Source of the DNA: an uncultured Craurococcus sp.
Lineage (GTDB): Bacteria > Pseudomonadota > Alphaproteobacteria > Acetobacterales > Acetobacteraceae
Length of the DNA stretch: 62,583 nt
NCBI GenBank assembly: GCA_902805545.1
Contig: CADCTD010000078.1
Coordinates: 1 to 62,583 of the forward strand
Direction of reading: 5' to 3'
A program made the position numbers and the translations under genes. A model generated the notes under the pieces. It had not been told where the DNA came from and made no database searches. It saw nothing but the letters and a program-made list of their open reading frames with translations. Shown in pieces: positions 1-62,583 of the stretch; position 1 is the stretch's first letter, and the number at the start of each line of letters is the position of its first letter.

Positions 1-1036
1 GCGGGGCCGCGACCATCACCCGCGGCACGATCCGCCCCGGCCCCGGCCAGGCCGGCGCCTCGCCGGGCGCATCGAGCAGGGCGAGCCGCGCGTCATCCAG
101 CCTCAGCAGGGAGAGCGAGCAGCCAGGCATCTCGAGTGCGGTGAGGAAATTACCGGCCCAGGCCCGCTGCACCACCAGCCCGCGCTCGCGCAGCAGGGCG
201 ATGGCGCGGCGGGCGACGATCGAGAGCTCCATCGGCGGCGTGCCGCCCAGCCCGTTGACCAGCAGCGCCACCCGCGCCCCGGCGCCGAGGTCCCGGTCCT
301 CCAGGATCGTCCCCAGCATCCGCTCGACCAGCGCATCCGCCGGCGCCAGCGCACCGCGCTCCACGCCCTGCTCGCCATGGATGCCGAGGCCGAGCTCGAT
401 CTCGGCCTCGCCGAGGGCAAAGCCCGGCTTCCCCGCCGCCGGCACGGTGCAGGCGCCGAGCGCTACGCCCATGCTGCCGAGCTCGGCAGCCGCCGCGCGG
501 GCGATGGCGGCAACCTCCGCCACCCCCTGCCCCTGCGCCGCCGCGGCCCCGGCCAGCTTGTGGACCAGCACCGTCCCGGCGATGCCCCGCCGCCGCTCCG
601 GCGCCACCGTGTCGCGCAGCGCCACGTCATCGGCGACGACGGCCACCTCGCAGGGGATCCCCTCCGCCCGCGCCAGCTCGGCGGCCAGGCCGAAATTCAG
701 CCGGTCGCCGGTGTAGTTCTTGACGACGAGCACCGCGCCGGCGGGGCCGGCCGCGGCGCGGATGCCCGCCAGCACCGCATCGACGCTCGGCGAGGTGAAG
801 ACATCGCCCGCGATCGCGCCCGCCAGCAGCCCCGGCCCGACATAGCCGGCATGGGCCGGCTCGTGCCCCGCCCCGCCGCCCGACAGCACCGCGACCGGCC
901 GGGCCTCGGGAGGCGGCAAGCCGGCGCGCACCACCACCTCCTCGCTCTCCAGCAGGGCGAGGCCGGGATGCAGGTCGCAGAGGCCCTCGAGCATCTCCCG
1001 CACCACCCGGCGCGGGTCGTTGACCAGCTTCTTCAT
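1..1036 (-). CDS. dhaK: Dihydroxyacetone kinase, DhaK domain (3' end outside window)
   Basis: Phosphorylates dihydroxyacetone to DHAP in the cytosol. The visible 345 residues form a DhaK domain. SGGGAGHEP (residues 52-60) holds one conserved substrate-contacting His (H58). GIHGE holds H220, the residue that binds dihydroxyacetone covalently as a hemiaminal (H218 in E. coli). The reading frame runs off the left edge, so it is not visible whether a DhaL (ATP-binding) domain is fused behind it, as in ATP-dependent kinases, or encoded separately. It starts 14 bp after the pyruvate kinase stop on the same strand, so it is very probably cotranscribed with pyruvate kinase and glycerate kinase. The start MKKLVN follows a GGGAGGGGGAGGGG purine-rich ribosome binding site. 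Confidence 0.93.
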   Translation of the reverse strand, partial: MKKLVNDPRRVVREMLEGLCDLHPGLALLESEEVVVRAGLPPPEARPVAVLSGGGAGHEPAHAGYVGPGLLAGAIAGDVFTSPSVDAVLAGIRAAAGPAGAVLVVKNYTGDRLNFGLAAELARAEGIPCEVAVVADDVALRDTVAPERRRGIAGTVLVHKLAGAAAAQGQGVAEVAAIARAAAAELGSMGVALGACTVPAAGKPGFALGEAEIELGLGIHGEQGVERGALAPADALVERMLGTILEDRDLGAGARVALLVNGLGGTPPMELSIVARRAIALLRERGLVVQRAWAGNFLTALEMPGCSLSLLRLDDARLALLDAPGEAPAWPGPGRIVPRVMVAAP

Positions 1037-1050
1037 CCCCTCCCCCTCCC

Positions 1051-2694
1051 TTACTTCACGGACGCCACCCGCAACGCATTCGTCGTGCCGGGCGTGCCGA
1101 AGGGGACGCCGGCGGTGACCACCACCTCCTGCCCGGGCGTGGCGAAGCCCTCTGCCTGGGCCGAGCGCAGCGCCTTCGCCACCATGTCGCCCATGGAGTT
1201 CGGCTCCTGCGAGACCAGCGGATGCACGCCCCAGACGACGGCCAGCCGCCGCGCGCTCTCGATACTGGCGGTGAGGCCGAGGATCGGGCAATCCGGCCGC
1301 TCGCGCGCCACGCGCAGCGTCGTCGACCCGGTGGAAGTGAAGGTCGCGATCACCTGCGCCTTGATCGTATGCGCCACCTGGCGGGCCGCGGCGGCGATGG
1401 CGCCGGCGCTGTTCGGCTCCGGCTCGGGGCGGGAATTGTCGGTGAGCGAGCGCCAGCCCGGGTCCTGCTCCACCCGCGCCACGATGCGGTCCATCATGTT
1501 CACCGCCTCGAAGGGATACTGCCCCGCCGCCGTCTCGGCGGAGAGCATCACCGCATCCGCCCCGTCGAACACGGCCGTCGCCACGTCGGAGGCCTCGGCC
1601 CGGGTCGGCGCCGGGGCGGAGATCATGCTCTCCAGCATCTGCGTGGCGACCACCACCGGCCGCCCCAGCGCCCGTGCCGCGCGGACGATGCGCTTCTGCA
1701 CCAGCGGCACCTCCTCCGGCGGCAGCTCGACGCCGAGGTCGCCGCGCGCCACCATCACGCAATCGGCCAGCGCGATGATCGCATCGAGGTTCTCGACCGC
1801 CTGCGGCTTCTCCATCTTCACCATCACCAAGGCGCGGCCGGCGCAGATCGCCTTGGTCTCGGCCACATCCTCCGGCCGCTGGACGAAGCTGAGGCCGATA
1901 TACTCGACCCCCCGCTCGAGCACGAAGGCGAGGTCCTCCCGGTCCTTCTCGGTCAGCGCCGGGATCGGCAGCGCCACGTCGGGCACGTTGACGCCCTTCC
2001 GGTCGGAGAGCGGGCCGCCGACAACTATCTCAGTCTCCAGATGGTCCTCCCTCACCCGCGTGACGCGGAGCCGCAGCTTGCCGTCGTCGAGCAGCAGGCT
2101 GGTGCCGATCTGCGCGGCCATGATGATCTCGGGGTGGGGCAGCTGCACCCGCCGCACATCGCCCGGATTGGGGCTGAGGTCGAGGCGGAAGGGCTGGCCC
2201 GTCTGCAGCTGCACCCGCCCGCCCTGGAAGCGCCCGACCCGCAGCTTCGGCCCCTGCACATCGGCGAGGATGCCGATCGGCCGCCCCACCTTCCGCTCCA
2301 GCGCGCGGATGACAGTGATGCGCTCGGCATGGTCGGCGTGGGAGCCGTGGGAGAAGTTCAGCCGGAACACATCCGCCCCCGCCCGGTAGAGCCGCTCGAT
2401 CACCTCGGGCGTGGAGCTGGCCGGGCCGAGGGTCGCCACGATCTTGGTGCGGCGGCGGCGGCGCAGCGGGATGCGTGTGGCCATGCGGGGCGTATTCCCT
2501 TCGAGCGGGGTTCTGTGGAGGTCCGGCCGCAGCCGATAGGGAGGCAGGTCGAGCAGGCGGGACAGCTCCGCAACCCGGTCCGCGGGCACGCGCTGCCATT
2601 GCGAGACGGCGGCGGGGGAGATGCCGAGGGCCGAGGCGATGCGGGTGACGGCGCCGCGCCGGGCCAGGATGTCTTCCAGTTCTGGGTCACGCAT
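1051..2694 (-). CDS. pyk: Pyruvate kinase with N-terminal YdaS/Cro-like helix-turn-helix domain
   Basis: The C-terminal 477 residues (from M71) are a complete pyruvate kinase converting PEP and ADP to pyruvate and ATP. Visible motifs are KIVATLGPAS (73-83), VKMEKPQA with catalytic K292 and metal ligand E294, ARGDLGVE with D318, ATQMLESM (349-356) and SAETAAG (384-390). Residues 1-70 are an extra domain, a complete YdaS-type HTH: IASALGISPAAVSQW (19-33) is the HTH core and LRPDL (55-59) is the typical YdaS end. There is no stop between the two parts. An internal ATG at 2484 (M71), with GAAGGGA about 11 nt upstream, would give a normal-length kinase, so two products are possible. Gene order is glycerate kinase, pyruvate kinase, DHA kinase. 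The family assignment is certain; whether the fusion protein is made is not. Confidence 0.93.
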   Translation of the reverse strand: MRDPELEDILARRGAVTRIASALGISPAAVSQWQRVPADRVAELSRLLDLPPYRLRPDLHRTPLEGNTPRMATRIPLRRRRRTKIVATLGPASSTPEVIERLYRAGADVFRLNFSHGSHADHAERITVIRALERKVGRPIGILADVQGPKLRVGRFQGGRVQLQTGQPFRLDLSPNPGDVRRVQLPHPEIIMAAQIGTSLLLDDGKLRLRVTRVREDHLETEIVVGGPLSDRKGVNVPDVALPIPALTEKDREDLAFVLERGVEYIGLSFVQRPEDVAETKAICAGRALVMVKMEKPQAVENLDAIIALADCVMVARGDLGVELPPEEVPLVQKRIVRAARALGRPVVVATQMLESMISAPAPTRAEASDVATAVFDGADAVMLSAETAAGQYPFEAVNMMDRIVARVEQDPGWRSLTDNSRPEPEPNSAGAIAAAARQVAHTIKAQVIATFTSTGSTTLRVARERPDCPILGLTASIESARRLAVVWGVHPLVSQEPNSMGDMVAKALRSAQAEGFATPGQEVVVTAGVPFGTPGTTNALRVASVK

Positions 2695-2702
2695 GGCGCC
2701 AA

Positions 2703-2771
2703 CTTAGGAAATGTAAGCTGGCCCGCCTAGCACCCGGTGCGACTTAAATTTGAAGCGCCGGTTAAGTTACC
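2703..2771. promoter_or_regulatory. AT-rich spacer with four short dyads upstream of the HTH-pyruvate kinase gene
   Basis: This spacer between glycerate kinase and the HTH-pyruvate kinase is unusually AT-rich for the window. It contains CTTA-N7-TAAG (2703-2717), GCACC-C-GGTGC (2730-2740), CTTAAATTTGAAG (2743-2755, one mismatch pair) and GGTTAAGTTACC (2760-2771, imperfect, running into the glycerate kinase stop). Such short symmetrical elements are plausible operators for a Cro/YdaS-type protein, including the HTH encoded immediately downstream. Function is inferred only from symmetry, composition and position. Confidence 0.35.
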
Positions 2772-4060
2772 AGCACGGCGCGGACGTCGTTTACATTGGT
2801 CAGCGTCGGCCCGGTGACGATCAGGTCGCCGAGCGTGGCGAAGACCCCGTAGCTGTCATGCGCGGCCAGCATCGCCCGCGGGTCGAGCCCCGCTGCCCGC
2901 GCCCGCGCCAGCGTATCCGGCGCGGCGATGGCGCCGGCGGCATCGGACCTGCCGTCGATGCCATCCGTGTCCGCCATCAGCGCCCAAATGCCGGGGTGCC
3001 CCTCCAGCGCCAGCGCCAGGCCGAGCAGCCCTTCCATGCTCCGCCCGCCCCGGCCGGCGGCGCCCGGCGGCAGGGTCACCGTCGTCTCCCCGCCCGACAG
3101 GATCAGCGCCGGCCGCCCGACCGGCAGCCCATGCGCCGCGCTGCCGCGGGCGATGCCGGCCAGGACCTTGCCGAGCACCGCCGCCTCCCCCTCCAGCGCA
3201 TCGCCGAGGATGAGCGGGGCGAGGCCCATCGCCTCGGCCTCCCGCGCCATGGCCCGGAGCGCCATCAGCGGCGTGGCGATCATCCGGAGCTCCGCCCCGG
3301 CGAGGCGCGGGTCGCCCGGCTTCGGGCTTTCCTCCTGCGCCGACTCGAGGTGCCGCGTCACGGCCGGCGGCAGCTGCATCCCGTAATGCGCGACCAGCGC
3401 CCGCGCCTCGGCGAAGGTGGTGGGGTCGGGCACGGTCGGGCCGGAGGCGATCACCGCCGGGTCGTCCCCCGGCACGTCGGAGATGGCGAGCGTCACGACC
3501 CGGGCCGGATGCGCCGCCGCCGCCACACGGCCGCCCGAGAAGGCCGAGAGGTGCTTGCGGATGCAATTCATCTCCTGAATCGGCGCCCCGGAGCGCAGCA
3601 GCTCGCGGTTCACCGCCATGAGGTCGTCGAGGGAGAGGCCCGGCGCCGGCAGGGTCGAGAGCGAGGAGCCGCCGCCCGAGACCAGGAAGAGCACGAGGTC
3701 ATCCGCCGAAAGCCCCCGCAGCAGGCCGAGCATCTCCGCCGCCGCCGCCGCCCCGGCCGCATCCGGCACGGGATGGCTGCCGAAGCGCACCGCGATCCGC
3801 CGCCCGGCCGGGGGCTCCGGCACGTCGGCGCCATGCGTCGTGATGACGAGGCCGGAGAGCGGCCGGTCCGCCCATGCCCGCTCGACCGCGAGGGCCATCT
3901 TCGCCGCCGCCTTGCCGACGCCGATGACGATGCAGCGGCCCCGCGGCGGCTCCGGCAGATGCGCCGGCAGCGCGGTCAGCGGGTCGGCCGCCGCCAGCGC
4001 CGCCTGGAAGGCCCGGTGCAAGGCCGCCCGCGCCCGCGCGTCGTCGAAGCCAGCCGCCAT
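2762..4060 (-). CDS. ttuD: Glycerate 2-kinase (GckA/TtuD, MOFRL family)
   Basis: A 432-residue enzyme of the GckA/TtuD family that phosphorylates D-glycerate to 2-phosphoglycerate; older annotations call the family hydroxypyruvate reductase. Motifs are VIGVGKAA (K50), VSGGGSSLS (127-135), a SDVPGDDPAVIASGPT stretch and LSGGETTV before the C-terminal MOFRL region ending in TNVNDVRAVL. I chose ATG 4060 because AGGGGAGGAGAGGG lies just upstream; an ATG at 4102 in the same frame lacks such a site and eats into the divergent promoter. It is first in the set with pyruvate kinase 67 bp downstream, the ttuD-ttuE-like arrangement known from tartrate and glycerate catabolism. The product would feed enolase and then pyruvate kinase. 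Divergent from the DUF1244 gene. Confidence 0.9.
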   Translation of the reverse strand: MAAGFDDARARAALHRAFQAALAAADPLTALPAHLPEPPRGRCIVIGVGKAAAKMALAVERAWADRPLSGLVITTHGADVPEPPAGRRIAVRFGSHPVPDAAGAAAAAEMLGLLRGLSADDLVLFLVSGGGSSLSTLPAPGLSLDDLMAVNRELLRSGAPIQEMNCIRKHLSAFSGGRVAAAAHPARVVTLAISDVPGDDPAVIASGPTVPDPTTFAEARALVAHYGMQLPPAVTRHLESAQEESPKPGDPRLAGAELRMIATPLMALRAMAREAEAMGLAPLILGDALEGEAAVLGKVLAGIARGSAAHGLPVGRPALILSGGETTVTLPPGAAGRGGRSMEGLLGLALALEGHPGIWALMADTDGIDGRSDAAGAIAAPDTLARARAAGLDPRAMLAAHDSYGVFATLGDLIVTGPTLTNVNDVRAVLVT

Positions 4061-4130
4061 GGACCCTCTCCTCCCCTTTGCTGCGGCGCCAGTATGGACC
4101 ATCTAGGCAGGGACGAAGAGGGAGAGCCCC

Positions 4131-4439
4131 ATGGCCGATATCGACCCCGCCACCCGCACCGAGCTCGAGGCCGCCGCCTTCCGCCGCCTGGTCGAGCATC
4201 TCCGCGAGCGGACCGACGTGCAGAACATCGACATGATGAACCTCACCGGATTCTGCCGGAACTGCCTGAGCAAGTGGTACCGCGCCGCGGCCGAGGAGAA
4301 GGGCATCCCGTTGGCTGACCCCGAGGCGCGGGAGATCATCTACGGCATGCCGTACAAGGAGTGGCAGGCGAAGCACCAGACCGAGGCGGGCGCGGCACAG
4401 AAAGCGCAGTTCGCCGCCTCCAACCCAGGGCACGGTTGA
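4131..4439 (+). CDS. DUF1244 family protein
   Basis: A 102-residue soluble protein of the DUF1244 family, common in Proteobacteria and of unknown function. The family hallmark is the central segment [17 protein letters not shown] (about residues 35-51) with a CxxC pair. The family's typical length is about 100 residues, so it is complete. The start follows AGGGAGAGCCCC, a good ribosome binding site. It lies 70 bp from the divergent glycerate kinase start and 64 bp before gapR. The CxxC could bind metal, but a family-wide role is not established. Confidence 0.9.
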
Positions 4440-4503
4440 TCGTCGTTGCTGCCCGGCTCCGGGCGCGGTAGGAGCGCCGCCCGCCCTGGAGCTGAGGCAG
4501 CAG

Positions 4504-4809
4504 ATGAGCGACATCGATTTCGAGGACGAAGCCCGCGCCAGCCGCGCCCGCCAGGCCGCCGATCCGGACCCGGAGGTCGGCGGCATCGCGGTCGACCGCC
4601 TGCGTTCCATCATCGAGCGGATCGAGCGGCTGGAGGAGGAGCGCAAGGCGCTCGCCAACGACATCAAGGACATCTTTGCCGAGGCCAAGTCGGCCGGCTT
4701 CGACGTGAAGGTGGTCCGCCAGCTCATCTCGCTGCGCAAGAAGGAGCCGGCCGAGGTGGAGGAGCAGGAGACGCTGCTCGACCTCTACAAGCGCGCCCTC
4801 GGCATGTGA
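4504..4809 (+). CDS. gapR: GapR-type nucleoid-associated protein (DUF2312)
   Basis: A 101-residue DUF2312 protein. In Caulobacter, GapR binds overtwisted AT-rich DNA ahead of replication and transcription and stimulates topoisomerases. The signature is the coiled-coil [19 protein letters not shown] (residues 35-53), then [19 protein letters not shown] and ISLRKK, and the closing [10 protein letters not shown]. The first 25 residues are a variable acidic tail. The expected length is about 90 residues, so it is complete. It is apparently monocistronic; what follows is a decayed gene. Confidence 0.92.
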
Positions 4810-4972
4810 TCGCCGCGGCCTTCGTCAGCGCGGCCGGCCCGGCCGAGCCTTGAGGGGGCGCCGGGCAGCCCCGCCCGGCACGAGGCCCGGCTGAGCGGCC
4901 GCCCCGACAGCCCGCCCGCCGGCGGCGGCCGCGCCGGTGCGATGATGCAGAGCCTCATTGCTCGAACTTCCC

Positions 4973-5716
4973 GTCCGGGGGATGGGCCGCCTCGCTGCGG
5001 ACGGTGGTCGGGCTGATGCTCGCCTTCCGCTTCCCGATGTTCGTTGCCTGGGGGCCCGCGCTCGGCTTCCTATGCAATGACGGCTAGGAGCCGATCCTCC
5101 GCGCCGACCAACCGCGCGCCATGGGCCGGCCCTTCCGGGAGGTCTGGGCGGAGATCTGGCCCGCATCGCCCCGCTGGTGGACCGAGCGCTGGCCGGCGAG
5201 GCCACCTGGGCCGGGGACATGCACCTCCGATGAAGCGGACGGCTATCCGGAGGAGACCCGGTACACTTTCTCCTACAACCCCGTCCGCGGCCGACCATGC
5301 GCCGGTGATGATCCGGACCACTGGCCCGGACGCCCAGTGCATCCACCTCAACCGCCTCTGGTACGAGTTCACCGGCCAGCCGCCCGGCACCGGCGACGGC
5401 TTCGGCTGGCTCGACGCCAGGCATCCGGAGGACCGTCCCGGTGCGGCGGCCGGCCTCCGCAGGGCCAATGCCGCGCCGACGCCTTTTCAGGCCGATCACC
5501 GCCTGCATCTGGCGGACGGCAACCTGGATGAACGCCAAGCAACTCGCCGGGCTGGCGCGGATGCAGCGGCCCAGGCTGAGGGTGCCCTTCGTCACCGGCT
5601 ATGCCGATGCGGCCGGCCTTTCGAGCGATGAGCTGGAGCCGGGCATGGCGCTGATCGCAAAGCCTTTCAAGGTGGGCAAGCTTCCTCGCCGTATTCGTGC
5701 CCTCATCGGGGATTGA
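4973..5716 (+). pseudogene. Decayed hybrid sensor histidine kinase (PAS and receiver remnants)
   Basis: Three recognisable pieces of one hybrid kinase lie in different frames. From about 4980, WAASLRTVVGLM and FPMFVAWGP match the N-terminal sensor region seen in many alphaproteobacterial PAS kinases; this frame is cut by TAG at 5085-5087. A similar segment continues as MGRPFREVWAEIW before a frameshift near 5160, and GYPEETRYTFSYNPVR resumes in another frame. From 5305, TTGPDAQCIHLNRLWYEFTG is a PAS domain. From 5528 to the TGA at 5716, FVTGYADAAGLSS and GMALIAKPFK are the end of a receiver domain. The HisKA and HATPase domains are missing, so an internal deletion has occurred as well as point lesions. 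This explains the 900-base gap after gapR. Confidence 0.8.
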
Positions 5717-5719
5717 AGC

Positions 5720-5797
5720 TCAGCGAAACTGCGTTAACGCCGCCGCCGCAGCCACCAGGCCGAAGGCCCAGGGCAGCATGGAGATGAGTTCGTTCAT
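5720..5797 (-). CDS. Very small membrane peptide (25 aa), hypothetical
   Basis: A 25-codon frame, almost entirely one hydrophobic segment (ELISMLPWAFGLVAAAAAL), preceded by AAGGAAGG five bases before the ATG. It ends abutting the kinase remnant. It lies 137 bp downstream of the TPR gene on the same strand and could belong to the Zur-side transcript. I recognise no family. The support is the ribosome binding site and the single membrane-spanning composition; a frame this short could occur by chance. Confidence 0.35.
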   Translation of the reverse strand: MNELISMLPWAFGLVAAAAALTQFR

Positions 5798-5933
5798 GGC
5801 GGCCTTCCTTGATCCATCGGCCCGTCCAGCCGGGCCGGCGAGATTGCAGGATTGCAATCTACGGCCCTGGAAGATGACATTCCACTCAGCATTCGGACTT
5901 GCTGCCATGCAGCAACGGAATGGCCGCTCAGGC

Positions 5934-6497
5934 TTACGTGGCCTCGCCCTCGGCCTTCCGCCGCTGCTCCCGCAGCCGCGCCGCGCCGCCCGGCATCTGC
6001 GGGTTGATGGCGAGGGCCGCGGTCAGGCTGCGCAGCGCACCCTTGGCGTCCCCTGCCCCGTCCTGGATCGCGGCGAGGGCCAGCAACCCCGCCCAGTGCC
6101 GCGGCTCCAGCCGCAGCACCTCCTGCAGGTCGCGCGCCGCTGCGGCGCCGTCGCCGGCGGCGAGATAGGCCTGGGCGCGTAGGAACCAGGCCTCGGCAAA
6201 ATCGGGCGCCAGGGTGATGGCGGCGTCGCAATCCTCGAGTGCCTCGTTCGGCAGCCGGGCCTCCAGGTTGCGGGCGCCGCGGCGGAGCAGCAGCACGACC
6301 GACGGGCTGGCAGCCTGCGCCCAGAGCTGGCGAATGCGGGCCTCGACCATCGCCGCCCCCGCCTCGTCGGGCGCCGTGCGCAGCGCTTCGAAGGCACGGT
6401 CGAGCTCCGCCTTGCGCGCCTCGGGCCCCGGCCGGGGCGGTGCCTGCGCCAGCGCCGCGCCGGGCAGCAGCAGGGCGAGCAGCAGGCGCCGCCGCAT
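5934..6497 (-). CDS. Secreted tetratricopeptide repeat protein
   Basis: A 187-residue protein with a cleavable signal peptide (residues 1-18, cut after ALA in GAALAQA) followed by TPR-like helical pairs. The clearest are [20 protein letters not shown] and [20 protein letters not shown] in the middle, and [16 protein letters not shown] at the C-terminus. TPRs mediate protein-protein contacts, so it is likely a periplasmic scaffold or assembly factor; no partner can be named. Its ATG overlaps the stop of the preceding small gene (TGATG), so the two are probably translationally coupled. A link to zinc rests only on sharing a strand and tight spacing with the Zur-type gene. Confidence 0.8.
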
Positions 6498-6670
6498 CAG
6501 CCAATCACCCCGAGGAGGCGGATGCCGGGCACCATCGGCGCAATCCCGAGGCCGGCCAGCGTCACAGCCAGGTTGCTGGGGTTCATTCGCCGGTTCCCGC
6601 CCGGCCGCCAGCGCGGGGCATGGGCATGGGCGGGGTCGCTGCCCTTGGCGCGCTCGGGATCCGGGTGCAT
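6497..6670 (-). CDS. Small protein (57 aa) with C-terminal hydrophobic segment, hypothetical
   Basis: The frame begins MHPDPERAK, with GGAGGG six bases upstream, and almost touches the zur stop codon (TTGAGATG). Its own stop overlaps the TPR start. The first half is polar and His/Pro/Arg-rich; residues 33-57 are hydrophobic ([12 protein letters not shown], then [10 protein letters not shown]), suggesting a tail anchor or an internal start at a second ATG (residue 29). No family recognised. The tight packing between two clear genes and the ribosome binding site support it. Confidence 0.5.
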
Positions 6671-6671
6671 C

Positions 6672-7157
6672 TCAACCCTCCGCAGGGCCCCGGCAGGCGG
6701 CGCAGAGCCCCTCCGCCTCCACCGTGCTGCGCGCCAGGACGAAGCCGGCCGCGGCGGCGGCACGGCTGAGGGCGAGCGTCACGCCCGGGTCGCTGATCTC
6801 GGTCGTCCCGCCGCAGCGGGCGCAGATGAGGAATTGGTGCGGGTGATCGTGCGCTGCCCCGCAGTCGCAATCCTCCGGATGCTCCTCCATCTCGACGCAG
6901 CCGACGAAGGCGCCGAGCCGCTCCACCTTGTGGATGAGCCCCTGCTCCACCAGGAAATCGAGCGCCCGGTAGACGGTCGGCGGGGCGGCCCCGGCACGGC
7001 TCGCCTTCAGCCGGTCGAGCAGCGCATAGGCGCCGACCGGCTGGCGGCTCTCCAGCACCAGCCGCAGCACCTGCCGGCGCAGCTCGGTCAGCTGCGCCCC
7101 GCGCCGGGCACAGAGGGAGGCGGCACGGTCGAGGCTCGCCTCCAGGGCGTCGGGCAT
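6672..7157 (-). CDS. zur: Fur-family zinc uptake regulator (Zur-type)
   Basis: A 161-residue Fur-superfamily repressor: an N-terminal winged helix ([15 protein letters not shown], then [20 protein letters not shown]) and a C-terminal metal-binding dimerisation domain with [14 protein letters not shown] (first CxxC) and a second CAAC near the end, the structural zinc site. The HPHQFLIC stretch and the neighbours hisI and the COG0523 GTPase favour Zur over Fur. It would repress genes when zinc is plentiful. I prefer ATG 7157 because GGAGG sits five bases upstream; ATG 7169 is the alternative. It is divergent from hisI across about 40 bp that contain a palindrome. Confidence 0.88.
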
Positions 7158-7180
7158 GGGCTCCTCCATCCGGGCATCCT

Positions 7181-7196
7181 GCCCTTATATAGGGGC
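7181..7196. promoter_or_regulatory. Palindrome in the zur/hisI divergent promoter, candidate Zur operator
   Basis: GCCCTTATATAGGGGC is symmetrical except for one mismatched pair and sits between the divergent zur and hisI genes. Its TATATA centre could serve as a -10 element; if so, hisI transcription would begin at or very near its ATG (7197), giving a leaderless message. A repressor bound here would block hisI and probably zur. It does not match the textbook alphaproteobacterial Zur box closely, so the assignment to Zur is inferred from position. Confidence 0.45.
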
Positions 7197-7616
7197 ATGA
7201 GCAGCCCCCCGAAGAGCCCCGCGCCGGAACCCGGCCTCCCCCTGCTGGACTCCATCCGCTTCGACCTGCGCGGCCTCGTCCCCGCCATCGCCCAGCAGCA
7301 CGACACGGGCGAGGTGCTGATGCTCGCCTGGATGAACCGCGCCGCCGTCGAGGAGACGCTGGCGACCGGGCGGGCCTGCTACTACTCCCGCTCGCGCAAC
7401 GCGCTCTGGCGGAAGGGCGAGACCTCCGGCCAGGTGCAGAGGCTGGTCGACATCCGCCTTGATTGCGACGGCGATGCGCTGCTGCTGCTGGTCGACCAGA
7501 CCGGCGTCGCCTGCCATACCGGGCGGCGGAACTGCTTCTACCTCGCCCCGCGCGACGGCGTGCTGGCGGCGCTGACGCAACCCGAGGTCTCGCCCGAGGC
7601 GCTGTACGGGGCATGA
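7197..7616 (+). CDS. hisI: Phosphoribosyl-AMP cyclohydrolase
   Basis: A 139-residue HisI that opens the adenine ring of phosphoribosyl-AMP in histidine biosynthesis. Zinc ligands C90 (in DCDGD), C106 and C113 (ACHTGRRNC) are all present, as are the Mg-binding aspartates D89, D91 and D93, so this is a zinc-dependent form and not a zinc-free substitute. The first 16 residues are a Pro/Ser-rich extension. It stands apart from the other his genes and overlaps a COG0523 GTPase start (ATGA), a pairing known from Zur-controlled clusters. No Shine-Dalgarno is visible; the ATG directly follows a TATA-containing palindrome, consistent with leaderless translation. Confidence 0.93.
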
Positions 7617-8680
7617 GCGCGTCCGATGGGCAGCGCGCCAGCGAGGCCGTGAGCCGGCCGCGTCAACAACCGATCCCTGTCACCCTGCTGACCGGCTTCC
7701 TCGGCGCCGGCAAGACAACCCTGCTCAACCGCCTGCTCGGCGACCCGGCGCTGGCCGAGACCGCCGTGCTGGTCAACGAGTTCGGCGAGATCGGCCTCGA
7801 CCACCTGCTGGTCGAGCGGCTTGACGGCGATGCCGTGCTGCTCAATGCCGGCTGCCTCTGCTGCACGGTGCGCGGCGACCTGGTGCGGGCGCTGCGCGAC
7901 CTCGCCGCCCGCGTCGATGCCGGGCAGGCGGTGCGGCGGGTGGTGGTCGAGACCACCGGCCTCGCCGACCCGGCGCCGATCCTGCAGACGCTGATGGCGG
8001 AGCCGCTGCTGCTCGCCCGCTTTCGGCTCGACGGCGTCGTCACCCTCGTCGATGCGGTGGCCGGCATGGCAACGCTCGATGCGCAGATGGAGGCGGTGAA
8101 GCAGGCCGCCGTGGCCGACCGCCTGGTTCTCAGCAAGACCGACCTCGCCGCGCCGGAGGCAATGGCGGCGCTGGAGGCGCGGCTACGCGCGCTCAACCCC
8201 GGCGCGCCGCTGCTGCGGGCCGATGCGCCGGCCGCCGCGCTGCTCGACTGCGGCCTCTACGACGCGGCGGGCAAGCACCCGGATGTGCGGCGCTGGCTGG
8301 ATGCCGAGGCCTTCGCCGGCCATCACCACCACGATGTCAGCCGGCATGATGCGCGCATCCACAGCTTCTGCCTCACCTTCGACGAGCCATTGCCCTGGGA
8401 GGGGCTCGCCACCTGGCTCGAGGTGCTGACCATGACGCGGGGCGAGAGCGTGCTGCGCATCAAGGGCATCCTGAACCTCGAGGGCGAGGCGCGGCCGGTC
8501 GCCATCCATGGCGTGCAGAGCCTGTTTCACCCGCCGGTGATGCTGGAGCGCTGGCCGGAGGGCGATGACCGGCGATCGCGCCTCGTCTTCATCCTGCGCG
8601 ACCTCGACCGCGCGGTGGTGGAGAACGGCCTCCGCGCCTTCGCCGAGAGCGCCCGGCAGCAGCGCGAGATCACCGGATGA
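7613..8680 (+). CDS. COG0523 (CobW/ZNG1-type) GTPase, putative zinc metallochaperone
   Basis: A 355-residue G3E-family P-loop GTPase of the COG0523 group, which delivers metals to client enzymes. Walker A is GFLGAGKTT (28-36), the metal-binding CxCC is C81-L-C83-C84, the base-recognition motif is SKTD (174-177), and a His-rich loop HHHHDVSRH (237-245) precedes the C-terminal CobW domain. Placement in a Zur divergon and overlap with hisI suggest that it supplies zinc to HisI or other enzymes under zinc limitation, as proposed for related clusters. Cobalamin genes are absent nearby, which argues against CobW itself. Its start overlaps hisI by four bases and its stop overlaps the GNAT start by four. 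Confidence 0.9.
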
Positions 8681-9270
8681 GCGCGGCGAGGCTCGAGACC
8701 CTGGCGGGCGAGGCGCGGCAGGCGGCGCTGCCGGCGCTGGCGCGGCTGCGCCGGACGGTCTTCGCCGAATGGCCCTATCTCTATGACGGCGATGCGGCGC
8801 AGGAGAAGGAGTATCTGGAGACGCTCCTCGCCGGGCGGGATGCCGCGGTCATCGTCGCCTGGGACGGGGCGGAGCCGGTCGGCATGGCCACCTGCCAGCC
8901 CATGGCCGAGGCTCATGCACCGGTGCAGGCGGCCTTCCGCCGGCGGGGCCTGGATCCGGCGCGCTTCTGCTATTTCGGCGAGAGCGTGCTGTTGCCCTCC
9001 TGGCGCGGCCAGGGGATCGGCGTCGGCTTCTTCGAGCGGCGCGAGGCGGAGGCGCGGCGGCTCGGGCTGCAGGCAGCGGCCTTCTGCGCCGTCGTCCGCA
9101 ATGCCAACGACCCGCGGCGGCCGCGGGACTACATCCCGCTCGACGGCTTCTGGCGCCGGCGGGGCTATGCGCCGCGGCCGGACCTCTCCTGCGTCTTCCA
9201 TTGGCGGGAGCATGGCGACCCGGCGGAGACGCCCCATGCGCTCGGCTTCTGGATGAAGGATCCGCTGTGA
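8677..9270 (+). CDS. GNAT family N-acetyltransferase
   Basis: A 197-residue GCN5-related acetyltransferase. The acetyl-CoA pyrophosphate loop is WRGQGIGVGFF (about residues 110-120), followed by EAEARRLGLQAAAFCAV. It overlaps the COG0523 gene (ATGA) upstream and the carbon-nitrogen hydrolase start (GTGA) downstream, so all are probably one transcript. The substrate cannot be told from sequence. Fused or adjacent GNAT and nitrilase-superfamily genes are a familiar pairing, which suggests the two act on the same small molecule. Confidence 0.85.
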   Translation: MSAARLETLAGEARQAALPALARLRRTVFAEWPYLYDGDAAQEKEYLETLLAGRDAAVIVAWDGAEPVGMATCQPMAEAHAPVQAAFRRRGLDPARFCYFGESVLLPSWRGQGIGVGFFERREAEARRLGLQAAAFCAVVRNANDPRRPRDYIPLDGFWRRRGYAPRPDLSCVFHWREHGDPAETPHALGFWMKDPL

Positions 9271-10133
9271 CGGCGCTCCGGCTCGGTGCCTTCGCCTGGC
9301 CCGTGGGGCGGCCGGCGGGAATCGATGGCTATGCCGCGCGGCTCGACCGCTTCGTCGCCGAGGCGGCGGGGCAGGCCGACCTGCTGCTGATGCCCGAATA
9401 TGCGCCCATGGAGATCGTCGGCGGGCTCGCGGATGCCGGCGCGGAGCTGCGCGCCATGGTCGCGATCGCGCCGGCGGTGGTCGAGGCGATGCGCGGCGTC
9501 GCCCGGCGGCATGGCGTCTGGCTGGTGCCGGGAAGCCTGCCGATGGAGGTCGGCGGGCGCGTGGTGAACCGGGCGCCGCTCATCGCGCCGGACGGACGCC
9601 TCGCCTTTCAGGACAAGCGGATGATGACGCGGTTCGAGGCGGAGAGCTGGGGCGTCTCGGCCGGCGCCGGCCCGGCCGTGTTCGGCACGCCCTGGGGCAG
9701 GATCGGCCTCTCCATCTGCTACGACGCCGAATTCCCCAAGCATGTGCGGGCGCAGGTGGAGGCGGGGGCCTGGCTGGTGCTGGTGCCGGCCTGCACCGAC
9801 AGCATCCATGGCTTCAACCGGGTGCGCTTCTCCGCCCAGGCCCGGGCGCTGGAGAACCAGTGCTTCGTCGCCGTCGCGCCGACCGTCGGGCTCGCGCCCT
9901 GGTCGGCGGCGCTCGATGCGAATCACGGGGCGGCCTCGGTGCATGGGCCAGTGGATCGCGGCTTCCCGGAGGATGGCGTGCTCGCGGCAGGCGGGATGGA
10001 TGCGCCGGGCTGGGTGTTCTGCACCCTCGACCCCGACGCGATCGAGCGGGTGCGGCTTGAGGGGGCGGTGCTGAACCACAGGGACTGGCCGCGGGGGCCG
10101 GTCGAGGCCCCTGCCCCGGCCGTCTTCGCATGA
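9267..10133 (+). CDS. Carbon-nitrogen hydrolase (nitrilase superfamily)
   Basis: A 288-residue amidase or nitrilase-superfamily enzyme with the catalytic triad E44 (LMPEYAP), K117 (QDKRMM) and C151 (LSICYDAEFP). The length is typical of single-domain amidohydrolases that cleave small amides. Translation starts at GTG 9267, overlapping the GNAT stop, so coupling is likely. The substrate is unknown; ARALENQCFVAVA is a standard late motif of the fold. The next gene, lpxB, follows after 52 bp and may be read from the same transcript or from its own promoter. Confidence 0.9.
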   Translation: MTALRLGAFAWPVGRPAGIDGYAARLDRFVAEAAGQADLLLMPEYAPMEIVGGLADAGAELRAMVAIAPAVVEAMRGVARRHGVWLVPGSLPMEVGGRVVNRAPLIAPDGRLAFQDKRMMTRFEAESWGVSAGAGPAVFGTPWGRIGLSICYDAEFPKHVRAQVEAGAWLVLVPACTDSIHGFNRVRFSAQARALENQCFVAVAPTVGLAPWSAALDANHGAASVHGPVDRGFPEDGVLAAGGMDAPGWVFCTLDPDAIERVRLEGAVLNHRDWPRGPVEAPAPAVFA

Positions 10134-10185
10134 GGCGCCGCCGATTCACGCCTTCGGGCAAGCCCTTCGGCGATCGGGGGCGGGC

Positions 10186-11385
10186 ATGACCCTCATCTAC
10201 ATGGCGGCCGGCGAGGCCTCGGGCGACATCCTCGGCGCGCGGCTGATCGCGGCCCTCAGGCGGCGGCGGCCCGACCTCGAATTCGCCGGCATCGGCGGCG
10301 AGCGCATGGCGGAGGCCGGGGTCCGGAGCCTCTTCCCCATGCGCGAGCTCTCGCTCATGGGGCTGCTCGAGGTGCTGCCCAATCTCCGCCGCCTCGCCCG
10401 GCGGATGGCGGAGGCGGAGGCGGATGTCCTGACCCGGCGCCCGGCCCTCTTCCTCTCCATCGACGCGCCAAGCTTCACCCTCCGCCTCGGCAGCCGGGTG
10501 AGGGCGCAGGGCGTGCCCGTGGTGCATTACGTGGCGCCGCAGGTCTGGGCCTGGCGGCCGGGCCGGGTGCGGCGGATCGCCGAGACGGTGGACCGGATCC
10601 TTGCCCTCCTTCCCTTCGAGCCGCCCTTCTTCGAGGCGGCGGGCATCCCGGTCAGCTTCGTCGGGCATCCGGTGCTGGAAAGCGGGGCGGATGCGGGCGA
10701 TGCGGCGAGCTTCCGGGCGGCACACGGCATCGCCCCGGAGGAGCGGGTGGTGGTGGTGATGCCGGGCAGCCGGCGCTCCGAGGTGCGGCGGCTGATCGGC
10801 ACCTTCGGCGAGGCGCTGCGGCTGGCGGGCCAGGCGGTGCCGGGGCTGCGGCCGGTGGTCGCGCTGGCCGGGCCAGTCGAGGAGGCGGTGCGCGAGGGCT
10901 GCGCGGCATGGCCGGTGCGGCCGGTGCTGGTGCGGGAGGCGGCGGACAAGTACGACGCCTTTGCCGCGGCTGCCGCAGGGCTGATCAAGTCCGGCACCTC
11001 CAGCCTCGAAGTGGCGGTCGCCGGGGTGCCGCATGTGGTCGGCTACCGGGTCAACCCGCTGACCGCAGCCATCGTCCGGCGGCTGATCCAGGTGCCGCAT
11101 GTATCGCTGGTGAACCTGCTCGCGGAGCGGGAGGTGGTACCGGAGTTCCTCCAGGAACGCTGCACCCCGGCCCTGCTGGCCGAAGGCTTGGTGCGGCTGC
11201 TGCGGGAGGCGGAGCCTGCGGCGGCGCAGCGGGCGGGCTTCGCCGAGGCGCTCGGTCGGCTGCGCCCGGCGGAGGGGATGCCAAGCGAGGCGGCTGCCGT
11301 GGCAGTGCTGGGGATGCTCGGGGCGTATCGGAACGGCACGGGAGAATCCGGCAATGGCGGCGGCGCGGCGGGCGCGGGCGGCTGA
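10186..11385 (+). CDS. lpxB: Lipid-A-disaccharide synthase
   Basis: A GT19-family enzyme of 399 residues that condenses UDP-2,3-diacylglucosamine with lipid X at the inner membrane to form the lipid A disaccharide. Motifs include AAGEASGD (7-14), IGGERM, HYVAPQVWAWRPGR, FVGHPV, PGSRRSEV and the late SGTSSLEVA. The C-terminus ends in a low-complexity Gly/Ala tail that runs 32 bp into the next gene, a little longer than the usual 380-390 residues. lpxA, lpxD and lpxI are not adjacent here. Confidence 0.95.
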   Translation: MTLIYMAAGEASGDILGARLIAALRRRRPDLEFAGIGGERMAEAGVRSLFPMRELSLMGLLEVLPNLRRLARRMAEAEADVLTRRPALFLSIDAPSFTLRLGSRVRAQGVPVVHYVAPQVWAWRPGRVRRIAETVDRILALLPFEPPFFEAAGIPVSFVGHPVLESGADAGDAASFRAAHGIAPEERVVVVMPGSRRSEVRRLIGTFGEALRLAGQAVPGLRPVVALAGPVEEAVREGCAAWPVRPVLVREAADKYDAFAAAAAGLIKSGTSSLEVAVAGVPHVVGYRVNPLTAAIVRRLIQVPHVSLVNLLAEREVVPEFLQERCTPALLAEGLVRLLREAEPAAAQRAGFAEALGRLRPAEGMPSEAAAVAVLGMLGAYRNGTGESGNGGGAAGAGG

Positions 11386-11809
11386 CCTCGCCGGGCTGCT
11401 CGGCCTCTACCACGCCTCGGAGGTGAGCGCGGCGGCGGAGGGCGCGCGAGCGGAGGCGATCTGGCGGGAGACGCTCGGCTGGCCGGGGCTCGCCCTCTTC
11501 GTCTCGGAGGCGGAGGGGCAGGTCGTCGCCAGCGCCATGCTGGTCACCGCGCCGAACCTGCTGCGTGGGGGTCGGCGGCATGGCTTCCTCGAGAATGTCG
11601 TCACCCATCCCGCCTGGCGCGGGCGGGGGCATGGCCGGGCGGTGGTGCAGGCGGCCTTGGCGGAAGCCTGGGCCCAGGAATGTCATCATGTGCTGATGCA
11701 GAGCGGCCGGGCGGATCCGGCCGTCCATCGCTTCTACGAGGGCTGCGGATTCCTTCCCGGTCTGCGCACCGCCTATGTGGCGCGGCGGCCGGACCGCGCG
11801 GCGGGTTAG
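11354..11809 (+). CDS. GNAT family N-acetyltransferase
   Basis: A 151-residue single-domain acetyltransferase. The acetyl-CoA loop is WRGRGHGRAV (residues 76-85), preceded by the substrate-side strand HGFLENVVTHP and followed by HRFYEGCGF, a common GNAT C-terminal motif. Its start lies inside the last 32 bp of lpxB in another frame, so it is probably coupled to it. It converges on the Gfo/Idh gene with a four-base overlap at the stops. The substrate is unknown. Confidence 0.83.
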   Translation: MAAARRARAADLAGLLGLYHASEVSAAAEGARAEAIWRETLGWPGLALFVSEAEGQVVASAMLVTAPNLLRGGRRHGFLENVVTHPAWRGRGHGRAVVQAALAEAWAQECHHVLMQSGRADPAVHRFYEGCGFLPGLRTAYVARRPDRAAG

Positions 11810-12738
11810 CGACCGGCGATGGCCGCCTCGACGCGGAGGGCGGCATCGAGCGCCGCGAGGCCGGCCTCGCCGCTCGCCTCGACCGGGGTGCCCGAGCCGA
11901 TGCTGGCGAGGAAGGCGGCCTGCTCCGCCTCCAGGCTGTCATGCTCGGTCCAGGTGGCGCGGGTGACGCCCCAGCCGGGCATGGTCTCGACCGGCTCCGC
12001 GCCGCCGGGATGCAGGCGCTCGAGGCTGCGGGCGAGGAAGTCGATGCGGGTCTCGCCCTGCGCGCCCAGGATGCGCAGGCGCCGCTCCATCCCGACGCTG
12101 ACGCGGCTGGCGGTGACGGTGGCGCGCGCGCCGCTCTCGAAGCGCAGATGGGCGACGGCGAAGTCCGGATGCTCCGACATGATGCGGCGGCCGGTCGCCC
12201 GCACCTCGGCGGGGGGCGAGGCGGCGAGGCTCAGCACCAGGTCGAGGTCGTGGATCATCAGGTCGAGCACCACCGAGACATCGAGGCTGCGCGGGCGGAA
12301 GGGGGCGACGCGGGTCGCCTCGAAGCTCATCGCCCCCGCCTCGGCGCCGCTGGCGCGGAGCGTCCGGATGGCGGCCGAGTAGCGCTCGATATGCCCGGCC
12401 TGCAGTACGAGGCCGGCGGCGCGGGCGGCGGCGACGATCTCCCTCCCCTGCTCCAGCGTCGCGGCGAGCGGCTTCTCGACGAAGACGTGCCGGCCGGCCG
12501 CGATCGCCCGCATCGCCAGCGCATGGTGGTGCGCGGTGGGCACGGCGATGACGACGGCGTCGCAGGCGGCCAGCAGCGCATCCGGGGCGAGGGCCGGGGC
12601 GCCGGTCTCGGCCGCGATCTGCGCGGCGCGGCCGGGATCGGCATCGTAGAGGCCGGCGAGCAGGCCGCGCGCGGCGAGCTTCAGCGCGTGGAAGCGGCCG
12701 AAATGGCCGGTGCCGAGGACGCCGATGCGGAGGGGCAT
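11806..12738 (-). CDS. Gfo/Idh/MocA family oxidoreductase
   Basis: A 310-residue NAD(P)-dependent dehydrogenase. The Rossmann motif GVLGTGHFGRFH is at 6-17, and the signature EKPLA near residue 91 marks the Gfo/Idh/MocA family. These enzymes oxidise sugars, inositols or UDP-sugars. Being next to lpxB raises the possibility of a UDP-GlcNAc 3-dehydrogenase (GnnA-like) for 3-amino lipid A, but no GnnB-type aminotransferase is in the window and the gene is on the opposite strand, so this is only a hypothesis. Downstream of the LOV kinase on the same strand with a 56-bp gap, it could be its last cistron. Confidence 0.85.
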   Translation of the reverse strand: MPLRIGVLGTGHFGRFHALKLAARGLLAGLYDADPGRAAQIAAETGAPALAPDALLAACDAVVIAVPTAHHHALAMRAIAAGRHVFVEKPLAATLEQGREIVAAARAAGLVLQAGHIERYSAAIRTLRASGAEAGAMSFEATRVAPFRPRSLDVSVVLDLMIHDLDLVLSLAASPPAEVRATGRRIMSEHPDFAVAHLRFESGARATVTASRVSVGMERRLRILGAQGETRIDFLARSLERLHPGGAEPVETMPGWGVTRATWTEHDSLEAEQAAFLASIGSGTPVEASGEAGLAALDAALRVEAAIAGR

Positions 12739-12794
12739 GGTGCAGTCACCCTTCGGGTGTGGAGCGGGGCTTGTAGCAGCCCACGCCCTGCCGG

Positions 12795-15404
12795 TCAGCG
12801 GGAGGCGATCATCTCGCGGATGCGGCTGGCGAGCGTCTCCATGGCGAAGGGCTTGGTCAGCACATGCATCCCCGGCTCGAGATGGCCATGGCCGATGGCG
12901 GCATTCTCCGCATAGCCGGTGATGAAGAGCACCTTGAGGTCGCCGCGCAGGGCCCGGCCGGCATCGGCAAGCTGCCGGCCGTTCATCCCGCCCGGCAGGC
13001 CGACATCGGTGACCAGCAGGTCGATGCGGGCAGCGGAGCGGAGGACGCGAAGGCCGGCCGCCCCATCCTCGGCCTCGATGGCGGTGTAGCCGAGCTCGCT
13101 CAGCACATCGGCGACGAGCATGCGCACGGTCGGCTCGTCATCGACGATGAGGACGGTCTCGCCATGCTCGGCGCGCGGCGGCTCGCCCGTGGTGGCAGCC
13201 GCTTCGGCCTCATCGGAGGGCCCGATATGGCGGGGAAGGTAGAGGGAGACGAGCGTCCCCTGCCCCAGCTCCGAATAGATCCGGACCTGCCCGCCCGATT
13301 GCCGGGCGAAGCCGTAGATCATGGAGAGGCCGAGCCCGGTGCCCTGGCCGAGCGGCTTCGTCGTGAAGAAGGGATCGAAGGCCTTGGCGATGACGTCGGG
13401 CGGCATGCCCGTGCCGGTATCACTGACGCTGACCGCCACGTACTGGCCGGCCGACAGGTCGCGGGTGGCCGCCGCGCGCTCGTCGAGCCAGCGGTTGGCG
13501 GTCTCGATGGTGATGCGGCCGCCATCGGGCATGGCGTCGCGGGCATTGATGCAGAGGTTGAGCACGGCGTTCTCGAGCTGGCTCTGGTCGACCATGATGG
13601 TCCAGAGGCCGCCGGCGCCGACCACCTCCACCGCGATGGCGGGGCCGACGGTGCGGCGGACCAGCTCCTCGAGGCCGGCGATCAGGCGGTTGGCATCGGT
13701 CGGCTTCGGCTCCAGCGTCTGCCGGCGGGAGAAGGCCAGCAGCCGGTGGGTCAAGGCCGCGGCGCGGTCGGTGGCGCCGCGGGCGGCGGTCAGGTAGCGC
13801 GGCACGTCCTGCAGCCGGCCCTGGGCGATGCGGGTCTTCATCAGCTCCAGGCTCCCGGCGATGCCGGCGAGCAGGTTGTTGAAGTCATGCGCCAGGCCGC
13901 CGGTGAGCTGGCCCACCGCCTCCATCTTCTGCGACTGGCGCAGCGCGGCCTCGGCCTCCATCAGCGCCGCGGTGCGGGCATTCACCTGGGTTTCGAGCGA
14001 TTCGGCGAGCCCCTTCAGGTCCTGCTCGGCCTGGCGCCGGGCGACGGCGAGGCGGGTGCGCAGCGCCACCTCCCGGACGAAGGCCAGCTCCTCCGGCTGC
14101 CAGCGCCGCGGCGTGGCATTGGTGAGGTAGAGCAGCGCGACCAGCCCGTCCCGCTCGGTGACGGGGATGTTGATGATGGCCGTCGCCTGCCTGGCGCGCA
14201 GCGCCTCCGCCTTGCCCGCGGTGCGCGGATCCTCCGCGGCATCGGCGAACACCACGATCTCGCCGCGCTTCAGCGCCTCGATATAGGAGCCGTAGTCGCG
14301 GAAATGCATCACCCCGGCGAAGCTCTCGATGCCGGGCGCGGTCCAGTCGCGCTCGATGGCGATGGTCTCGGCCGCCGTGTCGATCAGCCCGTAGCCGGCG
14401 CGGCTGACGCCGAGCGTGCGGCCGAGGATCTCGGCGGCGGCGAAGGCCAGCTCACCCGGGAGGTCGAGGCTGCGGAAGCGGTCGTCGAGTTCGAGCAGGG
14501 CCCGGTCCTGCGCCTCCTCCCGCTTGCGGGCGGTGATGTCGCGCGAGGTGCCGGCCATGCGAAGCGGCCGGCCCTCGGCATCGCGGAGGAAGCGGGCGCG
14601 CAGCTCGATCCAGCCAGGGCGGCCATCCGCCCGGCCGACCCGGCATTCGAGGCTGAACTCCTGGCCGGTGCCGAGCCCCTCCGCGATGGCGGCTTCGAGG
14701 CGCGGGCGGTCGGCGGCGTGGATGGCGGCGCGCAACGCCTCATAGGTGAAGGCGATGTCGGGGCCGAGGCCGAAATCGGCCCGGCAGATCGGCGAGGCGG
14801 CGAGCGCGCCGGTCCGGAGGTCGAGCTCCCAGATGCCGAGGCGGCCGGCTTCGGTGGCGAAGCGGAGGCGGGCCTCGCTTTCCTCGAGGGAGCGGAGGCG
14901 CTCGTTCAGCTCGGCCAGGAGCGCGGCATTGTGGCTCTCGAGGCCGGCCAGGCGCTCGCGCTCCGGCGTGACGTCGAGCTGGCTGGCGAAGAAATAGGCA
15001 AGCTCCCCGGCGGCGTCGCGCACCGGGGCGATCAGCAGGCGGTTCCAGAAGGTGGTGCCGTCCTTCCGATGGTTGCGGATGTCGATCTCGATCGGCTCGC
15101 GGGCCTCGATTGCGTCATGGATGCGGCGGATGGTGGCCCGGTCACTCTCCGGCCCCTGGAGGAAGCGGCAGTTGCGGCCGAGGATCTCCTCCCGCCGGTA
15201 GCCGGTGAGGCGGATGAAGGCGTCATTGGCGAAGACGACCGGATTATCGGGCAGGCGCGGGTTGGTGACGATCATCGGCATGCGCGTGGCGCGCACCGCG
15301 GAGACGAAGGGGTCCGTGCTCTTGTCGAGGCCGAGCAACTCTGCGCCGATGCGCGCCTCCTCGGCCGCCAGCTCGATGGGGGTGCTGCCTCGGGTCTCGG
15401 ACAT
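12795..15404 (-). CDS. LOV-domain hybrid sensor histidine kinase (LOV-PAS-GAF-HisKA-HATPase-REC)
   Basis: An 869-residue soluble sensor with no transmembrane segment. The LOV domain (about 35-145) has the flavin motif GRNCRFLQG with adduct-forming C79, plus the flavin-contacting N111-x-R113-KDG stretch and Q142, so blue-light sensing through FMN is expected. Then come a second PAS (about 180-295), a GAF (about 310-460), HisKA with H506 (GGLAHDFNNLL), HATPase with an N box near N620 and G boxes SDTGTGMP and GTGLGLS, and a receiver with D800 (LLVTDVGLPGG). Start ATG 15404 (MSETRGS) is preferred over an in-frame TTG at 15434. The output partner is not visible; the internal receiver suggests a phosphorelay. 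It is divergent from secDF across 290 bp. Confidence 0.93.
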   Translation of the reverse strand: MSETRGSTPIELAAEEARIGAELLGLDKSTDPFVSAVRATRMPMIVTNPRLPDNPVVFANDAFIRLTGYRREEILGRNCRFLQGPESDRATIRRIHDAIEAREPIEIDIRNHRKDGTTFWNRLLIAPVRDAAGELAYFFASQLDVTPERERLAGLESHNAALLAELNERLRSLEESEARLRFATEAGRLGIWELDLRTGALAASPICRADFGLGPDIAFTYEALRAAIHAADRPRLEAAIAEGLGTGQEFSLECRVGRADGRPGWIELRARFLRDAEGRPLRMAGTSRDITARKREEAQDRALLELDDRFRSLDLPGELAFAAAEILGRTLGVSRAGYGLIDTAAETIAIERDWTAPGIESFAGVMHFRDYGSYIEALKRGEIVVFADAAEDPRTAGKAEALRARQATAIINIPVTERDGLVALLYLTNATPRRWQPEELAFVREVALRTRLAVARRQAEQDLKGLAESLETQVNARTAALMEAEAALRQSQKMEAVGQLTGGLAHDFNNLLAGIAGSLELMKTRIAQGRLQDVPRYLTAARGATDRAAALTHRLLAFSRRQTLEPKPTDANRLIAGLEELVRRTVGPAIAVEVVGAGGLWTIMVDQSQLENAVLNLCINARDAMPDGGRITIETANRWLDERAAATRDLSAGQYVAVSVSDTGTGMPPDVIAKAFDPFFTTKPLGQGTGLGLSMIYGFARQSGGQVRIYSELGQGTLVSLYLPRHIGPSDEAEAAATTGEPPRAEHGETVLIVDDEPTVRMLVADVLSELGYTAIEAEDGAAGLRVLRSAARIDLLVTDVGLPGGMNGRQLADAGRALRGDLKVLFITGYAENAAIGHGHLEPGMHVLTKPFAMETLASRIREMIASR

Positions 15405-15572
15405 GGCTCGGGCGTGGGCCTCTCTCAGGGTCAATGGTTCAGGGCGGTGGCGGTAGGCGTGGTCAGGGGCGGGTGCAACCCCGGCGTGGGGATGGTTGGG
15501 TGAAGCCGGACCTGGTCATGGCGCCTTCCGCATCGGATCGGGGAGCGTATGTTCCGCTCCTGGATGTCCGTC

Positions 15573-15598
15573 GGAACACCCATGGAAGGTCAGGGTTG
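15573..15598 (+). promoter_or_regulatory. Candidate EcfG-type stress promoter upstream of secDF
   Basis: GGAAC (15573-15577), 17 bases, then GTTG resembles the alphaproteobacterial general-stress consensus GGAAC-N16/17-cGTT, pointing toward secDF 100 bp downstream. GGAAC also forms an inverted repeat with GTTCC at 15551-15555. The stretch 15405-15696 between the LOV kinase and secDF holds no gene I can support. The match is short, so the call is weak. Confidence 0.25.
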
Positions 15599-15696
15599 CA
15601 TCGACGGCCGGGCATCGTCACATTCCGGCCCGAACCCCCGGCCGGGACGGCGCCCGGCGCCGGGGTTCCCGCAATTCCGATGAGTAGCACCCGATC

Positions 15697-18276
15697 ATGA
15701 TGTTCTTCGCCCGCTGGAAGACCCTGTCCATCCTGGCGGTCTGCCTGCTCGGAGTGCTGCTCTGCACCCCGAACCTCTTCCCCAAGGCCTCGCTGCCCTC
15801 CTGGGCGCGGCAATTCTCGCTCGGTCTCGACCTGCGCGGCGGCTCCTACCTGCTGCTCGAGGTCGACATGGATGCGGTGGTGAAGGAGCGGCTGGAGAGC
15901 CTGGCGGACGCCACGCGCGGCCGGCTGCGGGCGGCCAATATCGGATATGTCAATCTGGCGGCCGAGCCGGCGCAGCAGCGCGTCAGCCTCCGGGTGCGGG
16001 ACACCAGCCAGGTGCAGGCGGCGATGGCCGTGCTGCGCGAGCAGGCGAACCAGATCCCGACCAGCCTCGGCGCCACGGTGCCGGACATCGAGGTAGCCTC
16101 CACGCCGGAAGGCCTGGTGACGGCAAGCTTGAGCGAGGCGGGGCTCAGGGCCAAGGCGACGGGGGCGGTCGAGCAGTCGATCGAGATCGTCCGGCGGCGG
16201 ATCGACGAGACGGGCGTGTCCGAGGCGCTGATCGCCCGCCAGGGGCAGGCCCGCATCCTAGTGCAATTGCCGGGCGTCGAGGACCCGAACCGGATCAAGC
16301 AACTGCTCGGCCAGACGGCGCGGATGACCTTCCATCTGCTGGACGAGGCGGCCAACCCGGCCTCGGCGACGCCGCCGCCCGGGGTCCAGTTCCTCGATGG
16401 CGAGGCACGGCCGGGGCAGCCGGCGCAACGCTATGCCGTGCGGCGGCGGGTGGAGGTGGACGGCGCCAACCTCACCGATGCGCGGGCCGGGCAGGACAAC
16501 CGGACGGGCGAGTGGGTGGTCAACTTCACCTTCGATTCCACCGGGACGCGGCGCTTCGCCGATGTGACACGGGCGAATGTGGGCCGGCCCTTTGCCATCG
16601 TGCTCGACAACAAGGTGATCACGGCGCCGAACATCCGCGAGCCGATCACCGGCGGGCGCGGGCAGATCAGCGGCAATTTCAACGCGGCGGGCGCCAATGA
16701 GCTGGCGGTGCTGCTGCGGGCGGGCGCCCTGCCGGCGCCGCTGACCGTGGTGGAGGAGCGGACGGTCGGGCCCGAGCTCGGGGCGGATGCGATCCGCGCC
16801 GGCGTGCTGGCGCTGGCCGCCGGCGCGCTCTTCGTCTTCCTCTACATGGGCCTCGCCTATGGGCTGTTCGGCTGGTTCGCCAACCTGGCGCTGCTGGTGA
16901 ACATCGTCCTCCTGCTCGCCGCGCTTTCGGTGATGGAGGCGACGCTGACGCTGCCCGGCATCGCCGGCATCGTGCTGACGCTCGGGACGGCACTGGATGC
17001 GAACATCCTGATCAACGAGCGCATCCGCGAGGAGTTCAAGAACGGGCGGCCGCCGCTCTCGGCGCTGGAGGCGGGGTTCACCAAGGCCTCCGGCACGATC
17101 ATGGACAGCAACCTGACGAATCTCATCGCCATGGCCTGCCTCTATGGCTTCGGCAGCGGGCCGGTGAAGGGCTTCGCGGTGACGGTCGCCATCGGCACCA
17201 TCGTGCAGATGTGGACGGCGACGACGCTGGTGCGGCTGATGGTCTCCACCTGGTATCGCTGGACCCGGCCCAAGACCCTGCCGGTGCTGGAGGACGGGCG
17301 TGGCCTCCGGGGCCGGCTGGCGCGGCCGCTCTTCCGCATCATCCCCGACGTGACGCGCATCCCCTTCATGAAGGGCGCGCGCGTGGGCCTCCTCGTCTCA
17401 GCCATCCTCTCCACCGCCTCGCTGGTGGGTGCCTTCTACCCGGGGCTCGAGAAGGGGATCGACTTCAAGGGCGGCATCGTCATGGAGGTTCGGACGCCGG
17501 GTCCGGCCGACCTCGCGGCGCTCAGGGCGAAGGTCTCCGGCCTCGACCTCGGCGATGTCGGGCTTCAGCAGTTCGGCGATGCCGAGACGGTGCTGCTGCG
17601 GCTCCCCGTGCAGGCCGACGAGGGCGGCACGCAGGCGGCCGTCAACAAGGTGCGCGAGAGTGTCGAGCAGGTGGCGCCGGGGTCGCGGATCCTGCGCGTC
17701 GAGGCGGTGGGCAACCGGGTCTCGGACGAGCTCTTCCTCGGCGGGATGATCGCATTGGGAATCAGCCTGCTGGCGATGCTGATCTACATCTGGTTCCGCT
17801 TCGAATGGCAGTTCGCCATCGCGGCCATCGTCACGCTGATCCTCGACACGACGAAGACCGTCGGGTTCATGGTGTTGTTCGGCGTGGAGTTCAACCTGAC
17901 GACGGTGGCGGCGATCCTCACCGTGATCGGCTTCTCGGCGAACGACAAGGTCGTGGTGTTCGACCGGATGCGGGAGAACCTGCGCAAGTACAAGCAGATG
18001 CCGCTCAGGCAGCTCGTCGACCAGTCGATCAACGAGACGCTGAACCGCTCGCTCGGCACCTCGGTGACGCTGCTGCTCTCGGCGATGCCGTTGGCCTTGT
18101 TCGGCGGCGACACGCTGGCGGGCTTCGCCTGGGTGATGCTGTTCGGCATCCTGGTCAGCGCCTCCTCCTCGGTCTTCATCGCTGCACCGATCGTGCTCTA
18201 CACCGGCAAGGACCGCCTGCGGCGCGGCACGGATGCCCCGGCGGTTTCGCCGAAGCAGGCTCCTGCGGGCGTCTGA
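15697..18276 (+). CDS. secDF: Protein translocase SecDF fusion
   Basis: An 859-residue fusion of SecD and SecF, the proton-driven membrane factors that pull secretory proteins out of SecYEG into the periplasm. TM1 is near residues 8-28. FSLGLDLRGGSYLLLEVD (40-57) is the SecD D1 motif, followed by the large periplasmic domain. A SecD membrane block contains IVLTLGTALDANILINERIREE. The SecF half begins around residue 550 with its own TM and GIDFKGGIVME, and ends with a second membrane block containing TVIGFSANDKVVVFDR. Both parts are complete, so the fusion is genuine. The alternative ATG one codon later cannot be excluded. A strong hairpin follows the stop. Confidence 0.96.
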   Translation: MMFFARWKTLSILAVCLLGVLLCTPNLFPKASLPSWARQFSLGLDLRGGSYLLLEVDMDAVVKERLESLADATRGRLRAANIGYVNLAAEPAQQRVSLRVRDTSQVQAAMAVLREQANQIPTSLGATVPDIEVASTPEGLVTASLSEAGLRAKATGAVEQSIEIVRRRIDETGVSEALIARQGQARILVQLPGVEDPNRIKQLLGQTARMTFHLLDEAANPASATPPPGVQFLDGEARPGQPAQRYAVRRRVEVDGANLTDARAGQDNRTGEWVVNFTFDSTGTRRFADVTRANVGRPFAIVLDNKVITAPNIREPITGGRGQISGNFNAAGANELAVLLRAGALPAPLTVVEERTVGPELGADAIRAGVLALAAGALFVFLYMGLAYGLFGWFANLALLVNIVLLLAALSVMEATLTLPGIAGIVLTLGTALDANILINERIREEFKNGRPPLSALEAGFTKASGTIMDSNLTNLIAMACLYGFGSGPVKGFAVTVAIGTIVQMWTATTLVRLMVSTWYRWTRPKTLPVLEDGRGLRGRLARPLFRIIPDVTRIPFMKGARVGLLVSAILSTASLVGAFYPGLEKGIDFKGGIVMEVRTPGPADLAALRAKVSGLDLGDVGLQQFGDAETVLLRLPVQADEGGTQAAVNKVRESVEQVAPGSRILRVEAVGNRVSDELFLGGMIALGISLLAMLIYIWFRFEWQFAIAAIVTLILDTTKTVGFMVLFGVEFNLTTVAAILTVIGFSANDKVVVFDRMRENLRKYKQMPLRQLVDQSINETLNRSLGTSVTLLLSAMPLALFGGDTLAGFAWVMLFGILVSASSSVFIAAPIVLYTGKDRLRRGTDAPAVSPKQAPAGV

Positions 18277-18314
18277 TCGACGGTTTCCGAGAGCCCTTCG
18301 GCCTCGGAACCTTG

Positions 18315-18364
18315 GCAGCGAGCGTTCCAGGGGGCGAGGCGCCTCTCCCTGGCGCTCGCGCTGC
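18315..18364 (+). terminator. Long GC-rich hairpin after secDF
   Basis: GCAGCGAGCG plus CCAGGG pair with CCCTGG plus CGCTCGC(GC)TGC around a 14-base loop, giving about 16 paired bases with small bulges. A weaker hairpin, GGTTtCCGAG with CTCGGAACC, lies just before it. There is no T-tract, so it may stabilise the mRNA end or act as a non-canonical terminator rather than a classic intrinsic one. Confidence 0.5.
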
Positions 18365-18385
18365 CCATGCCCTATCGCTGAAACA

Positions 18386-18414
18386 TTGAAAAAATGCGAC
18401 TCTCTCAATAATGG
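18386..18414 (+). promoter_or_regulatory. Sigma-70-like promoter for the EAL gene
   Basis: TTGAAA (18386-18391), a 17-base spacer and TAATGG (18409-18414) form a good -35/-10 pair in an AT-rich patch rare in this window. Transcription would start near 18421, after the upstream in-frame GTG at 18415. That supports ATG 18499 as the translation start of the EAL protein. Confidence 0.5.
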
Positions 18415-18498
18415 GTGAATTTTCTCGAATTCAGTCGTAGCTTGAGGGCTTCACCCCCTTTATTGTCCCGCTCAATCAGCCGGGAAGATGTCGAGGCG

Positions 18499-19344
18499 AT
18501 GATACGGGCCGCCGGGCCAGCGAAATCATGGCTGGCCGCCCACCCAGGGGTTGTATCCTTCGCCGGCCTGCACGGCGAGGCGGCGGATCTGGCTGCCGGC
18601 CTCCGCAATGGCGAGGTCTCCGTCCACTACCAGCCGGTGGTCCGCATCGCCGACCGGCGCCCCGTCATGGTCGAGGCGCTGGCCCGCTGGCACCGGCCAC
18701 CGACGCTGATCTCGCCGGACCGCTTCGTCCCGCTGGCCGAGAGCTGCGGGCTCGTGCGCGCCCTCTCCATGCTGGTGGCGACACGGGCGGCAGTGGAGCT
18801 GGCGCCGCTCTGGCAGCGGCTGCGGTTGAATGTCTCGGTCAACCTGCCGCTCGGGCAGCTGGTGCTGCCGGACCTGCCGGCCTGGCTGCACCGGGCGCTG
18901 CGGGCGGGCGGGCTCCAGCCGGGCCAGGTGGCGCTGGAGCTGACCGAGACCACCGTGGTCGAGGACCGTTCCGCGCTGCGGCGGGCCCTGCTTCGGCTGC
19001 GCGAGGCCGGGTACCGGGTGCTGCTGGACGACATCATCCTGCATGACGACCGCAGCTGGCTCTTCTCCCTGCCCTTCGGCGCCCTCAAGCTCGACCGGTC
19101 GCTGGTGGAACGGCTGCCCGCGGATGCCCATGCCCGGCGCGAGGTACGGCGCCTGGTGCGGCTGGCCGAGGCCTCGGGCAAGCAGGTGATCGCCGAGGGC
19201 GTGTCGGACCAGCGGCTCTGGCAGATGGTCCGCGGTCTCGGCATCCATCACGCGCAGGGCTATTTGGTCAGCCGCCCGGTGCCGGCGGAGGGGCTGGCAC
19301 GGTGGCATGAGCGGTGGCGGGCGAGACCTGCGGCTGGACCGTGA
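18499..19344 (+). CDS. EAL-domain protein with degenerate loop 6
   Basis: A 281-residue, single EAL domain of the c-di-GMP phosphodiesterase fold. Present: EAL at 59-61, N113, E147 (ALELTE), D177-D178, K198 (LKLDRS) and E233 (IAEGVS). The loop-6 motif that normally reads DDFGTGYSS is replaced by DDIILHDDRSW, and loop 6 matters for dimerisation and activation, so enzymatic activity is doubtful. It may hydrolyse weakly or act as a c-di-GMP receptor. No GGDEF, sensor or membrane domain is attached. ATG 18499 follows GAGG; an upstream in-frame GTG at 18415 sits within the predicted promoter. It converges on the iron alcohol dehydrogenase. Confidence 0.85.
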   Translation: MIRAAGPAKSWLAAHPGVVSFAGLHGEAADLAAGLRNGEVSVHYQPVVRIADRRPVMVEALARWHRPPTLISPDRFVPLAESCGLVRALSMLVATRAAVELAPLWQRLRLNVSVNLPLGQLVLPDLPAWLHRALRAGGLQPGQVALELTETTVVEDRSALRRALLRLREAGYRVLLDDIILHDDRSWLFSLPFGALKLDRSLVERLPADAHARREVRRLVRLAEASGKQVIAEGVSDQRLWQMVRGLGIHHAQGYLVSRPVPAEGLARWHERWRARPAAGP

Positions 19345-19425
19345 TCCGCAGCGCAGCCGCCGGATCGCGGATCGTGCTCCGGCCTGCTGTCCTGCCGCCC
19401 GGCTCACACCGGCGGCGATCCAGCC

Positions 19426-20595
19426 CTAGGCATAGACCCGGCGATAGAGGTCGATGATCTCCGCCTCGGTCGGCACCCGCGGGTTGTTGGCGGGGCTGCC
19501 GGAGGCGAGGGCCTGCTTCGCCATCAGCGGCAGCAGCCCCTCCCAGCGGTTGCCGCCGATGCCGTAATCCTTCGGCGTCGGCACGCCGAGCTCCTGGTTC
19601 AGCGCGCGCAGCTCCTCGAGCAGCTTCGAGGCCGAGGCCTCGTCGCTGTCCTCCCGCGTGGCGACGCCGATGGCGCGCGCCGCCTCGGCATAGCGCGGCA
19701 GGGCGTCGTTCAACCCGAATTCCGTCACCGCCGGCAGCAGCATGGCGTTGGAGAGGCCGTGCGGCACGTGGAAATGCGCGCCGATCGGGCGGCTCATGCC
19801 ATGGACGAGCGCGACCGAGCTGTTGGAGAAGGCGAGGCCGGCCTGCATGGCGCCGAGCATCATCGCCTCCCGCGCCGCGGCATTCCTCGGCTGGTGATAG
19901 GCGGGGCGGAGATGCCGGCCAATCAGCTGCATGGCGGAGAGCGCCATGCTGTCGGCATGCGGGTTGGCGCGCTTCGAGACATAGGCCTCCAGCGCATGGG
20001 TCAGGCTGTCGATGCCGGTATCGGCGGTGGTCCGCGGCGGGACGCTGAAGGTGAGCTCGTAGTCGACGATGGCGGCGAGCGGCAGGGCGCCGAGGCCGGC
20101 GATCAGCATCTTCTCCTCGGTCTCGGTATCGGTGATGACGGTGAAGCGCGTCGCCTCCGAGCCGGTGCCGGCCGTGGTGGGGATGCAGATGACGGGAACC
20201 AGGCCGCGATCGGCCTGGGCAGGGACCTTGAAGTCGCGCATCTTCGCACCTGCCGGGGCGGCGGCGAGGATGGCCATGGCCTTGGCCGTATCCATCGGGC
20301 TGCCGCCGCCGAAGCCGATCAGGCAATCGAAATCGCCGCCGCGCAGCATCGCCGCGCCACCCTCGATGACGGTATCGGTCGGGTCCGGTACGGTCTCGCT
20401 GAAGACCTGGACGGCGAGGCCTGCGGCACGCAGCGAGGCGAGCAGCGCCCGCTCGACGGTACCGGAGGAGACCATCCAGGGGTCGGTCACGACCAGCGGC
20501 CGCGAGAGGCCGAAGAGGCCAAGCACCTCGGCGGCCTGCGCGACGCTGCCGCCGCCGATGCGCATCAGCCGCGGCGAGACGATGGTGGCGGTCAT
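19426..20595 (-). CDS. Iron-containing alcohol dehydrogenase
   Basis: A 389-residue group III (iron-activated) alcohol dehydrogenase. NAD binding is shown by GFGGGSPMDTAKA (about 94-106) and IPTTAGTGSEAT. The metal site is the Asp/His set in TGIDSLTHALEAYVS and the His residues of ALVHGMSRPIGAHFHVPHG. It oxidises a small alcohol or reduces an aldehyde with NAD(H); the substrate is unknown. It lies 194 bp downstream of the lipoprotein operon on the same strand, with a small hairpin between them, so it probably has its own promoter. Confidence 0.92.
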   Translation of the reverse strand: MTATIVSPRLMRIGGGSVAQAAEVLGLFGLSRPLVVTDPWMVSSGTVERALLASLRAAGLAVQVFSETVPDPTDTVIEGGAAMLRGGDFDCLIGFGGGSPMDTAKAMAILAAAPAGAKMRDFKVPAQADRGLVPVICIPTTAGTGSEATRFTVITDTETEEKMLIAGLGALPLAAIVDYELTFSVPPRTTADTGIDSLTHALEAYVSKRANPHADSMALSAMQLIGRHLRPAYHQPRNAAAREAMMLGAMQAGLAFSNSSVALVHGMSRPIGAHFHVPHGLSNAMLLPAVTEFGLNDALPRYAEAARAIGVATREDSDEASASKLLEELRALNQELGVPTPKDYGIGGNRWEGLLPLMAKQALASGSPANNPRVPTEAEIIDLYRRVYA

Positions 20596-20633
20596 GCTGG
20601 GCTCCTCCCCCGGGGATTTGCGGCGGAGGATAG

Positions 20634-20653
20634 GCGGGGGCCGGTTGCCCCGC
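20634..20653 (-). terminator. Small hairpin between the lipoprotein operon and the alcohol dehydrogenase
   Basis: GCGGGG and CCCCGC pair around an 8-base loop. It lies downstream of the last lipoprotein gene and about 40 bp upstream of the dehydrogenase start. There is no T-tract, so termination is only possible. I see nothing else in the 194-bp gap. Confidence 0.3.
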
Positions 20654-20789
20654 TAGACCATGATCCGCGCTCACCACATCGCAGATCGCGGCCCATCCTG
20701 TTGCCTCGTCGCGTGATTCGCGCCTCCGCTCGTCTCGAGCGTCGGCGAGCGGGCCCGACAAGACGGCAGGGCCTGCGGCGGCCCCGGCG

Positions 20790-21416
20790 TCAGTAGCCGA
20801 TGCCGTTGCCGCCGAGGCCGAAGGTGGTGATGTTCACGCCGCTGATCTCCGCCTGGCGGGTGTTGTTCCAGCCGCTTTCCGCATCGAGCTGGGCAACCTG
20901 CTGCGCGAGCAGCGCCGAGGCATTGGAGGCCTGCGGCAACGGCCCCAACTCGCCGAGGCGGGCGACCGAGCGCTCGCCGCCGGGGCGGAAGAGCGGCGCG
21001 CGCAGGGCGCGGGCCGCGGCCGCTCGGTCATTGGCGCGGAGCGCCCGGGCGGCGGCGAGCAGGCCGTCGATCACCGGGCGGGGCGGTGCCGCCTCCTGCA
21101 CGCCGAGCGCGTCGCGCAGTTCCGTCCGGGCGAGCTGCATCTGCCGGCGCACCGCCTCCGGCACCGGGGTGAAGCGCGGGTCGCGCTCCAGCGACTCGGT
21201 CGCGTATTCGAGCTGGGCGGCGGCCGTCGCCCCCGCCGCAGGCTGGCCGGATAGGCCCCGGCCGCGGTCGGCGAAGGCCTGGGCCGCCCCCTGGATGGCC
21301 GCCCGCGCCGGATCGGAGACGCCGGCGGCGAGGTCCATGGGCGGGGTGGAGGGGCGCTGCTGCATCTCCGCGCATCCGGCGGCGGCGAGCAGCAGCAGCA
21401 GGCCGGCCCGGCGCAT
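20790..21416 (-). CDS. Predicted lipoprotein, third member of a tandem family
   Basis: A 208-residue protein with a type II signal peptide; the lipobox ends AAAGC with C15 as the lipidated residue. The body repeats the pattern of its two upstream neighbours: an early GVSDPARAAIQGAAQAF, then LEYATESLERDPRFTPV, QMQLARTELRDALGV, VIDGLLAAARAL, and a late RLGELGPLP. It differs by a longer C-terminal tail (NITTFGLGGNGIGY). It is probably a periplasmic face lipoprotein of the inner or outer membrane. No known family is recognised. Its ATG overlaps the previous stop (TGATG). Confidence 0.8.
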   Translation of the reverse strand: MRRAGLLLLLAAAGCAEMQQRPSTPPMDLAAGVSDPARAAIQGAAQAFADRGRGLSGQPAAGATAAAQLEYATESLERDPRFTPVPEAVRRQMQLARTELRDALGVQEAAPPRPVIDGLLAAARALRANDRAAAARALRAPLFRPGGERSVARLGELGPLPQASNASALLAQQVAQLDAESGWNNTRQAEISGVNITTFGLGGNGIGY

Positions 21417-21976
21417 CACAGCCGGAAGTTCGACTGCGAGTCGCGCTGGCGGATGGCATCCGTCGCCGTGACGGCGGCGGAGTTGGTGAGCGGCAGGCTC
21501 GGCAGCGTGGCCAGCCGCGTCAGTGTCGCCTGGCCGCCCTGCGGGAAGACCGGGCTGGCGAGGGTGGCCGCCGGGTCGCCCTGCCGCGAGCTGATCGCCC
21601 GGGCGGCGGCGTAGAGGCTGTCGATCACCGGCTGGGCCTGGGCATTCGGGGCGATGCCGAGGGCGGCCCGCCATTCGGCCCGGGCCGCGGCCATCTGGCC
21701 GATGATGCTCGGCGAGACGCTGGTGAGGCGCGGGTTGGTCGGCATCTCGACCGCCAGCCACTCCATCTGCGCGACGGCGCGGGCAGCCTGGGCGGGACGG
21801 CCGGCAAGCAGGGCCGGGCTCGAAAAGGCGACCGAGGTATTGGCGACGGCGCTGCGCAGCGGATCGCCCGCGCCGATGACGGCATCGGCGGGCAGGCTGG
21901 CAGCCTCTGGCGGTGGCGGCAGGGTGCAGGCACCGAAGGCGAGCATGGCGGCAAGCGGCAAAACGGTCCGGATCAT
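21416..21976 (-). CDS. Predicted lipoprotein, second member of a tandem family
   Basis: A 186-residue protein with signal peptide and lipobox FGAC (C17). It shares the family scaffold: AVIGAGDPLRSAVANTSVAF, MEWLAVEMPTNPRLTSV, MAAARAEWRAALGI, VIDSLYAAARAI and TLTRLATLPSLP. GGGGGA precedes the chosen ATG at 21976; the ATG two codons earlier is too close to it. The stop overlaps the next gene, so the three form an operon. Function unknown. Confidence 0.8.
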   Translation of the reverse strand: MIRTVLPLAAMLAFGACTLPPPPEAASLPADAVIGAGDPLRSAVANTSVAFSSPALLAGRPAQAARAVAQMEWLAVEMPTNPRLTSVSPSIIGQMAAARAEWRAALGIAPNAQAQPVIDSLYAAARAISSRQGDPAATLASPVFPQGGQATLTRLATLPSLPLTNSAAVTATDAIRQRDSQSNFRL

Positions 21977-22001
21977 CAGCATTCCCCCAAGGATCGGTGG
22001 T

Positions 22002-22562
22002 TCAAAGCTTGGCTCCATCCCCACCGGAGGAGATCTGGTTGTCCTGCTCGACCCGGTAGAGCTCCCGCTCGGCCAGCGCGGTGGCGCTGCGGGTGCGGGG
22101 CAGGTCGGGCAGGGTGGCAAGGCGCTGCAGGGTCGTCGCGCCATTCGGGAAGACCGGGCCGGCGAGCGCGGCCCTGGCTGCCGCGGCATCGCCCTGGCGA
22201 AGTGCGCGCGAGGCGGCGAAGAGCCCATCGACGACGGCCTGCGGCGGCGCATCGGCGGCGATGCCGAGGGCCTGGCGCAGCTCCGCACGGGCCACCTGGA
22301 GACCAAGGCCGACAGTCGGGTTGAAGCCGACCCAGCGTGGGCCGGCCGGAATCTCGGCAGCGAGGTACTCGACCTCGGCCGCGGCGCGGGCGGCGGCGTC
22401 GGGCCCCGGCGGGCGGGCGGCGAAGGCATAGGCGCTGCCGATGACCGCGGCGCGCGTCGGGTCGCCGGCGCCGACCACGGCATCGCGCGGCAGGGTGGCA
22501 TGGGGCTCGGTGGTGCCGCATCCCGCAAGGGCGAGCAGGATGGCGGCCAGGCGTCGTCGCAT
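22002..22562 (-). CDS. Predicted lipoprotein, first member of a tandem family
   Basis: A 186-residue protein with lipobox LAGC (C15). The start is ATG 22562, placed five bases after GGAGGTGA; an in-frame GTG three codons upstream lies inside that ribosome binding site and is rejected. Family features are AVVGAGDPTRAAVIGSAYAF, VEYLAAEIPAGPRWVGF, QVARAELRQALGI, VVDGLFAASRAL and TLQRLATLPDLP. Only 25 bp separate it from the second copy. A perfect hairpin sits directly upstream of the ribosome binding site. Function unknown. Confidence 0.8.
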   Translation of the reverse strand: MRRRLAAILLALAGCGTTEPHATLPRDAVVGAGDPTRAAVIGSAYAFAARPPGPDAAARAAAEVEYLAAEIPAGPRWVGFNPTVGLGLQVARAELRQALGIAADAPPQAVVDGLFAASRALRQGDAAAARAALAGPVFPNGATTLQRLATLPDLPRTRSATALAERELYRVEQDNQISSGGDGAKL

Positions 22563-22573
22563 TCGTGTCACCT

Positions 22574-22594
22574 CCGGGCCAGACTATGGCCCGG
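22574..22594 (-). terminator. Perfect 8-bp hairpin between panE-like gene and lipoprotein operon
   Basis: CCGGGCCA and TGGCCCGG pair perfectly around a five-base loop. It lies about 57 bases after the panE-like stop and its edge touches the ribosome binding site of the first lipoprotein gene. It could terminate the upstream transcript or gate lipoprotein translation; there is no T-tract. Confidence 0.4.
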
Positions 22595-22650
22595 CCGCAC
22601 CGGGGGGACAAATGGTGGTGGGATGACCGGGCCGCAACCCAAGCTTGGGG

Positions 22651-23628
22651 TCAGTAGCACCCGGCGAGCCGGGCGCGGGTGCGCAGCAGGGCGAGCACGG
22701 TGCGGCAGGTCGGCGCCGGGCGGTCGACCAGCTCGGCGAGCTCGACGATGACGCCGAGCAGCGCGTCGATCTCCATCGGACGGCCGCGCTCCAGGTCCTG
22801 CAGCATGGAGGTCTTGTGCGCGCCGACCTCGGCGCCGCCGGCGATGCGCTTGTCGACGTCGATGGCGAAGCGCGTGCCGAGCGCCTCGGCGATCGCCTGC
22901 GCCTCCAGCATCATGGCGCGGCAGACGGCGCGCAGCTCGCCCTCGCCGGTGATGATGTCGAGCGTCGCGCCGGTCAGCGCCGAGAGCGGGTTGAAGGCGA
23001 GGTTGCCCCAGAGCTTCACCCAGATCTCGTCCCGGATCTTCGGCCGCACCGGCGCCTTGAAGCCGGCCGACACAAGGGCGCCCGAGAGGGCGTTGGCGCG
23101 GTCGCTGCGGCTGCCATCCGGCTCGCCGAGGGAGAAGCGGTCGCCATAGGTGTGGTTGATGACGCCCGGCTCCGGCACGTCCGCCGCCGGGTAGATGATG
23201 CAGCCGAGGACGCGGGATGGGTGCAGCGCCTCCCAGAGCCGCCCCCCGGGGTCGACGCTGGCGACGCGCCGGTCCTCATAGGGGCCCGCGAGCTTGTAGA
23301 AGTACCACCACGGGATGCCGTTGACGGCGGAGACGATCGTCGTCCCAGGCCCGAGCAGCGGCTGCATCTGCTGCGCGACGCCGGGCAGCGAATGGGCCTT
23401 GAGGGTGATGAGGACATAGTCCTGCGGTCCGGCCTCCTCGGCGGAGGCGACGCAGCGCGGGCGGGTGACGGTCTCCGCCCCGTCCGAGATCAGCCGCAGG
23501 CCGTTCGCCTGCATGGCGGCGAGATGCGGCCCACGGGCGATGACAGTGACCTCCGCCTCGCCGCGGGCGGCGAGCCTTGCCGCCATCAGCCCGCCGATGG
23601 CGCCGGCGCCGTAGATGCAGATCTTCAT
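22651..23628 (-). CDS. panE: Ketopantoate reductase family protein
   Basis: A 325-residue NADPH-dependent reductase of the ApbA/PanE family. The N-terminal IYGAGAIGG (5-13) is the dinucleotide loop. KAHSLPGV and NGIPWWYF follow, and the helical C-terminal domain contains the conserved KLWGNLAFNPLSALT. ApbA/PanE enzymes make pantoate for CoA synthesis, but many paralogues act on other 2-oxo acids. Here the gene is 22 bp behind an acyl-CoA ligase, so a catabolic role is possible. The ATG at 23628 follows AGGGAG; an in-frame upstream ATG lies inside the ligase end. Confidence 0.85.
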   Translation of the reverse strand: MKICIYGAGAIGGLMAARLAARGEAEVTVIARGPHLAAMQANGLRLISDGAETVTRPRCVASAEEAGPQDYVLITLKAHSLPGVAQQMQPLLGPGTTIVSAVNGIPWWYFYKLAGPYEDRRVASVDPGGRLWEALHPSRVLGCIIYPAADVPEPGVINHTYGDRFSLGEPDGSRSDRANALSGALVSAGFKAPVRPKIRDEIWVKLWGNLAFNPLSALTGATLDIITGEGELRAVCRAMMLEAQAIAEALGTRFAIDVDKRIAGGAEVGAHKTSMLQDLERGRPMEIDALLGVIVELAELVDRPAPTCRTVLALLRTRARLAGCY

Positions 23629-23650
23629 GCGGTGCTCCCTGGGCCCGATG

Positions 23651-25168
23651 TCAGGCGGTGATCCCAAGCTTCTCGGCAAGGCCGATGCGCATCAGCTTGC
23701 CCGTCGCGCCCTTCGGGATCTCGGGGACGAAGACCACCTTGCGCGGCACCTTGAAGTCGGCGAGGTGCTTCGCCGCGAAGTCGCGCAGCTCGCGCTCGCT
23801 GCATTCCATCCCCTCGCGGAGGACGATGGCGGCGCCGACCTCCTCCCCCAGCATCGGGTGCGGGATGGAGAAGGTGAGCGCCTGGGCGACGGCCGGATGC
23901 TCCGAGAGGATGCCGTCCACCTCGAGCGGGCTGACCTGCTCGCCGCCGCGCTTGATCAGCTCCTTCAGCCGCCCGGTCAGCATCAGGTAGCCGTCCTCGT
24001 CGAACATGCCCTGGTCGCCGGTGCGGAACCAGCCATTGGTGAAGGCCTTGGCATTGGCCTCCGGATTGGCCTCGTAGCCGGTGGTGACGTTGGGGCCGCG
24101 GATGACGACCTCGCCGATCTCGCCCTGCGGCAGGATGCTGCCGTCATCGGCCATGATGGCAACCTCGGGCCCGGCGGCCAGGCCGACCAGGCCGGGCTTC
24201 TGCGGCCGCGGCGGCAGCGGGTTGCTGCACATCTGGTGGCTGGCCTCGGTCATGCCGTAGGCCTCGATGACCGGCGCGTTGAAGGCGGTGGCGAGGTCCC
24301 GCATCGCCTGGGCCGGCAGCGAGGCGGAGGAGGAGCGGAGGAAGCGGAGCGGCGCGCGGGCGATGATCTCGCGGTTGCGCTCGGCGCGCTGGAGGATCGC
24401 CTGGTGCATGGTCGGCACCGCCGTGTACCAGCTCGGCCGCTCGGCATCGAGCCAGCCGAAGAATTTCAGCGCGTTGAAGCCGGGCGTGCAGATGACCGAG
24501 GCGCCGGCCGAGAGAGAGGAGAGCGTCGCCGCGATCAGCCCGTGGATGTGGAAGAGGGGCATGACGTTGAGGCAGGCATCGGCCGGCGTCAGCTCCAGCG
24601 TCTGGGCGATGCTGGCGGCCGAGGCGGTGACGTTGGTATGGGTCAGCGGCACGATCTTCGGCCGCGCCGTGGTGCCGGAGGTGTGCAGGACGAGGGCGAC
24701 GTCATCCGCCCCGGCCGGCCCTGGCCGGGTGGGCGCGGCGGGGGCGCCGCCGGCCAGGGTGAACTCGCCGGCCGCCGCGCCGGGGACGAGCTCCAGCACC
24801 GGCACCGAGAGGCGGGCGGCGACGGCCCGGGCGGGCGTCTCCATCCCCTGCTGGACGACCAGGGCCTTCGCCTTCAGGTCGGTCAGGTAGAACTCGAACT
24901 CCTCGTCCTTGTAGGCCGGGTTCAGCGGCGCGGTGGTGGCGGCGCCGGCGATGGCGACGAAGGCGGCGGCCATCTCCGGGCCGTTCGGCAGGACGATGGC
25001 CACGCGGTCGCCGCGGCCGATGCCGAGCGCATTGAGGCTGCCGACGGTCCGCTCGGCCAGGGCGCGAAGGCCGCCATAGCTCAGCGGCGGGCGCTCCGGG
25101 GCGCGGATGGCGGGCCGGTCGGCCGCCCCGGCCGCGAGAAGTTCGGCGAGGGTGCTGATGGCGGGCAT
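23651..25168 (-). CDS. Acyl-CoA ligase, AAE3/Pcs60 (oxalate-CoA ligase)-like
   Basis: A 505-residue ANL-superfamily enzyme that activates a carboxylic acid to its CoA thioester through an acyl-AMP. Motifs are HTSGTTARPKIVPLTH, MPLFHIHGL, AYGMTEASHQM, the hinge GWFRTGDQG and the C-terminal catalytic K491 in KGATGKLM. The overall motif set resembles the plant AAE3 and yeast Pcs60 oxalyl-CoA synthetases, so a short dicarboxylate is a plausible substrate, but this is not proven. It is divergent from a tripartite tricarboxylate transporter, which suggests that the ligase uses the imported acid, and is followed closely by the panE-like gene. Confidence 0.88.
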   Translation of the reverse strand: MPAISTLAELLAAGAADRPAIRAPERPPLSYGGLRALAERTVGSLNALGIGRGDRVAIVLPNGPEMAAAFVAIAGAATTAPLNPAYKDEEFEFYLTDLKAKALVVQQGMETPARAVAARLSVPVLELVPGAAAGEFTLAGGAPAAPTRPGPAGADDVALVLHTSGTTARPKIVPLTHTNVTASAASIAQTLELTPADACLNVMPLFHIHGLIAATLSSLSAGASVICTPGFNALKFFGWLDAERPSWYTAVPTMHQAILQRAERNREIIARAPLRFLRSSSASLPAQAMRDLATAFNAPVIEAYGMTEASHQMCSNPLPPRPQKPGLVGLAAGPEVAIMADDGSILPQGEIGEVVIRGPNVTTGYEANPEANAKAFTNGWFRTGDQGMFDEDGYLMLTGRLKELIKRGGEQVSPLEVDGILSEHPAVAQALTFSIPHPMLGEEVGAAIVLREGMECSERELRDFAAKHLADFKVPRKVVFVPEIPKGATGKLMRIGLAEKLGITA

Positions 25169-25244
25169 GGGGCGTTTCCTCCGGCGACGTCGGCCTTTCT
25201 CTGCATCAGAGCCGGGCGCCGGGCAAGTGGGGCCGCCTGGGCAC

Positions 25245-25273
25245 TTTACACGCTTTTCGTTGATTTACCTCAA
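25245..25273 (-). promoter_or_regulatory. Candidate promoter of the acyl-CoA ligase gene in the divergent region
   Basis: Read on the minus strand, TTGAGG, a 17-base spacer and TGTAAA form a sigma-70-like promoter pointing to the ligase, with a leader of about 65 bases. The same AT-rich patch could also serve the transporter on the plus strand, but I see no comparably good pair in that direction. Confidence 0.4.
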
Positions 25274-25340
25274 TTTCCGCCGCAACCCGGGGGTCGTCAC
25301 GCGGTTCCAGGACCGCAACGCTATGCCGGGGAAAGCAGGA

Positions 25341-26351
25341 ATGATGCTCAAGGGTTGCTCTCGCCGATCGCTGCTGATGGGGGCCGGCGCGGCCGCCCTT
25401 GCCCCCAGCCTGTCCTCCCCTGCCCTCGCCCAGCGCGGCTGGGAGCCCAACAGGCCCGTGCAGTTCATCGTCCCGGCCGGGACGGGCGGCGGGGCGGACC
25501 AGATGGCGCGGGTGATCCAGGGCATCGTCTCCAAGCACAAGCTGATGCGCCAGCCGATGGTGGTCGTGAACAAGGCCGGCGGCGCCGGGGCGGAGGGCTT
25601 CCTCGAGGCCAAGGGTGCGCGGGGCAACCCGCACATGATCGTCATTACCCTCTCCAACCTCTTCACCACCCCGCTGGCGACGGGCGTGCCCTTCAACTGG
25701 CAGGACCTCACCCCGGTCGCCATGCTGGCGCTCGACGAGTTCGTGCTCTGGGTGAATGCGGAGTCGCCCTGGAAGACCGTCGCCGAATTCGCCGCGGCCG
25801 CGAAGCAGGAGCGGCTGAAGCTCGGCGGCACCGGCTCCAAGCAGGAAGACCAGATCATCGGCGTCGCCCTCAGCAAGGCGACCGGCGCGCAATTTACCTA
25901 CGTGCCCTATCGCGGCGGCGGCGAGGTGGCGGTGCAGCTGGTCGGCAAGCATGTGGACCTCACCGTCAACAACCCGATCGAGGCGGTGACGCATTGGCGC
26001 TCCGGCGCGCTGCGCCCGCTCTGCGTGTTCGACAGTCAGCGCCTGGCGAATACGGAGAAGATGACGGACACCATGGCCTGGTCCGACATCCCGACCGCGA
26101 AGGAGTCGGGGCTCGACGTGGAGTACCTGATGCTCCGAGGCATCTTCATGCCGGCCGGCGTGCAGCCGGCGCAGCTCGCCTTCTACGAGGGACTGCTCGA
26201 GAAGGTGCGCGAGACGCCCGACTGGCGCGAGCTGATGCAGCAGGGCGCCTTCAACACCACGACCATGACGGGCGACACCTTCCGCGAGTGGCTCACCAAG
26301 GAGGAAGCCAAGCACAAGACGCTGATGCAGGAAGCGGGGTTCCTCGCGTGA
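25341..26351 (+). CDS. tctC: Tripartite tricarboxylate transporter substrate-binding protein (TctC/Bug)
   Basis: A periplasmic solute receptor of 336 residues with a Tat-like signal (CSRRSLLMGAG, then ALAPSLSSPALA). The Bug fold is shown by RPVQFIVPAGTGGGADQMAR, VVNKAGGAGAEGF and FTYVPYRGGGEVAVQLVGK. Bug proteins bind small carboxylates and hand them to TctAB in the inner membrane. It is first of a tctCBA set whose starts overlap or are a few bases apart. The start at 25341 follows GGGGAAAGCAGGA; ATG 25323 is the alternative. The ligand could be the acid activated by the divergent CoA ligase. Confidence 0.92.
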   Translation: MMLKGCSRRSLLMGAGAAALAPSLSSPALAQRGWEPNRPVQFIVPAGTGGGADQMARVIQGIVSKHKLMRQPMVVVNKAGGAGAEGFLEAKGARGNPHMIVITLSNLFTTPLATGVPFNWQDLTPVAMLALDEFVLWVNAESPWKTVAEFAAAAKQERLKLGGTGSKQEDQIIGVALSKATGAQFTYVPYRGGGEVAVQLVGKHVDLTVNNPIEAVTHWRSGALRPLCVFDSQRLANTEKMTDTMAWSDIPTAKESGLDVEYLMLRGIFMPAGVQPAQLAFYEGLLEKVRETPDWRELMQQGAFNTTTMTGDTFREWLTKEEAKHKTLMQEAGFLA

Positions 26352-26836
26352 GCGCGGAACGCGGGCTGCGCATGGGCGTGGTGGAGGTCGGCACGGCGCT
26401 GGCCTTCGCCCTGGCCGGCGCGGCGGCGATCGGCGATAGCCTCCGCATCGGCACGGGCTGGGGGTCGGACGGACCGAAATCCGGCACCTTTCCCTTCTGG
26501 ATCGGCCTGATCCTCATCGCGGCGAGCACGGCGACGCTGGTTCAGGCGGTGCGCAGCCGGGCGGAGAGCGGGCTCTTCGCCAGCTGGGCGCAGCTGCGGC
26601 TGGTGGCCTCCGTGCTGGTGCCGACGGCGGTCTATGTCGGGGCGATCCCCTTCACCGGCATCTATGTCGCCTCCGCGGCACTGGTCGCCTGGTTCATGCA
26701 CCGGCTGGGCGGCTTCGGCTGGGCGCGGTCGGCGGCGGCCGGGCTCGCCGTCGCGGTGGCCTGCTTCCTGCTCTTCGAGATCTGGTTCCTCGTCCAGCTC
26801 CCCAAGGGGCCGCTCGAGACCTGGCTGGGGTACTGA
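26348..26836 (+). CDS. tctB: Tripartite tricarboxylate transporter small membrane subunit (TctB)
   Basis: A 162-residue protein with four predicted membrane helices (starting around 11, 42, 77 and 123). It contains the family pattern GPKSGTFPFWIGLILIAAS after the first helix. TctB is the poorly conserved small partner of TctA. Translation begins at GTG 26348, overlapping the tctC stop (GTGA), and the stop is 3 bp before the tctA ATG, so the three subunits are coupled. Confidence 0.88.
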   Translation: MSAERGLRMGVVEVGTALAFALAGAAAIGDSLRIGTGWGSDGPKSGTFPFWIGLILIAASTATLVQAVRSRAESGLFASWAQLRLVASVLVPTAVYVGAIPFTGIYVASAALVAWFMHRLGGFGWARSAAAGLAVAVACFLLFEIWFLVQLPKGPLETWLGY

Positions 26837-26839
26837 TCC

Positions 26840-28369
26840 ATGGAAGAACTCGGCCTGCTGATGCAGGGCTTCGTCGTCGTGATGGAGCCGCAGAACCTGC
26901 TGCTCATGCTCGTCGGCATCGCGCTCGGCGTGTTGATCGGCGTCCTGCCCGGCCTCGGCGGCGCGAACGGCATCGCCATCCTGCTGCCGCTGACCTTCGC
27001 CATGCCGCCGGTCTCGGCGATCATCATGCTGTCCTGCATCTACTGGGGCGCCCTGTTCGGCGGGGCCATCACCTCGATCCTGTTCAACATCCCCGGCGAG
27101 CCCTGGTCGGTGGCGACGACCTTCGACGGCTACCCGATGGCGCAGCAGGGCAAGGCCGCCGAGGCGCTGACGGCCGCCTTCACCAGCAGCTTCGTCGGCG
27201 CCTTCGTCGCCATCGTGATGATCACCTTCATCGCGCCGGTCATCGCGGGCTTCGCGCTGCGCTTCGGGCCGCCGGAGTTCTTCGCGGTGATGTTCCTCTC
27301 CTTCGCCAGCTTCGTCGGCATGAGCAAGGGGCCGCCGATGAAGACCGTCTGCGCCATGATGCTCGGCTTCCTGCTGGCCGCCGTCGGCATGGACACCGTC
27401 ACCGGCCAGCTGCGGATGACCTTCGGCAGCACGGAGATGATCCGCGGCTTCGACTTCCTCGTCGCCGTCATCGGCCTCTTCGGCATCAGCGAGATCCTCT
27501 GCTCGATCGAGGACGGGCTGCGCTTCAAGGGCGAGCGCGCACGGATCGACGCCCGCGTGGTGCTGAAGGTCTGGGCCAGCCTGCCGAAGCACTGGTGGCT
27601 GGCGCTGCGGTCGTCGCTGATCGGCTGCTGGATGGGCATCACCCCGGCCGGCGCCACGCCCGCAAGCTTCATGTCCTATGGCGTGGCGCGGCGCATGGCG
27701 AAGGACGGGGCGAGCTTCGGCAAGGGGCGGATCGAGGGCGTGATCGCGCCGGAGACCGCGGCGCATGCGGCGGGCACCTCCGCCCTGCTGCCGATGCTCA
27801 CGCTCGGCGTGCCCGGCTCGCCCACCGCGGCGGTGCTGCTCGGCGGGCTGATCATGTGGGGGCTGCAGCCGGGGCCCATGCTCTTCGTCGAGCAGAAGGA
27901 CTTCGTCTGGGGCCTGATCGCCTCGATGTATCTCGGCAATGTCGTCGGGCTGATCGTGGTGCTGGTGGCGGTGCCGTGGTTCGCGGCGATCCTCCGCGTG
28001 CCCTTCTCGATCATCGCGGCGATCATCCTCGTCGTCTGCGCGATCGGGGCCTTCACCGTCAGCAATGCGGAGTTCGACATCACGCTGATGCTGATCTTCG
28101 GCGTCATCGGCTACGTGCTGAAGAAGCTCGACTACCCGCTGGCGCCGCTGGTGCTCGCCCTGGTGCTGGGCGACCGGACGGAGGAGGCCTTCCGGCAGTC
28201 GCTGCTGATCAGCCAGGGCAGCCTCGGCGTGTTCTTCTCGAACTGGCTGGTGAGCAGCATCATGGCGTTGGGCTTCGCCCTGCTGCTCTGGCCGGTCGTG
28301 TCCTGGGTGCTCGAGCGCTTCAACGCCCATCGCAGCCGGACCGGCCCGGCCCTGCCGCGGGGCGCCTGA
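26840..28369 (+). CDS. tctA: Tripartite tricarboxylate transporter large permease subunit (TctA)
   Basis: A 509-residue permease with about 12 membrane helices. The TctA hallmark GVLIGVLPGLGGANGIAILL is near residue 31, and the repeated motif in the second half contains LTLGVPGSPTAAVLLGGL. YWGALFGGAITSILFNIPGE is another invariant block. It transports small carboxylates with cation symport together with TctB and TctC. Length and motif content indicate a complete gene. A perfect hairpin follows the stop and separates it from the convergent carbonic anhydrase gene. Confidence 0.93.
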   Translation: MEELGLLMQGFVVVMEPQNLLLMLVGIALGVLIGVLPGLGGANGIAILLPLTFAMPPVSAIIMLSCIYWGALFGGAITSILFNIPGEPWSVATTFDGYPMAQQGKAAEALTAAFTSSFVGAFVAIVMITFIAPVIAGFALRFGPPEFFAVMFLSFASFVGMSKGPPMKTVCAMMLGFLLAAVGMDTVTGQLRMTFGSTEMIRGFDFLVAVIGLFGISEILCSIEDGLRFKGERARIDARVVLKVWASLPKHWWLALRSSLIGCWMGITPAGATPASFMSYGVARRMAKDGASFGKGRIEGVIAPETAAHAAGTSALLPMLTLGVPGSPTAAVLLGGLIMWGLQPGPMLFVEQKDFVWGLIASMYLGNVVGLIVVLVAVPWFAAILRVPFSIIAAIILVVCAIGAFTVSNAEFDITLMLIFGVIGYVLKKLDYPLAPLVLALVLGDRTEEAFRQSLLISQGSLGVFFSNWLVSSIMALGFALLLWPVVSWVLERFNAHRSRTGPALPRGA

Positions 28370-28375
28370 GCGGGA

Positions 28376-28402
28376 GGGCCGGACGCACGATGCGTCCGGC
28401 CC
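28376..28402. terminator. Bidirectional hairpin terminator between tctA and the gamma carbonic anhydrase gene
   Basis: Twelve bases (GGGCCGGACGCA) pair perfectly with TGCGTCCGGCCC around a CGA loop. It lies in the 43-bp space between convergent stop codons. The plus strand continues with GGTTTCG. This is a strong bidirectional terminator candidate. Confidence 0.7.
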
Positions 28403-28412
28403 GGTTTCGCGC

Positions 28413-28934
28413 CTACTTCAGGGAGGCCCGGTGGCGCCCTGCGAGTTCGACGTAATGCGGCGCCGTCCTGTCGAAGCCGGCGCGCTGCTCGAGGGTGAGG
28501 AGGCGCACCGGCTTCGCCGGGTTGCCCATCCAGAGCTCGAGCGCGGCGATGCGCTTGCCGGGGGGCAGGACGGAGCCTGCGGCGAGCACCCCGCCCTCCT
28601 CGATCACCGCATCGTCCAGCACGGTCGCACCCATGCCGACGAAGGCACGGTTCATCAGCGTGCAGGCATGGATGATGGCGGCGTGGCCGACCGTCACGTC
28701 ATCCCCGATGCTGGTCGCCTGCTTCCCCGCATTCACGTGGATGATGGTGCCGTCCTGGATGTTGGAGCCGGCGCCGATGCGGATGAAGTTGGTGTCGCCG
28801 CGCAGGACGCAGTGATACCAGATGTTGGATCGGGCCCCGATCGTGACATCGCCGATGACGGCCGCGGTCGGTGCGACCCAGGCCTCCGGGTCGACGACTG
28901 GCTGCTTGCCCTCGAAGGGGTAGAGCGGTCCCAT
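28413..28934 (-). CDS. Gamma carbonic anhydrase family protein
   Basis: A 173-residue left-handed beta-helix protein built of hexapeptide repeats. The three zinc-ligand histidines are H66 (TIIHV), H84 and H89 (GHAAIIHAC), and RGDTN carries the conserved R/D pair, so the metal site is intact. It resembles YrdA/CaiE/PaaY-type members, whose roles range from carbonic anhydrase to CoA-thioester metabolism. The start is 10 bp after the argC stop on the same strand, so it is probably cotranscribed with argC. Confidence 0.9.
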   Translation of the reverse strand: MGPLYPFEGKQPVVDPEAWVAPTAAVIGDVTIGARSNIWYHCVLRGDTNFIRIGAGSNIQDGTIIHVNAGKQATSIGDDVTVGHAAIIHACTLMNRAFVGMGATVLDDAVIEEGGVLAAGSVLPPGKRIAALELWMGNPAKPVRLLTLEQRAGFDRTAPHYVELAGRHRASLK

Positions 28935-28944
28935 CCTCCCCTCC

Positions 28945-29892
28945 CTATTCGGCTGCGGCTGCCAGGCGGGTCTCGACCGGGATGCCGAGCATCAGCCCGA
29001 TATTCTGCACCGCGGCACCCGAGGCGCCCTTGCCGAGATTGTCGTAGCGCGCCGTGAGCACGGCCTGGCCGAGCGCCTCGTTGCCATGGACGCGGAGCTC
29101 CAGCAGGTTGGTGTTGTTGAGCGCCTGCGGCTCCAGCTTCGCCGTCGCGGGGGCGACCTGAACGTACTCGCTGCCGGCATAGCGGGCCATGAGCAGCGCC
29201 TCGATATCGGCGGGCTTCGGGCGGCCCGGCAGGGCGTCGAGGTGGAGCGGGATGCTGTCGATCATGCCCTGCCGGTAGTCGCCGACCGCGGGGATGAAGA
29301 TCGGGCGGCGGGTGAGGCCGCTGTAGTGCTGCAGCTCGGCCACGTGCTTGTGGGTAAGGCCGAGGCCGTAGAGCTCGAAATCCGGCGCGCGCCGCGCCTC
29401 GTACTCGGCGATCATGCTGTTGCCGCCGCCCGAATAGCCGGAGATGGCGTTGACGCAGACCGGATGGTCGGGCGGCATCAGCCCCGCCTCGATCAGCGGC
29501 CGGAGCAGCAGGATGCCGCCGGTCGGGTAGCAGCCGGGGTTGGAGACGCGCCGGGCGGCGGCGATCAGCGCCGGCTGTCCGGCCGCAAGCTCCGGCAGGC
29601 CATAGGTCCAGTCCGGGTCCACCCGATGGGCCGTGCTGGCATCGAGCACGCGCGGGGCGTCCGCGCCGAGGGATGCGGCGAGTGCCGCGCTCTCGCTGGC
29701 GGCCTCATCGGGCAGGCAGAGCACGACAAGGTCGACCTCGGCCATCAGCGCGCGGCGGGCCTCGGGATCCTTTCGGCGAGCCGGGTCGATGGAGCGGACG
29801 GAGAGGCCGGGCAGGATCGCCAGCCGCTCGCGGATCTGCAGGCCGGTCGTGCCGGCCTCGCCATCGATGAATACCGTCGGGGTCTTCGCCAT
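28945..29892 (-). CDS. argC: N-acetyl-gamma-glutamyl-phosphate reductase
   Basis: A 315-residue enzyme of arginine biosynthesis that reduces N-acetylglutamyl phosphate to the semialdehyde with NADPH. The catalytic cysteine is C121 in VSNPGCYPTGG. The N-terminus FIDGEAGTTGLQIRERL and the shorter length mark the type 2 ArgC. ATG 29892 (MAKTPTVF) is chosen because the upstream in-frame extension crosses the rpsI terminator. It follows the ribosomal operon after a terminator and precedes the gamma carbonic anhydrase by 10 bp. Confidence 0.94.
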   Translation of the reverse strand: MAKTPTVFIDGEAGTTGLQIRERLAILPGLSVRSIDPARRKDPEARRALMAEVDLVVLCLPDEAASESAALAASLGADAPRVLDASTAHRVDPDWTYGLPELAAGQPALIAAARRVSNPGCYPTGGILLLRPLIEAGLMPPDHPVCVNAISGYSGGGNSMIAEYEARRAPDFELYGLGLTHKHVAELQHYSGLTRRPIFIPAVGDYRQGMIDSIPLHLDALPGRPKPADIEALLMARYAGSEYVQVAPATAKLEPQALNNTNLLELRVHGNEALGQAVLTARYDNLGKGASGAAVQNIGLMLGIPVETRLAAAAE

Positions 29893-29937
29893 CGTCCTGG
29901 CTCCCTCAGCCTCGGGGACAGTGCCGCCCAATGCGGC

Positions 29938-29980
29938 CCAAAAAGCAAGAGGGGCGGATCCTTGCGGACCCGCCCCCCTC
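29938..29980 (-). terminator. Rho-independent terminator of the rplM-rpsI operon
   Basis: On the minus strand a GC-rich stem, GAGGGGGGCGGGTCC pairing with GGATCCGCCCCTC with small mismatches around a GCAA loop, is followed by TTGCTTTTT. It lies 45 bp after the rpsI stop and before argC. This is the clearest intrinsic terminator in the window. Confidence 0.8.
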
Positions 29981-30025
29981 CGTATGACAGCCATGTGGCC
30001 GGCGCGTGCCGGCGTCCGCTGCCAG

Positions 30026-30517
30026 CTAGCGCTTGCTGAACTGGAACGAACGTCGTGCCTTCGCCTTGCCGTACTTCTTCCGCTCGACGACGCGCGGGTC
30101 GCGGGTCAGGAAGCCGGCCTTCTTCAGGATCGGCCGCAACTCCGGCTCGTAGTTGGTCAGCGCGCGGCTGATGCCGTGGCGCACCGCGCCGGCCTGGCCG
30201 GAGAGGCCGCCGCCGACCACGGTCGCGATCACGTCGAACTGCTGGTAGCGGTCGGCGACCAGGAAGGGCTGCGAGAGCAGCATCCGCAGCACCGGCCGGG
30301 CGAAATAGGTCACCACGGGCTTGCCGTTGACGGTCATCTCGCCCTTGCCGGGCTTCACCCAGACGCGGGCCACGGCGTCCTTGCGGCGGCCGGTGGCATA
30401 GGCGCGGCCGAAGGCGTCGCGCTTCGGCTCGCGCGGGACGGGGGCCTCGCCGGTGATGGCACCGGACTGCACCAGGGTCTTCAGATCGGCGAGCGTGCCG
30501 GTCGTCTGCTCGCTCAT
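30026..30517 (-). CDS. rpsI: 30S ribosomal protein S9
   Basis: A 163-residue S9, a small-subunit head protein whose C-terminal tail reaches the P-site t[17 protein letters not shown] opens the conserved domain, [19 protein letters not shown] is the family signature, and the C-terminus FQFSKR is invariant. The first 33 residues are an extra N-terminal segment, usual in Alphaproteobacteria. It follows rplM with only two bases between stop and start. Confidence 0.97.
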
Positions 30518-30519
30518 GC

Positions 30520-30993
30520 TCAGAGCACCTTGTTCTTGCGGTTCATGGCGCCGACATCGAGCGCCGTCGGCTGCTGGCCGGCATGCGGATGCTCCGGGCC
30601 GGCATAGACATGGAGGTTTTCCATCTGGCGGCGGCCGAGCGGTCCGCGGGTGATCATCCGCTCCACGGCCTTCTCGATCACGCGCTCGGGGTACTTGCCC
30701 TCGAGGCGCTCGCGCACCGTGCGCTCCTTGATGCCGCCGGGGAAACCGGTGTGCCAGTAGAAGATCTTCTGCTCGGCCTTCTGGCCCGTCACCCGCACCT
30801 TCTCGGCATTGATGACGACGACATGGTCGCCGCAATCGACATGCGGGGTGAATTGCGGCTTGTGCTTCCCGCGGAGGCGATTGGCGACGATGGTGGCGAG
30901 GCGGCCGAGGACGAGGTCCTGCGCGTCGACCACCACCCAGGCCTTCTTGACCTCGGCCGGCTTCAGCGAGCGCGTCTGGGTCTGGAGTTGCAT
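30520..30993 (-). CDS. rplM: 50S ribosomal protein L13
   Basis: A 157-residue L13, an early-assembly protein of the large subunit. Motifs are [43 protein letters not shown] and the signature near [20 protein letters not shown]. It is the first gene of the conserved rplM-rpsI pair with a promoter about 36 bp upstream. In many bacteria L13 represses its own operon; the sequence here does not show a specific site. Confidence 0.97.
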
Positions 30994-31028
30994 GGGAATG
31001 GGCTTTGTCCGGTCTGAAAGAGGCGCGG

Positions 31029-31057
31029 TTTATGCGGCGCGTCCCGCCGGAGGTCAA
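31029..31057 (-). promoter_or_regulatory. Sigma-70 promoter of rplM-rpsI
   Basis: On the minus strand TTGACC (31057-31052), a 17-base spacer and CATAAA (31034-31029) lie upstream of rplM. The predicted leader is about 28 bases. This is the best housekeeping promoter match I see in the window, as expected for a ribosomal protein operon. Confidence 0.7.
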
Positions 31058-31169
31058 GGGGAAAGCTGGAGTTTTCGGCCACGGTAACCAGATACCGCAG
31101 ATTCCCGGCCGGCTTGCCAGGGGTGCGGGCGGAGGGCAGGCTCGGCGCAACGAAACGGGAGGAATGGCA

Positions 31170-32138
31170 ATGGCCGGGATCGGGCGGCGAGGGTTGATCG
31201 CGGCGGGTGGCGCGCTGGCGGCGCCGGCCCTGGCCCAGGCACCCTGGCCGGCGGGGCAGACCGTCGCCATGGTCATCCCCTATGCGCCGGGCGGCGCCTC
31301 GGACGTCGTCGGCCGCCTGGTGACGCAGACCCTGCAGGAGCGCCTCGGCGGCACCTTCGTCATGGACCACAAGCCCGGCGCCTCGACCAGCCTCGCGGCG
31401 CGGCTGGTGGCGCGGGCGAAGCCGGACGGGATGACCCTGCTGCTCGGCACCATCGCCACCTTCACCCTGACGCCGCTGGCGCTGCGCAACCCGGGCTATG
31501 ACCCGCTGGCGGATTTCGTCCATGTCACCCAGGTCTGCGAGACGCTTTCCGTCCTCGTCGCCCATCCGCGCTGGGGCAGCTTCGAGGCGCTGCTGGCCGC
31601 TGCCAAGGCGAAGCCCGATGCGCTGTCCTATGCGAGCTGGGGCGTCGGCACGACGGCCCACCTGCCGATGCTCGACCTCCTCGGGCGGGTCGGCGCCTCC
31701 ATGCTGCATGTCCCCTACAATGGCGCGCCGCCGGCGCTGACCGATACCATCGCCGGGCGGACGGACTGCATGTTCGCCCTCTATGCCGCCTGCAAGGGGC
31801 ATCTCGAGGAGGGGCGGGTGAAGGGCCTCGCCCAGCCCGTCGCGGCGCGGCCCGCGGCCATTCCCGACGTGCCGACCTTTGCCGAGCTCGGCATCCCCGA
31901 TTTCATCTACACCGGCTGGTACGGTGTCCAGGCGCCGGCGGCGACGCCGCGCGCCATCACCGAGCGGATCGAGCGGGCGCTGACCGAAGGCCTCGGCGAC
32001 CCGCGTGCCCAGGCCTTCATGGCGACGCAGGGCATGGCGCCGGCAGCCATGGGCGGGGCGGCCGCCGTTGCGCGCATCGAGCACGAATTGCCATTGCACC
32101 GCAGGCTGATGCAGCGTGCGGGCCTCAGCCCGGAGTAG
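31170..32138 (+). CDS. Bug/TctC-family periplasmic solute-binding protein, orphan
   Basis: A 322-residue periplasmic receptor with signal peptide ([19 protein letters not shown]). Fold motifs are [18 protein letters not shown] (about residues 31-48), [18 protein letters not shown] and [19 protein letters not shown]. No tctA or tctB is adjacent, which is usual for the expanded Bug family. It lies four bases before a sugar-acid dehydratase gene, so the ligand is probably a sugar acid or a related carboxylate. The start at 31170 has GGGAGGA six bases upstream; ATG 31164 is too close to it. Confidence 0.9.
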
Positions 32139-32142
32139 CCTC

Positions 32143-33855
32143 GTGACCCCCCCTGCGACCAAAGCGCCCCATGGCCTCGCCCGCAACGCCGCCAATTACG
32201 GCGACCGGGAATTCGCCTTCTACCTGCGCCGCAGCTTCGCCGCCTCCATGGGCTATTCGCGCAGCATGCTGGAGAAGCCGGTGGTCGGCATCGCCGACAC
32301 CGCCTCCGACTACAACAACTGCCACCGCAACGTCCCCGAGATGATCGAGGCGGTGAAGCGCGGCGTCCTGGCGGCGGGCTCCCTCCCCCTCGCCTTCCCG
32401 ACCGTCAGCCTCTGCGAGCCTTCGCTGACGCCGACCTCCATGCACTACCGCAACCTGATGGCGCTCGATACCGAGGCGATGCTCTCCGCCCAGCCGATGG
32501 ATGCCGCGGTGCTGATCGGCGGCTGCGACAAGACCGTCCCCGCCCAGCTCATGGCGGCCGCCAGCGCCGACATCCCCTGCGTGATGCTCGTCACGGGTCC
32601 GATGCTGGCGCAGCGCTTCGAGGGCGAGCGCCTCGCCGCCTGCACCGACTGCCGCCGCTACTGGGCCCGCTACCGCGCCGGCGACGTCTCGGCCGAGCGG
32701 ATCGGCGAGATCGAGGGCAAGCTCGCCACCAGCGCCGGCACCTGCGGCGTCATGGGCACCGCCTCCACCATGGCCTGCATCGCCGCGGCCCTCGGCTTCA
32801 TGCCCTTGATGGCGGCCTCGGCGCCCGCCGTCCATGCCGACCGGCTGCGCATGGCGGAGGAGGCGGGGGAGCTCGCCGTCCGCCTCATCACCCATCCGGT
32901 GAGGCCCTCGCAGCTCATCACGGAGAAGAGCGTCGAGAATGCGCTCCGCGTGCTGCTCTCGCTCGGCGGCTCGACCAATGCGCTGATTCACCTGACCGCG
33001 ATCGCCGGGCGCGCCGGGGTGAGGATCGACCTCAAGCGGCTCGACGCGCTCTCCGAGGAGACGCCGGTGCTGGTCGACCTGAAGCCGACCGGCGAGGGCT
33101 ACATGGAGGACTTCCACGCCGCCGGCGGCATGGTCGCCCTGCTGCGCGAGCTGCGCGACCTCCTCCACCTCGATTGCATCGACCTCACCGGCAGGACGCT
33201 CGGCGAGCAGATCGAGGCCGGCACGCCCTATGTCGACCGCACCTATATCCGCGCCCGCAGCCAGCCGGTGAGCCCGGTCGGCGGCCTCGTCTCGCTCTTC
33301 GGCAGCCTGGCGCCGGATGGCGCGATCCTGAAGCGGAGCGCCGCCACCCCTGCCCTCTTCGAGACCGAGGCGCGCTGCATCGTCTTCGACGGCCTCGCCG
33401 ACCTCGCCGACCGGATCGACGACGACGCGCTCGACGTGACGCCGCAGGACATCCTCATCCTGAAGAATGCCGGCCCGCTGACCCCGGCTGGGATGCCCGA
33501 GGCCGGCTACCTCCCCATCCCGAAGAAGCTCGCGCGGGCGGGCGTCAAGGACATGGTGCGGATGAGCGACTGCCGGATGTCGGGGACGGCCTTCGGCACG
33601 ATCGTGCTCCACATCACGCCCGAGGCTGCGGCGGGCGGGCCGCTGGCGCTGGTCGAGACGGGGGACCGGGTGCGCCTTTCGGTCGCCGAGCGCCGGCTCG
33701 ACCTGCTGGTCGGCGAGGAGGAGCTGGCGCGCCGCCGTGCCGCCTGGGCGCCGCCCGCGCGGCCGAAGCGCGGCTGGGACAAGCTCGTCCACGAGCAGGT
33801 GCTGCAGGCGACGGAGGGCGTGGACCTCGCCTTCCTCCGGCCCGAGGGGGTGTGA
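32143..33855 (+). CDS. IlvD/Edd-family dehydratase, sugar-acid type
   Basis: A 570-residue dehydratase. With the GTG start at 32143 the [2Fe-2S] cysteines fall at C60 (YNNCHRN), C128 (IGGCDKT) and C201 (SAGTCGVMGTA), the positions known in Caulobacter D-xylonate dehydratase. Other motifs are SLCEPSLTPTSMHYRN and the late DCRMSGTAFGTIVLH. It removes water from a polyhydroxy acid to give a 2-keto-3-deoxy acid; xylonate, arabonate or a related acid is likelier than the branched-chain intermediate, given the orphan Bug receptor in front and no ilv genes nearby. Confidence 0.9.
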   Translation: MTPPATKAPHGLARNAANYGDREFAFYLRRSFAASMGYSRSMLEKPVVGIADTASDYNNCHRNVPEMIEAVKRGVLAAGSLPLAFPTVSLCEPSLTPTSMHYRNLMALDTEAMLSAQPMDAAVLIGGCDKTVPAQLMAAASADIPCVMLVTGPMLAQRFEGERLAACTDCRRYWARYRAGDVSAERIGEIEGKLATSAGTCGVMGTASTMACIAAALGFMPLMAASAPAVHADRLRMAEEAGELAVRLITHPVRPSQLITEKSVENALRVLLSLGGSTNALIHLTAIAGRAGVRIDLKRLDALSEETPVLVDLKPTGEGYMEDFHAAGGMVALLRELRDLLHLDCIDLTGRTLGEQIEAGTPYVDRTYIRARSQPVSPVGGLVSLFGSLAPDGAILKRSAATPALFETEARCIVFDGLADLADRIDDDALDVTPQDILILKNAGPLTPAGMPEAGYLPIPKKLARAGVKDMVRMSDCRMSGTAFGTIVLHITPEAAAGGPLALVETGDRVRLSVAERRLDLLVGEEELARRRAAWAPPARPKRGWDKLVHEQVLQATEGVDLAFLRPEGV

Positions 33856-33926
33856 CACCCCCTTGCCAAGCCTGCCGCCCGCTCCGATAGCAGGTGGCAC
33901 CAACTTCCCCATCGAGGCACGCCCCC

Positions 33927-35114
33927 ATGCCGATCCTGAACCGCATCGCCGATTTCCACGCCGAGATGACGGCCTGGCGGCGCGACTTCCATGCCCATCC
34001 TGAAACCGCCTTCGAGGAGGTGCGGACCAGCGGCATCGTCGCGGCGAAGCTGCGCGAGTTCGGCTGCGACGAGGTCGTCACCGGCATCGCCAGGACCGGC
34101 GTGGTCGGCGTGATCCATGGCACGAAGGGGGGCCAGGGCGGGCCGGGGCGGGCCGTCGGCCTGCGTGCCGACATGGACGCGCTGCCGATCCAGGAGCAGA
34201 CCGGCCTCGCGCATGCCTCCACGATCCCGGGGAAGATGCACGCCTGCGGCCATGACGGCCACACGACCATGCTGCTCGGCGCCGCCCGCTACCTCGCCGA
34301 GACGCGCAACTTCGCCGGCACCGTCTACGTCATCTTCCAGCCGGCCGAGGAGGCCGGCGGCGGCGGCAACGTCATGGTGCAGGAGGGGCTGTTCGAGCGC
34401 TTCCCGATGGAGCGCGTCTTCGGCATGCACAACTGGCCGGGCGCGCCGGAGGGCAGCTTCTGGTGGCGCGAGGGGCCGATCATGGCGGCGACCGCGCAGA
34501 TCGAGGTCTCCATCACCGGCAAGGGCGCCCATGGCGCCATGCCGCACCAGGGCAACGACCCGGTGGTGGTCGCGGCGCAGATTGTCACCGCGCTGCAATC
34601 CATCGTCGCGCGCAATGTCGAGCCGGCGGAATCCGGCGTCATCACCATCGGCCACATCCAGGGCGGCGATACCTGGAACGTCATCCCCGAGCAGGTGACG
34701 CTGCGCGGCACCGCCCGCTGGTTCAAGCCGGAGGTGGGCGACCTGCTGGAGCGGCGCTTCCTCGACATCTCGACCGGCATCGCCACCGCCTTCGGGGCGA
34801 CGGCGAAAGCGGTCTTCGACCGCGGCTACCCGGCGACCGTCAACGAGCCGGAGAGCACGGCGCTGACCGTCGAGGCCGCACGCGCCATCGCCGGCGAGGC
34901 GAAGGTGCAGGAGATGCCGAAGCCCACCATGGGCGGCGAGGACTTCGCCTTCATGCTGAATGCCAAGGCCGGCAGCTACATCATGCTCGGCGCCGGGCGG
35001 GGACCTGCCGACCCGCAGGTCCACCACCCGAAATACGACTTCAATGATGCCGTCCTGCCGGTCGGCGCCAGCTACTGGGCGCGGCTGGCCGAGCAGCTGC
35101 TCGCCAAGGGCTAA
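33927..35114 (+). CDS. M20 family amidohydrolase (hippurate hydrolase-like)
   Basis: A 395-residue dinuclear metallopeptidase-fold amidohydrolase. Metal ligands are visible in ADMDALPI, HACGHDGHTTMLLG, QPAEEAGGGGNVM and the late MGGEDFAFML. RRDFHAHPETAFEE is the typical N-terminus of the HipO/IAA-amino-acid hydrolase group, which cleaves N-acyl amino acids. The start ATG 33927 is chosen over an in-frame GTG at 33894 by fit to the family N-terminus. It follows the dehydratase by 71 bp and converges on the GST gene with a four-base overlap. Confidence 0.9.
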   Translation: MPILNRIADFHAEMTAWRRDFHAHPETAFEEVRTSGIVAAKLREFGCDEVVTGIARTGVVGVIHGTKGGQGGPGRAVGLRADMDALPIQEQTGLAHASTIPGKMHACGHDGHTTMLLGAARYLAETRNFAGTVYVIFQPAEEAGGGGNVMVQEGLFERFPMERVFGMHNWPGAPEGSFWWREGPIMAATAQIEVSITGKGAHGAMPHQGNDPVVVAAQIVTALQSIVARNVEPAESGVITIGHIQGGDTWNVIPEQVTLRGTARWFKPEVGDLLERRFLDISTGIATAFGATAKAVFDRGYPATVNEPESTALTVEAARAIAGEAKVQEMPKPTMGGEDFAFMLNAKAGSYIMLGAGRGPADPQVHHPKYDFNDAVLPVGASYWARLAEQLLAKG

Positions 35115-35722
35115 GCCTTCGCCGAGGGCCGCGCCGCCATCATCGCATGATGCGCGGTGACGGCCTTGAGCGCCGGGTTGAGCGGCTGGCCCACCCCGGC
35201 GCCGAAATCGAGGAAGGCGAAGAGCATGATGTCGGCGAGGCTCAGCCGGTCGCCGCAGATGAAGGTCCGGCCGGCGATCAGCCCGTCGAGCCAGGCCAGC
35301 CGCTCCTGCGCCGTCGCCTTCAGGTCATCGGAAGCCTGGGGGATGCAGTGGATGCGGCTCTGGAAGAGCTTCAGCCCCTCCGCGAAGCGGAAGCCATTGG
35401 CCATCGGCTCGATGATGTTGAGGTCGATCCGCCGGGTCCACATCCGCGTCTCCGCCCGCTCCCGCGGGTTGGCGCCAATGAGCGAAGGGCCGGGGCTGAC
35501 CTCGTCGAGGTACTCGCAGATCGCGGTGATCTCGGCAATCACCCTGCCGTCATCGAGCTCAAGGCAGGGCGTCTGCCCGGCGGGGTTCTTCGCCACATAG
35601 GGCGGCTGGCGGTTCTCGCCACCTCGCAGATCGATGGTGACTTTCGGCAGTTCGATGCCGCGCTCTGCCATGAAGATCCGCACGACACGCGGATTTGGGC
35701 CGACGGAATCATAAAATTTCAT
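35111..35722 (-). CDS. Glutathione S-transferase family protein
   Basis: A 203-residue cytosolic GST. The thioredoxin-like N-domain contains KNPAGQTPCLELDDGRVIAE with the cis-proline and the glutathione-binding ES-like turn (AEITAICEYLDE). The C-domain has CGDRLSLADIMLFAFLDF, the N-capping box. It starts with ATG 35722 after GGAGGAGAAG. Substrate unknown. The upstream region holds only the EAL remnant. Confidence 0.9.
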   Translation of the reverse strand: MKFYDSVGPNPRVVRIFMAERGIELPKVTIDLRGGENRQPPYVAKNPAGQTPCLELDDGRVIAEITAICEYLDEVSPGPSLIGANPRERAETRMWTRRIDLNIIEPMANGFRFAEGLKLFQSRIHCIPQASDDLKATAQERLAWLDGLIAGRTFICGDRLSLADIMLFAFLDFGAGVGQPLNPALKAVTAHHAMMAARPSAKA

Positions 35723-35839
35723 ACCGCTTCTCCTCCCGAATGACGGAGCCCTGGCATCCAGGCCGGAGTTCGACAATCACCACGCATTCACGCTGCAGCC
35801 CTAGGGCTGAGGAAAATGCAGGCAAGCCACGCTCCCGAT

Positions 35840-36161
35840 GCGGAATCCGCCGCCTCGATGATAGCCCCGCGCTCGGCCTGCTGCGCCAGCTGCCGGAGAT
35901 GGGCGTGCGGGTGGCGCTCGATGATGCCGGCACCGGCTAATCCTCGCCCGGCTACCTGCGCAGCTTCCTGCACGACAGGCTGACGATCGGCCGCAGCGTC
36001 GTCCATGACCTCGGCCAGTCGGGGACGGCGGCGCCGATCCTCCGCGCCGTCGCCAGCATGGCCGACACGCCGGGGCTGGCGACCATCCATGCCCGGCGAA
36101 GGCGGTGATCGCCGCGCTGACCAGGCCGGTGCCGCTTCGCGCCCTGCCGGAGGCGGGTTAG
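35840..36161 (+). pseudogene. EAL-domain remnant
   Basis: A piece of a c-di-GMP phosphodiesterase: LGLLRQLPEMGVRVALDDAGTG is the loop-6 region, with DDAGTG for DDFGTG. TAA at 35938-35940 follows immediately where YSS is expected. The frame resumes as GYLRSFLHDRLTIGRSVVHDLGQ and ends ALTRPVPLRALPEAG with a TAG at 36159. The AEGVET segment and everything before loop 6 are gone. It occupies most of the 470-base gap between GST and NIPSNAP. The source gene is not the EAL protein at 18499, whose loop 6 is different. Confidence 0.75.
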
Positions 36162-36192
36162 GCTCGCCTTTCCGCAAGGGAGGACCAAGGCG

Positions 36193-36519
36193 ATGATCCA
36201 TGAGCTCCGCATCTATCATTGCGTGCCGGGCCGGCTGCCGGCGCTGCTGAAGCGCTTCGAGACCATCACCCTGAAGCTCTGGGAGAAGCACGGCATCCGC
36301 CAGGCCGGGTTCTGGACGGTGCTGGTCGGCTCCTCCAACCAGGACCTCTACTACCTGCTGGAATGGGAGAGCCTCGCCGAGCGCGAGCAGAAGTGGAACA
36401 CCTTCGCCGCCGACCCGGAATGGCTGGCGGCCCGGGCGAAGACCGAGGAGGACGGGCAGATCGTCGCCGCGGTCGAGAACCTGCTGCTGGCGCCGACCGC
36501 CTTCTCGGCGGTGAAGTAG
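36193..36519 (+). CDS. NIPSNAP family protein
   Basis: A 108-residue dimeric alpha/beta-barrel (ferredoxin-like) protein of the NIPSNAP family. It shows the typical beginning IHELRIYHCVPGRLPALLKRF and the central LYYLLEWESLAEREQKWNTF. The role in bacteria is not established; members often sit with catabolic operons. AGGGAGGACC precedes the ATG. It abuts the agmatinase-like gene with one base between stop and start, so the two are cotranscribed. Confidence 0.88.
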   Translation: MIHELRIYHCVPGRLPALLKRFETITLKLWEKHGIRQAGFWTVLVGSSNQDLYYLLEWESLAEREQKWNTFAADPEWLAARAKTEEDGQIVAAVENLLLAPTAFSAVK

Positions 36520-36520
36520 C

Positions 36521-37426
36521 ATGGCCGGCCCGCCGACCTTCGCCACGCCGCCGGGCTTCCTCGGCATCGAGCGGCGGGATCCGGGGGCCGGGTACGTGGT
36601 AGCGGGGGTGCCGATGGATATCGGCACCACCAACCGCGCCGGCACGCGGGACGGGCCGGCGGCGATCCGGCGGGCCAGCCGCATGCTGGTGGATGGCGTG
36701 CATCCCATGCACTGGGTCGATCCCCGCGCGCTCGACATCGCCGATATCGGGGAGTTCTCCATCGCTCTCGGCGACATCCCCGGCAGCCTGGCGCTGATCG
36801 AGCGGCAGGCGGCGGCCTGCCGGCACCTGGTGGCGCTCGGCGGCGAGCACGGCATCACCCTGCCGCTGCTCCGGGCGCTGGCGCGACGGCTCGGCGGGCC
36901 GCTCGGGCTGCTGCATTGCGATGCCCATGTCGATACCTGGGCGGATAATTTCGGCCAGGCCTATGCCCATGGCTCGCCCTTCTACCACGCGATCCGGGAG
37001 GGGCTGGTCGATCCGCGGCGGATGATCCAGGTGGGAATCCGCTCCCCGGTCGACCGCGCGACCTGGGACTGGACGGTGGGCGAGGGTGTCACCATCGTCA
37101 CCGGGCAGGAGGTGCAGGAGCTCGGGCCGGCGGCGCTGGCGGAGCGGGTGCGGGCGGTGCTCGGCGCCAGCCCGGCCTATCTCTCCTTCGACATCGACTG
37201 CCTCGACCCGGCCTTCGCACCGGGGACGGGCACGCCGGAGATCGGCGGCCTCGCCTCCTGGCAGGCGCAGGGGCTGATCCGGCGGCTGCGCGGCCTCGAC
37301 TTCCGCGGGATGGATGTGGTGGAGGTGGCGCCGGCCCACGACGTGTCGGAGATCACGGCGCTGGCGGCGGCAACACTGGCCTGGGAATACCTCGCACTGC
37401 AGGCGCTTGACCGGCAAGATTCCTGA
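36521..37426 (+). CDS. Agmatinase/ureohydrolase family protein
   Basis: A 301-residue binuclear manganese ureohydrolase. The metal ligands are in GGEHGIT (usual form GGDHS), HCDAHVDTWAD and SFDIDCLDPAFAPGTGTPE. Ureohydrolases cleave a guanidino compound to urea and an amine; with ornithine decarboxylase and homospermidine synthase following, agmatine to putrescine is the natural reading. Guanidinobutyrate or a related compound cannot be excluded. No arginine decarboxylase is in the window. Confidence 0.87.
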   Translation: MAGPPTFATPPGFLGIERRDPGAGYVVAGVPMDIGTTNRAGTRDGPAAIRRASRMLVDGVHPMHWVDPRALDIADIGEFSIALGDIPGSLALIERQAAACRHLVALGGEHGITLPLLRALARRLGGPLGLLHCDAHVDTWADNFGQAYAHGSPFYHAIREGLVDPRRMIQVGIRSPVDRATWDWTVGEGVTIVTGQEVQELGPAALAERVRAVLGASPAYLSFDIDCLDPAFAPGTGTPEIGGLASWQAQGLIRRLRGLDFRGMDVVEVAPAHDVSEITALAAATLAWEYLALQALDRQDS

Positions 37427-37570
37427 AAGTTTTTGCCGACCCGCCCGGCCATGCCGGTGGAACGGGCGAGACCCGGAAAAAAGGCATAGCAATTCGCGCG
37501 GGGAGCCACTATTTCTCCTGCCGCGGTTGCTCGAGGGTGGCCGCTGGCGCTATCGCACGTGCCGCGAGCC

Positions 37571-37715
37571 CCTGCCGCCTGATGGCGGGGCACAGCAACG
37601 ACGGGACGCGTCCTTTTCGTCCATGCCGGTCCCGCAAGGGGCCGGGGCCGTGAGGGATCTGCCTATGTTGCTCAAACGGATCGCCGCGATGCGAAGTTCG
37701 CTGCGCATCGCCTGA
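37571..37715 (+). ncRNA. Structured leader of ornithine decarboxylase mRNA, candidate speF-type element
   Basis: Three hairpins stack up before the decarboxylase start. CCGCC-TGAT-GGCGG is at 37575-37588. CCGGTCCC-GCAA-GGGGCCGG is at 37626-37645: eight pairs including one U-G, closed by a GCAA (GNRA) tetraloop. CGATGCG with CGCATCG is at 37687-37710. The last one lies inside a short leader ORF. A speF leader motif is known upstream of ornithine decarboxylase genes in Alphaproteobacteria; I have not aligned this region to it. The whole 336-base gap from 37427 to 37762 has no other gene; its first 140 bases show only a run of A residues near 37480. Confidence 0.5.
37665..37715 (+). CDS. Leader peptide candidate (16 aa) upstream of ornithine decarboxylase
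   Basis: MLLKRIAAMRSSLRIA is preceded by GAGGG eight bases before the ATG and ends 47 bases before the decarboxylase start. It is basic (one Lys, three Arg). Its second half encodes a 7-bp hairpin, so ribosome position would decide whether that hairpin forms. This is the geometry of a translational attenuator or arrest peptide, as known for gammaproteobacterial speFL, though the peptide itself is different. Confidence 0.45.
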   Translation: MLLKRIAAMRSSLRIA

Positions 37716-37762
37716 AGCCGGGCCAAGCCCCCGTCTCCTCTCGCTTTCCAGGATCGCGCACA

Positions 37763-39007
37763 ATGTCCCTGCTCCGCACCCGTGCGGCGGTCGCGCCGCT
37801 GCGCCGCCGCTTCGACGACAGCCTCACCGCCCTGCCCTCGGTCGATGCCCTCGTTGCCGTCGAGCGGCCGGAGGAGCCGATGCACTGCCTGCGCCCGGCG
37901 GCGATCGCCGAGGCTGCGGCGGGCTTCGTCGCCGGCTTCCCGGGCGAAGTGCTCTATGCCGTGAAGTGCAACCCGGAGCCCGCCGTCCTGCGCGCGGTCT
38001 GGGAGGGCGGCGTGCGCCATTTCGACTGCGCCTCGGCCAATGAGGTGGCGCTCGTGCGGGCGATGTTCCCCGAGGCCGGCATCCACTTCATGCACCCCAT
38101 CAAGGCGCGCGGGGCGATCCGCGCCGCCTGGGGCGAGCATGGGGTGCGCGACTTCGTCCTCGACAGCGCGGCGGAGCTTCGCAAGATCCTCGCCGAGATC
38201 GGCGCCGAAGGGCAGGATTGTGCGGCGGAGGGGCTCGGCCTCTTCATCCGCCTCGCCATGCCGAAAGGCACGGCGATGCTCGACCTCTCCGGCAAGTTCG
38301 GCGCGGAGGCGGCGGAGGCGGCGGCGCTGCTGCGCGCGGCGCGGCCGCATGCCGCCCGGCTCGGCCTCTGCTTCCATGTCGGATCGCAGATGATGGACCC
38401 GCTCGCCTGGCGGCAGGCCATGGCGCTGGCGGGCGAGGTCATCCGCGAGGCCGGCGTGCGGGTCGAGGTGATCGATGTCGGCGGCGGCTTCCCGGTCGCC
38501 TATCCGGGCATCGAGCCGCCCCCGCTCGGCGCCTTCTTCGCCGAGATCGAGGCGAGCTTCGAGGCGCTGGCGCTCCCGGGCGTCACCCTCTGGGCGGAGC
38601 CCGGCCGCGCGCTGGTCGCCGGCGGCGGCTCGGTCGTCGTGCAGGTGCAGGGGCGGCGCGGCCGGGACCTCTACCTGAATGACGGCGTCTATGGCGCGCT
38701 CTCCGATGCCGGCGTGCCGGGCTTCACCTTCCCGGTGCGGCTGATCCGGCCGGAGGGCCCGGCGCCGGCGGCGCAGGAGGCGGATTTCGTCTTCTTCGGC
38801 CCGACCTGCGACAGCGCGGACCGGATGAAGGGCCCCTTCCCGCTGCCCGAGGACGTGCAGGAGGGCGACTGGATCGAGATCGGCCAGCTCGGCGCCTACG
38901 GGGCCTGCCTGCGCACCGCCTTCAACGGCTTCGACCGGGCCCGCCTGGTCGAGGTCCGCGACCGGCCGATGCTCGAGGCCGACGCGGAAGTTTCACTGGC
39001 CGCCTGA
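37763..39007 (+). CDS. odc: Ornithine decarboxylase (fold type III)
   Basis: A 414-residue PLP enzyme of the eukaryote-like/alanine racemase fold that decarboxylates ornithine to putrescine. The Schiff-base lysine is K68 (YAVKCNPEP). HVGSQM and VIDVGGGFPV bind the PLP phosphate, and FFGPTCDSADRM carries the active-site cysteine donated to the partner subunit. The 414-residue length fits the short alphaproteobacterial type; lysine could be a second substrate, as in some members. It is preceded by a structured leader and followed by homospermidine synthase, the enzyme that uses its product. Confidence 0.92.
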   Translation: MSLLRTRAAVAPLRRRFDDSLTALPSVDALVAVERPEEPMHCLRPAAIAEAAAGFVAGFPGEVLYAVKCNPEPAVLRAVWEGGVRHFDCASANEVALVRAMFPEAGIHFMHPIKARGAIRAAWGEHGVRDFVLDSAAELRKILAEIGAEGQDCAAEGLGLFIRLAMPKGTAMLDLSGKFGAEAAEAAALLRAARPHAARLGLCFHVGSQMMDPLAWRQAMALAGEVIREAGVRVEVIDVGGGFPVAYPGIEPPPLGAFFAEIEASFEALALPGVTLWAEPGRALVAGGGSVVVQVQGRRGRDLYLNDGVYGALSDAGVPGFTFPVRLIRPEGPAPAAQEADFVFFGPTCDSADRMKGPFPLPEDVQEGDWIEIGQLGAYGACLRTAFNGFDRARLVEVRDRPMLEADAEVSLAA

Positions 39008-39061
39008 GGCCGCCCCGCGCGTTCTGCTGACCAGGACCGCCCCAACCGGAAGGAGCCACCG

Positions 39062-40480
39062 ATGATCCATGCCCGCTTCACCGGCCGCCTCGTCATGCTC
39101 GGCTTCGGCAGCATCGGCCAGGGCGTCCTGCCGCTGATCCTCCGCCATATCGACATCCCGCGCGAGGCCATCACCATCGTCACCGCCGAGGAGCGGGGGC
39201 GCGAGGTCGCGGCCGAATACGGCATCCGCTTCGTCCTCGAGGCGGCGACGCGGGATAACTGCCGGGACCTGCTGACGCCACTGCTGCGGCGCGGCGACTT
39301 CCTGCTCAACCTCTCGGTCGATGTCTCCTCGGTGGCGCTGATGCGGCTCTGCCAGGAGCTCGACGTGCTCTATCTCGACACCGTCGTGGAGCCCTGGGCC
39401 GGCGGCTACACGGACCCGCCGCTGACGCCCTCGCAGCGCTCCAACTACGCGATGCGCGAGGAGGCGGTCGCGCTGCGCGCCATGGCGCAGGGCGGGCCGA
39501 CCTCGGTGACGGCGCATGGGGCCAATCCGGGCCTCGTCAGCCACTTCGTCAAGCAGGCGCTGCTCGACATCGCTCGCGACACCGGCGCACCGATCGCCAC
39601 CCCGCCGCCGGCCGCCGACCGGGCCGCCTGGGCCCGCATCGCGCATGACCTCGGCATCAAGGTGATCCACATCGCCGAGCGGGACACGCAGGTCGCCGAC
39701 CGTCCGAAGAGGCCGGGCGAGTTCGTTAACACCTGGTCGGTCGACGGCTTCGTCGGAGAGGGCTGCCAGCCGGCCGAGCTCGGCTGGGGCTCGCATGAGA
39801 AGGCCCTGCCGGCGGACGGCCACCGCCACGGCTTCGGCTGCGACGCGGCGATCTACCTGATGCGGCCGGGCGCCTCCACCCGCGTCCGCACCTGGACGCC
39901 GCTCGAGGGGCCCTTCCACGGCTTCCTCATCACCCACAACGAGAGCATCTCGCTCGCCGACTACTACACGCTACGCGATGCGGATGGCGGCGTGGTCTAC
40001 CGCCCGACCTCGCACTACGCCTACCATCCCTGCGACGACGCGGTGCTCTCGGTGCATGAGCTGGCCGGCAAGAACTGGGAGATGCAGCCGGAGAAGCGGC
40101 TGATGACGGACGAGATCGTCCGCGGCATGGACGAGCTTGGCGTGCTGCTGATGGGCCATGCGAAGGGCGCCTACTGGTACGGCTCGCGCCTCACCATCGA
40201 GGAGGCGCGCGAGCTCGTTCCGCACAACAACGCCACCTCGCTGCAGGTGACGGTGGCGGTGCTCGCGGGCGTCATCTGGGCGATGGAGAATCCGCGCCGC
40301 GGCGTCGTCGAGGCGGACGAGATCGACCATCAGCGGGTGCTGGAGATCTGCCGGCCCTATCTCGGCGAGGTCGTCGGCGCCTATTCCGACTGGACGCCGC
40401 TGCAGGACCGCGCGCGCCTCTTCCCGGAAGCGGTGGACCGCGAGGACCCCTGGCAGTTCAGCAACTTCCGCGTCGGCTGA
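39062..40480 (+). CDS. hss: Homospermidine synthase
   Basis: A 472-residue NAD-dependent enzyme that joins two putrescines (or spermidine and putrescine) to sym-homospermidine with loss of ammonia. The Rossmann loop is MLGFGSIGQGVLP (12-24). TVVEPWAGGYTD, AHGANPGLVSHFVKQAL and EFVNTWSVDGFVGEG are characteristic blocks of the bacterial family. Length is normal. AAGGAGCCACCG precedes the ATG. With the decarboxylase in front, this is the homospermidine branch common in Alphaproteobacteria. Its stop directly abuts the stop of the convergent glycosyltransferase. Confidence 0.96.
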   Translation: MIHARFTGRLVMLGFGSIGQGVLPLILRHIDIPREAITIVTAEERGREVAAEYGIRFVLEAATRDNCRDLLTPLLRRGDFLLNLSVDVSSVALMRLCQELDVLYLDTVVEPWAGGYTDPPLTPSQRSNYAMREEAVALRAMAQGGPTSVTAHGANPGLVSHFVKQALLDIARDTGAPIATPPPAADRAAWARIAHDLGIKVIHIAERDTQVADRPKRPGEFVNTWSVDGFVGEGCQPAELGWGSHEKALPADGHRHGFGCDAAIYLMRPGASTRVRTWTPLEGPFHGFLITHNESISLADYYTLRDADGGVVYRPTSHYAYHPCDDAVLSVHELAGKNWEMQPEKRLMTDEIVRGMDELGVLLMGHAKGAYWYGSRLTIEEARELVPHNNATSLQVTVAVLAGVIWAMENPRRGVVEADEIDHQRVLEICRPYLGEVVGAYSDWTPLQDRARLFPEAVDREDPWQFSNFRVG

Positions 40481-41602
40481 TCACGCCGCCAGCGCCTTGA
40501 GCCGGGCCGCCAGCGCATCCTGCTGCGCGGCGACCTCGGCGGCATAGCGCAGCGCGAGCCGGCGGGAGGCAAGGCGGAGCTCGCGGCGGAAAGCCTCGCT
40601 CCTGCGGTGCTCCCGCATCAGCCCGACCAGCTCCGCGACATCGGCGCAGCGATGGCCCGCATGCTCGGCCGGGAGGCCGGCGAAGGCATCCGCCGTGCCG
40701 AGCACGGGGTTGCCGAAGGCCAGCGCCTCCACCGTCTTCACCTTGAGGCCGGTGCCGCCGGCCATCGGGTTCAGCACGCAGTCGACTGCGGCGTAGAATC
40801 CGGCGGTATCGGGCAGGTTCGGCATCAGCCGCGGCCGCGAGGCAAGGCGGAGGTCGTGCCGCCGCAGGATGCGCCCGGCGAGCAGCCAGGGCAGCTCCGG
40901 CGCCTCCGCCAGCGCCGCGTCGAGGGCGCGAATCGCGGCCAGGTTCCAAGGATTGGCGCTGCCGAGATAGCCGAAGGGCGCCTCCGGCTCCGGCCGGGCC
41001 CCGGCGAGGAAGCGGAGCGGCGGCATATGCCCGAGCACCGCGACCTCCGCCCCGCAGCGCCGGCGCAACTCGGCGGCCTCCGCCTCCTGGATGCCGAGGA
41101 CGAGGTCGGCCCGGTCGAGGCCGCGGCCCTCCTCGGCGATGGTGGTGAAGAACCAGGAGGGATCGAGGCCCTGGGCCCGCGCCACCGCATCCCGCCCGCC
41201 GAAGAGGTCATGCGTGTCGAGGATGCGGAGGGCATCGCCCGCCCCCTCCAGCGCGGCGGAGAGCCAGACATAGTTCACCAGCACCGCGTCGTAGCGCCGG
41301 GCCCGTTGCAGGGCGGCGAGCCGCGCCGGCAGCTCCGGCGGGCACCAGTCGTCGATGCCCCAGGCGCCGGGCAGGCCCGGCTCGCCGGTGACGGCCGCGG
41401 GCACCTCGTCGAAGGCGTGCCAGAAGCCGGCCATGGCGGCGCGCTGGCTCGGCGTGCTGCCCTCCGTGGCGCAATGGAGGAATTCGCAGCGAATGCCCCG
41501 CGCCATCAGCGCCGCGCCGAGCCCCTGGATGCGCGCGGCATTGCCCTGATCGGCCGGGTGCGAGGCGATGGGGGACAGGATGAGCAGCCGCGGCGCCGTC
41601 AT
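40481..41602 (-). CDS. Glycosyltransferase, GT4-like
   Basis: A 373-residue GT-B glycosyltransferase. The N-terminal domain begins LILSPIASHPADQGNAARI. The C-terminal nucleotide-sugar domain has FGYLGSANPWNLAAIRALD and NPMAGGTGLKVKTVEALAFGNPVLGT, the usual donor-binding E7 region. It overlaps the upstream uncharacterised gene by four bases and is the last gene in the LysR-GT-unknown-GT set. Neither donor nor acceptor can be deduced. Confidence 0.88.
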   Translation of the reverse strand: MTAPRLLILSPIASHPADQGNAARIQGLGAALMARGIRCEFLHCATEGSTPSQRAAMAGFWHAFDEVPAAVTGEPGLPGAWGIDDWCPPELPARLAALQRARRYDAVLVNYVWLSAALEGAGDALRILDTHDLFGGRDAVARAQGLDPSWFFTTIAEEGRGLDRADLVLGIQEAEAAELRRRCGAEVAVLGHMPPLRFLAGARPEPEAPFGYLGSANPWNLAAIRALDAALAEAPELPWLLAGRILRRHDLRLASRPRLMPNLPDTAGFYAAVDCVLNPMAGGTGLKVKTVEALAFGNPVLGTADAFAGLPAEHAGHRCADVAELVGLMREHRRSEAFRRELRLASRRLALRYAAEVAAQQDALAARLKALAA

Positions 41603-42486
41603 GGCCGCGCCTCCAGCGTGACCAGGCGAAGCCCGGGCGGTGCCCCATCCCGCCAGGCGAGGCCCAGCACGGGCGCATGGCGGGTCGGCGGGTCGATGCC
41701 GGCGACGAGGCCGCCCGGGACAGGGCGGGCCGGGATGCGGAGCCCGTCGAGGAAGAGCGCGGCCGGGCCCGGCTCGGCACCGGTGAAGCGCAGGCTGAGG
41801 CGCCAGCGCGTCGGCGGGAGGCTCCCGATCAGCAGCCGGACCTGCCGCGCACCGTCGAGCGGCAGCCCTTCGGACCCGCCCGCCACGGCGAGGTCATGTG
41901 GCAAGGCGGCCGCCGGGAGCAGCAGGTCCGGCACATGGCCCGGCCGTGGGACGAGCAGCGACAGGCTCGCCTGCCGGCGCGAGAGGCTGCGGCCGCCCGG
42001 CTGCCAGCCCGGTCCGGCCAGGGCGGCCGCGGCGGCGCACAGGCGATCGAGGGTGTCGCCGAGCCGGGCCTCGGGCAGGAGCATGTCATGGCGCTCCGGC
42101 GCATCGTCGCGGCCCGCGACCAGGATGATGCGCCCGAAACCCTCCGGCAGCGGCGCCTCGCCGGTGCCGCCGGCGACCAGCGTCACGGTCGCACCCGGCA
42201 CGGGCGCCGCGAGCGACGTCCACGCGAGGCGGTCGCGGGCAGCCTCCCAGGCCGGGTCCGGCTCGGCATCGGCGATCGGGTCGAGACCGAGCAGCCCTCG
42301 CCCGTGCTGGCGGAAACGGCCGAACAGCGCCCGCTCCGCCGGATCGAGCGCCGCCGCATCGGCGGTGCCGGCACGGGTGCCGGGCAGCCAGGGCAGCAGG
42401 GCGCCGAGCGGCAGGCCGAGATCGCGCGCCGCGAGGCCCGGCATGGCGCGGGCCAGCAGGGCGGCGAGCAGCGGGGCAGCACTCAT
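41599..42486 (-). CDS. Uncharacterised protein between two glycosyltransferases
   Basis: A 295-residue protein with no family I recognise. The first 45 residues are hydrophobic and Leu/Ala-rich (LLAALLARAMPGLAARDLGL) without a classic signal. The middle contains TVTLVAGGTGEAPLPEG. The last 80 residues alternate in a beta-strand pattern (RLLIGSLPPTRWRLSLRFTG, then AALFLDGLRIPARPV). Its start overlaps the stop of the upstream glycosyltransferase and its stop overlaps the start of the downstream one, both by four bases, so it belongs to that pathway. A sugar-binding beta-sandwich or an atypical transferase accessory is possible, not shown. Confidence 0.7.
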   Translation of the reverse strand: MSAAPLLAALLARAMPGLAARDLGLPLGALLPWLPGTRAGTADAAALDPAERALFGRFRQHGRGLLGLDPIADAEPDPAWEAARDRLAWTSLAAPVPGATVTLVAGGTGEAPLPEGFGRIILVAGRDDAPERHDMLLPEARLGDTLDRLCAAAAALAGPGWQPGGRSLSRRQASLSLLVPRPGHVPDLLLPAAALPHDLAVAGGSEGLPLDGARQVRLLIGSLPPTRWRLSLRFTGAEPGPAALFLDGLRIPARPVPGGLVAGIDPPTRHAPVLGLAWRDGAPPGLRLVTLEARP

Positions 42487-43874
42487 CCCGGCAGCTGGAG
42501 GTCGAGCAGCAGCGCCCCTTCCTCCAGCCGCGCAGCGCGCAGCTCGGCGCCCGACGGCAGCAGGGCGCCTGCCAACCCGCCGGGGGCGAGGCTGAGTTCG
42601 GCCAGGCGGTCGGGATCCCCAAGGTCGAGGCGGAGGCGGCAGCGGCCGGAGCGGCCGGCCAGCGCATCGGCAATCAGCCTGGGATCGGCGGCGAGGCGCA
42701 GCGGTGGCAATGGCCCGGCCGCGGCTGCAGGACGGTCCGCGGCCGCTTCGATCACGGCGCGGTAGCGGGCGGCGACGGCGGGGAGCGCCATCTCCGTCTC
42801 GGCATAGGCGCGGCCAGCGGCGCCGATGGCGCGGGCCCGCTCCGGCGCGGCGGCGAAGCCGGCGAGGGCTTCGGCCAGGGCCCCGGCGCCGCCGGCGAGC
42901 GGCAGGTGGAGCACGGCATCGGCGGACAGCTCGGCGAAGGCGCCGGTGCGGGAGACGATGCAGCAGGTGCCGGCGGCGAAGGCCCGGGCGAGCGAGCCGG
43001 AGCTCTCGCCGGTCGAGGGAAAGCGGAGATTCACCAGCGCATCCGCCGCGGCGACATGCGCATCGAACTCGTCCGCGGGAAGATGGCCGGTGATCCGGGC
43101 GCGGGCACCGAGGCGCCCGGCGAGGCCGGGCGGCACCTCGCCGGCATGGATCCAGCGCAGGGACGGCAGCCCCTCCAGCGCCGCCAGCACCCAGTCGAGG
43201 CGCTTGGCGGCGGAGGCGAAGCCGGCGGTGACGACCAGGAACTCCTCCGCGCCGATGCCGAGCCGGGCGCGGGCCGCCGCGCGGCTCGGCAGGGTCGCGG
43301 GCAGCAGGAGATGCGGGATGACCTCGACATGCGCCGTCGCCGCCTCGCCATGCGTGAGGCGAAGCCGGTTCCGGGCGAAGCGGGAATGGACGATGACGGC
43401 CTGCGAGCGCGCCAGCACCTCCCCCGCCAGGTCGAAGAGCAGGTGGTTGGCCCGGGTGGAGAAGCCCTGCTCGCGCAGGTGCCGCGCATAGGTCGCGGCG
43501 AGGCCGGGCGCCGCATGCCGCATCCCGGCGAGGATGGTCGGGCGGTCCTCCCCGGTCGATTCGTGGAGATGCAGCAGGCCGGGATCGTGCAGCGTGGTCA
43601 CGCCCGGCCGCGCCCGCAACGCCTGCAGGACGAAGCCATGGCCGGGATTGTTGCCGATCTGGCAGAGCCGGCGCCATCCCTCGCGCGGCAGGCGATGCGC
43701 CAGCGCCATGTCGACCATGGGGATGCCGGGCGGCGCCTCGGCCAGCCAGTCCTCGCCGGCGGCGGCGCAGTCGTAATGCGCGGCGAGGCCGGGCAGCAGC
43801 GCGGCGGCATAGTCGGCGATGCCGTTCCGCGCCGGCGGCAGCGGGCTGACCATCAGGAGGGGCGGGCGGTCCAT
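42483..43874 (-). CDS. Glycosyltransferase, GT4-like, with C-terminal extension
   Basis: A 463-residue GT-B enzyme. The acceptor side begins LLMVSPLPPARNGIADYAAAL; the donor side has VTAGFASAAKRLDWVLAAL and LRFPSTGESSGSLARAFAAG, the E-x7-E-like region. The glycosyltransferase part ends near residue 390. The final 75 residues form a separate beta-rich extension (RCRLRLDLGDPDRLAELSLA to LLLDLQLPG) that echoes the style of the neighbouring uncharacterised protein. Its start overlaps the LysR stop (TGATG); the GTG one codon earlier is an alternative. Confidence 0.86.
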   Translation of the reverse strand: MDRPPLLMVSPLPPARNGIADYAAALLPGLAAHYDCAAAGEDWLAEAPPGIPMVDMALAHRLPREGWRRLCQIGNNPGHGFVLQALRARPGVTTLHDPGLLHLHESTGEDRPTILAGMRHAAPGLAATYARHLREQGFSTRANHLLFDLAGEVLARSQAVIVHSRFARNRLRLTHGEAATAHVEVIPHLLLPATLPSRAAARARLGIGAEEFLVVTAGFASAAKRLDWVLAALEGLPSLRWIHAGEVPPGLAGRLGARARITGHLPADEFDAHVAAADALVNLRFPSTGESSGSLARAFAAGTCCIVSRTGAFAELSADAVLHLPLAGGAGALAEALAGFAAAPERARAIGAAGRAYAETEMALPAVAARYRAVIEAAADRPAAAAGPLPPLRLAADPRLIADALAGRSGRCRLRLDLGDPDRLAELSLAPGGLAGALLPSGAELRAARLEEGALLLDLQLPG

Positions 43875-44746
43875 CACCTTCCATTTGCACGCGAAGCACC
43901 GGCTTCGCCAAGGCTCGCGCGCAGCCCGGCCGCGAGCGCCCGCACCGCGGCGGCGAGGGCGGGTGAGCCGGTGCGCGCCAGCAGGACGATCTCCGACGGC
44001 GGCAGCGGCGGCAGGCCCAGTTCCGGGCCGCGATCCGGCGCCCCGCCGGCGGCGATGCGGCCCATCGGCGCGATGCCGAGCCCGGCCTCCGCCCCGGCCA
44101 GCAAGGCCGCGCAGCTGCCGCCGATGAAGCTCTCCCGCCAGGGCAGGCCAACACGGTCGAGGGCACGGATGGCCGCGCCCCGCACGCCGCAGGCCGGGCC
44201 GAGCGTCGCCAGCGGCACCGGCTCGCCCGGGGCGAGGCGCACGCCCTCGGCACCGCGCCAGCCGAGCGGATCATTGCCCAGCACCTCGCCCTCCGCGCCG
44301 CCGGCCTCGCGCCGGATCAGCGCGGCATCGCACTCGCCGGCCTCGAACCGGGCGCGAACCTCCTGGGAGAGGCCGGTCCGGAGCGACAGCACGGCGCCCG
44401 GCGGCAGCGCGGCCCGCAGGCGCCGGAAGACACGCTCCAGCCCGAGGCCGAGCGCATGGTCGCTGGCGCCGAGGGCCAGGCGGAGCGGCGGCGCGTCCTC
44501 CAGCCTGAGGGCGGCGTCATGGGCAGCGAGCAGCGTGCGGGCACGCTCGAGAAAGGCGGCGCCGGCGGCGGTCGGCCGGACGAAGCGCGGCGTCCGCTCC
44601 AGCAGGCGATGGCCGAGCCGCATCTCGAGCGCCTTCAGCCGCTGGCTCACCACGGGCTGCACGGTCCCGGCCGCCTCGGCGGCGCGGGTCAGGCTGCCGA
44701 ACTCGGCGGCGAGGACGAAGAGGCGGACGGAGTCGAGGTCGAGCAT
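43874..44746 (-). CDS. LysR-family transcriptional regulator
   Basis: A 290-residue LysR regulator. The winged helix contains FGSLTRAAEAAGTVQPVVSQRLKALEMRLG (helix-turn-helix about 17-46), and the effector domain starts near residue 88. It is divergent from the tautomerase gene, the usual arrangement for a LysR protein and its target. Downstream it is coupled to the glycosyltransferases, so it may autoregulate them too. The start codon lies in a direct repeat that is a probable binding site. Ligand unknown. Confidence 0.92.
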   Translation of the reverse strand: MLDLDSVRLFVLAAEFGSLTRAAEAAGTVQPVVSQRLKALEMRLGHRLLERTPRFVRPTAAGAAFLERARTLLAAHDAALRLEDAPPLRLALGASDHALGLGLERVFRRLRAALPPGAVLSLRTGLSQEVRARFEAGECDAALIRREAGGAEGEVLGNDPLGWRGAEGVRLAPGEPVPLATLGPACGVRGAAIRALDRVGLPWRESFIGGSCAALLAGAEAGLGIAPMGRIAAGGAPDRGPELGLPPLPPSEIVLLARTGSPALAAAVRALAAGLRASLGEAGASRANGR

Positions 44747-44770
44747 GATAAGAATCTACTATGATAAGAA
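44745..44770. repeat. Direct repeat ATGATAAGAA in the LysR/tautomerase divergent region
   Basis: Two identical 10-base copies, 44745-44754 and 44761-44770, lie 16 bases apart start to start. Between them ATA-N9-TAT (44748-44762) has the partial symmetry of LysR boxes. The patch is AT-rich in a GC-rich setting and overlaps the LysR start codon, consistent with autoregulation and control of the tautomerase. Confidence 0.5.
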
Positions 44771-44847
44771 CCCGTCTTCATAGCGTTCCAGAAAGGGCTG
44801 CGCCGCCGCAGGCTGGCCACCGGGACACCGAACCGAAGGAGCCCGCC

Positions 44848-45252
44848 ATGCCCATGATCAGCCTCCGCTACGTCACCCCCTCCCATCGCCCCGGCCTGCA
44901 GGCCGAGCTTGCCGCAATGGCCGCCCGCCTGGCCGCCGAGCATCTCGGCAAGGATCCGGGCGTCACCGCCGTGCTCGCCGAGCCGGCGCGGCCGGAGGAC
45001 TGGTTCATCGCCGGGCAGCGTCCGGCCGAGGCAGGGCTCGGCGCCGCCTGGCTCGACATCAAGATCACCGCGGGGACCAACACCAAGGCGGAGACCACCC
45101 GCTTCGTCGCCGCCGCCTTCGCCGGGATGGCGGCGCTGCTCGGGCCGCTGCACGAGGAGAGCTACGTCCTGGTCCATGCCGTCGACGGCGATTCCTACGG
45201 CTATGGCGGCCGCACCCAGAGCGGCCGCTGGGCCGCCGCCAATCCCGGGTGA
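44848..45252 (+). CDS. Tautomerase family protein
   Basis: A 134-residue member of the tautomerase superfamily, in which the N-terminal proline exposed after Met removal is the catalytic base. Here the mature protein would begin PMISLRYV (P2). At 134 residues it resembles the longer, MIF- or cis-CaaD-like, members rather than the 60-residue 4-OT. GAAGGAG precedes ATG 44848, which decides the start; an upstream in-frame ATG at 44761 would bury the proline. Probably regulated by the divergent LysR protein. Substrate unknown. Confidence 0.82.
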   Translation: MPMISLRYVTPSHRPGLQAELAAMAARLAAEHLGKDPGVTAVLAEPARPEDWFIAGQRPAEAGLGAAWLDIKITAGTNTKAETTRFVAAAFAGMAALLGPLHEESYVLVHAVDGDSYGYGGRTQSGRWAAANPG

Positions 45253-45296
45253 AGCGCTGGACGCCCCGCGCGGCGGAATGGTAGCGACGGCGCCCG

Positions 45297-46577
45297 ATGG
45301 ATAATGCAACGCCCCCCCTGCTGGTGGTCGGCGCCGGCCGGGACGGGCTCAGGCTGCGGGCGCTGAAGCCCTTGCGGCCGGACGCGCCGCTCCGCGCCTG
45401 GTGCCGCGGGATAGAGGCGGGGCAGCTCGTCCTCGCCGGGCCGGTCGAGCCTGATGCGGTGCTGACCCTGCCGATCGCCCGCCTCCCCTGCGTGCCGCTG
45501 CCGGCGATGCTGCGGATCGCGGCGGCGCCGGAGGGGCCGGACCTGGCCGATCCCTGGCCCGTCGCCTCGCCCGCGGAGGCCACGGCGCTGCTCGGCCCTT
45601 CGCACCCGCGGATCGAGGACCTGCGCCTCGAATACGGCATGCTGCGAGGGACAGGCATCGAGCGGGTGAACGGCCTGCTGCAGCCGGCGCTGCATGCGGT
45701 CATCAACGGCAGCACGGCGCGTGCGGTCCAGGCGGAGCCGCCGGTGCCGCTGGCCGAGGGCGGCTGCGCCTTCCGCTTCGCCCTCGCCCTGGAGCCGGCC
45801 GACCTCAATGGCAGCGGCATCGAGGTAGCGCTGCACGTCACTGGCAGCCGCACGGTCCTCGCCCGGTTCGCGCTCGGGCCGAGCCTGCCGGGGACCGATC
45901 GGATGGCCGAGCTCGAATCGCGGATGCTCCGGCTGGAGCAGGCGCTCGACGGCGTGCAGCAATCGGTCCAGGCCGGACTCGACCGGCGGCTGGCGATGCA
46001 GCAGGAGCGGATCGACGCCTTCATCGACGCAGCGGCGACGCTGCTGCTCGACCGGCTGGCCGGCGAGGAGGCGCCCGCCACGGCGCTGCGCCGGCTGGTC
46101 GCGGCGGCCACGCCAGAGCCGGTGGAGGATGCGCCGGTTGCCGCCGTTGCCGCAGGGGAGGCGGTGCTGGCGCCGCGCGACCCGGCCTTCGACCTCGGCT
46201 GGAACGGGGCGGAGGAGGATGCCGAGGGACCCTTCCGCTGGATGACGCTGCAGGGCCTGCTGCGCAACCCGGCGCCGCTGCGCCCCGTAGCCGCGGTGGA
46301 GCTCGCGGTCGGGCATCTCTATGGCGCGCCGGCGCCGGTGCTGGAGGCGAGCTTCGACGGCACGCCCTGCCTGGTGGAGGTGGAGCGGCGCGGGCCGCAC
46401 CACTTCACCCTCCGCATCGCGCCGCCCGGTGGGCCGATGCCCTGCCGGCTGCTGCGGCTGCAATCCCGCGCCGGCGGCTCGCCGCTGGAGGATGGCGTCA
46501 GCGGCGACGAGCGGCTGCTCTCCATCGCCGTCACCCGCGCCGCCTTCCGCTATGCGGAGGCCGCCGCGCCGCGTTGA
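45297..46577 (+). CDS. Uncharacterised 426-residue protein with central coiled coil
   Basis: No family recognised. The first 110 residues look beta-rich (LLVVGAGRDGLRLRALKPL, RAWCRGIEAGQLVLAG). Another beta-rich segment at about 155-195 (CAFRFALALEPADLN, then EVALHVTGSRTVLARFALG) is followed by a predicted coiled coil from about 203 to 255 (MAELESRMLRLEQALDGVQ). The C-terminal 110 residues are again beta-rich (HHFTLRIAPPGGPMPCRLL). No signal peptide. It follows the tautomerase on the same strand after 44 bp. It may be functionally linked to the glycosyltransferase group on the other strand; this is inferred only from position and similar composition. Confidence 0.7.
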   Translation: MDNATPPLLVVGAGRDGLRLRALKPLRPDAPLRAWCRGIEAGQLVLAGPVEPDAVLTLPIARLPCVPLPAMLRIAAAPEGPDLADPWPVASPAEATALLGPSHPRIEDLRLEYGMLRGTGIERVNGLLQPALHAVINGSTARAVQAEPPVPLAEGGCAFRFALALEPADLNGSGIEVALHVTGSRTVLARFALGPSLPGTDRMAELESRMLRLEQALDGVQQSVQAGLDRRLAMQQERIDAFIDAAATLLLDRLAGEEAPATALRRLVAAATPEPVEDAPVAAVAAGEAVLAPRDPAFDLGWNGAEEDAEGPFRWMTLQGLLRNPAPLRPVAAVELAVGHLYGAPAPVLEASFDGTPCLVEVERRGPHHFTLRIAPPGGPMPCRLLRLQSRAGGSPLEDGVSGDERLLSIAVTRAAFRYAEAAAPR

Positions 46578-46629
46578 CCGGGCGCGGCTTTGGGCCGACC
46601 CTGACCGCCTGATGCAGGGGAGATGCGTG

Positions 46630-47865
46630 ATGCCGCCGGAGGGCGAGACGCGGGAGAGTCTGGCGGAGGCGACGCCGACCGTCGCCGCGCGGCGGACCGA
46701 GCCGGACCTGCCGCGCTCCCTCCGCCGCATCCTCTCCCTCGACGATTTCGAGCGGGCGGCGCGGCGGCACCTGCCGCGGATGCTCTACGGCTTCGTCTCC
46801 GGCGCGGCGGAGACCGATTCCTCGCTGCGCGACAACCGGGCGGCCTTCGGCGAGCTCGGCTTCGTCACCCGCGTGCTCGCCGATGTGACGGAGCGGCACA
46901 CCGGGCGGACGGTCCTCGGCCGGCGCCATGCCGCGCCCTTCGGCATCGCGCCGATGGGGGCCTCGGCGCTCTCGGCCTATCGCGGCGACCTGGTCTTCGC
47001 GCGCGCGGCGGCGGCGGCCAACATTCCGATGATCCTGAGCGCCTCCTCGCTCATCCCGCTCGAGGATGTGCGGGCCGAGGGGCCGACCGCCTGGTACCAG
47101 GCCTACCTGCCAGGCGAGGCCGGGCGGATCGAGGCGCTGGTCGACCGGGTGCTGGCCGCCGGCTACGACACCTTCGTCCTCACCGCCGACGTGCCGGTCT
47201 CGGCCAACCGGGAGAACAATGTCCGCAACGGCTACTCGCTGCCGCTGCGGCCCAACCTGCGGCTGGCCTGGGAGGGGATCAGCCACCCGCGCTGGCTGCT
47301 CGGCACCGCGCTGCGGACGCTGAAGAACCATGGCATGCCGCATTTCGAGAACATGGACGCGACGCGCGGGCCGCCGGTGCTCTCCTCGAACCTGATCCGG
47401 GCGATCGGGCGGCGGGATGGCCTCGCCTGGGAGCACCTGGCGCTGATCCGGGCGCGCTGGCCGGGGCATCTCCTGGTGAAGGGCATCCTCTCCGCCGAGG
47501 ATGCGCGGATCGCCCGCGACTACGGCGCGGATGGCGTCATCGTCTCCAACCATGGCGGGCGGCAGCTCGACGGGGCGGTCGCGCCGCTGCGGGTGCTGCC
47601 GGAGATCGCGCAGGCGGCCGGCGGGATGGCCGTCATCCTCGATGGCGGCATCCGGCGCGGGACGGACGTGCTGAAGGCGCTCTCCCTCGGGGCCGACTTC
47701 ACCTTCCTCGGCCGGCCCTTCCTCTACGCGGCGGCGGTGGCGGGCGAGGCCGGGCTGCGACACGCCATCACCCTGCTCTGGGAGGAGATCCACCGCGACA
47801 TGGCGATGCTCGGCATCACCGATCTCGCGCAGCTCTCGCCCGAATTCCTGCGGCGGCTGGGCTAG
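46630..47865 (+). CDS. FMN-dependent alpha-hydroxy-acid oxidase/dehydrogenase
   Basis: A 411-residue enzyme of the LldD/glycolate oxidase/mandelate dehydrogenase family that oxidises an L-2-hydroxy acid using FMN. RMLYGFVSGAAETDSSLRDN holds the conserved Tyr. PFGIAPMGASALSAYRGD, the FMN-binding K in LVKGILSAEDA, and VSNHGGRQLDGA with the catalytic His and Arg follow; DGGIRRGTDVLKAL binds the FMN phosphate. GGGGAG lies seven bases before ATG 46630. A transporter follows three bases after the stop, suggesting uptake of the hydroxy acid. The exact substrate is unclear. Confidence 0.92.
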   Translation: MPPEGETRESLAEATPTVAARRTEPDLPRSLRRILSLDDFERAARRHLPRMLYGFVSGAAETDSSLRDNRAAFGELGFVTRVLADVTERHTGRTVLGRRHAAPFGIAPMGASALSAYRGDLVFARAAAAANIPMILSASSLIPLEDVRAEGPTAWYQAYLPGEAGRIEALVDRVLAAGYDTFVLTADVPVSANRENNVRNGYSLPLRPNLRLAWEGISHPRWLLGTALRTLKNHGMPHFENMDATRGPPVLSSNLIRAIGRRDGLAWEHLALIRARWPGHLLVKGILSAEDARIARDYGADGVIVSNHGGRQLDGAVAPLRVLPEIAQAAGGMAVILDGGIRRGTDVLKALSLGADFTFLGRPFLYAAAVAGEAGLRHAITLLWEEIHRDMAMLGITDLAQLSPEFLRRLG

Positions 47866-47868
47866 CTC

Positions 47869-49068
47869 TTGCGGCTGGCGGGGCTGGGGGCGGCGCTGGC
47901 CGCCACGACCGGCGCGCAGTCGCTGGCGACGCTCGCCGTCTTCACCCTCCCCGTGCTGGCGACCATGGCGGCGCGGGACCTCGGCGCGGAGCCGCATTGG
48001 CTCGGCTGGCAGGTGGCCTGCACCTATGCGGCCGCCAGCGCGGCCTCGATGTTCTCGGGCGGGCTGCTGCGCCGGCTCGGCCCGGCGCGCTGCACCCAGC
48101 TCGCCCTGGCGGCGGGAGCCTCGGCCTGCCTGCTGATCGTCGGCGCGGGCCTGGCGGGGGCGGTGATCGGCTCCTTTCTCATCGGCCTCGGCTATGGGTT
48201 GACCAATCCCTCCGCCTCGCAGGTGCTGGCGCGGCTGACGCCGCCCGCGCGCCGCAACCGCATCTTCGCGGTGAAGCAGACCGGCGTGCCGATCGGCGGC
48301 GCGCTGGCCGGGGCGATCCTGCCCGGCCTCGCCGGGGCGATCGGCTGGCGCGGCGCGGTGCTCTCGGTCGGCGCCGTGATGGCGGCGGCGGCGCTCGGCT
48401 GCGGCGCCTTCCGCCGGCACTGGGATGGCGAGCGGGAGCCGGGCTCCCCGGTCACGGCGGGGGCGCTCGGCGGCATCGTCGCGTTGCGGACGCGGCCGGG
48501 GCTCGGCGCGCTGGCGGTGATATCCGGCTGCTTCTCCGGCTTCCAGCTCGCGCTCGGCTCCACCATCGTCACCATGCTGGTCGAGGAAGGCGGGTGGGCA
48601 CCGGTCGCCGCCGGCTTCGTCGCCTCGGCGAGCCAGGCGGTCGGGATCGGGGCGCGCATCGCCTGGGGCGCGGTAGCCGACTGGTGGCGCTCGGGGATGA
48701 AGACGCTGGCGGCGATCGGCATCTGCACCTGCCTCGGCGGGGCGCTGCTGCCGCTCGCGCTTGGGGCGCCGGGGCCGGCGATCGTCCTGCTGCTCTGCCT
48801 GCTCGGCACCTGCGCCGCCGGCTGGACAGGGCTGCTGCTGGCCGAGGCGGCGCGGCTGGCCGCCCCCGGCAAGGCCGGGGATGCCGCGGGCGGCGTGCTC
48901 TCCGTCGCCTTCGCCGGCGTCGTGGTCGGGCCGTCGCTGCTCGGCGCGGCGGTCGCGGCGACCGGGTCCTATTCGGTGGCCTTCGGCATGCTCGCCGTCT
49001 TCCCCGGCCTCGGCGCCCTCATCGCCGTGCTCAGCCTGGCACGCGGTCGCCGGAAGACAGGGGCGTGA
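47869..49068 (+). CDS. Major facilitator superfamily transporter
   Basis: A 399-residue permease with about 12 helices. The MFS loop 2-3 motif is degenerate (GGLLRRLGPARCT), and the loop before helix 5 contains RNRIFAVKQTGVPIGGALAG, typical of the carboxylate/cyanate-transporter-like branch. It starts at TTG 47869, three bases after the hydroxy-acid oxidase stop, so the two genes are coupled and the transported molecule is probably the oxidase substrate or a related acid. The 3' end overlaps the convergent GNAT gene by 38 bp. Confidence 0.85.
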   Translation: MRLAGLGAALAATTGAQSLATLAVFTLPVLATMAARDLGAEPHWLGWQVACTYAAASAASMFSGGLLRRLGPARCTQLALAAGASACLLIVGAGLAGAVIGSFLIGLGYGLTNPSASQVLARLTPPARRNRIFAVKQTGVPIGGALAGAILPGLAGAIGWRGAVLSVGAVMAAAALGCGAFRRHWDGEREPGSPVTAGALGGIVALRTRPGLGALAVISGCFSGFQLALGSTIVTMLVEEGGWAPVAAGFVASASQAVGIGARIAWGAVADWWRSGMKTLAAIGICTCLGGALLPLALGAPGPAIVLLLCLLGTCAAGWTGLLLAEAARLAAPGKAGDAAGGVLSVAFAGVVVGPSLLGAAVAATGSYSVAFGMLAVFPGLGALIAVLSLARGRRKTGA

Positions 49069-49537
49069 GCTGCCCGTCGAGGGCGAGGGTCATGAACGCG
49101 CTGTTCGGGTCCTCCCGGTAGTCGCCGAAGGGCGGGCATTCGCTGAAGCCATGGCGGGCATAGAGGGCGCGGGCCGGGGCGAAATAGGGCCAGGAGCCGG
49201 TCTCGAGGCTGAGCCGGGCCATCCCCGCACCGCGCGCCGCGGCGATGATGTGCCGGAGCATGGCGGCGCCGATCCCGCGGCCGCGCGCGGCCTCCGCCGT
49301 GTGCATCGACTTCACCTCGCCATGGACTGGGCTGAGCGCCTTGAGCGCGCCGGTGGCGAGCACCGCATCGCCGTCCCAGCCGGACCAGAAGCGGAGGCCG
49401 GGCGCCCTCAGCCCGGAGAGGTCCAGGGCATGGGCGCTGCCCTCCCCCGTCTCGGCCCGGGCGCGGGCCAGGTGGGTGTGCAGCAAGGCGATGACCCGCG
49501 GGTCATCGAGCCCGCCCTCGGCGATGGTGACGCTCAT
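49031..49537 (-). CDS. GNAT family N-acetyltransferase
   Basis: A 168-residue acetyltransferase. The acetyl-CoA loop ARGRGIGAAMLRHI (about 85-98) and SLETGSWPYFAPARALYARHGF are characteristic of the yeast-type/PhnO-like GNATs. The start overlaps the CoA-transferase stop by four bases, so it is cotranscribed with the acyl-CoA genes. Substrate unknown. The last 38 bp overlap the convergent MFS gene. Confidence 0.87.
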   Translation of the reverse strand: MSVTIAEGGLDDPRVIALLHTHLARARAETGEGSAHALDLSGLRAPGLRFWSGWDGDAVLATGALKALSPVHGEVKSMHTAEAARGRGIGAAMLRHIIAAARGAGMARLSLETGSWPYFAPARALYARHGFSECPPFGDYREDPNSAFMTLALDGQLTPLSSGDRVPG

Positions 49538-50739
49538 GCGGAAGCCTCCGCGAGGATCCCGGCGGCGGCCAGCGCGGTGATCTCGGCGGCGCCGAAGCCA
49601 GCCTCGGCCAGCACCTCGCCATTGTGCTCGCCGAGACGGGGCGGCTGGCGGGTGAGGCCCGCCCGCTCCCGCGCCGCGCCGAATTCCAGCGGCAGGGCAG
49701 GCAGGCCGAACATCGCCCCGCCGCCGAGGGCCGAGATCGCCGTCTGCAGCAGCCCCCCGCCCGCCAGCAGGTGCGGGTCCTCGAACAGGTCCGCCGGCCT
49801 GCCGACCGGGGCCCAGGAGATGCCGGCCGCCTCGCAGCGGCGGGCAACCTCCGCCTGGTCGTGGCGGCGGAAGACCTCGGCAAGCGCCGGGATCAGCCAG
49901 GACCGCTCCCGCGCCCGCTGGGCGTTGGTGGCGAGGCGCGGGTCGGCGGCCAGTTCCGCCAGGCCGAAGGCCTCGGTGAAGCGCGTCCATTGCTGGTCGC
50001 TGGTGACGCCGATGAAGAGCTGCCCGCCCTCCCCCGTCTCGAAGGCGTCGTAGATGCCCCAGGCGCCGCGGCGGGCGGGCATGGGCGGCGGCGACTCGCC
50101 GGTGGCGGCGAGCCCGGCCATGTGGCTGCCCATCAGGAAGACGGCGCTCTCGAACAGCGCGCTGCTGACGCGCTGCCCCTCGCCGGTGCGGTCGCGCTCG
50201 CGCAGCGCGGCCAGCGCCGCGGTCACGCCGAAGATGGCGCCCAGGATGTCGACGATGGAGGCGCCGGCGCGCAGTGGCCGCCCCGGCGGGCCGGTCATGT
50301 AGGCGAGGCCGGACTGGAACTGCACCACCTCGTCGAGCGCCGGGCGATGCTCATAGGGCCCGGCGAGGAAACCCTTCAGCGCGAGATAGACCAGCCGCGG
50401 ATTGGCGGCCCGCAGCTCCTCCCAGCCGCAGCCGAGGCGTTCCATGGTCCCCGGGCCGTAATTCTCGAGCACCAGGTCGGCCCGCGCCGCCAGCCGGTGC
50501 GCCGCCGCCTGGCCCTCCGGCCGCTTCAGGTCGAGGGCGATGCTGCGCTTGTTGCGGTTGAAATTGGCGAAGAAGCCGGCGGCGAAGCCCGGCAGGCGGC
50601 GGGTGTGATCGCCGGCCGGCGCGGGCTCCACCTTCACCACATCGGCGCCGAGATCGGCGAGCACCAGCCCGGCGCAGGGCCCCATGATGGTGTGGCTGAA
50701 CTCGAGCACGCGCAGCCCCGCCAGGGGCGCGACGCTCAC
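49534..50739 (-). CDS. CaiB/BaiF family (class III) CoA transferase
   Basis: A 401-residue enzyme that moves CoA between acyl groups through a covalent aspartyl intermediate. Motifs are GLRVLEFSHTIMGPCAGLVLADLGADVVKVE at the N-terminus (seen in pieces LEFSHTIMGP and LADLGADVVKVE), NRNKRSIALDLKRPEG, and RPALDEVVQFQSG. It starts at GTG 50739, overlapping the lyase stop (GTGA). With the HMG-CoA-lyase-like enzyme it could activate and cleave a methyl-branched dicarboxylate such as itaconate, citramalate or 3-hydroxy-3-methylglutarate; this is inference from the pairing. Confidence 0.9.
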   Translation of the reverse strand: MSVAPLAGLRVLEFSHTIMGPCAGLVLADLGADVVKVEPAPAGDHTRRLPGFAAGFFANFNRNKRSIALDLKRPEGQAAAHRLAARADLVLENYGPGTMERLGCGWEELRAANPRLVYLALKGFLAGPYEHRPALDEVVQFQSGLAYMTGPPGRPLRAGASIVDILGAIFGVTAALAALRERDRTGEGQRVSSALFESAVFLMGSHMAGLAATGESPPPMPARRGAWGIYDAFETGEGGQLFIGVTSDQQWTRFTEAFGLAELAADPRLATNAQRARERSWLIPALAEVFRRHDQAEVARRCEAAGISWAPVGRPADLFEDPHLLAGGGLLQTAISALGGGAMFGLPALPLEFGAARERAGLTRQPPRLGEHNGEVLAEAGFGAAEITALAAAGILAEASA

Positions 50740-51698
50740 GCCACGACCTTCCGCCGGAAGGCGGCGAGGCTGCCGGCGCGCAGCAGCTCGCTCGGCAGCG
50801 GGTGGCCGACGATCCGCTCCGCCATCCGCCCGACCTCGATCAGCGCATCGAGGTCGATGCCGGTCTCGATCCCCATCTCCTCGCACAGCAAGGCCAGTTC
50901 CTCGGTGCAGATATTGCCCGCGGCGCCCTTCTGGCCGGCGAATGGGCAGCCGCCGAGGCCGCCGACCGTGCTGTCGAATTTCGTCACGCCGAGCCGCAGC
51001 CCGGCATGGGCATTGGCTACCGCAAGGCCGCGCGTGTCGTGCAGATGCAGGCCGATGCGCAGCTCCGGCCAGCGCTCCCGCACCGCGCCGACGCCGCGCT
51101 CGATGCGGGTCGGCGTCGCCCAGCCCATGGTATCGGCCAGCGAGACATCGGTGATGGCCACGCCCGCCTCCGCGGCGATGGCGAGCCCGTCGGCGACCGT
51201 CCGCACCACCTGCTCCGGCGTGATGTCGCCCTGGTAGTTGCAGCCGAAGGCGGCCATGACGCCAATCCGCGTCACCGGCACCCCGGCCTCCTGATGCACC
51301 GCCGTCTGCTTCCGCATCGCCTCCAGATTCTCGGCATGCCCGCGGTTGAGGTTCTTGCGCGAGAAGGCGTCCGAGGCGGAGAGCGCGATGGAGCCGGCGA
51401 TCGCCAGCCGGTCGCGGAAGGCGAGCGCCCGGCGCATCCCGCTCTCGTTGAACCAGAGCGCGGCGTAGTGGATGCCGGGCTTCGGCCGGAAGCCGCCCGC
51501 CACGGCCTCCGCATCGGCCCAGCCGGGAACCAGGCGCGGGCTGACGAAGGAGCAGATCTGGATATGCCGCAGCCCGGTCTCCGACAGCGCCTCGATGAGG
51601 GCGATCTTCTCGGCCGACGGGATCGGACCGGGCTCGATCTGGAAGCCCTCGCGGGGCCCTTCCTCATGGATGTCCACATGCTGGGGCAGGTCGGCCAT
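50736..51698 (-). CDS. Hydroxymethylglutaryl-CoA lyase family protein
   Basis: A 320-residue TIM-barrel lyase of the HMG-CoA lyase/DRE family. The N-terminal HEEGPREGFQIEPG takes the place of the usual DVGPRDGLQ. Metal-binding HLHDTRGLAVAN and the catalytic-cysteine loop GGLGGCPFAGQKGAAGNICT are intact. It cleaves a 3-hydroxy-3-methyl acyl-CoA, probably to acetyl-CoA or pyruvate plus another acid. It is first in a three-gene operon with the CoA transferase and GNAT. GAAGGAA precedes ATG 51698. Divergent from a crotonase-like gene. Confidence 0.91.
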   Translation of the reverse strand: MADLPQHVDIHEEGPREGFQIEPGPIPSAEKIALIEALSETGLRHIQICSFVSPRLVPGWADAEAVAGGFRPKPGIHYAALWFNESGMRRALAFRDRLAIAGSIALSASDAFSRKNLNRGHAENLEAMRKQTAVHQEAGVPVTRIGVMAAFGCNYQGDITPEQVVRTVADGLAIAAEAGVAITDVSLADTMGWATPTRIERGVGAVRERWPELRIGLHLHDTRGLAVANAHAGLRLGVTKFDSTVGGLGGCPFAGQKGAAGNICTEELALLCEEMGIETGIDLDALIEVGRMAERIVGHPLPSELLRAGSLAAFRRKVVA

Positions 51699-51810
51699 GG
51701 TCGCAGTTCCTTCGGTATGGCCGAGAGTGGCAGCCGGCCAGCCCGGGCGCCAGCACCCTTGCCGGGGCGCGCGCGGCCCGGCACAAACCGGCCGCCAGGG
51801 GAGGACCGAG

Positions 51811-52599
51811 ATGAGCGCGAGGGATGAGGGCCGCCTGCCGAGCCTCAGCATCGAGGGCAGCCGCGCCACGCTGCGCCTCAACCGGCCGGAGGTCATGAAC
51901 CGGGTCCAGCCGGAGGATATCGAGGAGATCTTCCGGATCCTGGAGCGGGTCGAGGCCGATCCGGCCCTGCGGGTGCTGGTGATCGCCTCCGAGGGCCGGG
52001 CCTTCTCGGCCGGCGCCCATCTCGGCGCCATGGCGGAGCAGGCGGAGGGCCGCGCCGCCGGCGACCAGGCCCGGGGCTTCGAGAGCTTCGTCGACCGGGT
52101 CGAGATGCTCCGCATCCCGACCATCGCCCGGCTGCATGCGGGCGTCTATGGCGGCAGCACCGACCTGGCGCTCGCCTGCGACTTCCGCGTCGGCACGCCG
52201 GCGGTGCGCATGTTCATGCCGGCGGCGCGCATCGGGCTGCATTACTACCAGACCGGGCTCAGGCGCTACGTCTCCCGCCTCGGCTTCAACAACGCCAAGC
52301 GGCTCTTCATGCTGGCCGAGGAGCAGGAGGCGGAGGAGCTGCTCCGCATCGGCTACCTCACCGACCTCGTCGCGGCGGAGGCGCTGGATGGGCGGATCGA
52401 CGCCATCGCCACCCGGCTCGGCGAGCTGGCGCCGCTCGCGGTGCAGGGGGTGAAGCGCGCCATCAACGAGATCGGCCACCAAGCGCTCGACGCGGCGGCG
52501 CTCGAGGCGCGCATCGCCGAGGCCAAGGCGAGCGAGGATCTCCGCGAGGGGCTGCGCGCCTTCCAGGAGAAGCGGAAGCCGGTCTTCCAGGGACGGTGA
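51811..52599 (+). CDS. Enoyl-CoA hydratase/isomerase family protein, active-site glutamates replaced
   Basis: A 262-residue crotonase-fold protein. The oxyanion-hole segment AFSAGAHLGAM and HAGVYGGSTDLALACD are present. In classic hydratases the second segment carries a catalytic Glu where this protein has Asp (GGSTD), and the second Glu (LPE position) is Ala here (MPAARIG). It is therefore unlikely to be a standard hydratase and may do another crotonase-family reaction. GGGGAGGA precedes ATG 51811. It is divergent from the HMG-CoA-lyase operon, suggesting a shared acyl-CoA route. Confidence 0.87.
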   Translation: MSARDEGRLPSLSIEGSRATLRLNRPEVMNRVQPEDIEEIFRILERVEADPALRVLVIASEGRAFSAGAHLGAMAEQAEGRAAGDQARGFESFVDRVEMLRIPTIARLHAGVYGGSTDLALACDFRVGTPAVRMFMPAARIGLHYYQTGLRRYVSRLGFNNAKRLFMLAEEQEAEELLRIGYLTDLVAAEALDGRIDAIATRLGELAPLAVQGVKRAINEIGHQALDAAALEARIAEAKASEDLREGLRAFQEKRKPVFQGR

Positions 52600-52679
52600 G
52601 CCTTCCTCCGGCAAAGGCGATTGGCGCAGGGGCGACGGTCGCCACATCTTGCGCGGGATTGGATCGGGGCTGAGGCGGA

Positions 52680-53786
52680 ATGGACGAGTTCGATTGCGTC
52701 GTTGCCGGTGCCGGCGTGGTGGGGCTCGCGGTGGCGCGGGCCCTGGCGCTGGCCGGGCGCGAGGTGCTGGTGCTGGATGCGGCGGAGGGGATCGGCACCG
52801 AGACCTCCTCGCGCAATTCCGAGGTGATCCATGCCGGCATCTACTACCCGGCTGGCAGCGTGATGGCGCGCTGCTGCGTCGAGGGCAAGCACATGCTCTA
52901 CGACTACTGCACGGAGCGCGGCATCCCGCACGCCAGTTGCGGTAAGCTGATCGTGGCGACCGACGAGGCGGAGGCGGAGAAGCTCGCCTCCATCCAGGCC
53001 CGCGCCGCGGCCAACGGCGTGCCGGACCTCCGCCGGCTCGAGCGCGCCGAGGCCCTGGCGCTGGAGCCGGCGCTGCACTGCACCGCGGCGCTGCTCTCGC
53101 CCTCCACCGGCATCATCGACAGCCATGCCTACATGCTCTCGCTCCAGGGCGATGCGGCGAATGCCGGGGCGATCTTCGTCTTCCACGCCCCCGTCACCGG
53201 CGGGCGGCTGACCGACGAGGGCGTCGAGGTCGAGGTCGGCGGGGCGGAGCCGATGGCGCTGCGCTGCCGGAGCTTCGTCAACGCGGCCGGGCTGCATGCG
53301 CCGAGGCTGGCGCGCTCGCTGGCCGGCATGCCGAGCCAGCTCATCCCGACCGCCTACTATGCCAAGGGCAATTACTTCACCCTCACCGGCAAGAACCCCT
53401 TCTCCCGGCTGATCTACCCGGTGCCGGTGCCGGGCGGGCTCGGCACCCACCTCACCATCGATCTCGGCGGCCAGGCGCGGTTCGGCCCCGATGTCGAATG
53501 GGTTGATGAGATCGACTACGAGGTCGACCCCCGCCGGGGCGAGAGCTTCTACGCCGCCATCCGCCGCTACTGGCCGGAGCTGCGGGACGGGGCGCTGGCG
53601 CCAGGCTATTCCGGCATCCGCCCGAAGATCGTCCCGCCAGGCGCGCCGGGGCAGGACTTCACCCTGCAGGGGCCGCGGGCGCATGGCGTGCCGGGGCTGC
53701 TGAACCTCTTCGGCATCGAGAGCCCGGGACTCACCGCATCCCTCGCCCTTGGGCAACTTTCGGTTGAGTTACTCGCGGAGAGATGA
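52680..53786 (+). CDS. FAD-dependent oxidoreductase, L-2-hydroxyglutarate oxidase-like
   Basis: A 368-residue DAO-superfamily flavoprotein. The dinucleotide loop is [16 protein letters not shown] (7-22). [18 protein letters not shown] (43-60) and a late [13 protein letters not shown] match the LhgO/L2HGDH family, which oxidises L-2-hydroxyglutarate to 2-oxoglutarate. The [12 protein letters not shown] segment is typical of that family. It follows the crotonase-like gene after 80 bp. Other 2-hydroxy acids are possible substrates. Confidence 0.88.
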
Positions 53787-53913
53787 CCGCGCCGGTTCAC
53801 ATTGCCGTAAGCTTCGTCTACTAAGGGCCTGTTCTCTGGACTGTCATCCCGCCGCGATGGATCGATCGGCATCCTTCACGCATTGGGCCGCGGCCATGAG
53901 GAAGGACCCGACC

Positions 53914-54231
53914 GTGCACACCGAGTCTGTCGCCGCCGATCCCGAGATGCTCACCTATCTGACGGATGCGGCGGAGCTCGCCCCCGGCCAGGCCGTCCCC
54001 CGGGTCGGCGATGCGATCGAGCTGCGGCCGCGCCGCGGCGGGGCCGAGATCGAGGCCTGGTCCGCCGAGGGGCGGCGGCTCGGCCGCCTGCCGCCGGCGG
54101 AACGGGCGGCGCTCGACGGGCTGCTGGCCGAAGGCAGCTTGCCGCTGCGGGGGCGCATCACCGCGCTGGTCCCGCGGCCGCACCGCATGGGCTTCGGGCG
54201 GATCCATATCAGCGTGATCACCTCCGTCTGA
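53914..54231 (+). CDS. Small protein with HIRAN-like domain
   Basis: A 105-residue protein. VGDAIELRPRRGGAEIEAW, GRRLGRLPPAERAALDGLL and the closing LRGRITALVP then IHISVI follow the beta-beta-alpha pattern of HIRAN domains, which bind DNA ends in Rad5/HLTF-type proteins and also occur alone in bacteria. The match is by pattern only. GTG 53914 is preferred because GAGGAAGGA lies eight bases upstream; ATG 53896 in frame has no such site. Monocistronic. Confidence 0.6.
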   Translation: MHTESVAADPEMLTYLTDAAELAPGQAVPRVGDAIELRPRRGGAEIEAWSAEGRRLGRLPPAERAALDGLLAEGSLPLRGRITALVPRPHRMGFGRIHISVITSV

Positions 54232-54474
54232 TTCGAGCGGCCTTTGCGTCGCCATTTGCCGGCCGCCTCAGGGGAAATCCGGGGCGGCCGGCTTCAATTC
54301 GCCCCCTGGATGAGCGGCAGCGGCAGGCGCCCCGCTCCACCGGATCATCGCTCCCGCATTCTTGTGCGATGCCACAATCCGGCCGCATGCACGTCGCAAT
54401 CCCGCACGACCTGACCCCCATAGTCCGAGCGTCCGGAACGGTCTGACCCGTCAACCGAGCCGGGCAAAGGATTA

Positions 54475-54503
54475 CCGGCGCCATCCCCCTTACCCGGCGC
54501 CGG
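54475..54503 (+). promoter_or_regulatory. Hairpin in the leader of the exopolysaccharide priming gene
   Basis: CCGGCGCC pairs perfectly with GGCGCCGG around a 13-base loop, ending just before the AGGAGAG ribosome binding site of the sugar transferase. It could gate translation or terminate upstream transcription. The 288-base stretch 54232-54519 shows nothing else I can support. Confidence 0.35.
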
Positions 54504-54519
54504 GACCCAGGAGAGCCAG

Positions 54520-55233
54520 ATGTCGTCCATGCTTGGCGTTCAATCCTACCGTGGTCTGACGCATGCGCAGTCCTCCATCGGCCCCTTGGTGGTGCGCCTG
54601 CCGCAGCAGGCCGCCCCCGGGCTGCAGGCGGTGGCGAAGCGGGCGCTGGATATCGCCGGTGCCGGTGCGCTGCTGCTGCTGGGTGCCCCGGTCTTCCTCC
54701 TCCTCGCCCTGCTGGTGCGGGCGGATGGCGGGCCGGCCTTCTACGCCCATGAGCGTGTGGGCCGCGGCGGCCGGCGCTTCGGCTGCCTCAAGTTCCGCTC
54801 CATGGTCATCGACAGCGCCGCCCGGCTCGAGGCACTGCTCGCCGCGGACCCGGCGGCCCGCGCCGAGTGGGAGGCGACGCGGAAGCTCCGCCACGACCCG
54901 CGCATCACCTGGATCGGGCGCTTCCTTCGCGCCACCAGCCTCGACGAGCTGCCCCAGCTCCTCAACGTGCTGCGCGGCGACATGAGCCTGGTCGGCCCCC
55001 GGCCGGTGGTCGCCGCCGAGCTCGCCGCCCATTACGGCGCGGCCGCCGAGCACTACCTCTCGGTGCGGCCCGGCATCACCGGCCTCTGGCAGGTGAGCGG
55101 CCGGTCCGACACCACCTACGCCCAGCGCGTCGCGCTCGACACGCGCTACGCCACCAACCCCTCGCTGCTCGAGGATGTCCGCATCTTGCTCCGCACCCCG
55201 GCTGCGGTGCTGCTGCGGCGCGGCGCCTACTAG
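54520..55233 (+). CDS. exoY: Undecaprenyl-phosphate sugar transferase (ExoY/WbaP C-domain type)
   Basis: A 237-residue bacterial sugar transferase that loads the first sugar phosphate onto undecaprenyl phosphate, starting exopolysaccharide repeat-unit assembly. One membrane segment (AGALLLLGAPVFLLLALLV, about residues 48-66) precedes the catalytic domain with KFRSMV, SLDELPQLLNVLRGDMSLVG, GPRPV and RPGITGLWQVSGRS. It lacks the four-helix N-terminus of full WbaP, so it is the short ExoY-type. It opens the cluster. AGGAGAG precedes the ATG. Confidence 0.93.
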   Translation: MSSMLGVQSYRGLTHAQSSIGPLVVRLPQQAAPGLQAVAKRALDIAGAGALLLLGAPVFLLLALLVRADGGPAFYAHERVGRGGRRFGCLKFRSMVIDSAARLEALLAADPAARAEWEATRKLRHDPRITWIGRFLRATSLDELPQLLNVLRGDMSLVGPRPVVAAELAAHYGAAAEHYLSVRPGITGLWQVSGRSDTTYAQRVALDTRYATNPSLLEDVRILLRTPAAVLLRRGAY

Positions 55234-55343
55234 GCACCTCCCCGCGGCGCCGCTCCGTGGCGTCGCGGCCTCCGTTTCATACCGCTTGACCTGGGGCGGC
55301 CGCGCTGGCACGGCGCGGCGCATCTAGCGAGGCCCTCACCGTC

Positions 55344-56864
55344 ATGGCCGATCCGGCAGAGTCCCGCACCCGCGGCCGCACCATGGTCGCGGGTGTGGTC
55401 TGGAACGGGCTGGGGCGCGGCGTGCCGCTCCTCCTCGCCCTGGTCCTCACCCCCGTCCTCATCCACCAGCTCGGCCTCGACCGCTGGGGGCTCTTCACCC
55501 TGGCGCTGGCGATGGTCGGCGTGTTCGGCGTCTTCGATTTCGGCGTCGGCCAAGCGCTGACGCGGGCCATCTCCGAGCGCATCGGCTCCGGCCGGGGCGC
55601 CGAGGCCGCCTCGCTGGTCGAGGCGGCGCTCGGCACGCTGCTCGGCATCAGCCTCCTCGTCGCGCTTGGCCTCTGGTTCTTCGTCCCCGTGCTGGTCGAG
55701 CGGGTGCTGCAGGTGCCGCCCGGGCTGCGCGACCAGGCGATCGGCGCCATGCGGGTGCTGGCCGCCGCCGCGCCGCTCGTCGTGTTGAATGCGGCGCTCT
55801 GGGGGGTGCTGGCGGCCTACCAGCGCTTCCGCGCAGCCAACCTCGTCACCATCCCGGTCAACCTCTTCTACTATCTCGGGCCGGTGCTGGTGCTGCTGGT
55901 CTGGGACAGCCTGGTCGGGGTGATGCTGGCGCTCGTCGCCTGCCGCCTCGCCAATACCCTCTCCTATCTCTGGCTGATCCGGCCGCTGGTGCCGGGGCTC
56001 GGCCTGCGCCGGCCGCGCTTCGCCCTGGTGCTGCCGCTGCTGAAGCTCGGCGGCTGGATGACGGCGTCCGGCCTGTTGACCCAGGCGTTGCTCTATGCCG
56101 ACCGCTTCCTGATCGGTGCGCTGCTCAGCCTCTCCGCCGTCGCCTTCTATGCGACGCCACTCGACCTGGTGCTGCGCGCCTGGATCCTGCCGGTCGCGGT
56201 GGCGCAGACGCTGCTGCCGGCCTTCGCCTCCTCCTTCGCCACGGCGCCGGCGCCGACGGCGGCGCTGCTGCGGCGCGGCGGGCTGCTGGTGATGCTGATG
56301 GTCTTCCCCGCCTGCCTCCTGCTGGTCGGCGGGGCGCGGGAGATCCTGTGGCTCTGGCTCGGACAGGGCTTCGCCGAGGGCAGCGGGCGCGTGCTGCAAT
56401 GGCTTGGCTGCGGCATCTTTTTCTCCTGCGTCGCCTTCGCGCCGAATGCGCTGCTGGATGCGATCGGCCGGCCGGACGCGACGGCGAAATTCGCCGCCCT
56501 GCAGGCCCTGGTTTTCATCCCGCTCGCGGCGCTGCTGATCCAGCTGATCGGCATCGAGGGCGCGGCGATCGCCTGGGCGGCACGCGCGGCGACCGACTGC
56601 GTGGGCAAATTCGCGCTCGTCGCGCGGCTGTACCCGCCGGCGGCGGAGGCCGCGCGCCGGCTCGCCGTGCCGATGCTGGCCGGCGGGATCGGCCTGCTCC
56701 TGCTGCTGCCGATGCCGGGGCTGACGCCGATGCTCGTCGCGGCGGGGCTGGCGGTTGGCGCCTTCGCCTTCGCCGGGCTGCGCACCCTGGATGGCGAGGA
56801 GCGCGGGCGGATCGGCGCGATGCTCCGCCAGCCGCGCCTGCTGCTGAAGCCGGGGGCGCTCTGA
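55344..56864 (+). CDS. Polysaccharide flippase (Wzx/MATE-like)
   Basis: A 506-residue membrane protein with about 14 helices and the MOP-superfamily polysaccharide exporter pattern (GVVWNGLGRGVPLLLALVLT at the first helix, then FDFGVGQALTRAISERIGSG). It would flip lipid-linked repeat units across the inner membrane. It lies 110 bp after the priming transferase. Its stop overlaps the next glycosyltransferase start (TGATG). No Wzy polymerase or Wzz/Wzc is in the window, so they must be elsewhere. Confidence 0.87.
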   Translation: MADPAESRTRGRTMVAGVVWNGLGRGVPLLLALVLTPVLIHQLGLDRWGLFTLALAMVGVFGVFDFGVGQALTRAISERIGSGRGAEAASLVEAALGTLLGISLLVALGLWFFVPVLVERVLQVPPGLRDQAIGAMRVLAAAAPLVVLNAALWGVLAAYQRFRAANLVTIPVNLFYYLGPVLVLLVWDSLVGVMLALVACRLANTLSYLWLIRPLVPGLGLRRPRFALVLPLLKLGGWMTASGLLTQALLYADRFLIGALLSLSAVAFYATPLDLVLRAWILPVAVAQTLLPAFASSFATAPAPTAALLRRGGLLVMLMVFPACLLLVGGAREILWLWLGQGFAEGSGRVLQWLGCGIFFSCVAFAPNALLDAIGRPDATAKFAALQALVFIPLAALLIQLIGIEGAAIAWAARAATDCVGKFALVARLYPPAAEAARRLAVPMLAGGIGLLLLLPMPGLTPMLVAAGLAVGAFAFAGLRTLDGEERGRIGAMLRQPRLLLKPGAL

Positions 56865-57934
56865 TGATCGCCGTCAACGGGCGCTTCCTGACCCAGCGCG
56901 TCACCGGCGTGCAGCGCTTCGCCGCCGAGATCACCCGCGCGCTCGATGCGATGGCGGCCGAGGGGTTGCTGCCCGGTGCACGGCTGCTGCGGCCAGCGGG
57001 CGGCGCGCCCTCCCCCTTCCCGCACCTGCGCGACGAGGCCTTCGGGCGGCTGCGCGGCCAGGGCTGGGAGCAGATGGAGCTGCCGGTGCGGGCGCGAGGC
57101 TCGGTGCTGGTCAATCTCGGCAATGCGGCGCCGCTGCTGGCGGGCAGGCGGCAGGCGGTCGTCATCCATGATGCCGGCGCCTTCGACACGCCGGAGAGCT
57201 ACTCCCTCGCCTTCCGCTCCTGGTATCGCGGCCTGCACCGGGCCCTGCCGCGGGCCGGGGCGCGGCTGCTGACCGTGTCCGAGTTCTCGCGCGGACGCAT
57301 CGCGCACCATCTCGGCATCGCGCCCGAACGGATCGGCGTGGTGCTGGAAGGCGGCGAGCATATCCTGCGCGAGCCGGCGGATGCCGGTGTGCTGGCGCGG
57401 CACGGGCTGGAGCCGGGGCGCTTCGCCCTCGTCGTCGGGACGCGGGCGGCGCACAAGGGCCTGGCCGGGCTCGGCGAGGCGCAGGCGCTGCTCGCGGCGC
57501 GCGGGCTGGTGCTCGCGGTCGCCGGGGCGGCCGACCCGACTGTCTTCCGCAATGCCGGCGATCCGGAGGGCCAGGCCGTGGTGCCGCTCGGCCGGGTGAC
57601 GGATGCCGAGCTGCGCGCCCTCTACGAGTCCGCCCTCTGCCTCATCTTCCCCTCGCGCTACGAGGGCTTCGGCCTGCCGCCGCTCGAGGCGATGACCTGC
57701 GGCTGCGCGGTGATCGCCGCCCATGCCGCCGCCGTGCCCGAGGTCTGCGGCGAGGCGGCGCTCTGGTTCGACAATGACGGCCCGCGCCGCCTGCCTGACG
57801 CCCTCGCCCGCCTGCTCGATGAGGCCGGGCTGCGCGAGCGTCTCCGCGCCGAGGGGCTGGCGCGCGCCGCCGGCTTCTCCTGGCGCGCCGCGGCGGAGCG
57901 GCTGGTGGCGCTGCTGCCGAAGGGGGATGCGTGA
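56864..57934 (+). CDS. Glycosyltransferase, GT4 family
   Basis: A 356-residue GT-B glycosyltransferase. AVNGRFLTQRVTGVQRFAAE at the N-terminus is typical of mannosyl- or rhamnosyltransferase-like GT4 enzymes. VVGTRAAHKGLAGL opens the donor domain and FPSRYEGFGLPPLEAMTCGC is the E-x7-E donor motif. It overlaps both neighbours by one and four bases, so it belongs to the exopolysaccharide operon. Sugar specificity unknown. Confidence 0.92.
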   Translation: MIAVNGRFLTQRVTGVQRFAAEITRALDAMAAEGLLPGARLLRPAGGAPSPFPHLRDEAFGRLRGQGWEQMELPVRARGSVLVNLGNAAPLLAGRRQAVVIHDAGAFDTPESYSLAFRSWYRGLHRALPRAGARLLTVSEFSRGRIAHHLGIAPERIGVVLEGGEHILREPADAGVLARHGLEPGRFALVVGTRAAHKGLAGLGEAQALLAARGLVLAVAGAADPTVFRNAGDPEGQAVVPLGRVTDAELRALYESALCLIFPSRYEGFGLPPLEAMTCGCAVIAAHAAAVPEVCGEAALWFDNDGPRRLPDALARLLDEAGLRERLRAEGLARAAGFSWRAAAERLVALLPKGDA

Positions 57935-59040
57935 AGGTCGCTCTCGTCCATGAATGGCTCGACAGCTATGCCGGCTCGGAGCGCGTGCTGGAGCAGCTGC
58001 TGCTGGTCTGGCCCGAGGCCGATATCTTCGCCGTCTGCGACTTCCTGCCGGAGGCGGAGCGCGGCTTCCTCCGCGGCAGGCGCGTCACGACGAGCTTCAT
58101 CCAGCGACTGCCCCTCGCCCGGCGGATGTTCCGCAACTATCTCGGGCTGATGCCGCTGGCGATCGAGCAGCTCGACCTCTCGGGCTACGACCTCGTGGTG
58201 TCCTCCTCCCATGCCGTGGCGAAGGGCGTGCTGACCGGGCCGGGGCAGCTCCATGTCAGCTACATCCACAGCCCGATGCGCTATGCCTGGGACCTGCAGC
58301 ACCAGTATCTCCGCCAGGCGCGGCTCGAGACCGGGCTGAAGGGCGCCTACACGCGCTGGCTGCTGCACCGCCTCCGCCTCTGGGACCGCAGCTCGGCGGC
58401 GGGCGTCGACAGCCTGGTCGCCAACAGCAGCTACATCGCCGATCGCATCCGGAAGGTCTGGCGGCGCGAGGCGGCGGTGGTCCATCCGCCCGTCGACGTC
58501 GCGCGCTTCGGCCTCGGGACTGCACCGCGCGGCGGGCACTACCTGCTGGCCTCGCGCATGGTGCCCTACAAGCGCGTGGAGCTGGTGGTGGAGGCCTTCC
58601 GCCGCATGCCGGAGCGACGGCTGGTGGTGACGGGCGACGGCCCCTCGGAGCCACTGGTGCGCGCGGCGGCGCAGGGCGCCCCGAACATCGAGCTGCGCGG
58701 CCGCGTGCCGCAGGCGGAGCTCATCGCGCTGACCCAGACGGCCCGGGCCTTCGTGTTCGCAGCCGAGGAGGATTTCGGCATCGCCATGGTGGAGGCGCAG
58801 GCCTGCGGCACGCCGCTGATCGCCTTCGGTCGCGGCGGCGCCCGCGACATCGTGCAGGAGGGGCGGACGGGCCTGCTCTTTCCCGAGCAAAGCGCCGAGG
58901 CGGTGATCGCGGCCGTCGAGCGCTTCGAGGCGCTGCCCTCGCCCATCGCGCCCGAGGCGTGCCGCGCCAATGCGCTGCGCTTCTCGGAAGAGGCTTTCCG
59001 CGCCGCGATCCGCGCGCATGTGGAGGCGCTGCTGCCGTGA
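57931..59040 (+). CDS. Glycosyltransferase, GT4 family
   Basis: A 369-residue GT-B enzyme. The N-terminus VALVHEWLDSYAGSERVLEQ and the middle HVSYIHSPMRYAWDLQHQY are hallmarks of a widespread GT4 subgroup in capsule and exopolysaccharide clusters. ASRMVPYKRVELVVEAF and AAEEDFGIAMVEAQACGTPL form the donor site. Translation starts at GTG 57931, overlapping the previous stop. Sugar specificity unknown. Confidence 0.92.
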   Translation: MKVALVHEWLDSYAGSERVLEQLLLVWPEADIFAVCDFLPEAERGFLRGRRVTTSFIQRLPLARRMFRNYLGLMPLAIEQLDLSGYDLVVSSSHAVAKGVLTGPGQLHVSYIHSPMRYAWDLQHQYLRQARLETGLKGAYTRWLLHRLRLWDRSSAAGVDSLVANSSYIADRIRKVWRREAAVVHPPVDVARFGLGTAPRGGHYLLASRMVPYKRVELVVEAFRRMPERRLVVTGDGPSEPLVRAAAQGAPNIELRGRVPQAELIALTQTARAFVFAAEEDFGIAMVEAQACGTPLIAFGRGGARDIVQEGRTGLLFPEQSAEAVIAAVERFEALPSPIAPEACRANALRFSEEAFRAAIRAHVEALLP

Positions 59041-59915
59041 GCTTCTCCCTCGTCGTGGCGACGCGCGGACGGGATGCCGAGCTGGCCGCGCTGTTCGACA
59101 GCCTGCTCGCGCAGGGCCGCAGCGATGTCGAGGTGATCGTCGTCGACCAGAACGCGGATGAGCGGCTCGCGCCGGTCATCGCCGCCTATGAGGGGCGGCT
59201 GCCGCTCCTCTGGCGCCGCTCCGCCGTCGCCAATGCCTGCCATGCGCGCAATCTCGGCCTCGGCCTGGCGCGGGGCGAGATCGTCGGCTTCCCGGATGAC
59301 GATTGCACCTACCCGCCCGGGCTGCTCGACCCCGTATCGGCCGCCTTCGCGGCCGACCCGGCACTCGCCGTGCTGACCGGGCCGGCGGCCTCGCCGGAGG
59401 GCGGGCTCGGCTCCGGCCGCTGGCGGGCGGAGGCGGGGGCGATCACCGCGGCCAATGTCTGGACCAGCGTGATCGAGTTCAACCTCTTCCTGCGGCGGGA
59501 GGTCGCGCTCGCCATGGGCGGCTTCGACGAGCGGCTTGGCCCCGGCACGCCTTACGGCTCGGCCGAGGGCAACGACCTGGTGCTGCGCGCCATCCGCGCC
59601 GGCCATGCGGCGCGCTACGAGCCGGGGCAGCTCGTCATCCATCCCGACAAGCGGCTGACGCCGGTCGCGGTGGAGCGGGCGGCGCTCTATGGGCGCGGCC
59701 TCGGCTTCGTGCTGCGCCGGCATGCGGTGCCGGCGGGGGTCTGGCTGCCCTTCTTCGTCAGGCCGCTGGGCGGTGCGCTGCTCGGCCTGGCACGCGGCCG
59801 GGCGCTGGCGGCGCGCTACTACTGGGCGACGCTGCGCGGCCGCCTCGCGGGCTTCGCCGCCCCGGGCCCGGCGGAGGGACTGCCGCTCGCCCCGATGGCG
59901 GAGGCGCCGCGATGA
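59037..59915 (+). CDS. Glycosyltransferase, GT2 family
   Basis: A 292-residue GT-A enzyme. SLVVATRGRDAELAALFDSL opens the nucleotide-binding fold, and FPDDDCTYPPGLL carries the DxD-type metal site. The acceptor half contains GTPYGSAEGNDLVLRAIRAG. A hydrophobic C-terminal segment (WLPFFVRPLGGALLGLARG) could lie on the membrane. It starts at GTG 59037, overlapping the previous stop by four bases. Confidence 0.9.
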   Translation: MSFSLVVATRGRDAELAALFDSLLAQGRSDVEVIVVDQNADERLAPVIAAYEGRLPLLWRRSAVANACHARNLGLGLARGEIVGFPDDDCTYPPGLLDPVSAAFAADPALAVLTGPAASPEGGLGSGRWRAEAGAITAANVWTSVIEFNLFLRREVALAMGGFDERLGPGTPYGSAEGNDLVLRAIRAGHAARYEPGQLVIHPDKRLTPVAVERAALYGRGLGFVLRRHAVPAGVWLPFFVRPLGGALLGLARGRALAARYYWATLRGRLAGFAAPGPAEGLPLAPMAEAPR

Positions 59916-60775
59916 GGCTCGGCATCGGCATCGCCACGCGCGGCCGCCCGGCGATTCTTGCCGAGGTGCTGCGCGACCTCGCCCGCCAGACCCGCCCAGC
60001 GGACCGCATCCTCGTCTGCCATGCGACGCCCGAGGATGTCGGCGAGCCGCTGCCGGGGGTGGAGTACCTCACCGCGCCCGCCGGCCTGCCGCGCCAGCGC
60101 AACGCCATCATGGACCGCGCCGCGGATTGCGACATCCTGCTCTTCCTCGACGACGACTTCCTCGCGGCGCCCGACTATTGCGCGGCGACCGAGGCGGTCT
60201 TCGCCGCGCGATCCGAAGTGGTGGTGACGACGGGCACCGTCATCGCCGACGGCGCCAACGGGCCTGGCTATTCCGTCGCCGAGGGCCGCGCGCTGCTCGC
60301 CGCCGATGCGCCGCCCGCCGACCGGATGGCGGCGCGGCCGCATTTCAATGGCTATGGCTGCAACATGGCCTTCCGCATGGCCGTCGTGCGCGCGCAGGGC
60401 ATCCGCGTCGACGAGGCGCTGCCGGCCTATGCCTGGTACGAGGATCTCGACGTGACGCGGCTGCTCGGCCGGCATGGCGCCATCCTTCGCCTGGAGGGCG
60501 CGCGCGGCGTGCATCTCGGCGCCAAGGTCGGGCGGAGCCCCGGGCTCCGGCTCGGCTACTCGCAGATCGCAAACCCCGTCTACCTCGCCCGCAAGGGCAC
60601 CTATCCCTGGAACCGGGCCTTGCGCAGCATGGCGCGGCACTGGGCGATGAACCTCGCCCGCAGCCCCTTCCCCGAACCCTGGGCGGATCGCCGGGGGCGC
60701 TTCCGCGGCAACATGCTGGCGCTCGGCGACCTGCTGCGCGGCCGGCTCAGCCCGGGCCGGATCGAGGAGCTCTAG
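59912..60775 (+). CDS. Glycosyltransferase, GT2 family
   Basis: A 287-residue GT-A enzyme. GIATRGRPAILAEVLRDLA at the N-terminus, LPRQRNAIMDRA and LLFLDDDFLAAPDY (DxD site) define it, with NGYGCNMAFRMAVV and the base-like YEDLDVTRLLGRHGA in the acceptor half. It overlaps the preceding GT2 by four bases (ATGA) and ends three bases before the YdcF gene. Donor and acceptor unknown. Confidence 0.91.
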   Translation: MRLGIGIATRGRPAILAEVLRDLARQTRPADRILVCHATPEDVGEPLPGVEYLTAPAGLPRQRNAIMDRAADCDILLFLDDDFLAAPDYCAATEAVFAARSEVVVTTGTVIADGANGPGYSVAEGRALLAADAPPADRMAARPHFNGYGCNMAFRMAVVRAQGIRVDEALPAYAWYEDLDVTRLLGRHGAILRLEGARGVHLGAKVGRSPGLRLGYSQIANPVYLARKGTYPWNRALRSMARHWAMNLARSPFPEPWADRRGRFRGNMLALGDLLRGRLSPGRIEEL

Positions 60776-60778
60776 GTC

Positions 60779-61579
60779 GTGGAGGACGTGACCTACATCC
60801 TGTCGAAGGTGCTGTGGTTCCCGGCGCGGCCGGGCAACGCGGCCCTGCTGCTGATCGCCATCGGCCTCGCCCTGCTCTGGCGGGGACGGCGCTGGGGGCG
60901 CTGGCCGGCGCTCGCGGGCCTTGGCTTCTTCCTCGCGCTGATCGCGCTGCCGATGCACCAATGGGTCCAGGCGACGCTCGAGGATCGCTTCGCCCGCCCG
61001 GCGCGGGAGCCGGCGCATATCGACGGCATCATCGTGCTCGGCGGCGCGGTCGAGCAGAACCTGACCGAGGCGCGCGGCATCCCGGCGCTGAACGGCGCAG
61101 CGGAGCGGATGACGGAGCCAGTCGCCCTGCTGCGCCGCCACCCGGAGGCGCGCCTCGTCTTCACCGGCGGCCAGGGCTCGCTGGTGCATGGCGGCACGAC
61201 GGAGGCGGATGTGGCGGCGCGGCTCTGGCGCGACCTCGGCGTGCCGGCGGACCGGATGCTGCTGGAGCGGGAGGCGCGCAACACCTGGGAGAACGCGACC
61301 CTCACCCTGAAGCTCCTGCAGCCGAAGCCGGGCGAGACCTGGCTGCTCGTCACCTCGGCGAGCCACATGCCGCGGTCGGTGGGCGTCTTCCGCAAGGCGG
61401 GCTGGACGGAAATCATTCCCTGGCCGGTCAACTACCGCACCGGCCGGACGCTCGCCGCACAGACGGATGCCTCCTTCCCCGACCGGCTGCGCGAATTCGA
61501 GTGGAGCGTCCGCGAATGGGTCGGGCTCGTCGCCTATCACCTCATGGGGCGGACGGATGCCGTCTTCCCCGCGCCGTGA
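60779..61579 (+). CDS. YdcF/ElyC family protein (DUF218)
   Basis: A 266-residue inner-membrane protein with two N-terminal helices (about 20-34 and 42-58) and a DUF218 domain. GIIVLGGAVEQN, VFTGGQGSL, LEREARNTWENATLTLKLL and LVTSASHMPRSVGVF are the family motifs. DUF218 members such as ElyC affect envelope polysaccharide and undecaprenyl carrier metabolism in E. coli, which fits the end of an exopolysaccharide operon. The start is GTG 60779, three bases after the GT2 stop. Confidence 0.9.
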   Translation: MEDVTYILSKVLWFPARPGNAALLLIAIGLALLWRGRRWGRWPALAGLGFFLALIALPMHQWVQATLEDRFARPAREPAHIDGIIVLGGAVEQNLTEARGIPALNGAAERMTEPVALLRRHPEARLVFTGGQGSLVHGGTTEADVAARLWRDLGVPADRMLLEREARNTWENATLTLKLLQPKPGETWLLVTSASHMPRSVGVFRKAGWTEIIPWPVNYRTGRTLAAQTDASFPDRLREFEWSVREWVGLVAYHLMGRTDAVFPAP

Positions 61580-61685
61580 AGCCTGGACCATGAGCCGCGA
61601 TCCCCGGGCGGCTGGCCGTGGTCTCACCGGCTGCCGCGTCGCGTGAGTCATGCCCCCGGCCGTGACGGCCCCCGGCGATCCTGCT

Positions 61686-61859
61686 CTAGCGCCGCCAGGC
61701 CTGGACGAGGACCGAGAGGTAGCGTGGATCGGGGACGGGGCCGGCGAGGCCGATATCCTCCCGCAAATGCGCCTCCTGGGGCTGCGCCGCGAGGTCGAGC
61801 CAGCGCTGGCGCATCATCGCCCAGAGCCCGGGCCGCTCGTTCACTGCCTGCATCTCCAT
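61686..61859 (-). CDS. Small protein (57 aa), hypothetical
   Basis: A frame of 57 codons with a mid-section MMRQRWLDLAAQPQEAHLRED followed by IGL. HLREDIGL recalls the end of small DUF1127-type proteins, but the Arg-rich core of that family is missing. AGGA lies 2 bases before ATG 61859 and 8 bases before the in-frame ATG 61853, so the later start is also possible. It is an isolated gene between the exopolysaccharide cluster and the sigma factor, with nothing else seen in the flanks 61580-61685 and 61860-62152 except a GCAACG/CGTTGC inverted repeat at 61952-61972. Confidence 0.45.
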   Translation of the reverse strand: MEMQAVNERPGLWAMMRQRWLDLAAQPQEAHLREDIGLAGPVPDPRYLSVLVQAWRR

Positions 61860-62152
61860 CTTCCTGCACACCATCCAAATCGATTGGCCCATCCTGGCGG
61901 CACCGCGTCGCAGGCCGATCCCGTTTCGTCGCCTTTGTCACGGGATGCGCCGCAACGGACGCGCTGCGTTGCTTGCCCGGCTGGATTCCGATGCGGTAAC
62001 CCCGCGGCCATGACGCGCCATGCGGAGGGGACGGGTTTCGCACCGTGGGTTGGCGGCCACCATGCCGTATCACCCGCGAAAACCCGATGCCCATGCTCCT
62101 CGCCCTCACCCTCCCTCGGCTGGCGCCCGGCGCGACGCCCGCGCCGCGCCCG

Positions 62153-62583
62153 ATGACCGACCCGGCCTCGAGCGATGCGGCGCTGATGGCGCTCGCCGGC
62201 GACGGCGACCGCGCGGCCTTCAACCTGCTGGTCGGCCGGCATGGCGAGCGGGCGCTGCGGGTCGCGCTCCGCATCCTCGGCGATGCGGCGGAGGCGGAGG
62301 AGGTGGCGCAGGAGGCCTTCCTCCGCGCCTGGCAGGCGGCGGCCGCCTTCGACCCCGCGCGGGCGCGCTTCACCACCTGGCTGCACCGCATCGTCGTCAA
62401 CCTGGCGATCGACCGCATCCGGCGGCGGGCCGGGGCACCCTCGGCCGGGCTGGAAGCGGCGTCGGCCCTGGCCGACCCGAACCCCGGACCGGAGGCGGAT
62501 GCCGAGGCCGCCGAGGCGCGGGCGGCGCTGGCCGCGGCGCTCGGGGCGCTGCCGCCGCGCCAGCGCGCCGCCATCGCGCTCGC
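62153..62583 (+). CDS. ECF-type RNA polymerase sigma factor (3' end outside window)
   Basis: The first 143 residues of a sigma-70 family ECF factor. Region 2 is complete: AFNLLVGRHGERALRVALRI, AEEVAQEAFLRAWQ and FTTWLHRIVVNLAIDRIRRR (the region 2.4 end). Region 4 begins with ALGALPPRQRAAIAL at the window edge. It resembles RpoE/SigW-like factors used for envelope stress. ATG 62153 fits the family's usual start; an in-frame ATG at 62093 would add 20 Pro/Leu-rich residues. No Shine-Dalgarno is clear for either. An anti-sigma factor would be expected just beyond the edge. Confidence 0.88.
   Translation, partial: MTDPASSDAALMALAGDGDRAAFNLLVGRHGERALRVALRILGDAAEAEEVAQEAFLRAWQAAAAFDPARARFTTWLHRIVVNLAIDRIRRRAGAPSAGLEAASALADPNPGPEADAEAAEARAALAAALGALPPRQRAAIAL

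Follow-up and report, generated by a model that had tools for sequence, protein, structure and literature searches.

Pyruvate kinase control is usually described as allosteric and as exerted by separate transcription factors; here a phage-like DNA-binding domain stands at the N terminus of such an enzyme. We met this arrangement in a 62,583-nucleotide stretch of DNA from an uncultured Craurococcus sp. (the window, by which we mean the whole stretch that was analysed), where a stop-free minus-strand reading frame of 547 amino acids, opening on ATG, joins a helix-turn-helix (HTH) domain to a complete pyruvate kinase (HTH-PK, Table 1). Given alone, the HTH matches Pfam P22_Cro (PF14549) over residues 7-46 (2e-9, 37.5 bits, gathering score 30.2) and YdaS_toxin (PF15943) over residues 12-61 (31.5 bits, cut-off 30); with the full protein, P22_Cro still exceeds its cut-off at 33.5 bits and YdaS_toxin gives 26.7 bits. 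The carph-isopro domain (NF046037) scores 22.4 bits against the HTH alone and 17.1 against the full protein, below its cut-off of 38. The kinase part is covered nearly end to end by NCBIfam PRK06247 (residues 78-546, 697.5 bits against a curated cut-off of 623) and also matches Pfam PK (367.1 bits, cut-off 30) and PK_C (119.6 bits, cut-off 28). The Cro/YdaS HTH-pyruvate kinase fusion is real. A preliminary description of this DNA had recognized an in-frame HTH followed by a complete kinase, which stands; the length of about 70 residues that it gave the HTH comes down to about 60 for the HTH proper, with residues 61-77 forming a linker.

Structure prediction agrees with this division. The HTH is modelled as five helices with a mean pLDDT of 83.7 when predicted alone and block means of 78-89 in the fusion model, residues 61-77 fall below 50, and confidence in the full-length model is moderate (mean pLDDT 72.3). 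Searched with Foldseek, the HTH-only model yielded no fold match at E 0.001 or better, and its matches to the YdaS structures 8co2 and 8c7k are weak (E 0.93-2.4, TM by query 0.63-0.69); the best fold matches of HTH-PK are the pyruvate kinases 7oo1 (Pseudomonas aeruginosa) and 7ueh (Zymomonas mobilis). HTH-PK is also the one pyruvate kinase match in its own genome. Its two neighbours lie on the same strand, the upstream one scoring 217.8 bits against NF041176 (cut-off 550) and the downstream one, which is cut by the window end, 460 bits against PRK14479 (cut-off 492).

Table 1. Features of the HTH-PK locus, in window coordinates
Feature	Position	Strand	Remarks
HTH-pyruvate kinase (HTH-PK) fusion gene	1051..2694	-	547 codons + stop
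Cro/YdaS-type helix-turn-helix domain, residues 1-60	2515..2694	-	P22_Cro match, five predicted helices, purifying selection
Linker, residues 61-77	2464..2514	-	low pLDDT; length and sequence vary among relatives
Complete pyruvate kinase (barrel and C-terminal domains), residues 78-547	1054..2463	-	PRK06247, PK, PK_C
Possible internal ribosome-binding site, GAAGGGA + ATG (Met71)	2482..2502	-	duplex energy -5.3
Putative -10 element TAAGTT	2701..2706	-	overlaps proximal operator candidate
Proximal operator candidate CTTACATTTCCTAAG (CTTA-N7-TAAG)	2703..2717	-	ends 8 nt before ATG
Putative -35 element CTAGGC	2725..2730	-	18 bp upstream of -10; weak CnTGG conservation
Degenerate distal operator candidate CTTCAAATTTAAG	2743..2755	-	same string in 5/8 genomes of the genus
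Upstream gene, glycerate 2-kinase like	2762..4102	-	NF041176 3e-64
Downstream gene, dihydroxyacetone kinase family, runs past window end	1..1036	-	PRK14479 9e-138

The preliminary description had left it to relatives to decide between a lasting fusion and a gene pair normally parted by a stop codon. An HTH search of 299 family genomes, followed by reading of the frames, found 44 in which the two parts are joined in frame, our own included and L015 truncated at the end of its contig. These 44 represent 13 of 102 genera, and the eight genomes sampled from the window's genus all carry the fusion. In a named collection consisting of the best 80 of 94 relatives, all 80 loci are fused in frame and free of a stop between the two parts, so that conservation is what was found. 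These loci belong to Belnapia, which holds the closest relatives among those 80, and to Paeniroseomonas, Siccirubricoccus, Roseicella, Humitalea, Paracraurococcus, Dankookia, Falsiroseomonas, Neoroseomonas, Plastoroseomonas, Pararoseomonas, Roseococcus, Roseomonas and metagenome-assembled genomes (MAGs); since they overlap with the 299-genome set, the counts are not additive. In a sample of the order, with frame length as the only criterion, 32 of 200 genomes have the HTH in a long frame, which spans 545-594 codons in 31 and 456 in the other. Samples of the class (385 genomes, nine with an HTH match) and of the phylum (398 genomes, 18 with an HTH match), searched at E 1e-6 with at most 16 candidates scored per genome, held no pyruvate-kinase-length HTH frame besides our own, so the fusion looks restricted to this family; an HTH frame of 574-588 codons, the sole one in the class sample, proved to be Nnr and not pyruvate kinase.

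The HTH is under purifying selection. Across six groups of relatives, pN/pS is 0.11-0.29 for HTH codons and 0.02-0.20 for kinase codons, the HTH value being the higher in four of the six. Selection on the HTH rules out a chance open frame, and the occurrence of the fusion in isolates and MAGs from many projects rules out a sequencing or assembly artefact. In 41 of the 44 fused family genomes, with at most five candidates scored per genome, one kinase match only was found.

Upstream of the fused genes lies a candidate operator that the preliminary description did not mention, the 15-bp palindrome CTTA-N7-TAAG. Among 81 fused genes, namely the 80 named loci and our own, 75 carry it in perfect form and 79 with no more than one mismatch. 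Six genes have no perfect copy, namely L146, L147, L148, L150, L157 and L160, and each of them is from Roseicella or Paracraurococcus. The 108 perfect copies occur in two places only, a proximal one (67 genes) whose end is 8 or 9 nt from the start codon and a distal one (41 genes) whose end is 45-50 nt from it, with 33 genes having both and eight of the 41 distal sites standing without a perfect proximal partner. Where both sites match at 7 of 8 positions or better (n=54), their spacing is 41 bp in 28 genes and 37-47 bp in the rest; of the 33 genes with two perfect sites, 26 have the 41-bp spacing, a distance of about four helical turns. Another 16 fused genes have CTTA-N12-TAAG at the distal place and 24, Belnapia included, have neither the N7 nor the N12 form there; the distal candidate, which is degenerate in the window's genus, sits in the window at about the place where 41 of the 81 fused genes have their second perfect copy. 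Shuffling the last 80 bp gave a mean of 0.09 sites and a maximum of 2 in 500 shuffles, against the 108 observed, and among spacers from 2 to 15 the next best after 7 was 12, with 34 sites.

The same palindrome distinguishes fused from non-fused genes within the family. It is perfect in 37 of the 44 fused family genomes and present with at most one mismatch in 42, whereas none of 28 non-fused pyruvate kinase genes of the family has a perfect copy within 400 bp and two of the 28 have a 7-of-8 match. In the fused L040, whose start codon is placed more upstream, the region ahead of it was trimmed manually. This presence at fused-gene promoters and absence from the non-fused relatives examined supports self-regulation, and with it the earlier suggestion that the enzyme regulates its own operon (perfect in 75 of 81 fused and in none of 28 non-fused genes). 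Our own genome (4.53 Mb, 97% complete) contains one perfect palindrome, at 2703-2717, with four for a reversed-pattern control. Thirty-eight further fused genomes, scanned apart from our own and with G238, G112, G024, G271 and G209 left out, have 0-6 perfect copies each and at least one in 36 of the 38, every genome falling below its reversed-pattern control; four of the five left out are without a perfect palindrome at the pyruvate kinase gene (pyk). In some fused genomes, further perfect copies lie away from pyk among the matches listed, so that a single target is evident for our own genome only. A one-mismatch scan for a wider regulon returned 34 places in our own genome (reversed-pattern control, 284), too many to be used.

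In one genus (Roseicella/Paracraurococcus), one half of the palindrome, TAAG or CTTA, is replaced by TAGG, TAGA or ATTA at five loci (L018-L020, L022 and L025), and their HTHs share GTGAK for GAVTR and, in most of them, GIT for GIS. It is possible that protein and operator candidate changed together here.

We then considered where the palindrome lies relative to a promoter. In an alignment anchored on the proximal site, TAAGnT stands out, 80% of weighted sequences having T as the last base of the hexamer, and CnTGG is weakly conserved 18 bp further up; we take the former to resemble a -10 box and the latter a weak -35, and the assignment of both elements in the window is accordingly putative. 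The proximal palindrome would thus cover the -10, a position suited to a repressor. The start codon of the HTH lacks a Shine-Dalgarno (SD) sequence (mean duplex energy -1.93), which makes a leaderless transcript likely, and HTH-PK is perhaps translated from one.

A different start signal lies inside the gene. The preliminary description had offered, as an alternative to a regulatory enzyme, that an HTH gene had lost its stop and that an internal ATG at 2484 makes the free kinase. This ATG (Met71) is indeed preceded by an SD-like GAAGGGA, and in 59 of 81 fused genes an ATG stands exactly at the first kinase residue. Duplex energies at these 59 junctions (mean -5.70, median -5.60) lie below those at 1620 random in-frame positions (mean -2.95, s.d. 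2.66), but the 22 junctions without ATG at that codon are similar (mean -5.27, median -5.70), so that the SD-like sequence alone is no proof of use; it may in part be an inheritance or a consequence of coding for Glu-Gly. The start codon of non-fused relatives lies at this same position, with energies no higher than -5.4 in 23 of 28, and it is likely that the fusion took in the ribosome-binding site that had served the kinase and that most species can still use it. An ATG, GTG or TTG lies within three codons of the junction in 64 of 81 genes, so free kinase is probably made too.

It would not be the only product. Seventeen of the 81 genes have no start at the junction, which rules this out, and seven of the 17 have no ATG, GTG or TTG anywhere between codon 59 and kinase codon 8. 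Others among the 17 have a possible start further upstream, at 14 codons in L185 (ATG with a strong SD, -9.5) and L167 (GTG, -4.4) and at seven codons in L141, L143, L144 and L145 (GTG or ATG with a weaker SD, -3.2). Among fused family genomes without a junction start, 13 of 14 have a single kinase match, which suggests that the fused form is probably the working kinase there. The lost-stop reading thus keeps its internal ATG, its SD-like sequence and a start retained in most genes, and loses ground on the 17 genes that lack that start and on the 13 genomes with one kinase match.

To place the fusion in time, we built a tree from 44 fused and 28 non-fused kinases; the non-fused L111, L221, L230 and L231 are outside both the tree and the 28, and L111 has no palindrome. 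The tree needs at least seven state changes, three of them forced by well-supported branches, and is compatible with one early gain followed by several losses, though several gains are conceivable. Independent contrasts between fusion and palindrome number seven on the whole tree and three on well-supported branches; in most pairings all three go the same way and none the opposite, three being too few for significance in a sign test. Stand-alone open frames for this HTH, of 72-115 codons, occur in the same family, and one of them, L065, has two overlapping CTTA-N7-TAAG sites directly before it, which suggests a small phage-like repressor as the source of the domain. Living species show what look like stages of the process, with the internal start kept, with the internal start lost, and with neither HTH nor palindrome.

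The same HTH type is found on other proteins. It is fused to CysD, the sulfate adenylyltransferase subunit, at nine loci (L057, L058, L062 and L232-L237, the last six being the same as L264-L269), eight of which have the 15-bp palindrome TTTAG-N5-CTAAA; in six of the nine it ends 8-10 nt before the script-chosen start, as in HTH-PK. The CysD and PK palindromes share a TTA/TAA core in the same orientation, a likeness that raises the probability of the palindrome being recognized by the HTH itself. The nine were kept from 12 candidates chosen by frame length; the other three, L238-L240 (= L270-L272), were rejected because the script gave no HTH hit and the refetched sequence no CysD. These loci have HTH-like matches in frames of 376-387 codons, with a partner other than CysD.

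Fusions to TorD-like chaperones (nitrate reductase delta family) were found at 21 loci, some of them outside the family (L053-L056, L063, L064, L212-L215, L218, L219 and L273-L281). All 21 match a TorD-like partner, and ATAAG-N5-CTTAT lies upstream in five only, in one case 125 nt upstream. In another family of the class, L217:1-1722 (-) joins the HTH to Nnr (YjeF, a bifunctional NAD(P)H-hydrate epimerase/dehydratase). At L060:1938-3338 (+), CarA, the carbamoyl-phosphate synthase small chain, carries an HTH-like domain of more remote kinship, which matches carph-isopro NF046037 with 66.4 bits (cut-off 38). Cro-like HTHs are also joined to the C terminus of the CcdA antitoxin, at L048:1817-3055 (-) by Pfam and at L049 by eye. 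That CysD, TorD-like chaperones and Nnr all carry this HTH type suggests that enzymes can become self-regulating by a modular route.

From these observations we infer that HTH-PK probably regulates its own gene, and the explanation that we favor, and consider likely as a whole, is that of a self-repressing pyruvate kinase with a phage-Cro-like N-terminal domain. HTH domains of the presumably tetrameric enzyme would pair up and bind the 15-bp CTTA-N7-TAAG, occupying a palindrome that overlaps the putative -10 of the enzyme's own promoter and, in many species, a second one some 41 bp upstream; binding would block transcription, and the enzyme would in this way limit its own synthesis. Binding of HTH-PK to the palindrome at its own promoter is very likely, given the company that palindrome and fusion keep, and that binding represses is a good expectation from the position of the proximal site. 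One tetramer could bridge the two operator candidates where both exist, a step about which we are tentative and lean slightly to the negative, and a response of binding to a metabolite, as the preliminary description had pictured it, is somewhat more doubtful. The retained internal start would supply HTH-free kinase, which could form mixed tetramers with HTH-PK.

These parts can be assembled into a fuller scheme that joins a metabolite-gated switch, transcript-dependent forms of the enzyme and a general habit of domestication, and that we judge unlikely when all of it is required at once. A tetramer with two HTH pairs would bridge operators separated by four helical turns, and PEP and sugar phosphates would open or close the bridge by driving pyruvate kinase through its T/R rotation; leaderless transcripts from the gene's own promoter would give HTH-PK, and read-through from the upstream gene would give HTH-free kinase; and phage Cro-like domains would have been domesticated as self-regulators on PK, CysD, CarA, Nnr and TorD-like proteins. 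A simpler account lets the HTH bind and repress with the kinase as a passive passenger, so that feedback would act on enzyme amount with no metabolite sensing and the fusion would merely tie the amount of repressor to that of enzyme. The flexible and variable interdomain linker, the one perfect palindrome in our own genome, and the junction start kept in 64 of 81 genes, by which the kinase need not always carry an HTH, all speak for a passenger, but PutA, a repressor without its substrate, is a precedent for switching (PMC8249747). We regard this account as a serious contender that falls just short of probable.

The remaining alternatives dispute the action or the actor. HTH-PK might activate its own promoter, or act on the upstream glycerate kinase operon instead of on itself, and it would then matter that the distal site is placed as activator sites are, on the upstream side of the putative -35, that the end of a glycerate-kinase-like gene is recognizable within 160 bp upstream in 40 of 81 cases, and that 8 of the 41 perfect distal sites have no perfect proximal counterpart. 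The best-kept site is nevertheless the proximal one (67 of 81), over the putative -10 and 8-9 nt before the start, and activation or action on the neighboring operon is very improbable in our estimation. That the palindrome serves another trans-acting regulator, with the HTH of the fusion binding elsewhere or nowhere, would accommodate the 0-6 perfect copies per genome in the 38 fused genomes, some of them away from pyk among the matches listed; it is very improbable, however, because the palindrome tracks the fusion (75 of 81 against 0 of 28), is unique in our own genome, and has HTH-CysD counterparts of equal length, mostly at the same place and with the shared TTA/TAA core. We give least credence of all to the HTH as a relic, in which an upstream HTH gene lost its stop, free kinase from Met71 is the real product and the fusion a by-product. 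A start codon and SD-like sequence kept at the junction in most species would be expected from a relic, as would the identical starting place of non-fused relatives (23 of 28 with a duplex energy of -5.4 or lower), yet the HTH is under purifying selection, the palindrome is conserved, 17 of 81 genes lack the junction start, seven of them with none from codon 59 to kinase codon 8, and in 41 of 44 fused family genomes the kinase match is a single one (with at most five candidates scored in each).

On its kinase side, HTH-PK has the same fold as 7oo1 and 7ueh, to which it is 52-56% identical over 465-473 matched columns, and the chains of these structures (464-477 residues) have the size of its kinase part alone. 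On its HTH side, the likeness is to phage Cro and YdaS (PF14549, PF15943), since the window's HTH given alone matches both models. These are small stand-alone prophage proteins, and Cro-like proteins recognize short palindromes in the region of their own promoter; in HTH-PK, by contrast, the domain sits on a core metabolic enzyme, and if the proposal is right a phage repressor domain has been domesticated there. The carph-isopro domain (NF046037) is similar in that an HTH-like domain is N-terminal on an enzyme, with the window's HTH below its cut-off. A literature search, covering titles and abstracts with most subscription journals outside its scope, found no paper with the name carph-isopro and no description of an HTH-pyruvate kinase fusion.

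Enzymes with an acquired DNA-binding domain are called trigger enzymes, among them PutA, BirA and NadR of E. coli, and HTH-PK likewise joins a complete enzyme to a DNA-binding domain within a single chain. PutA has the putA-putP spacer as its sole binding site and acts as repressor there when proline is absent (PMC8249747), and HTH-PK is like it in being an enzyme that carries its own DNA-binding domain, with self-repression predicted. Five E. coli trigger enzymes are named in that source, and pyruvate kinase is not one of them. HTH-PK differs from trigger enzymes in being a core glycolytic kinase and in its retained internal start; with one perfect site in the window's genome, it looks like an enzyme that serves as its own transcription factor, and flux state and gene expression could be tied within one molecule. 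The DNA-binding domain of PutA is a ribbon-helix-helix and that of BirA a winged helix, whereas HTH-PK has a Cro/YdaS HTH instead. Trigger enzymes as such are already known, and what would be new in HTH-PK, as read from these genomes, is the enzyme, the type of its DNA-binding domain and the internal start that it has retained.
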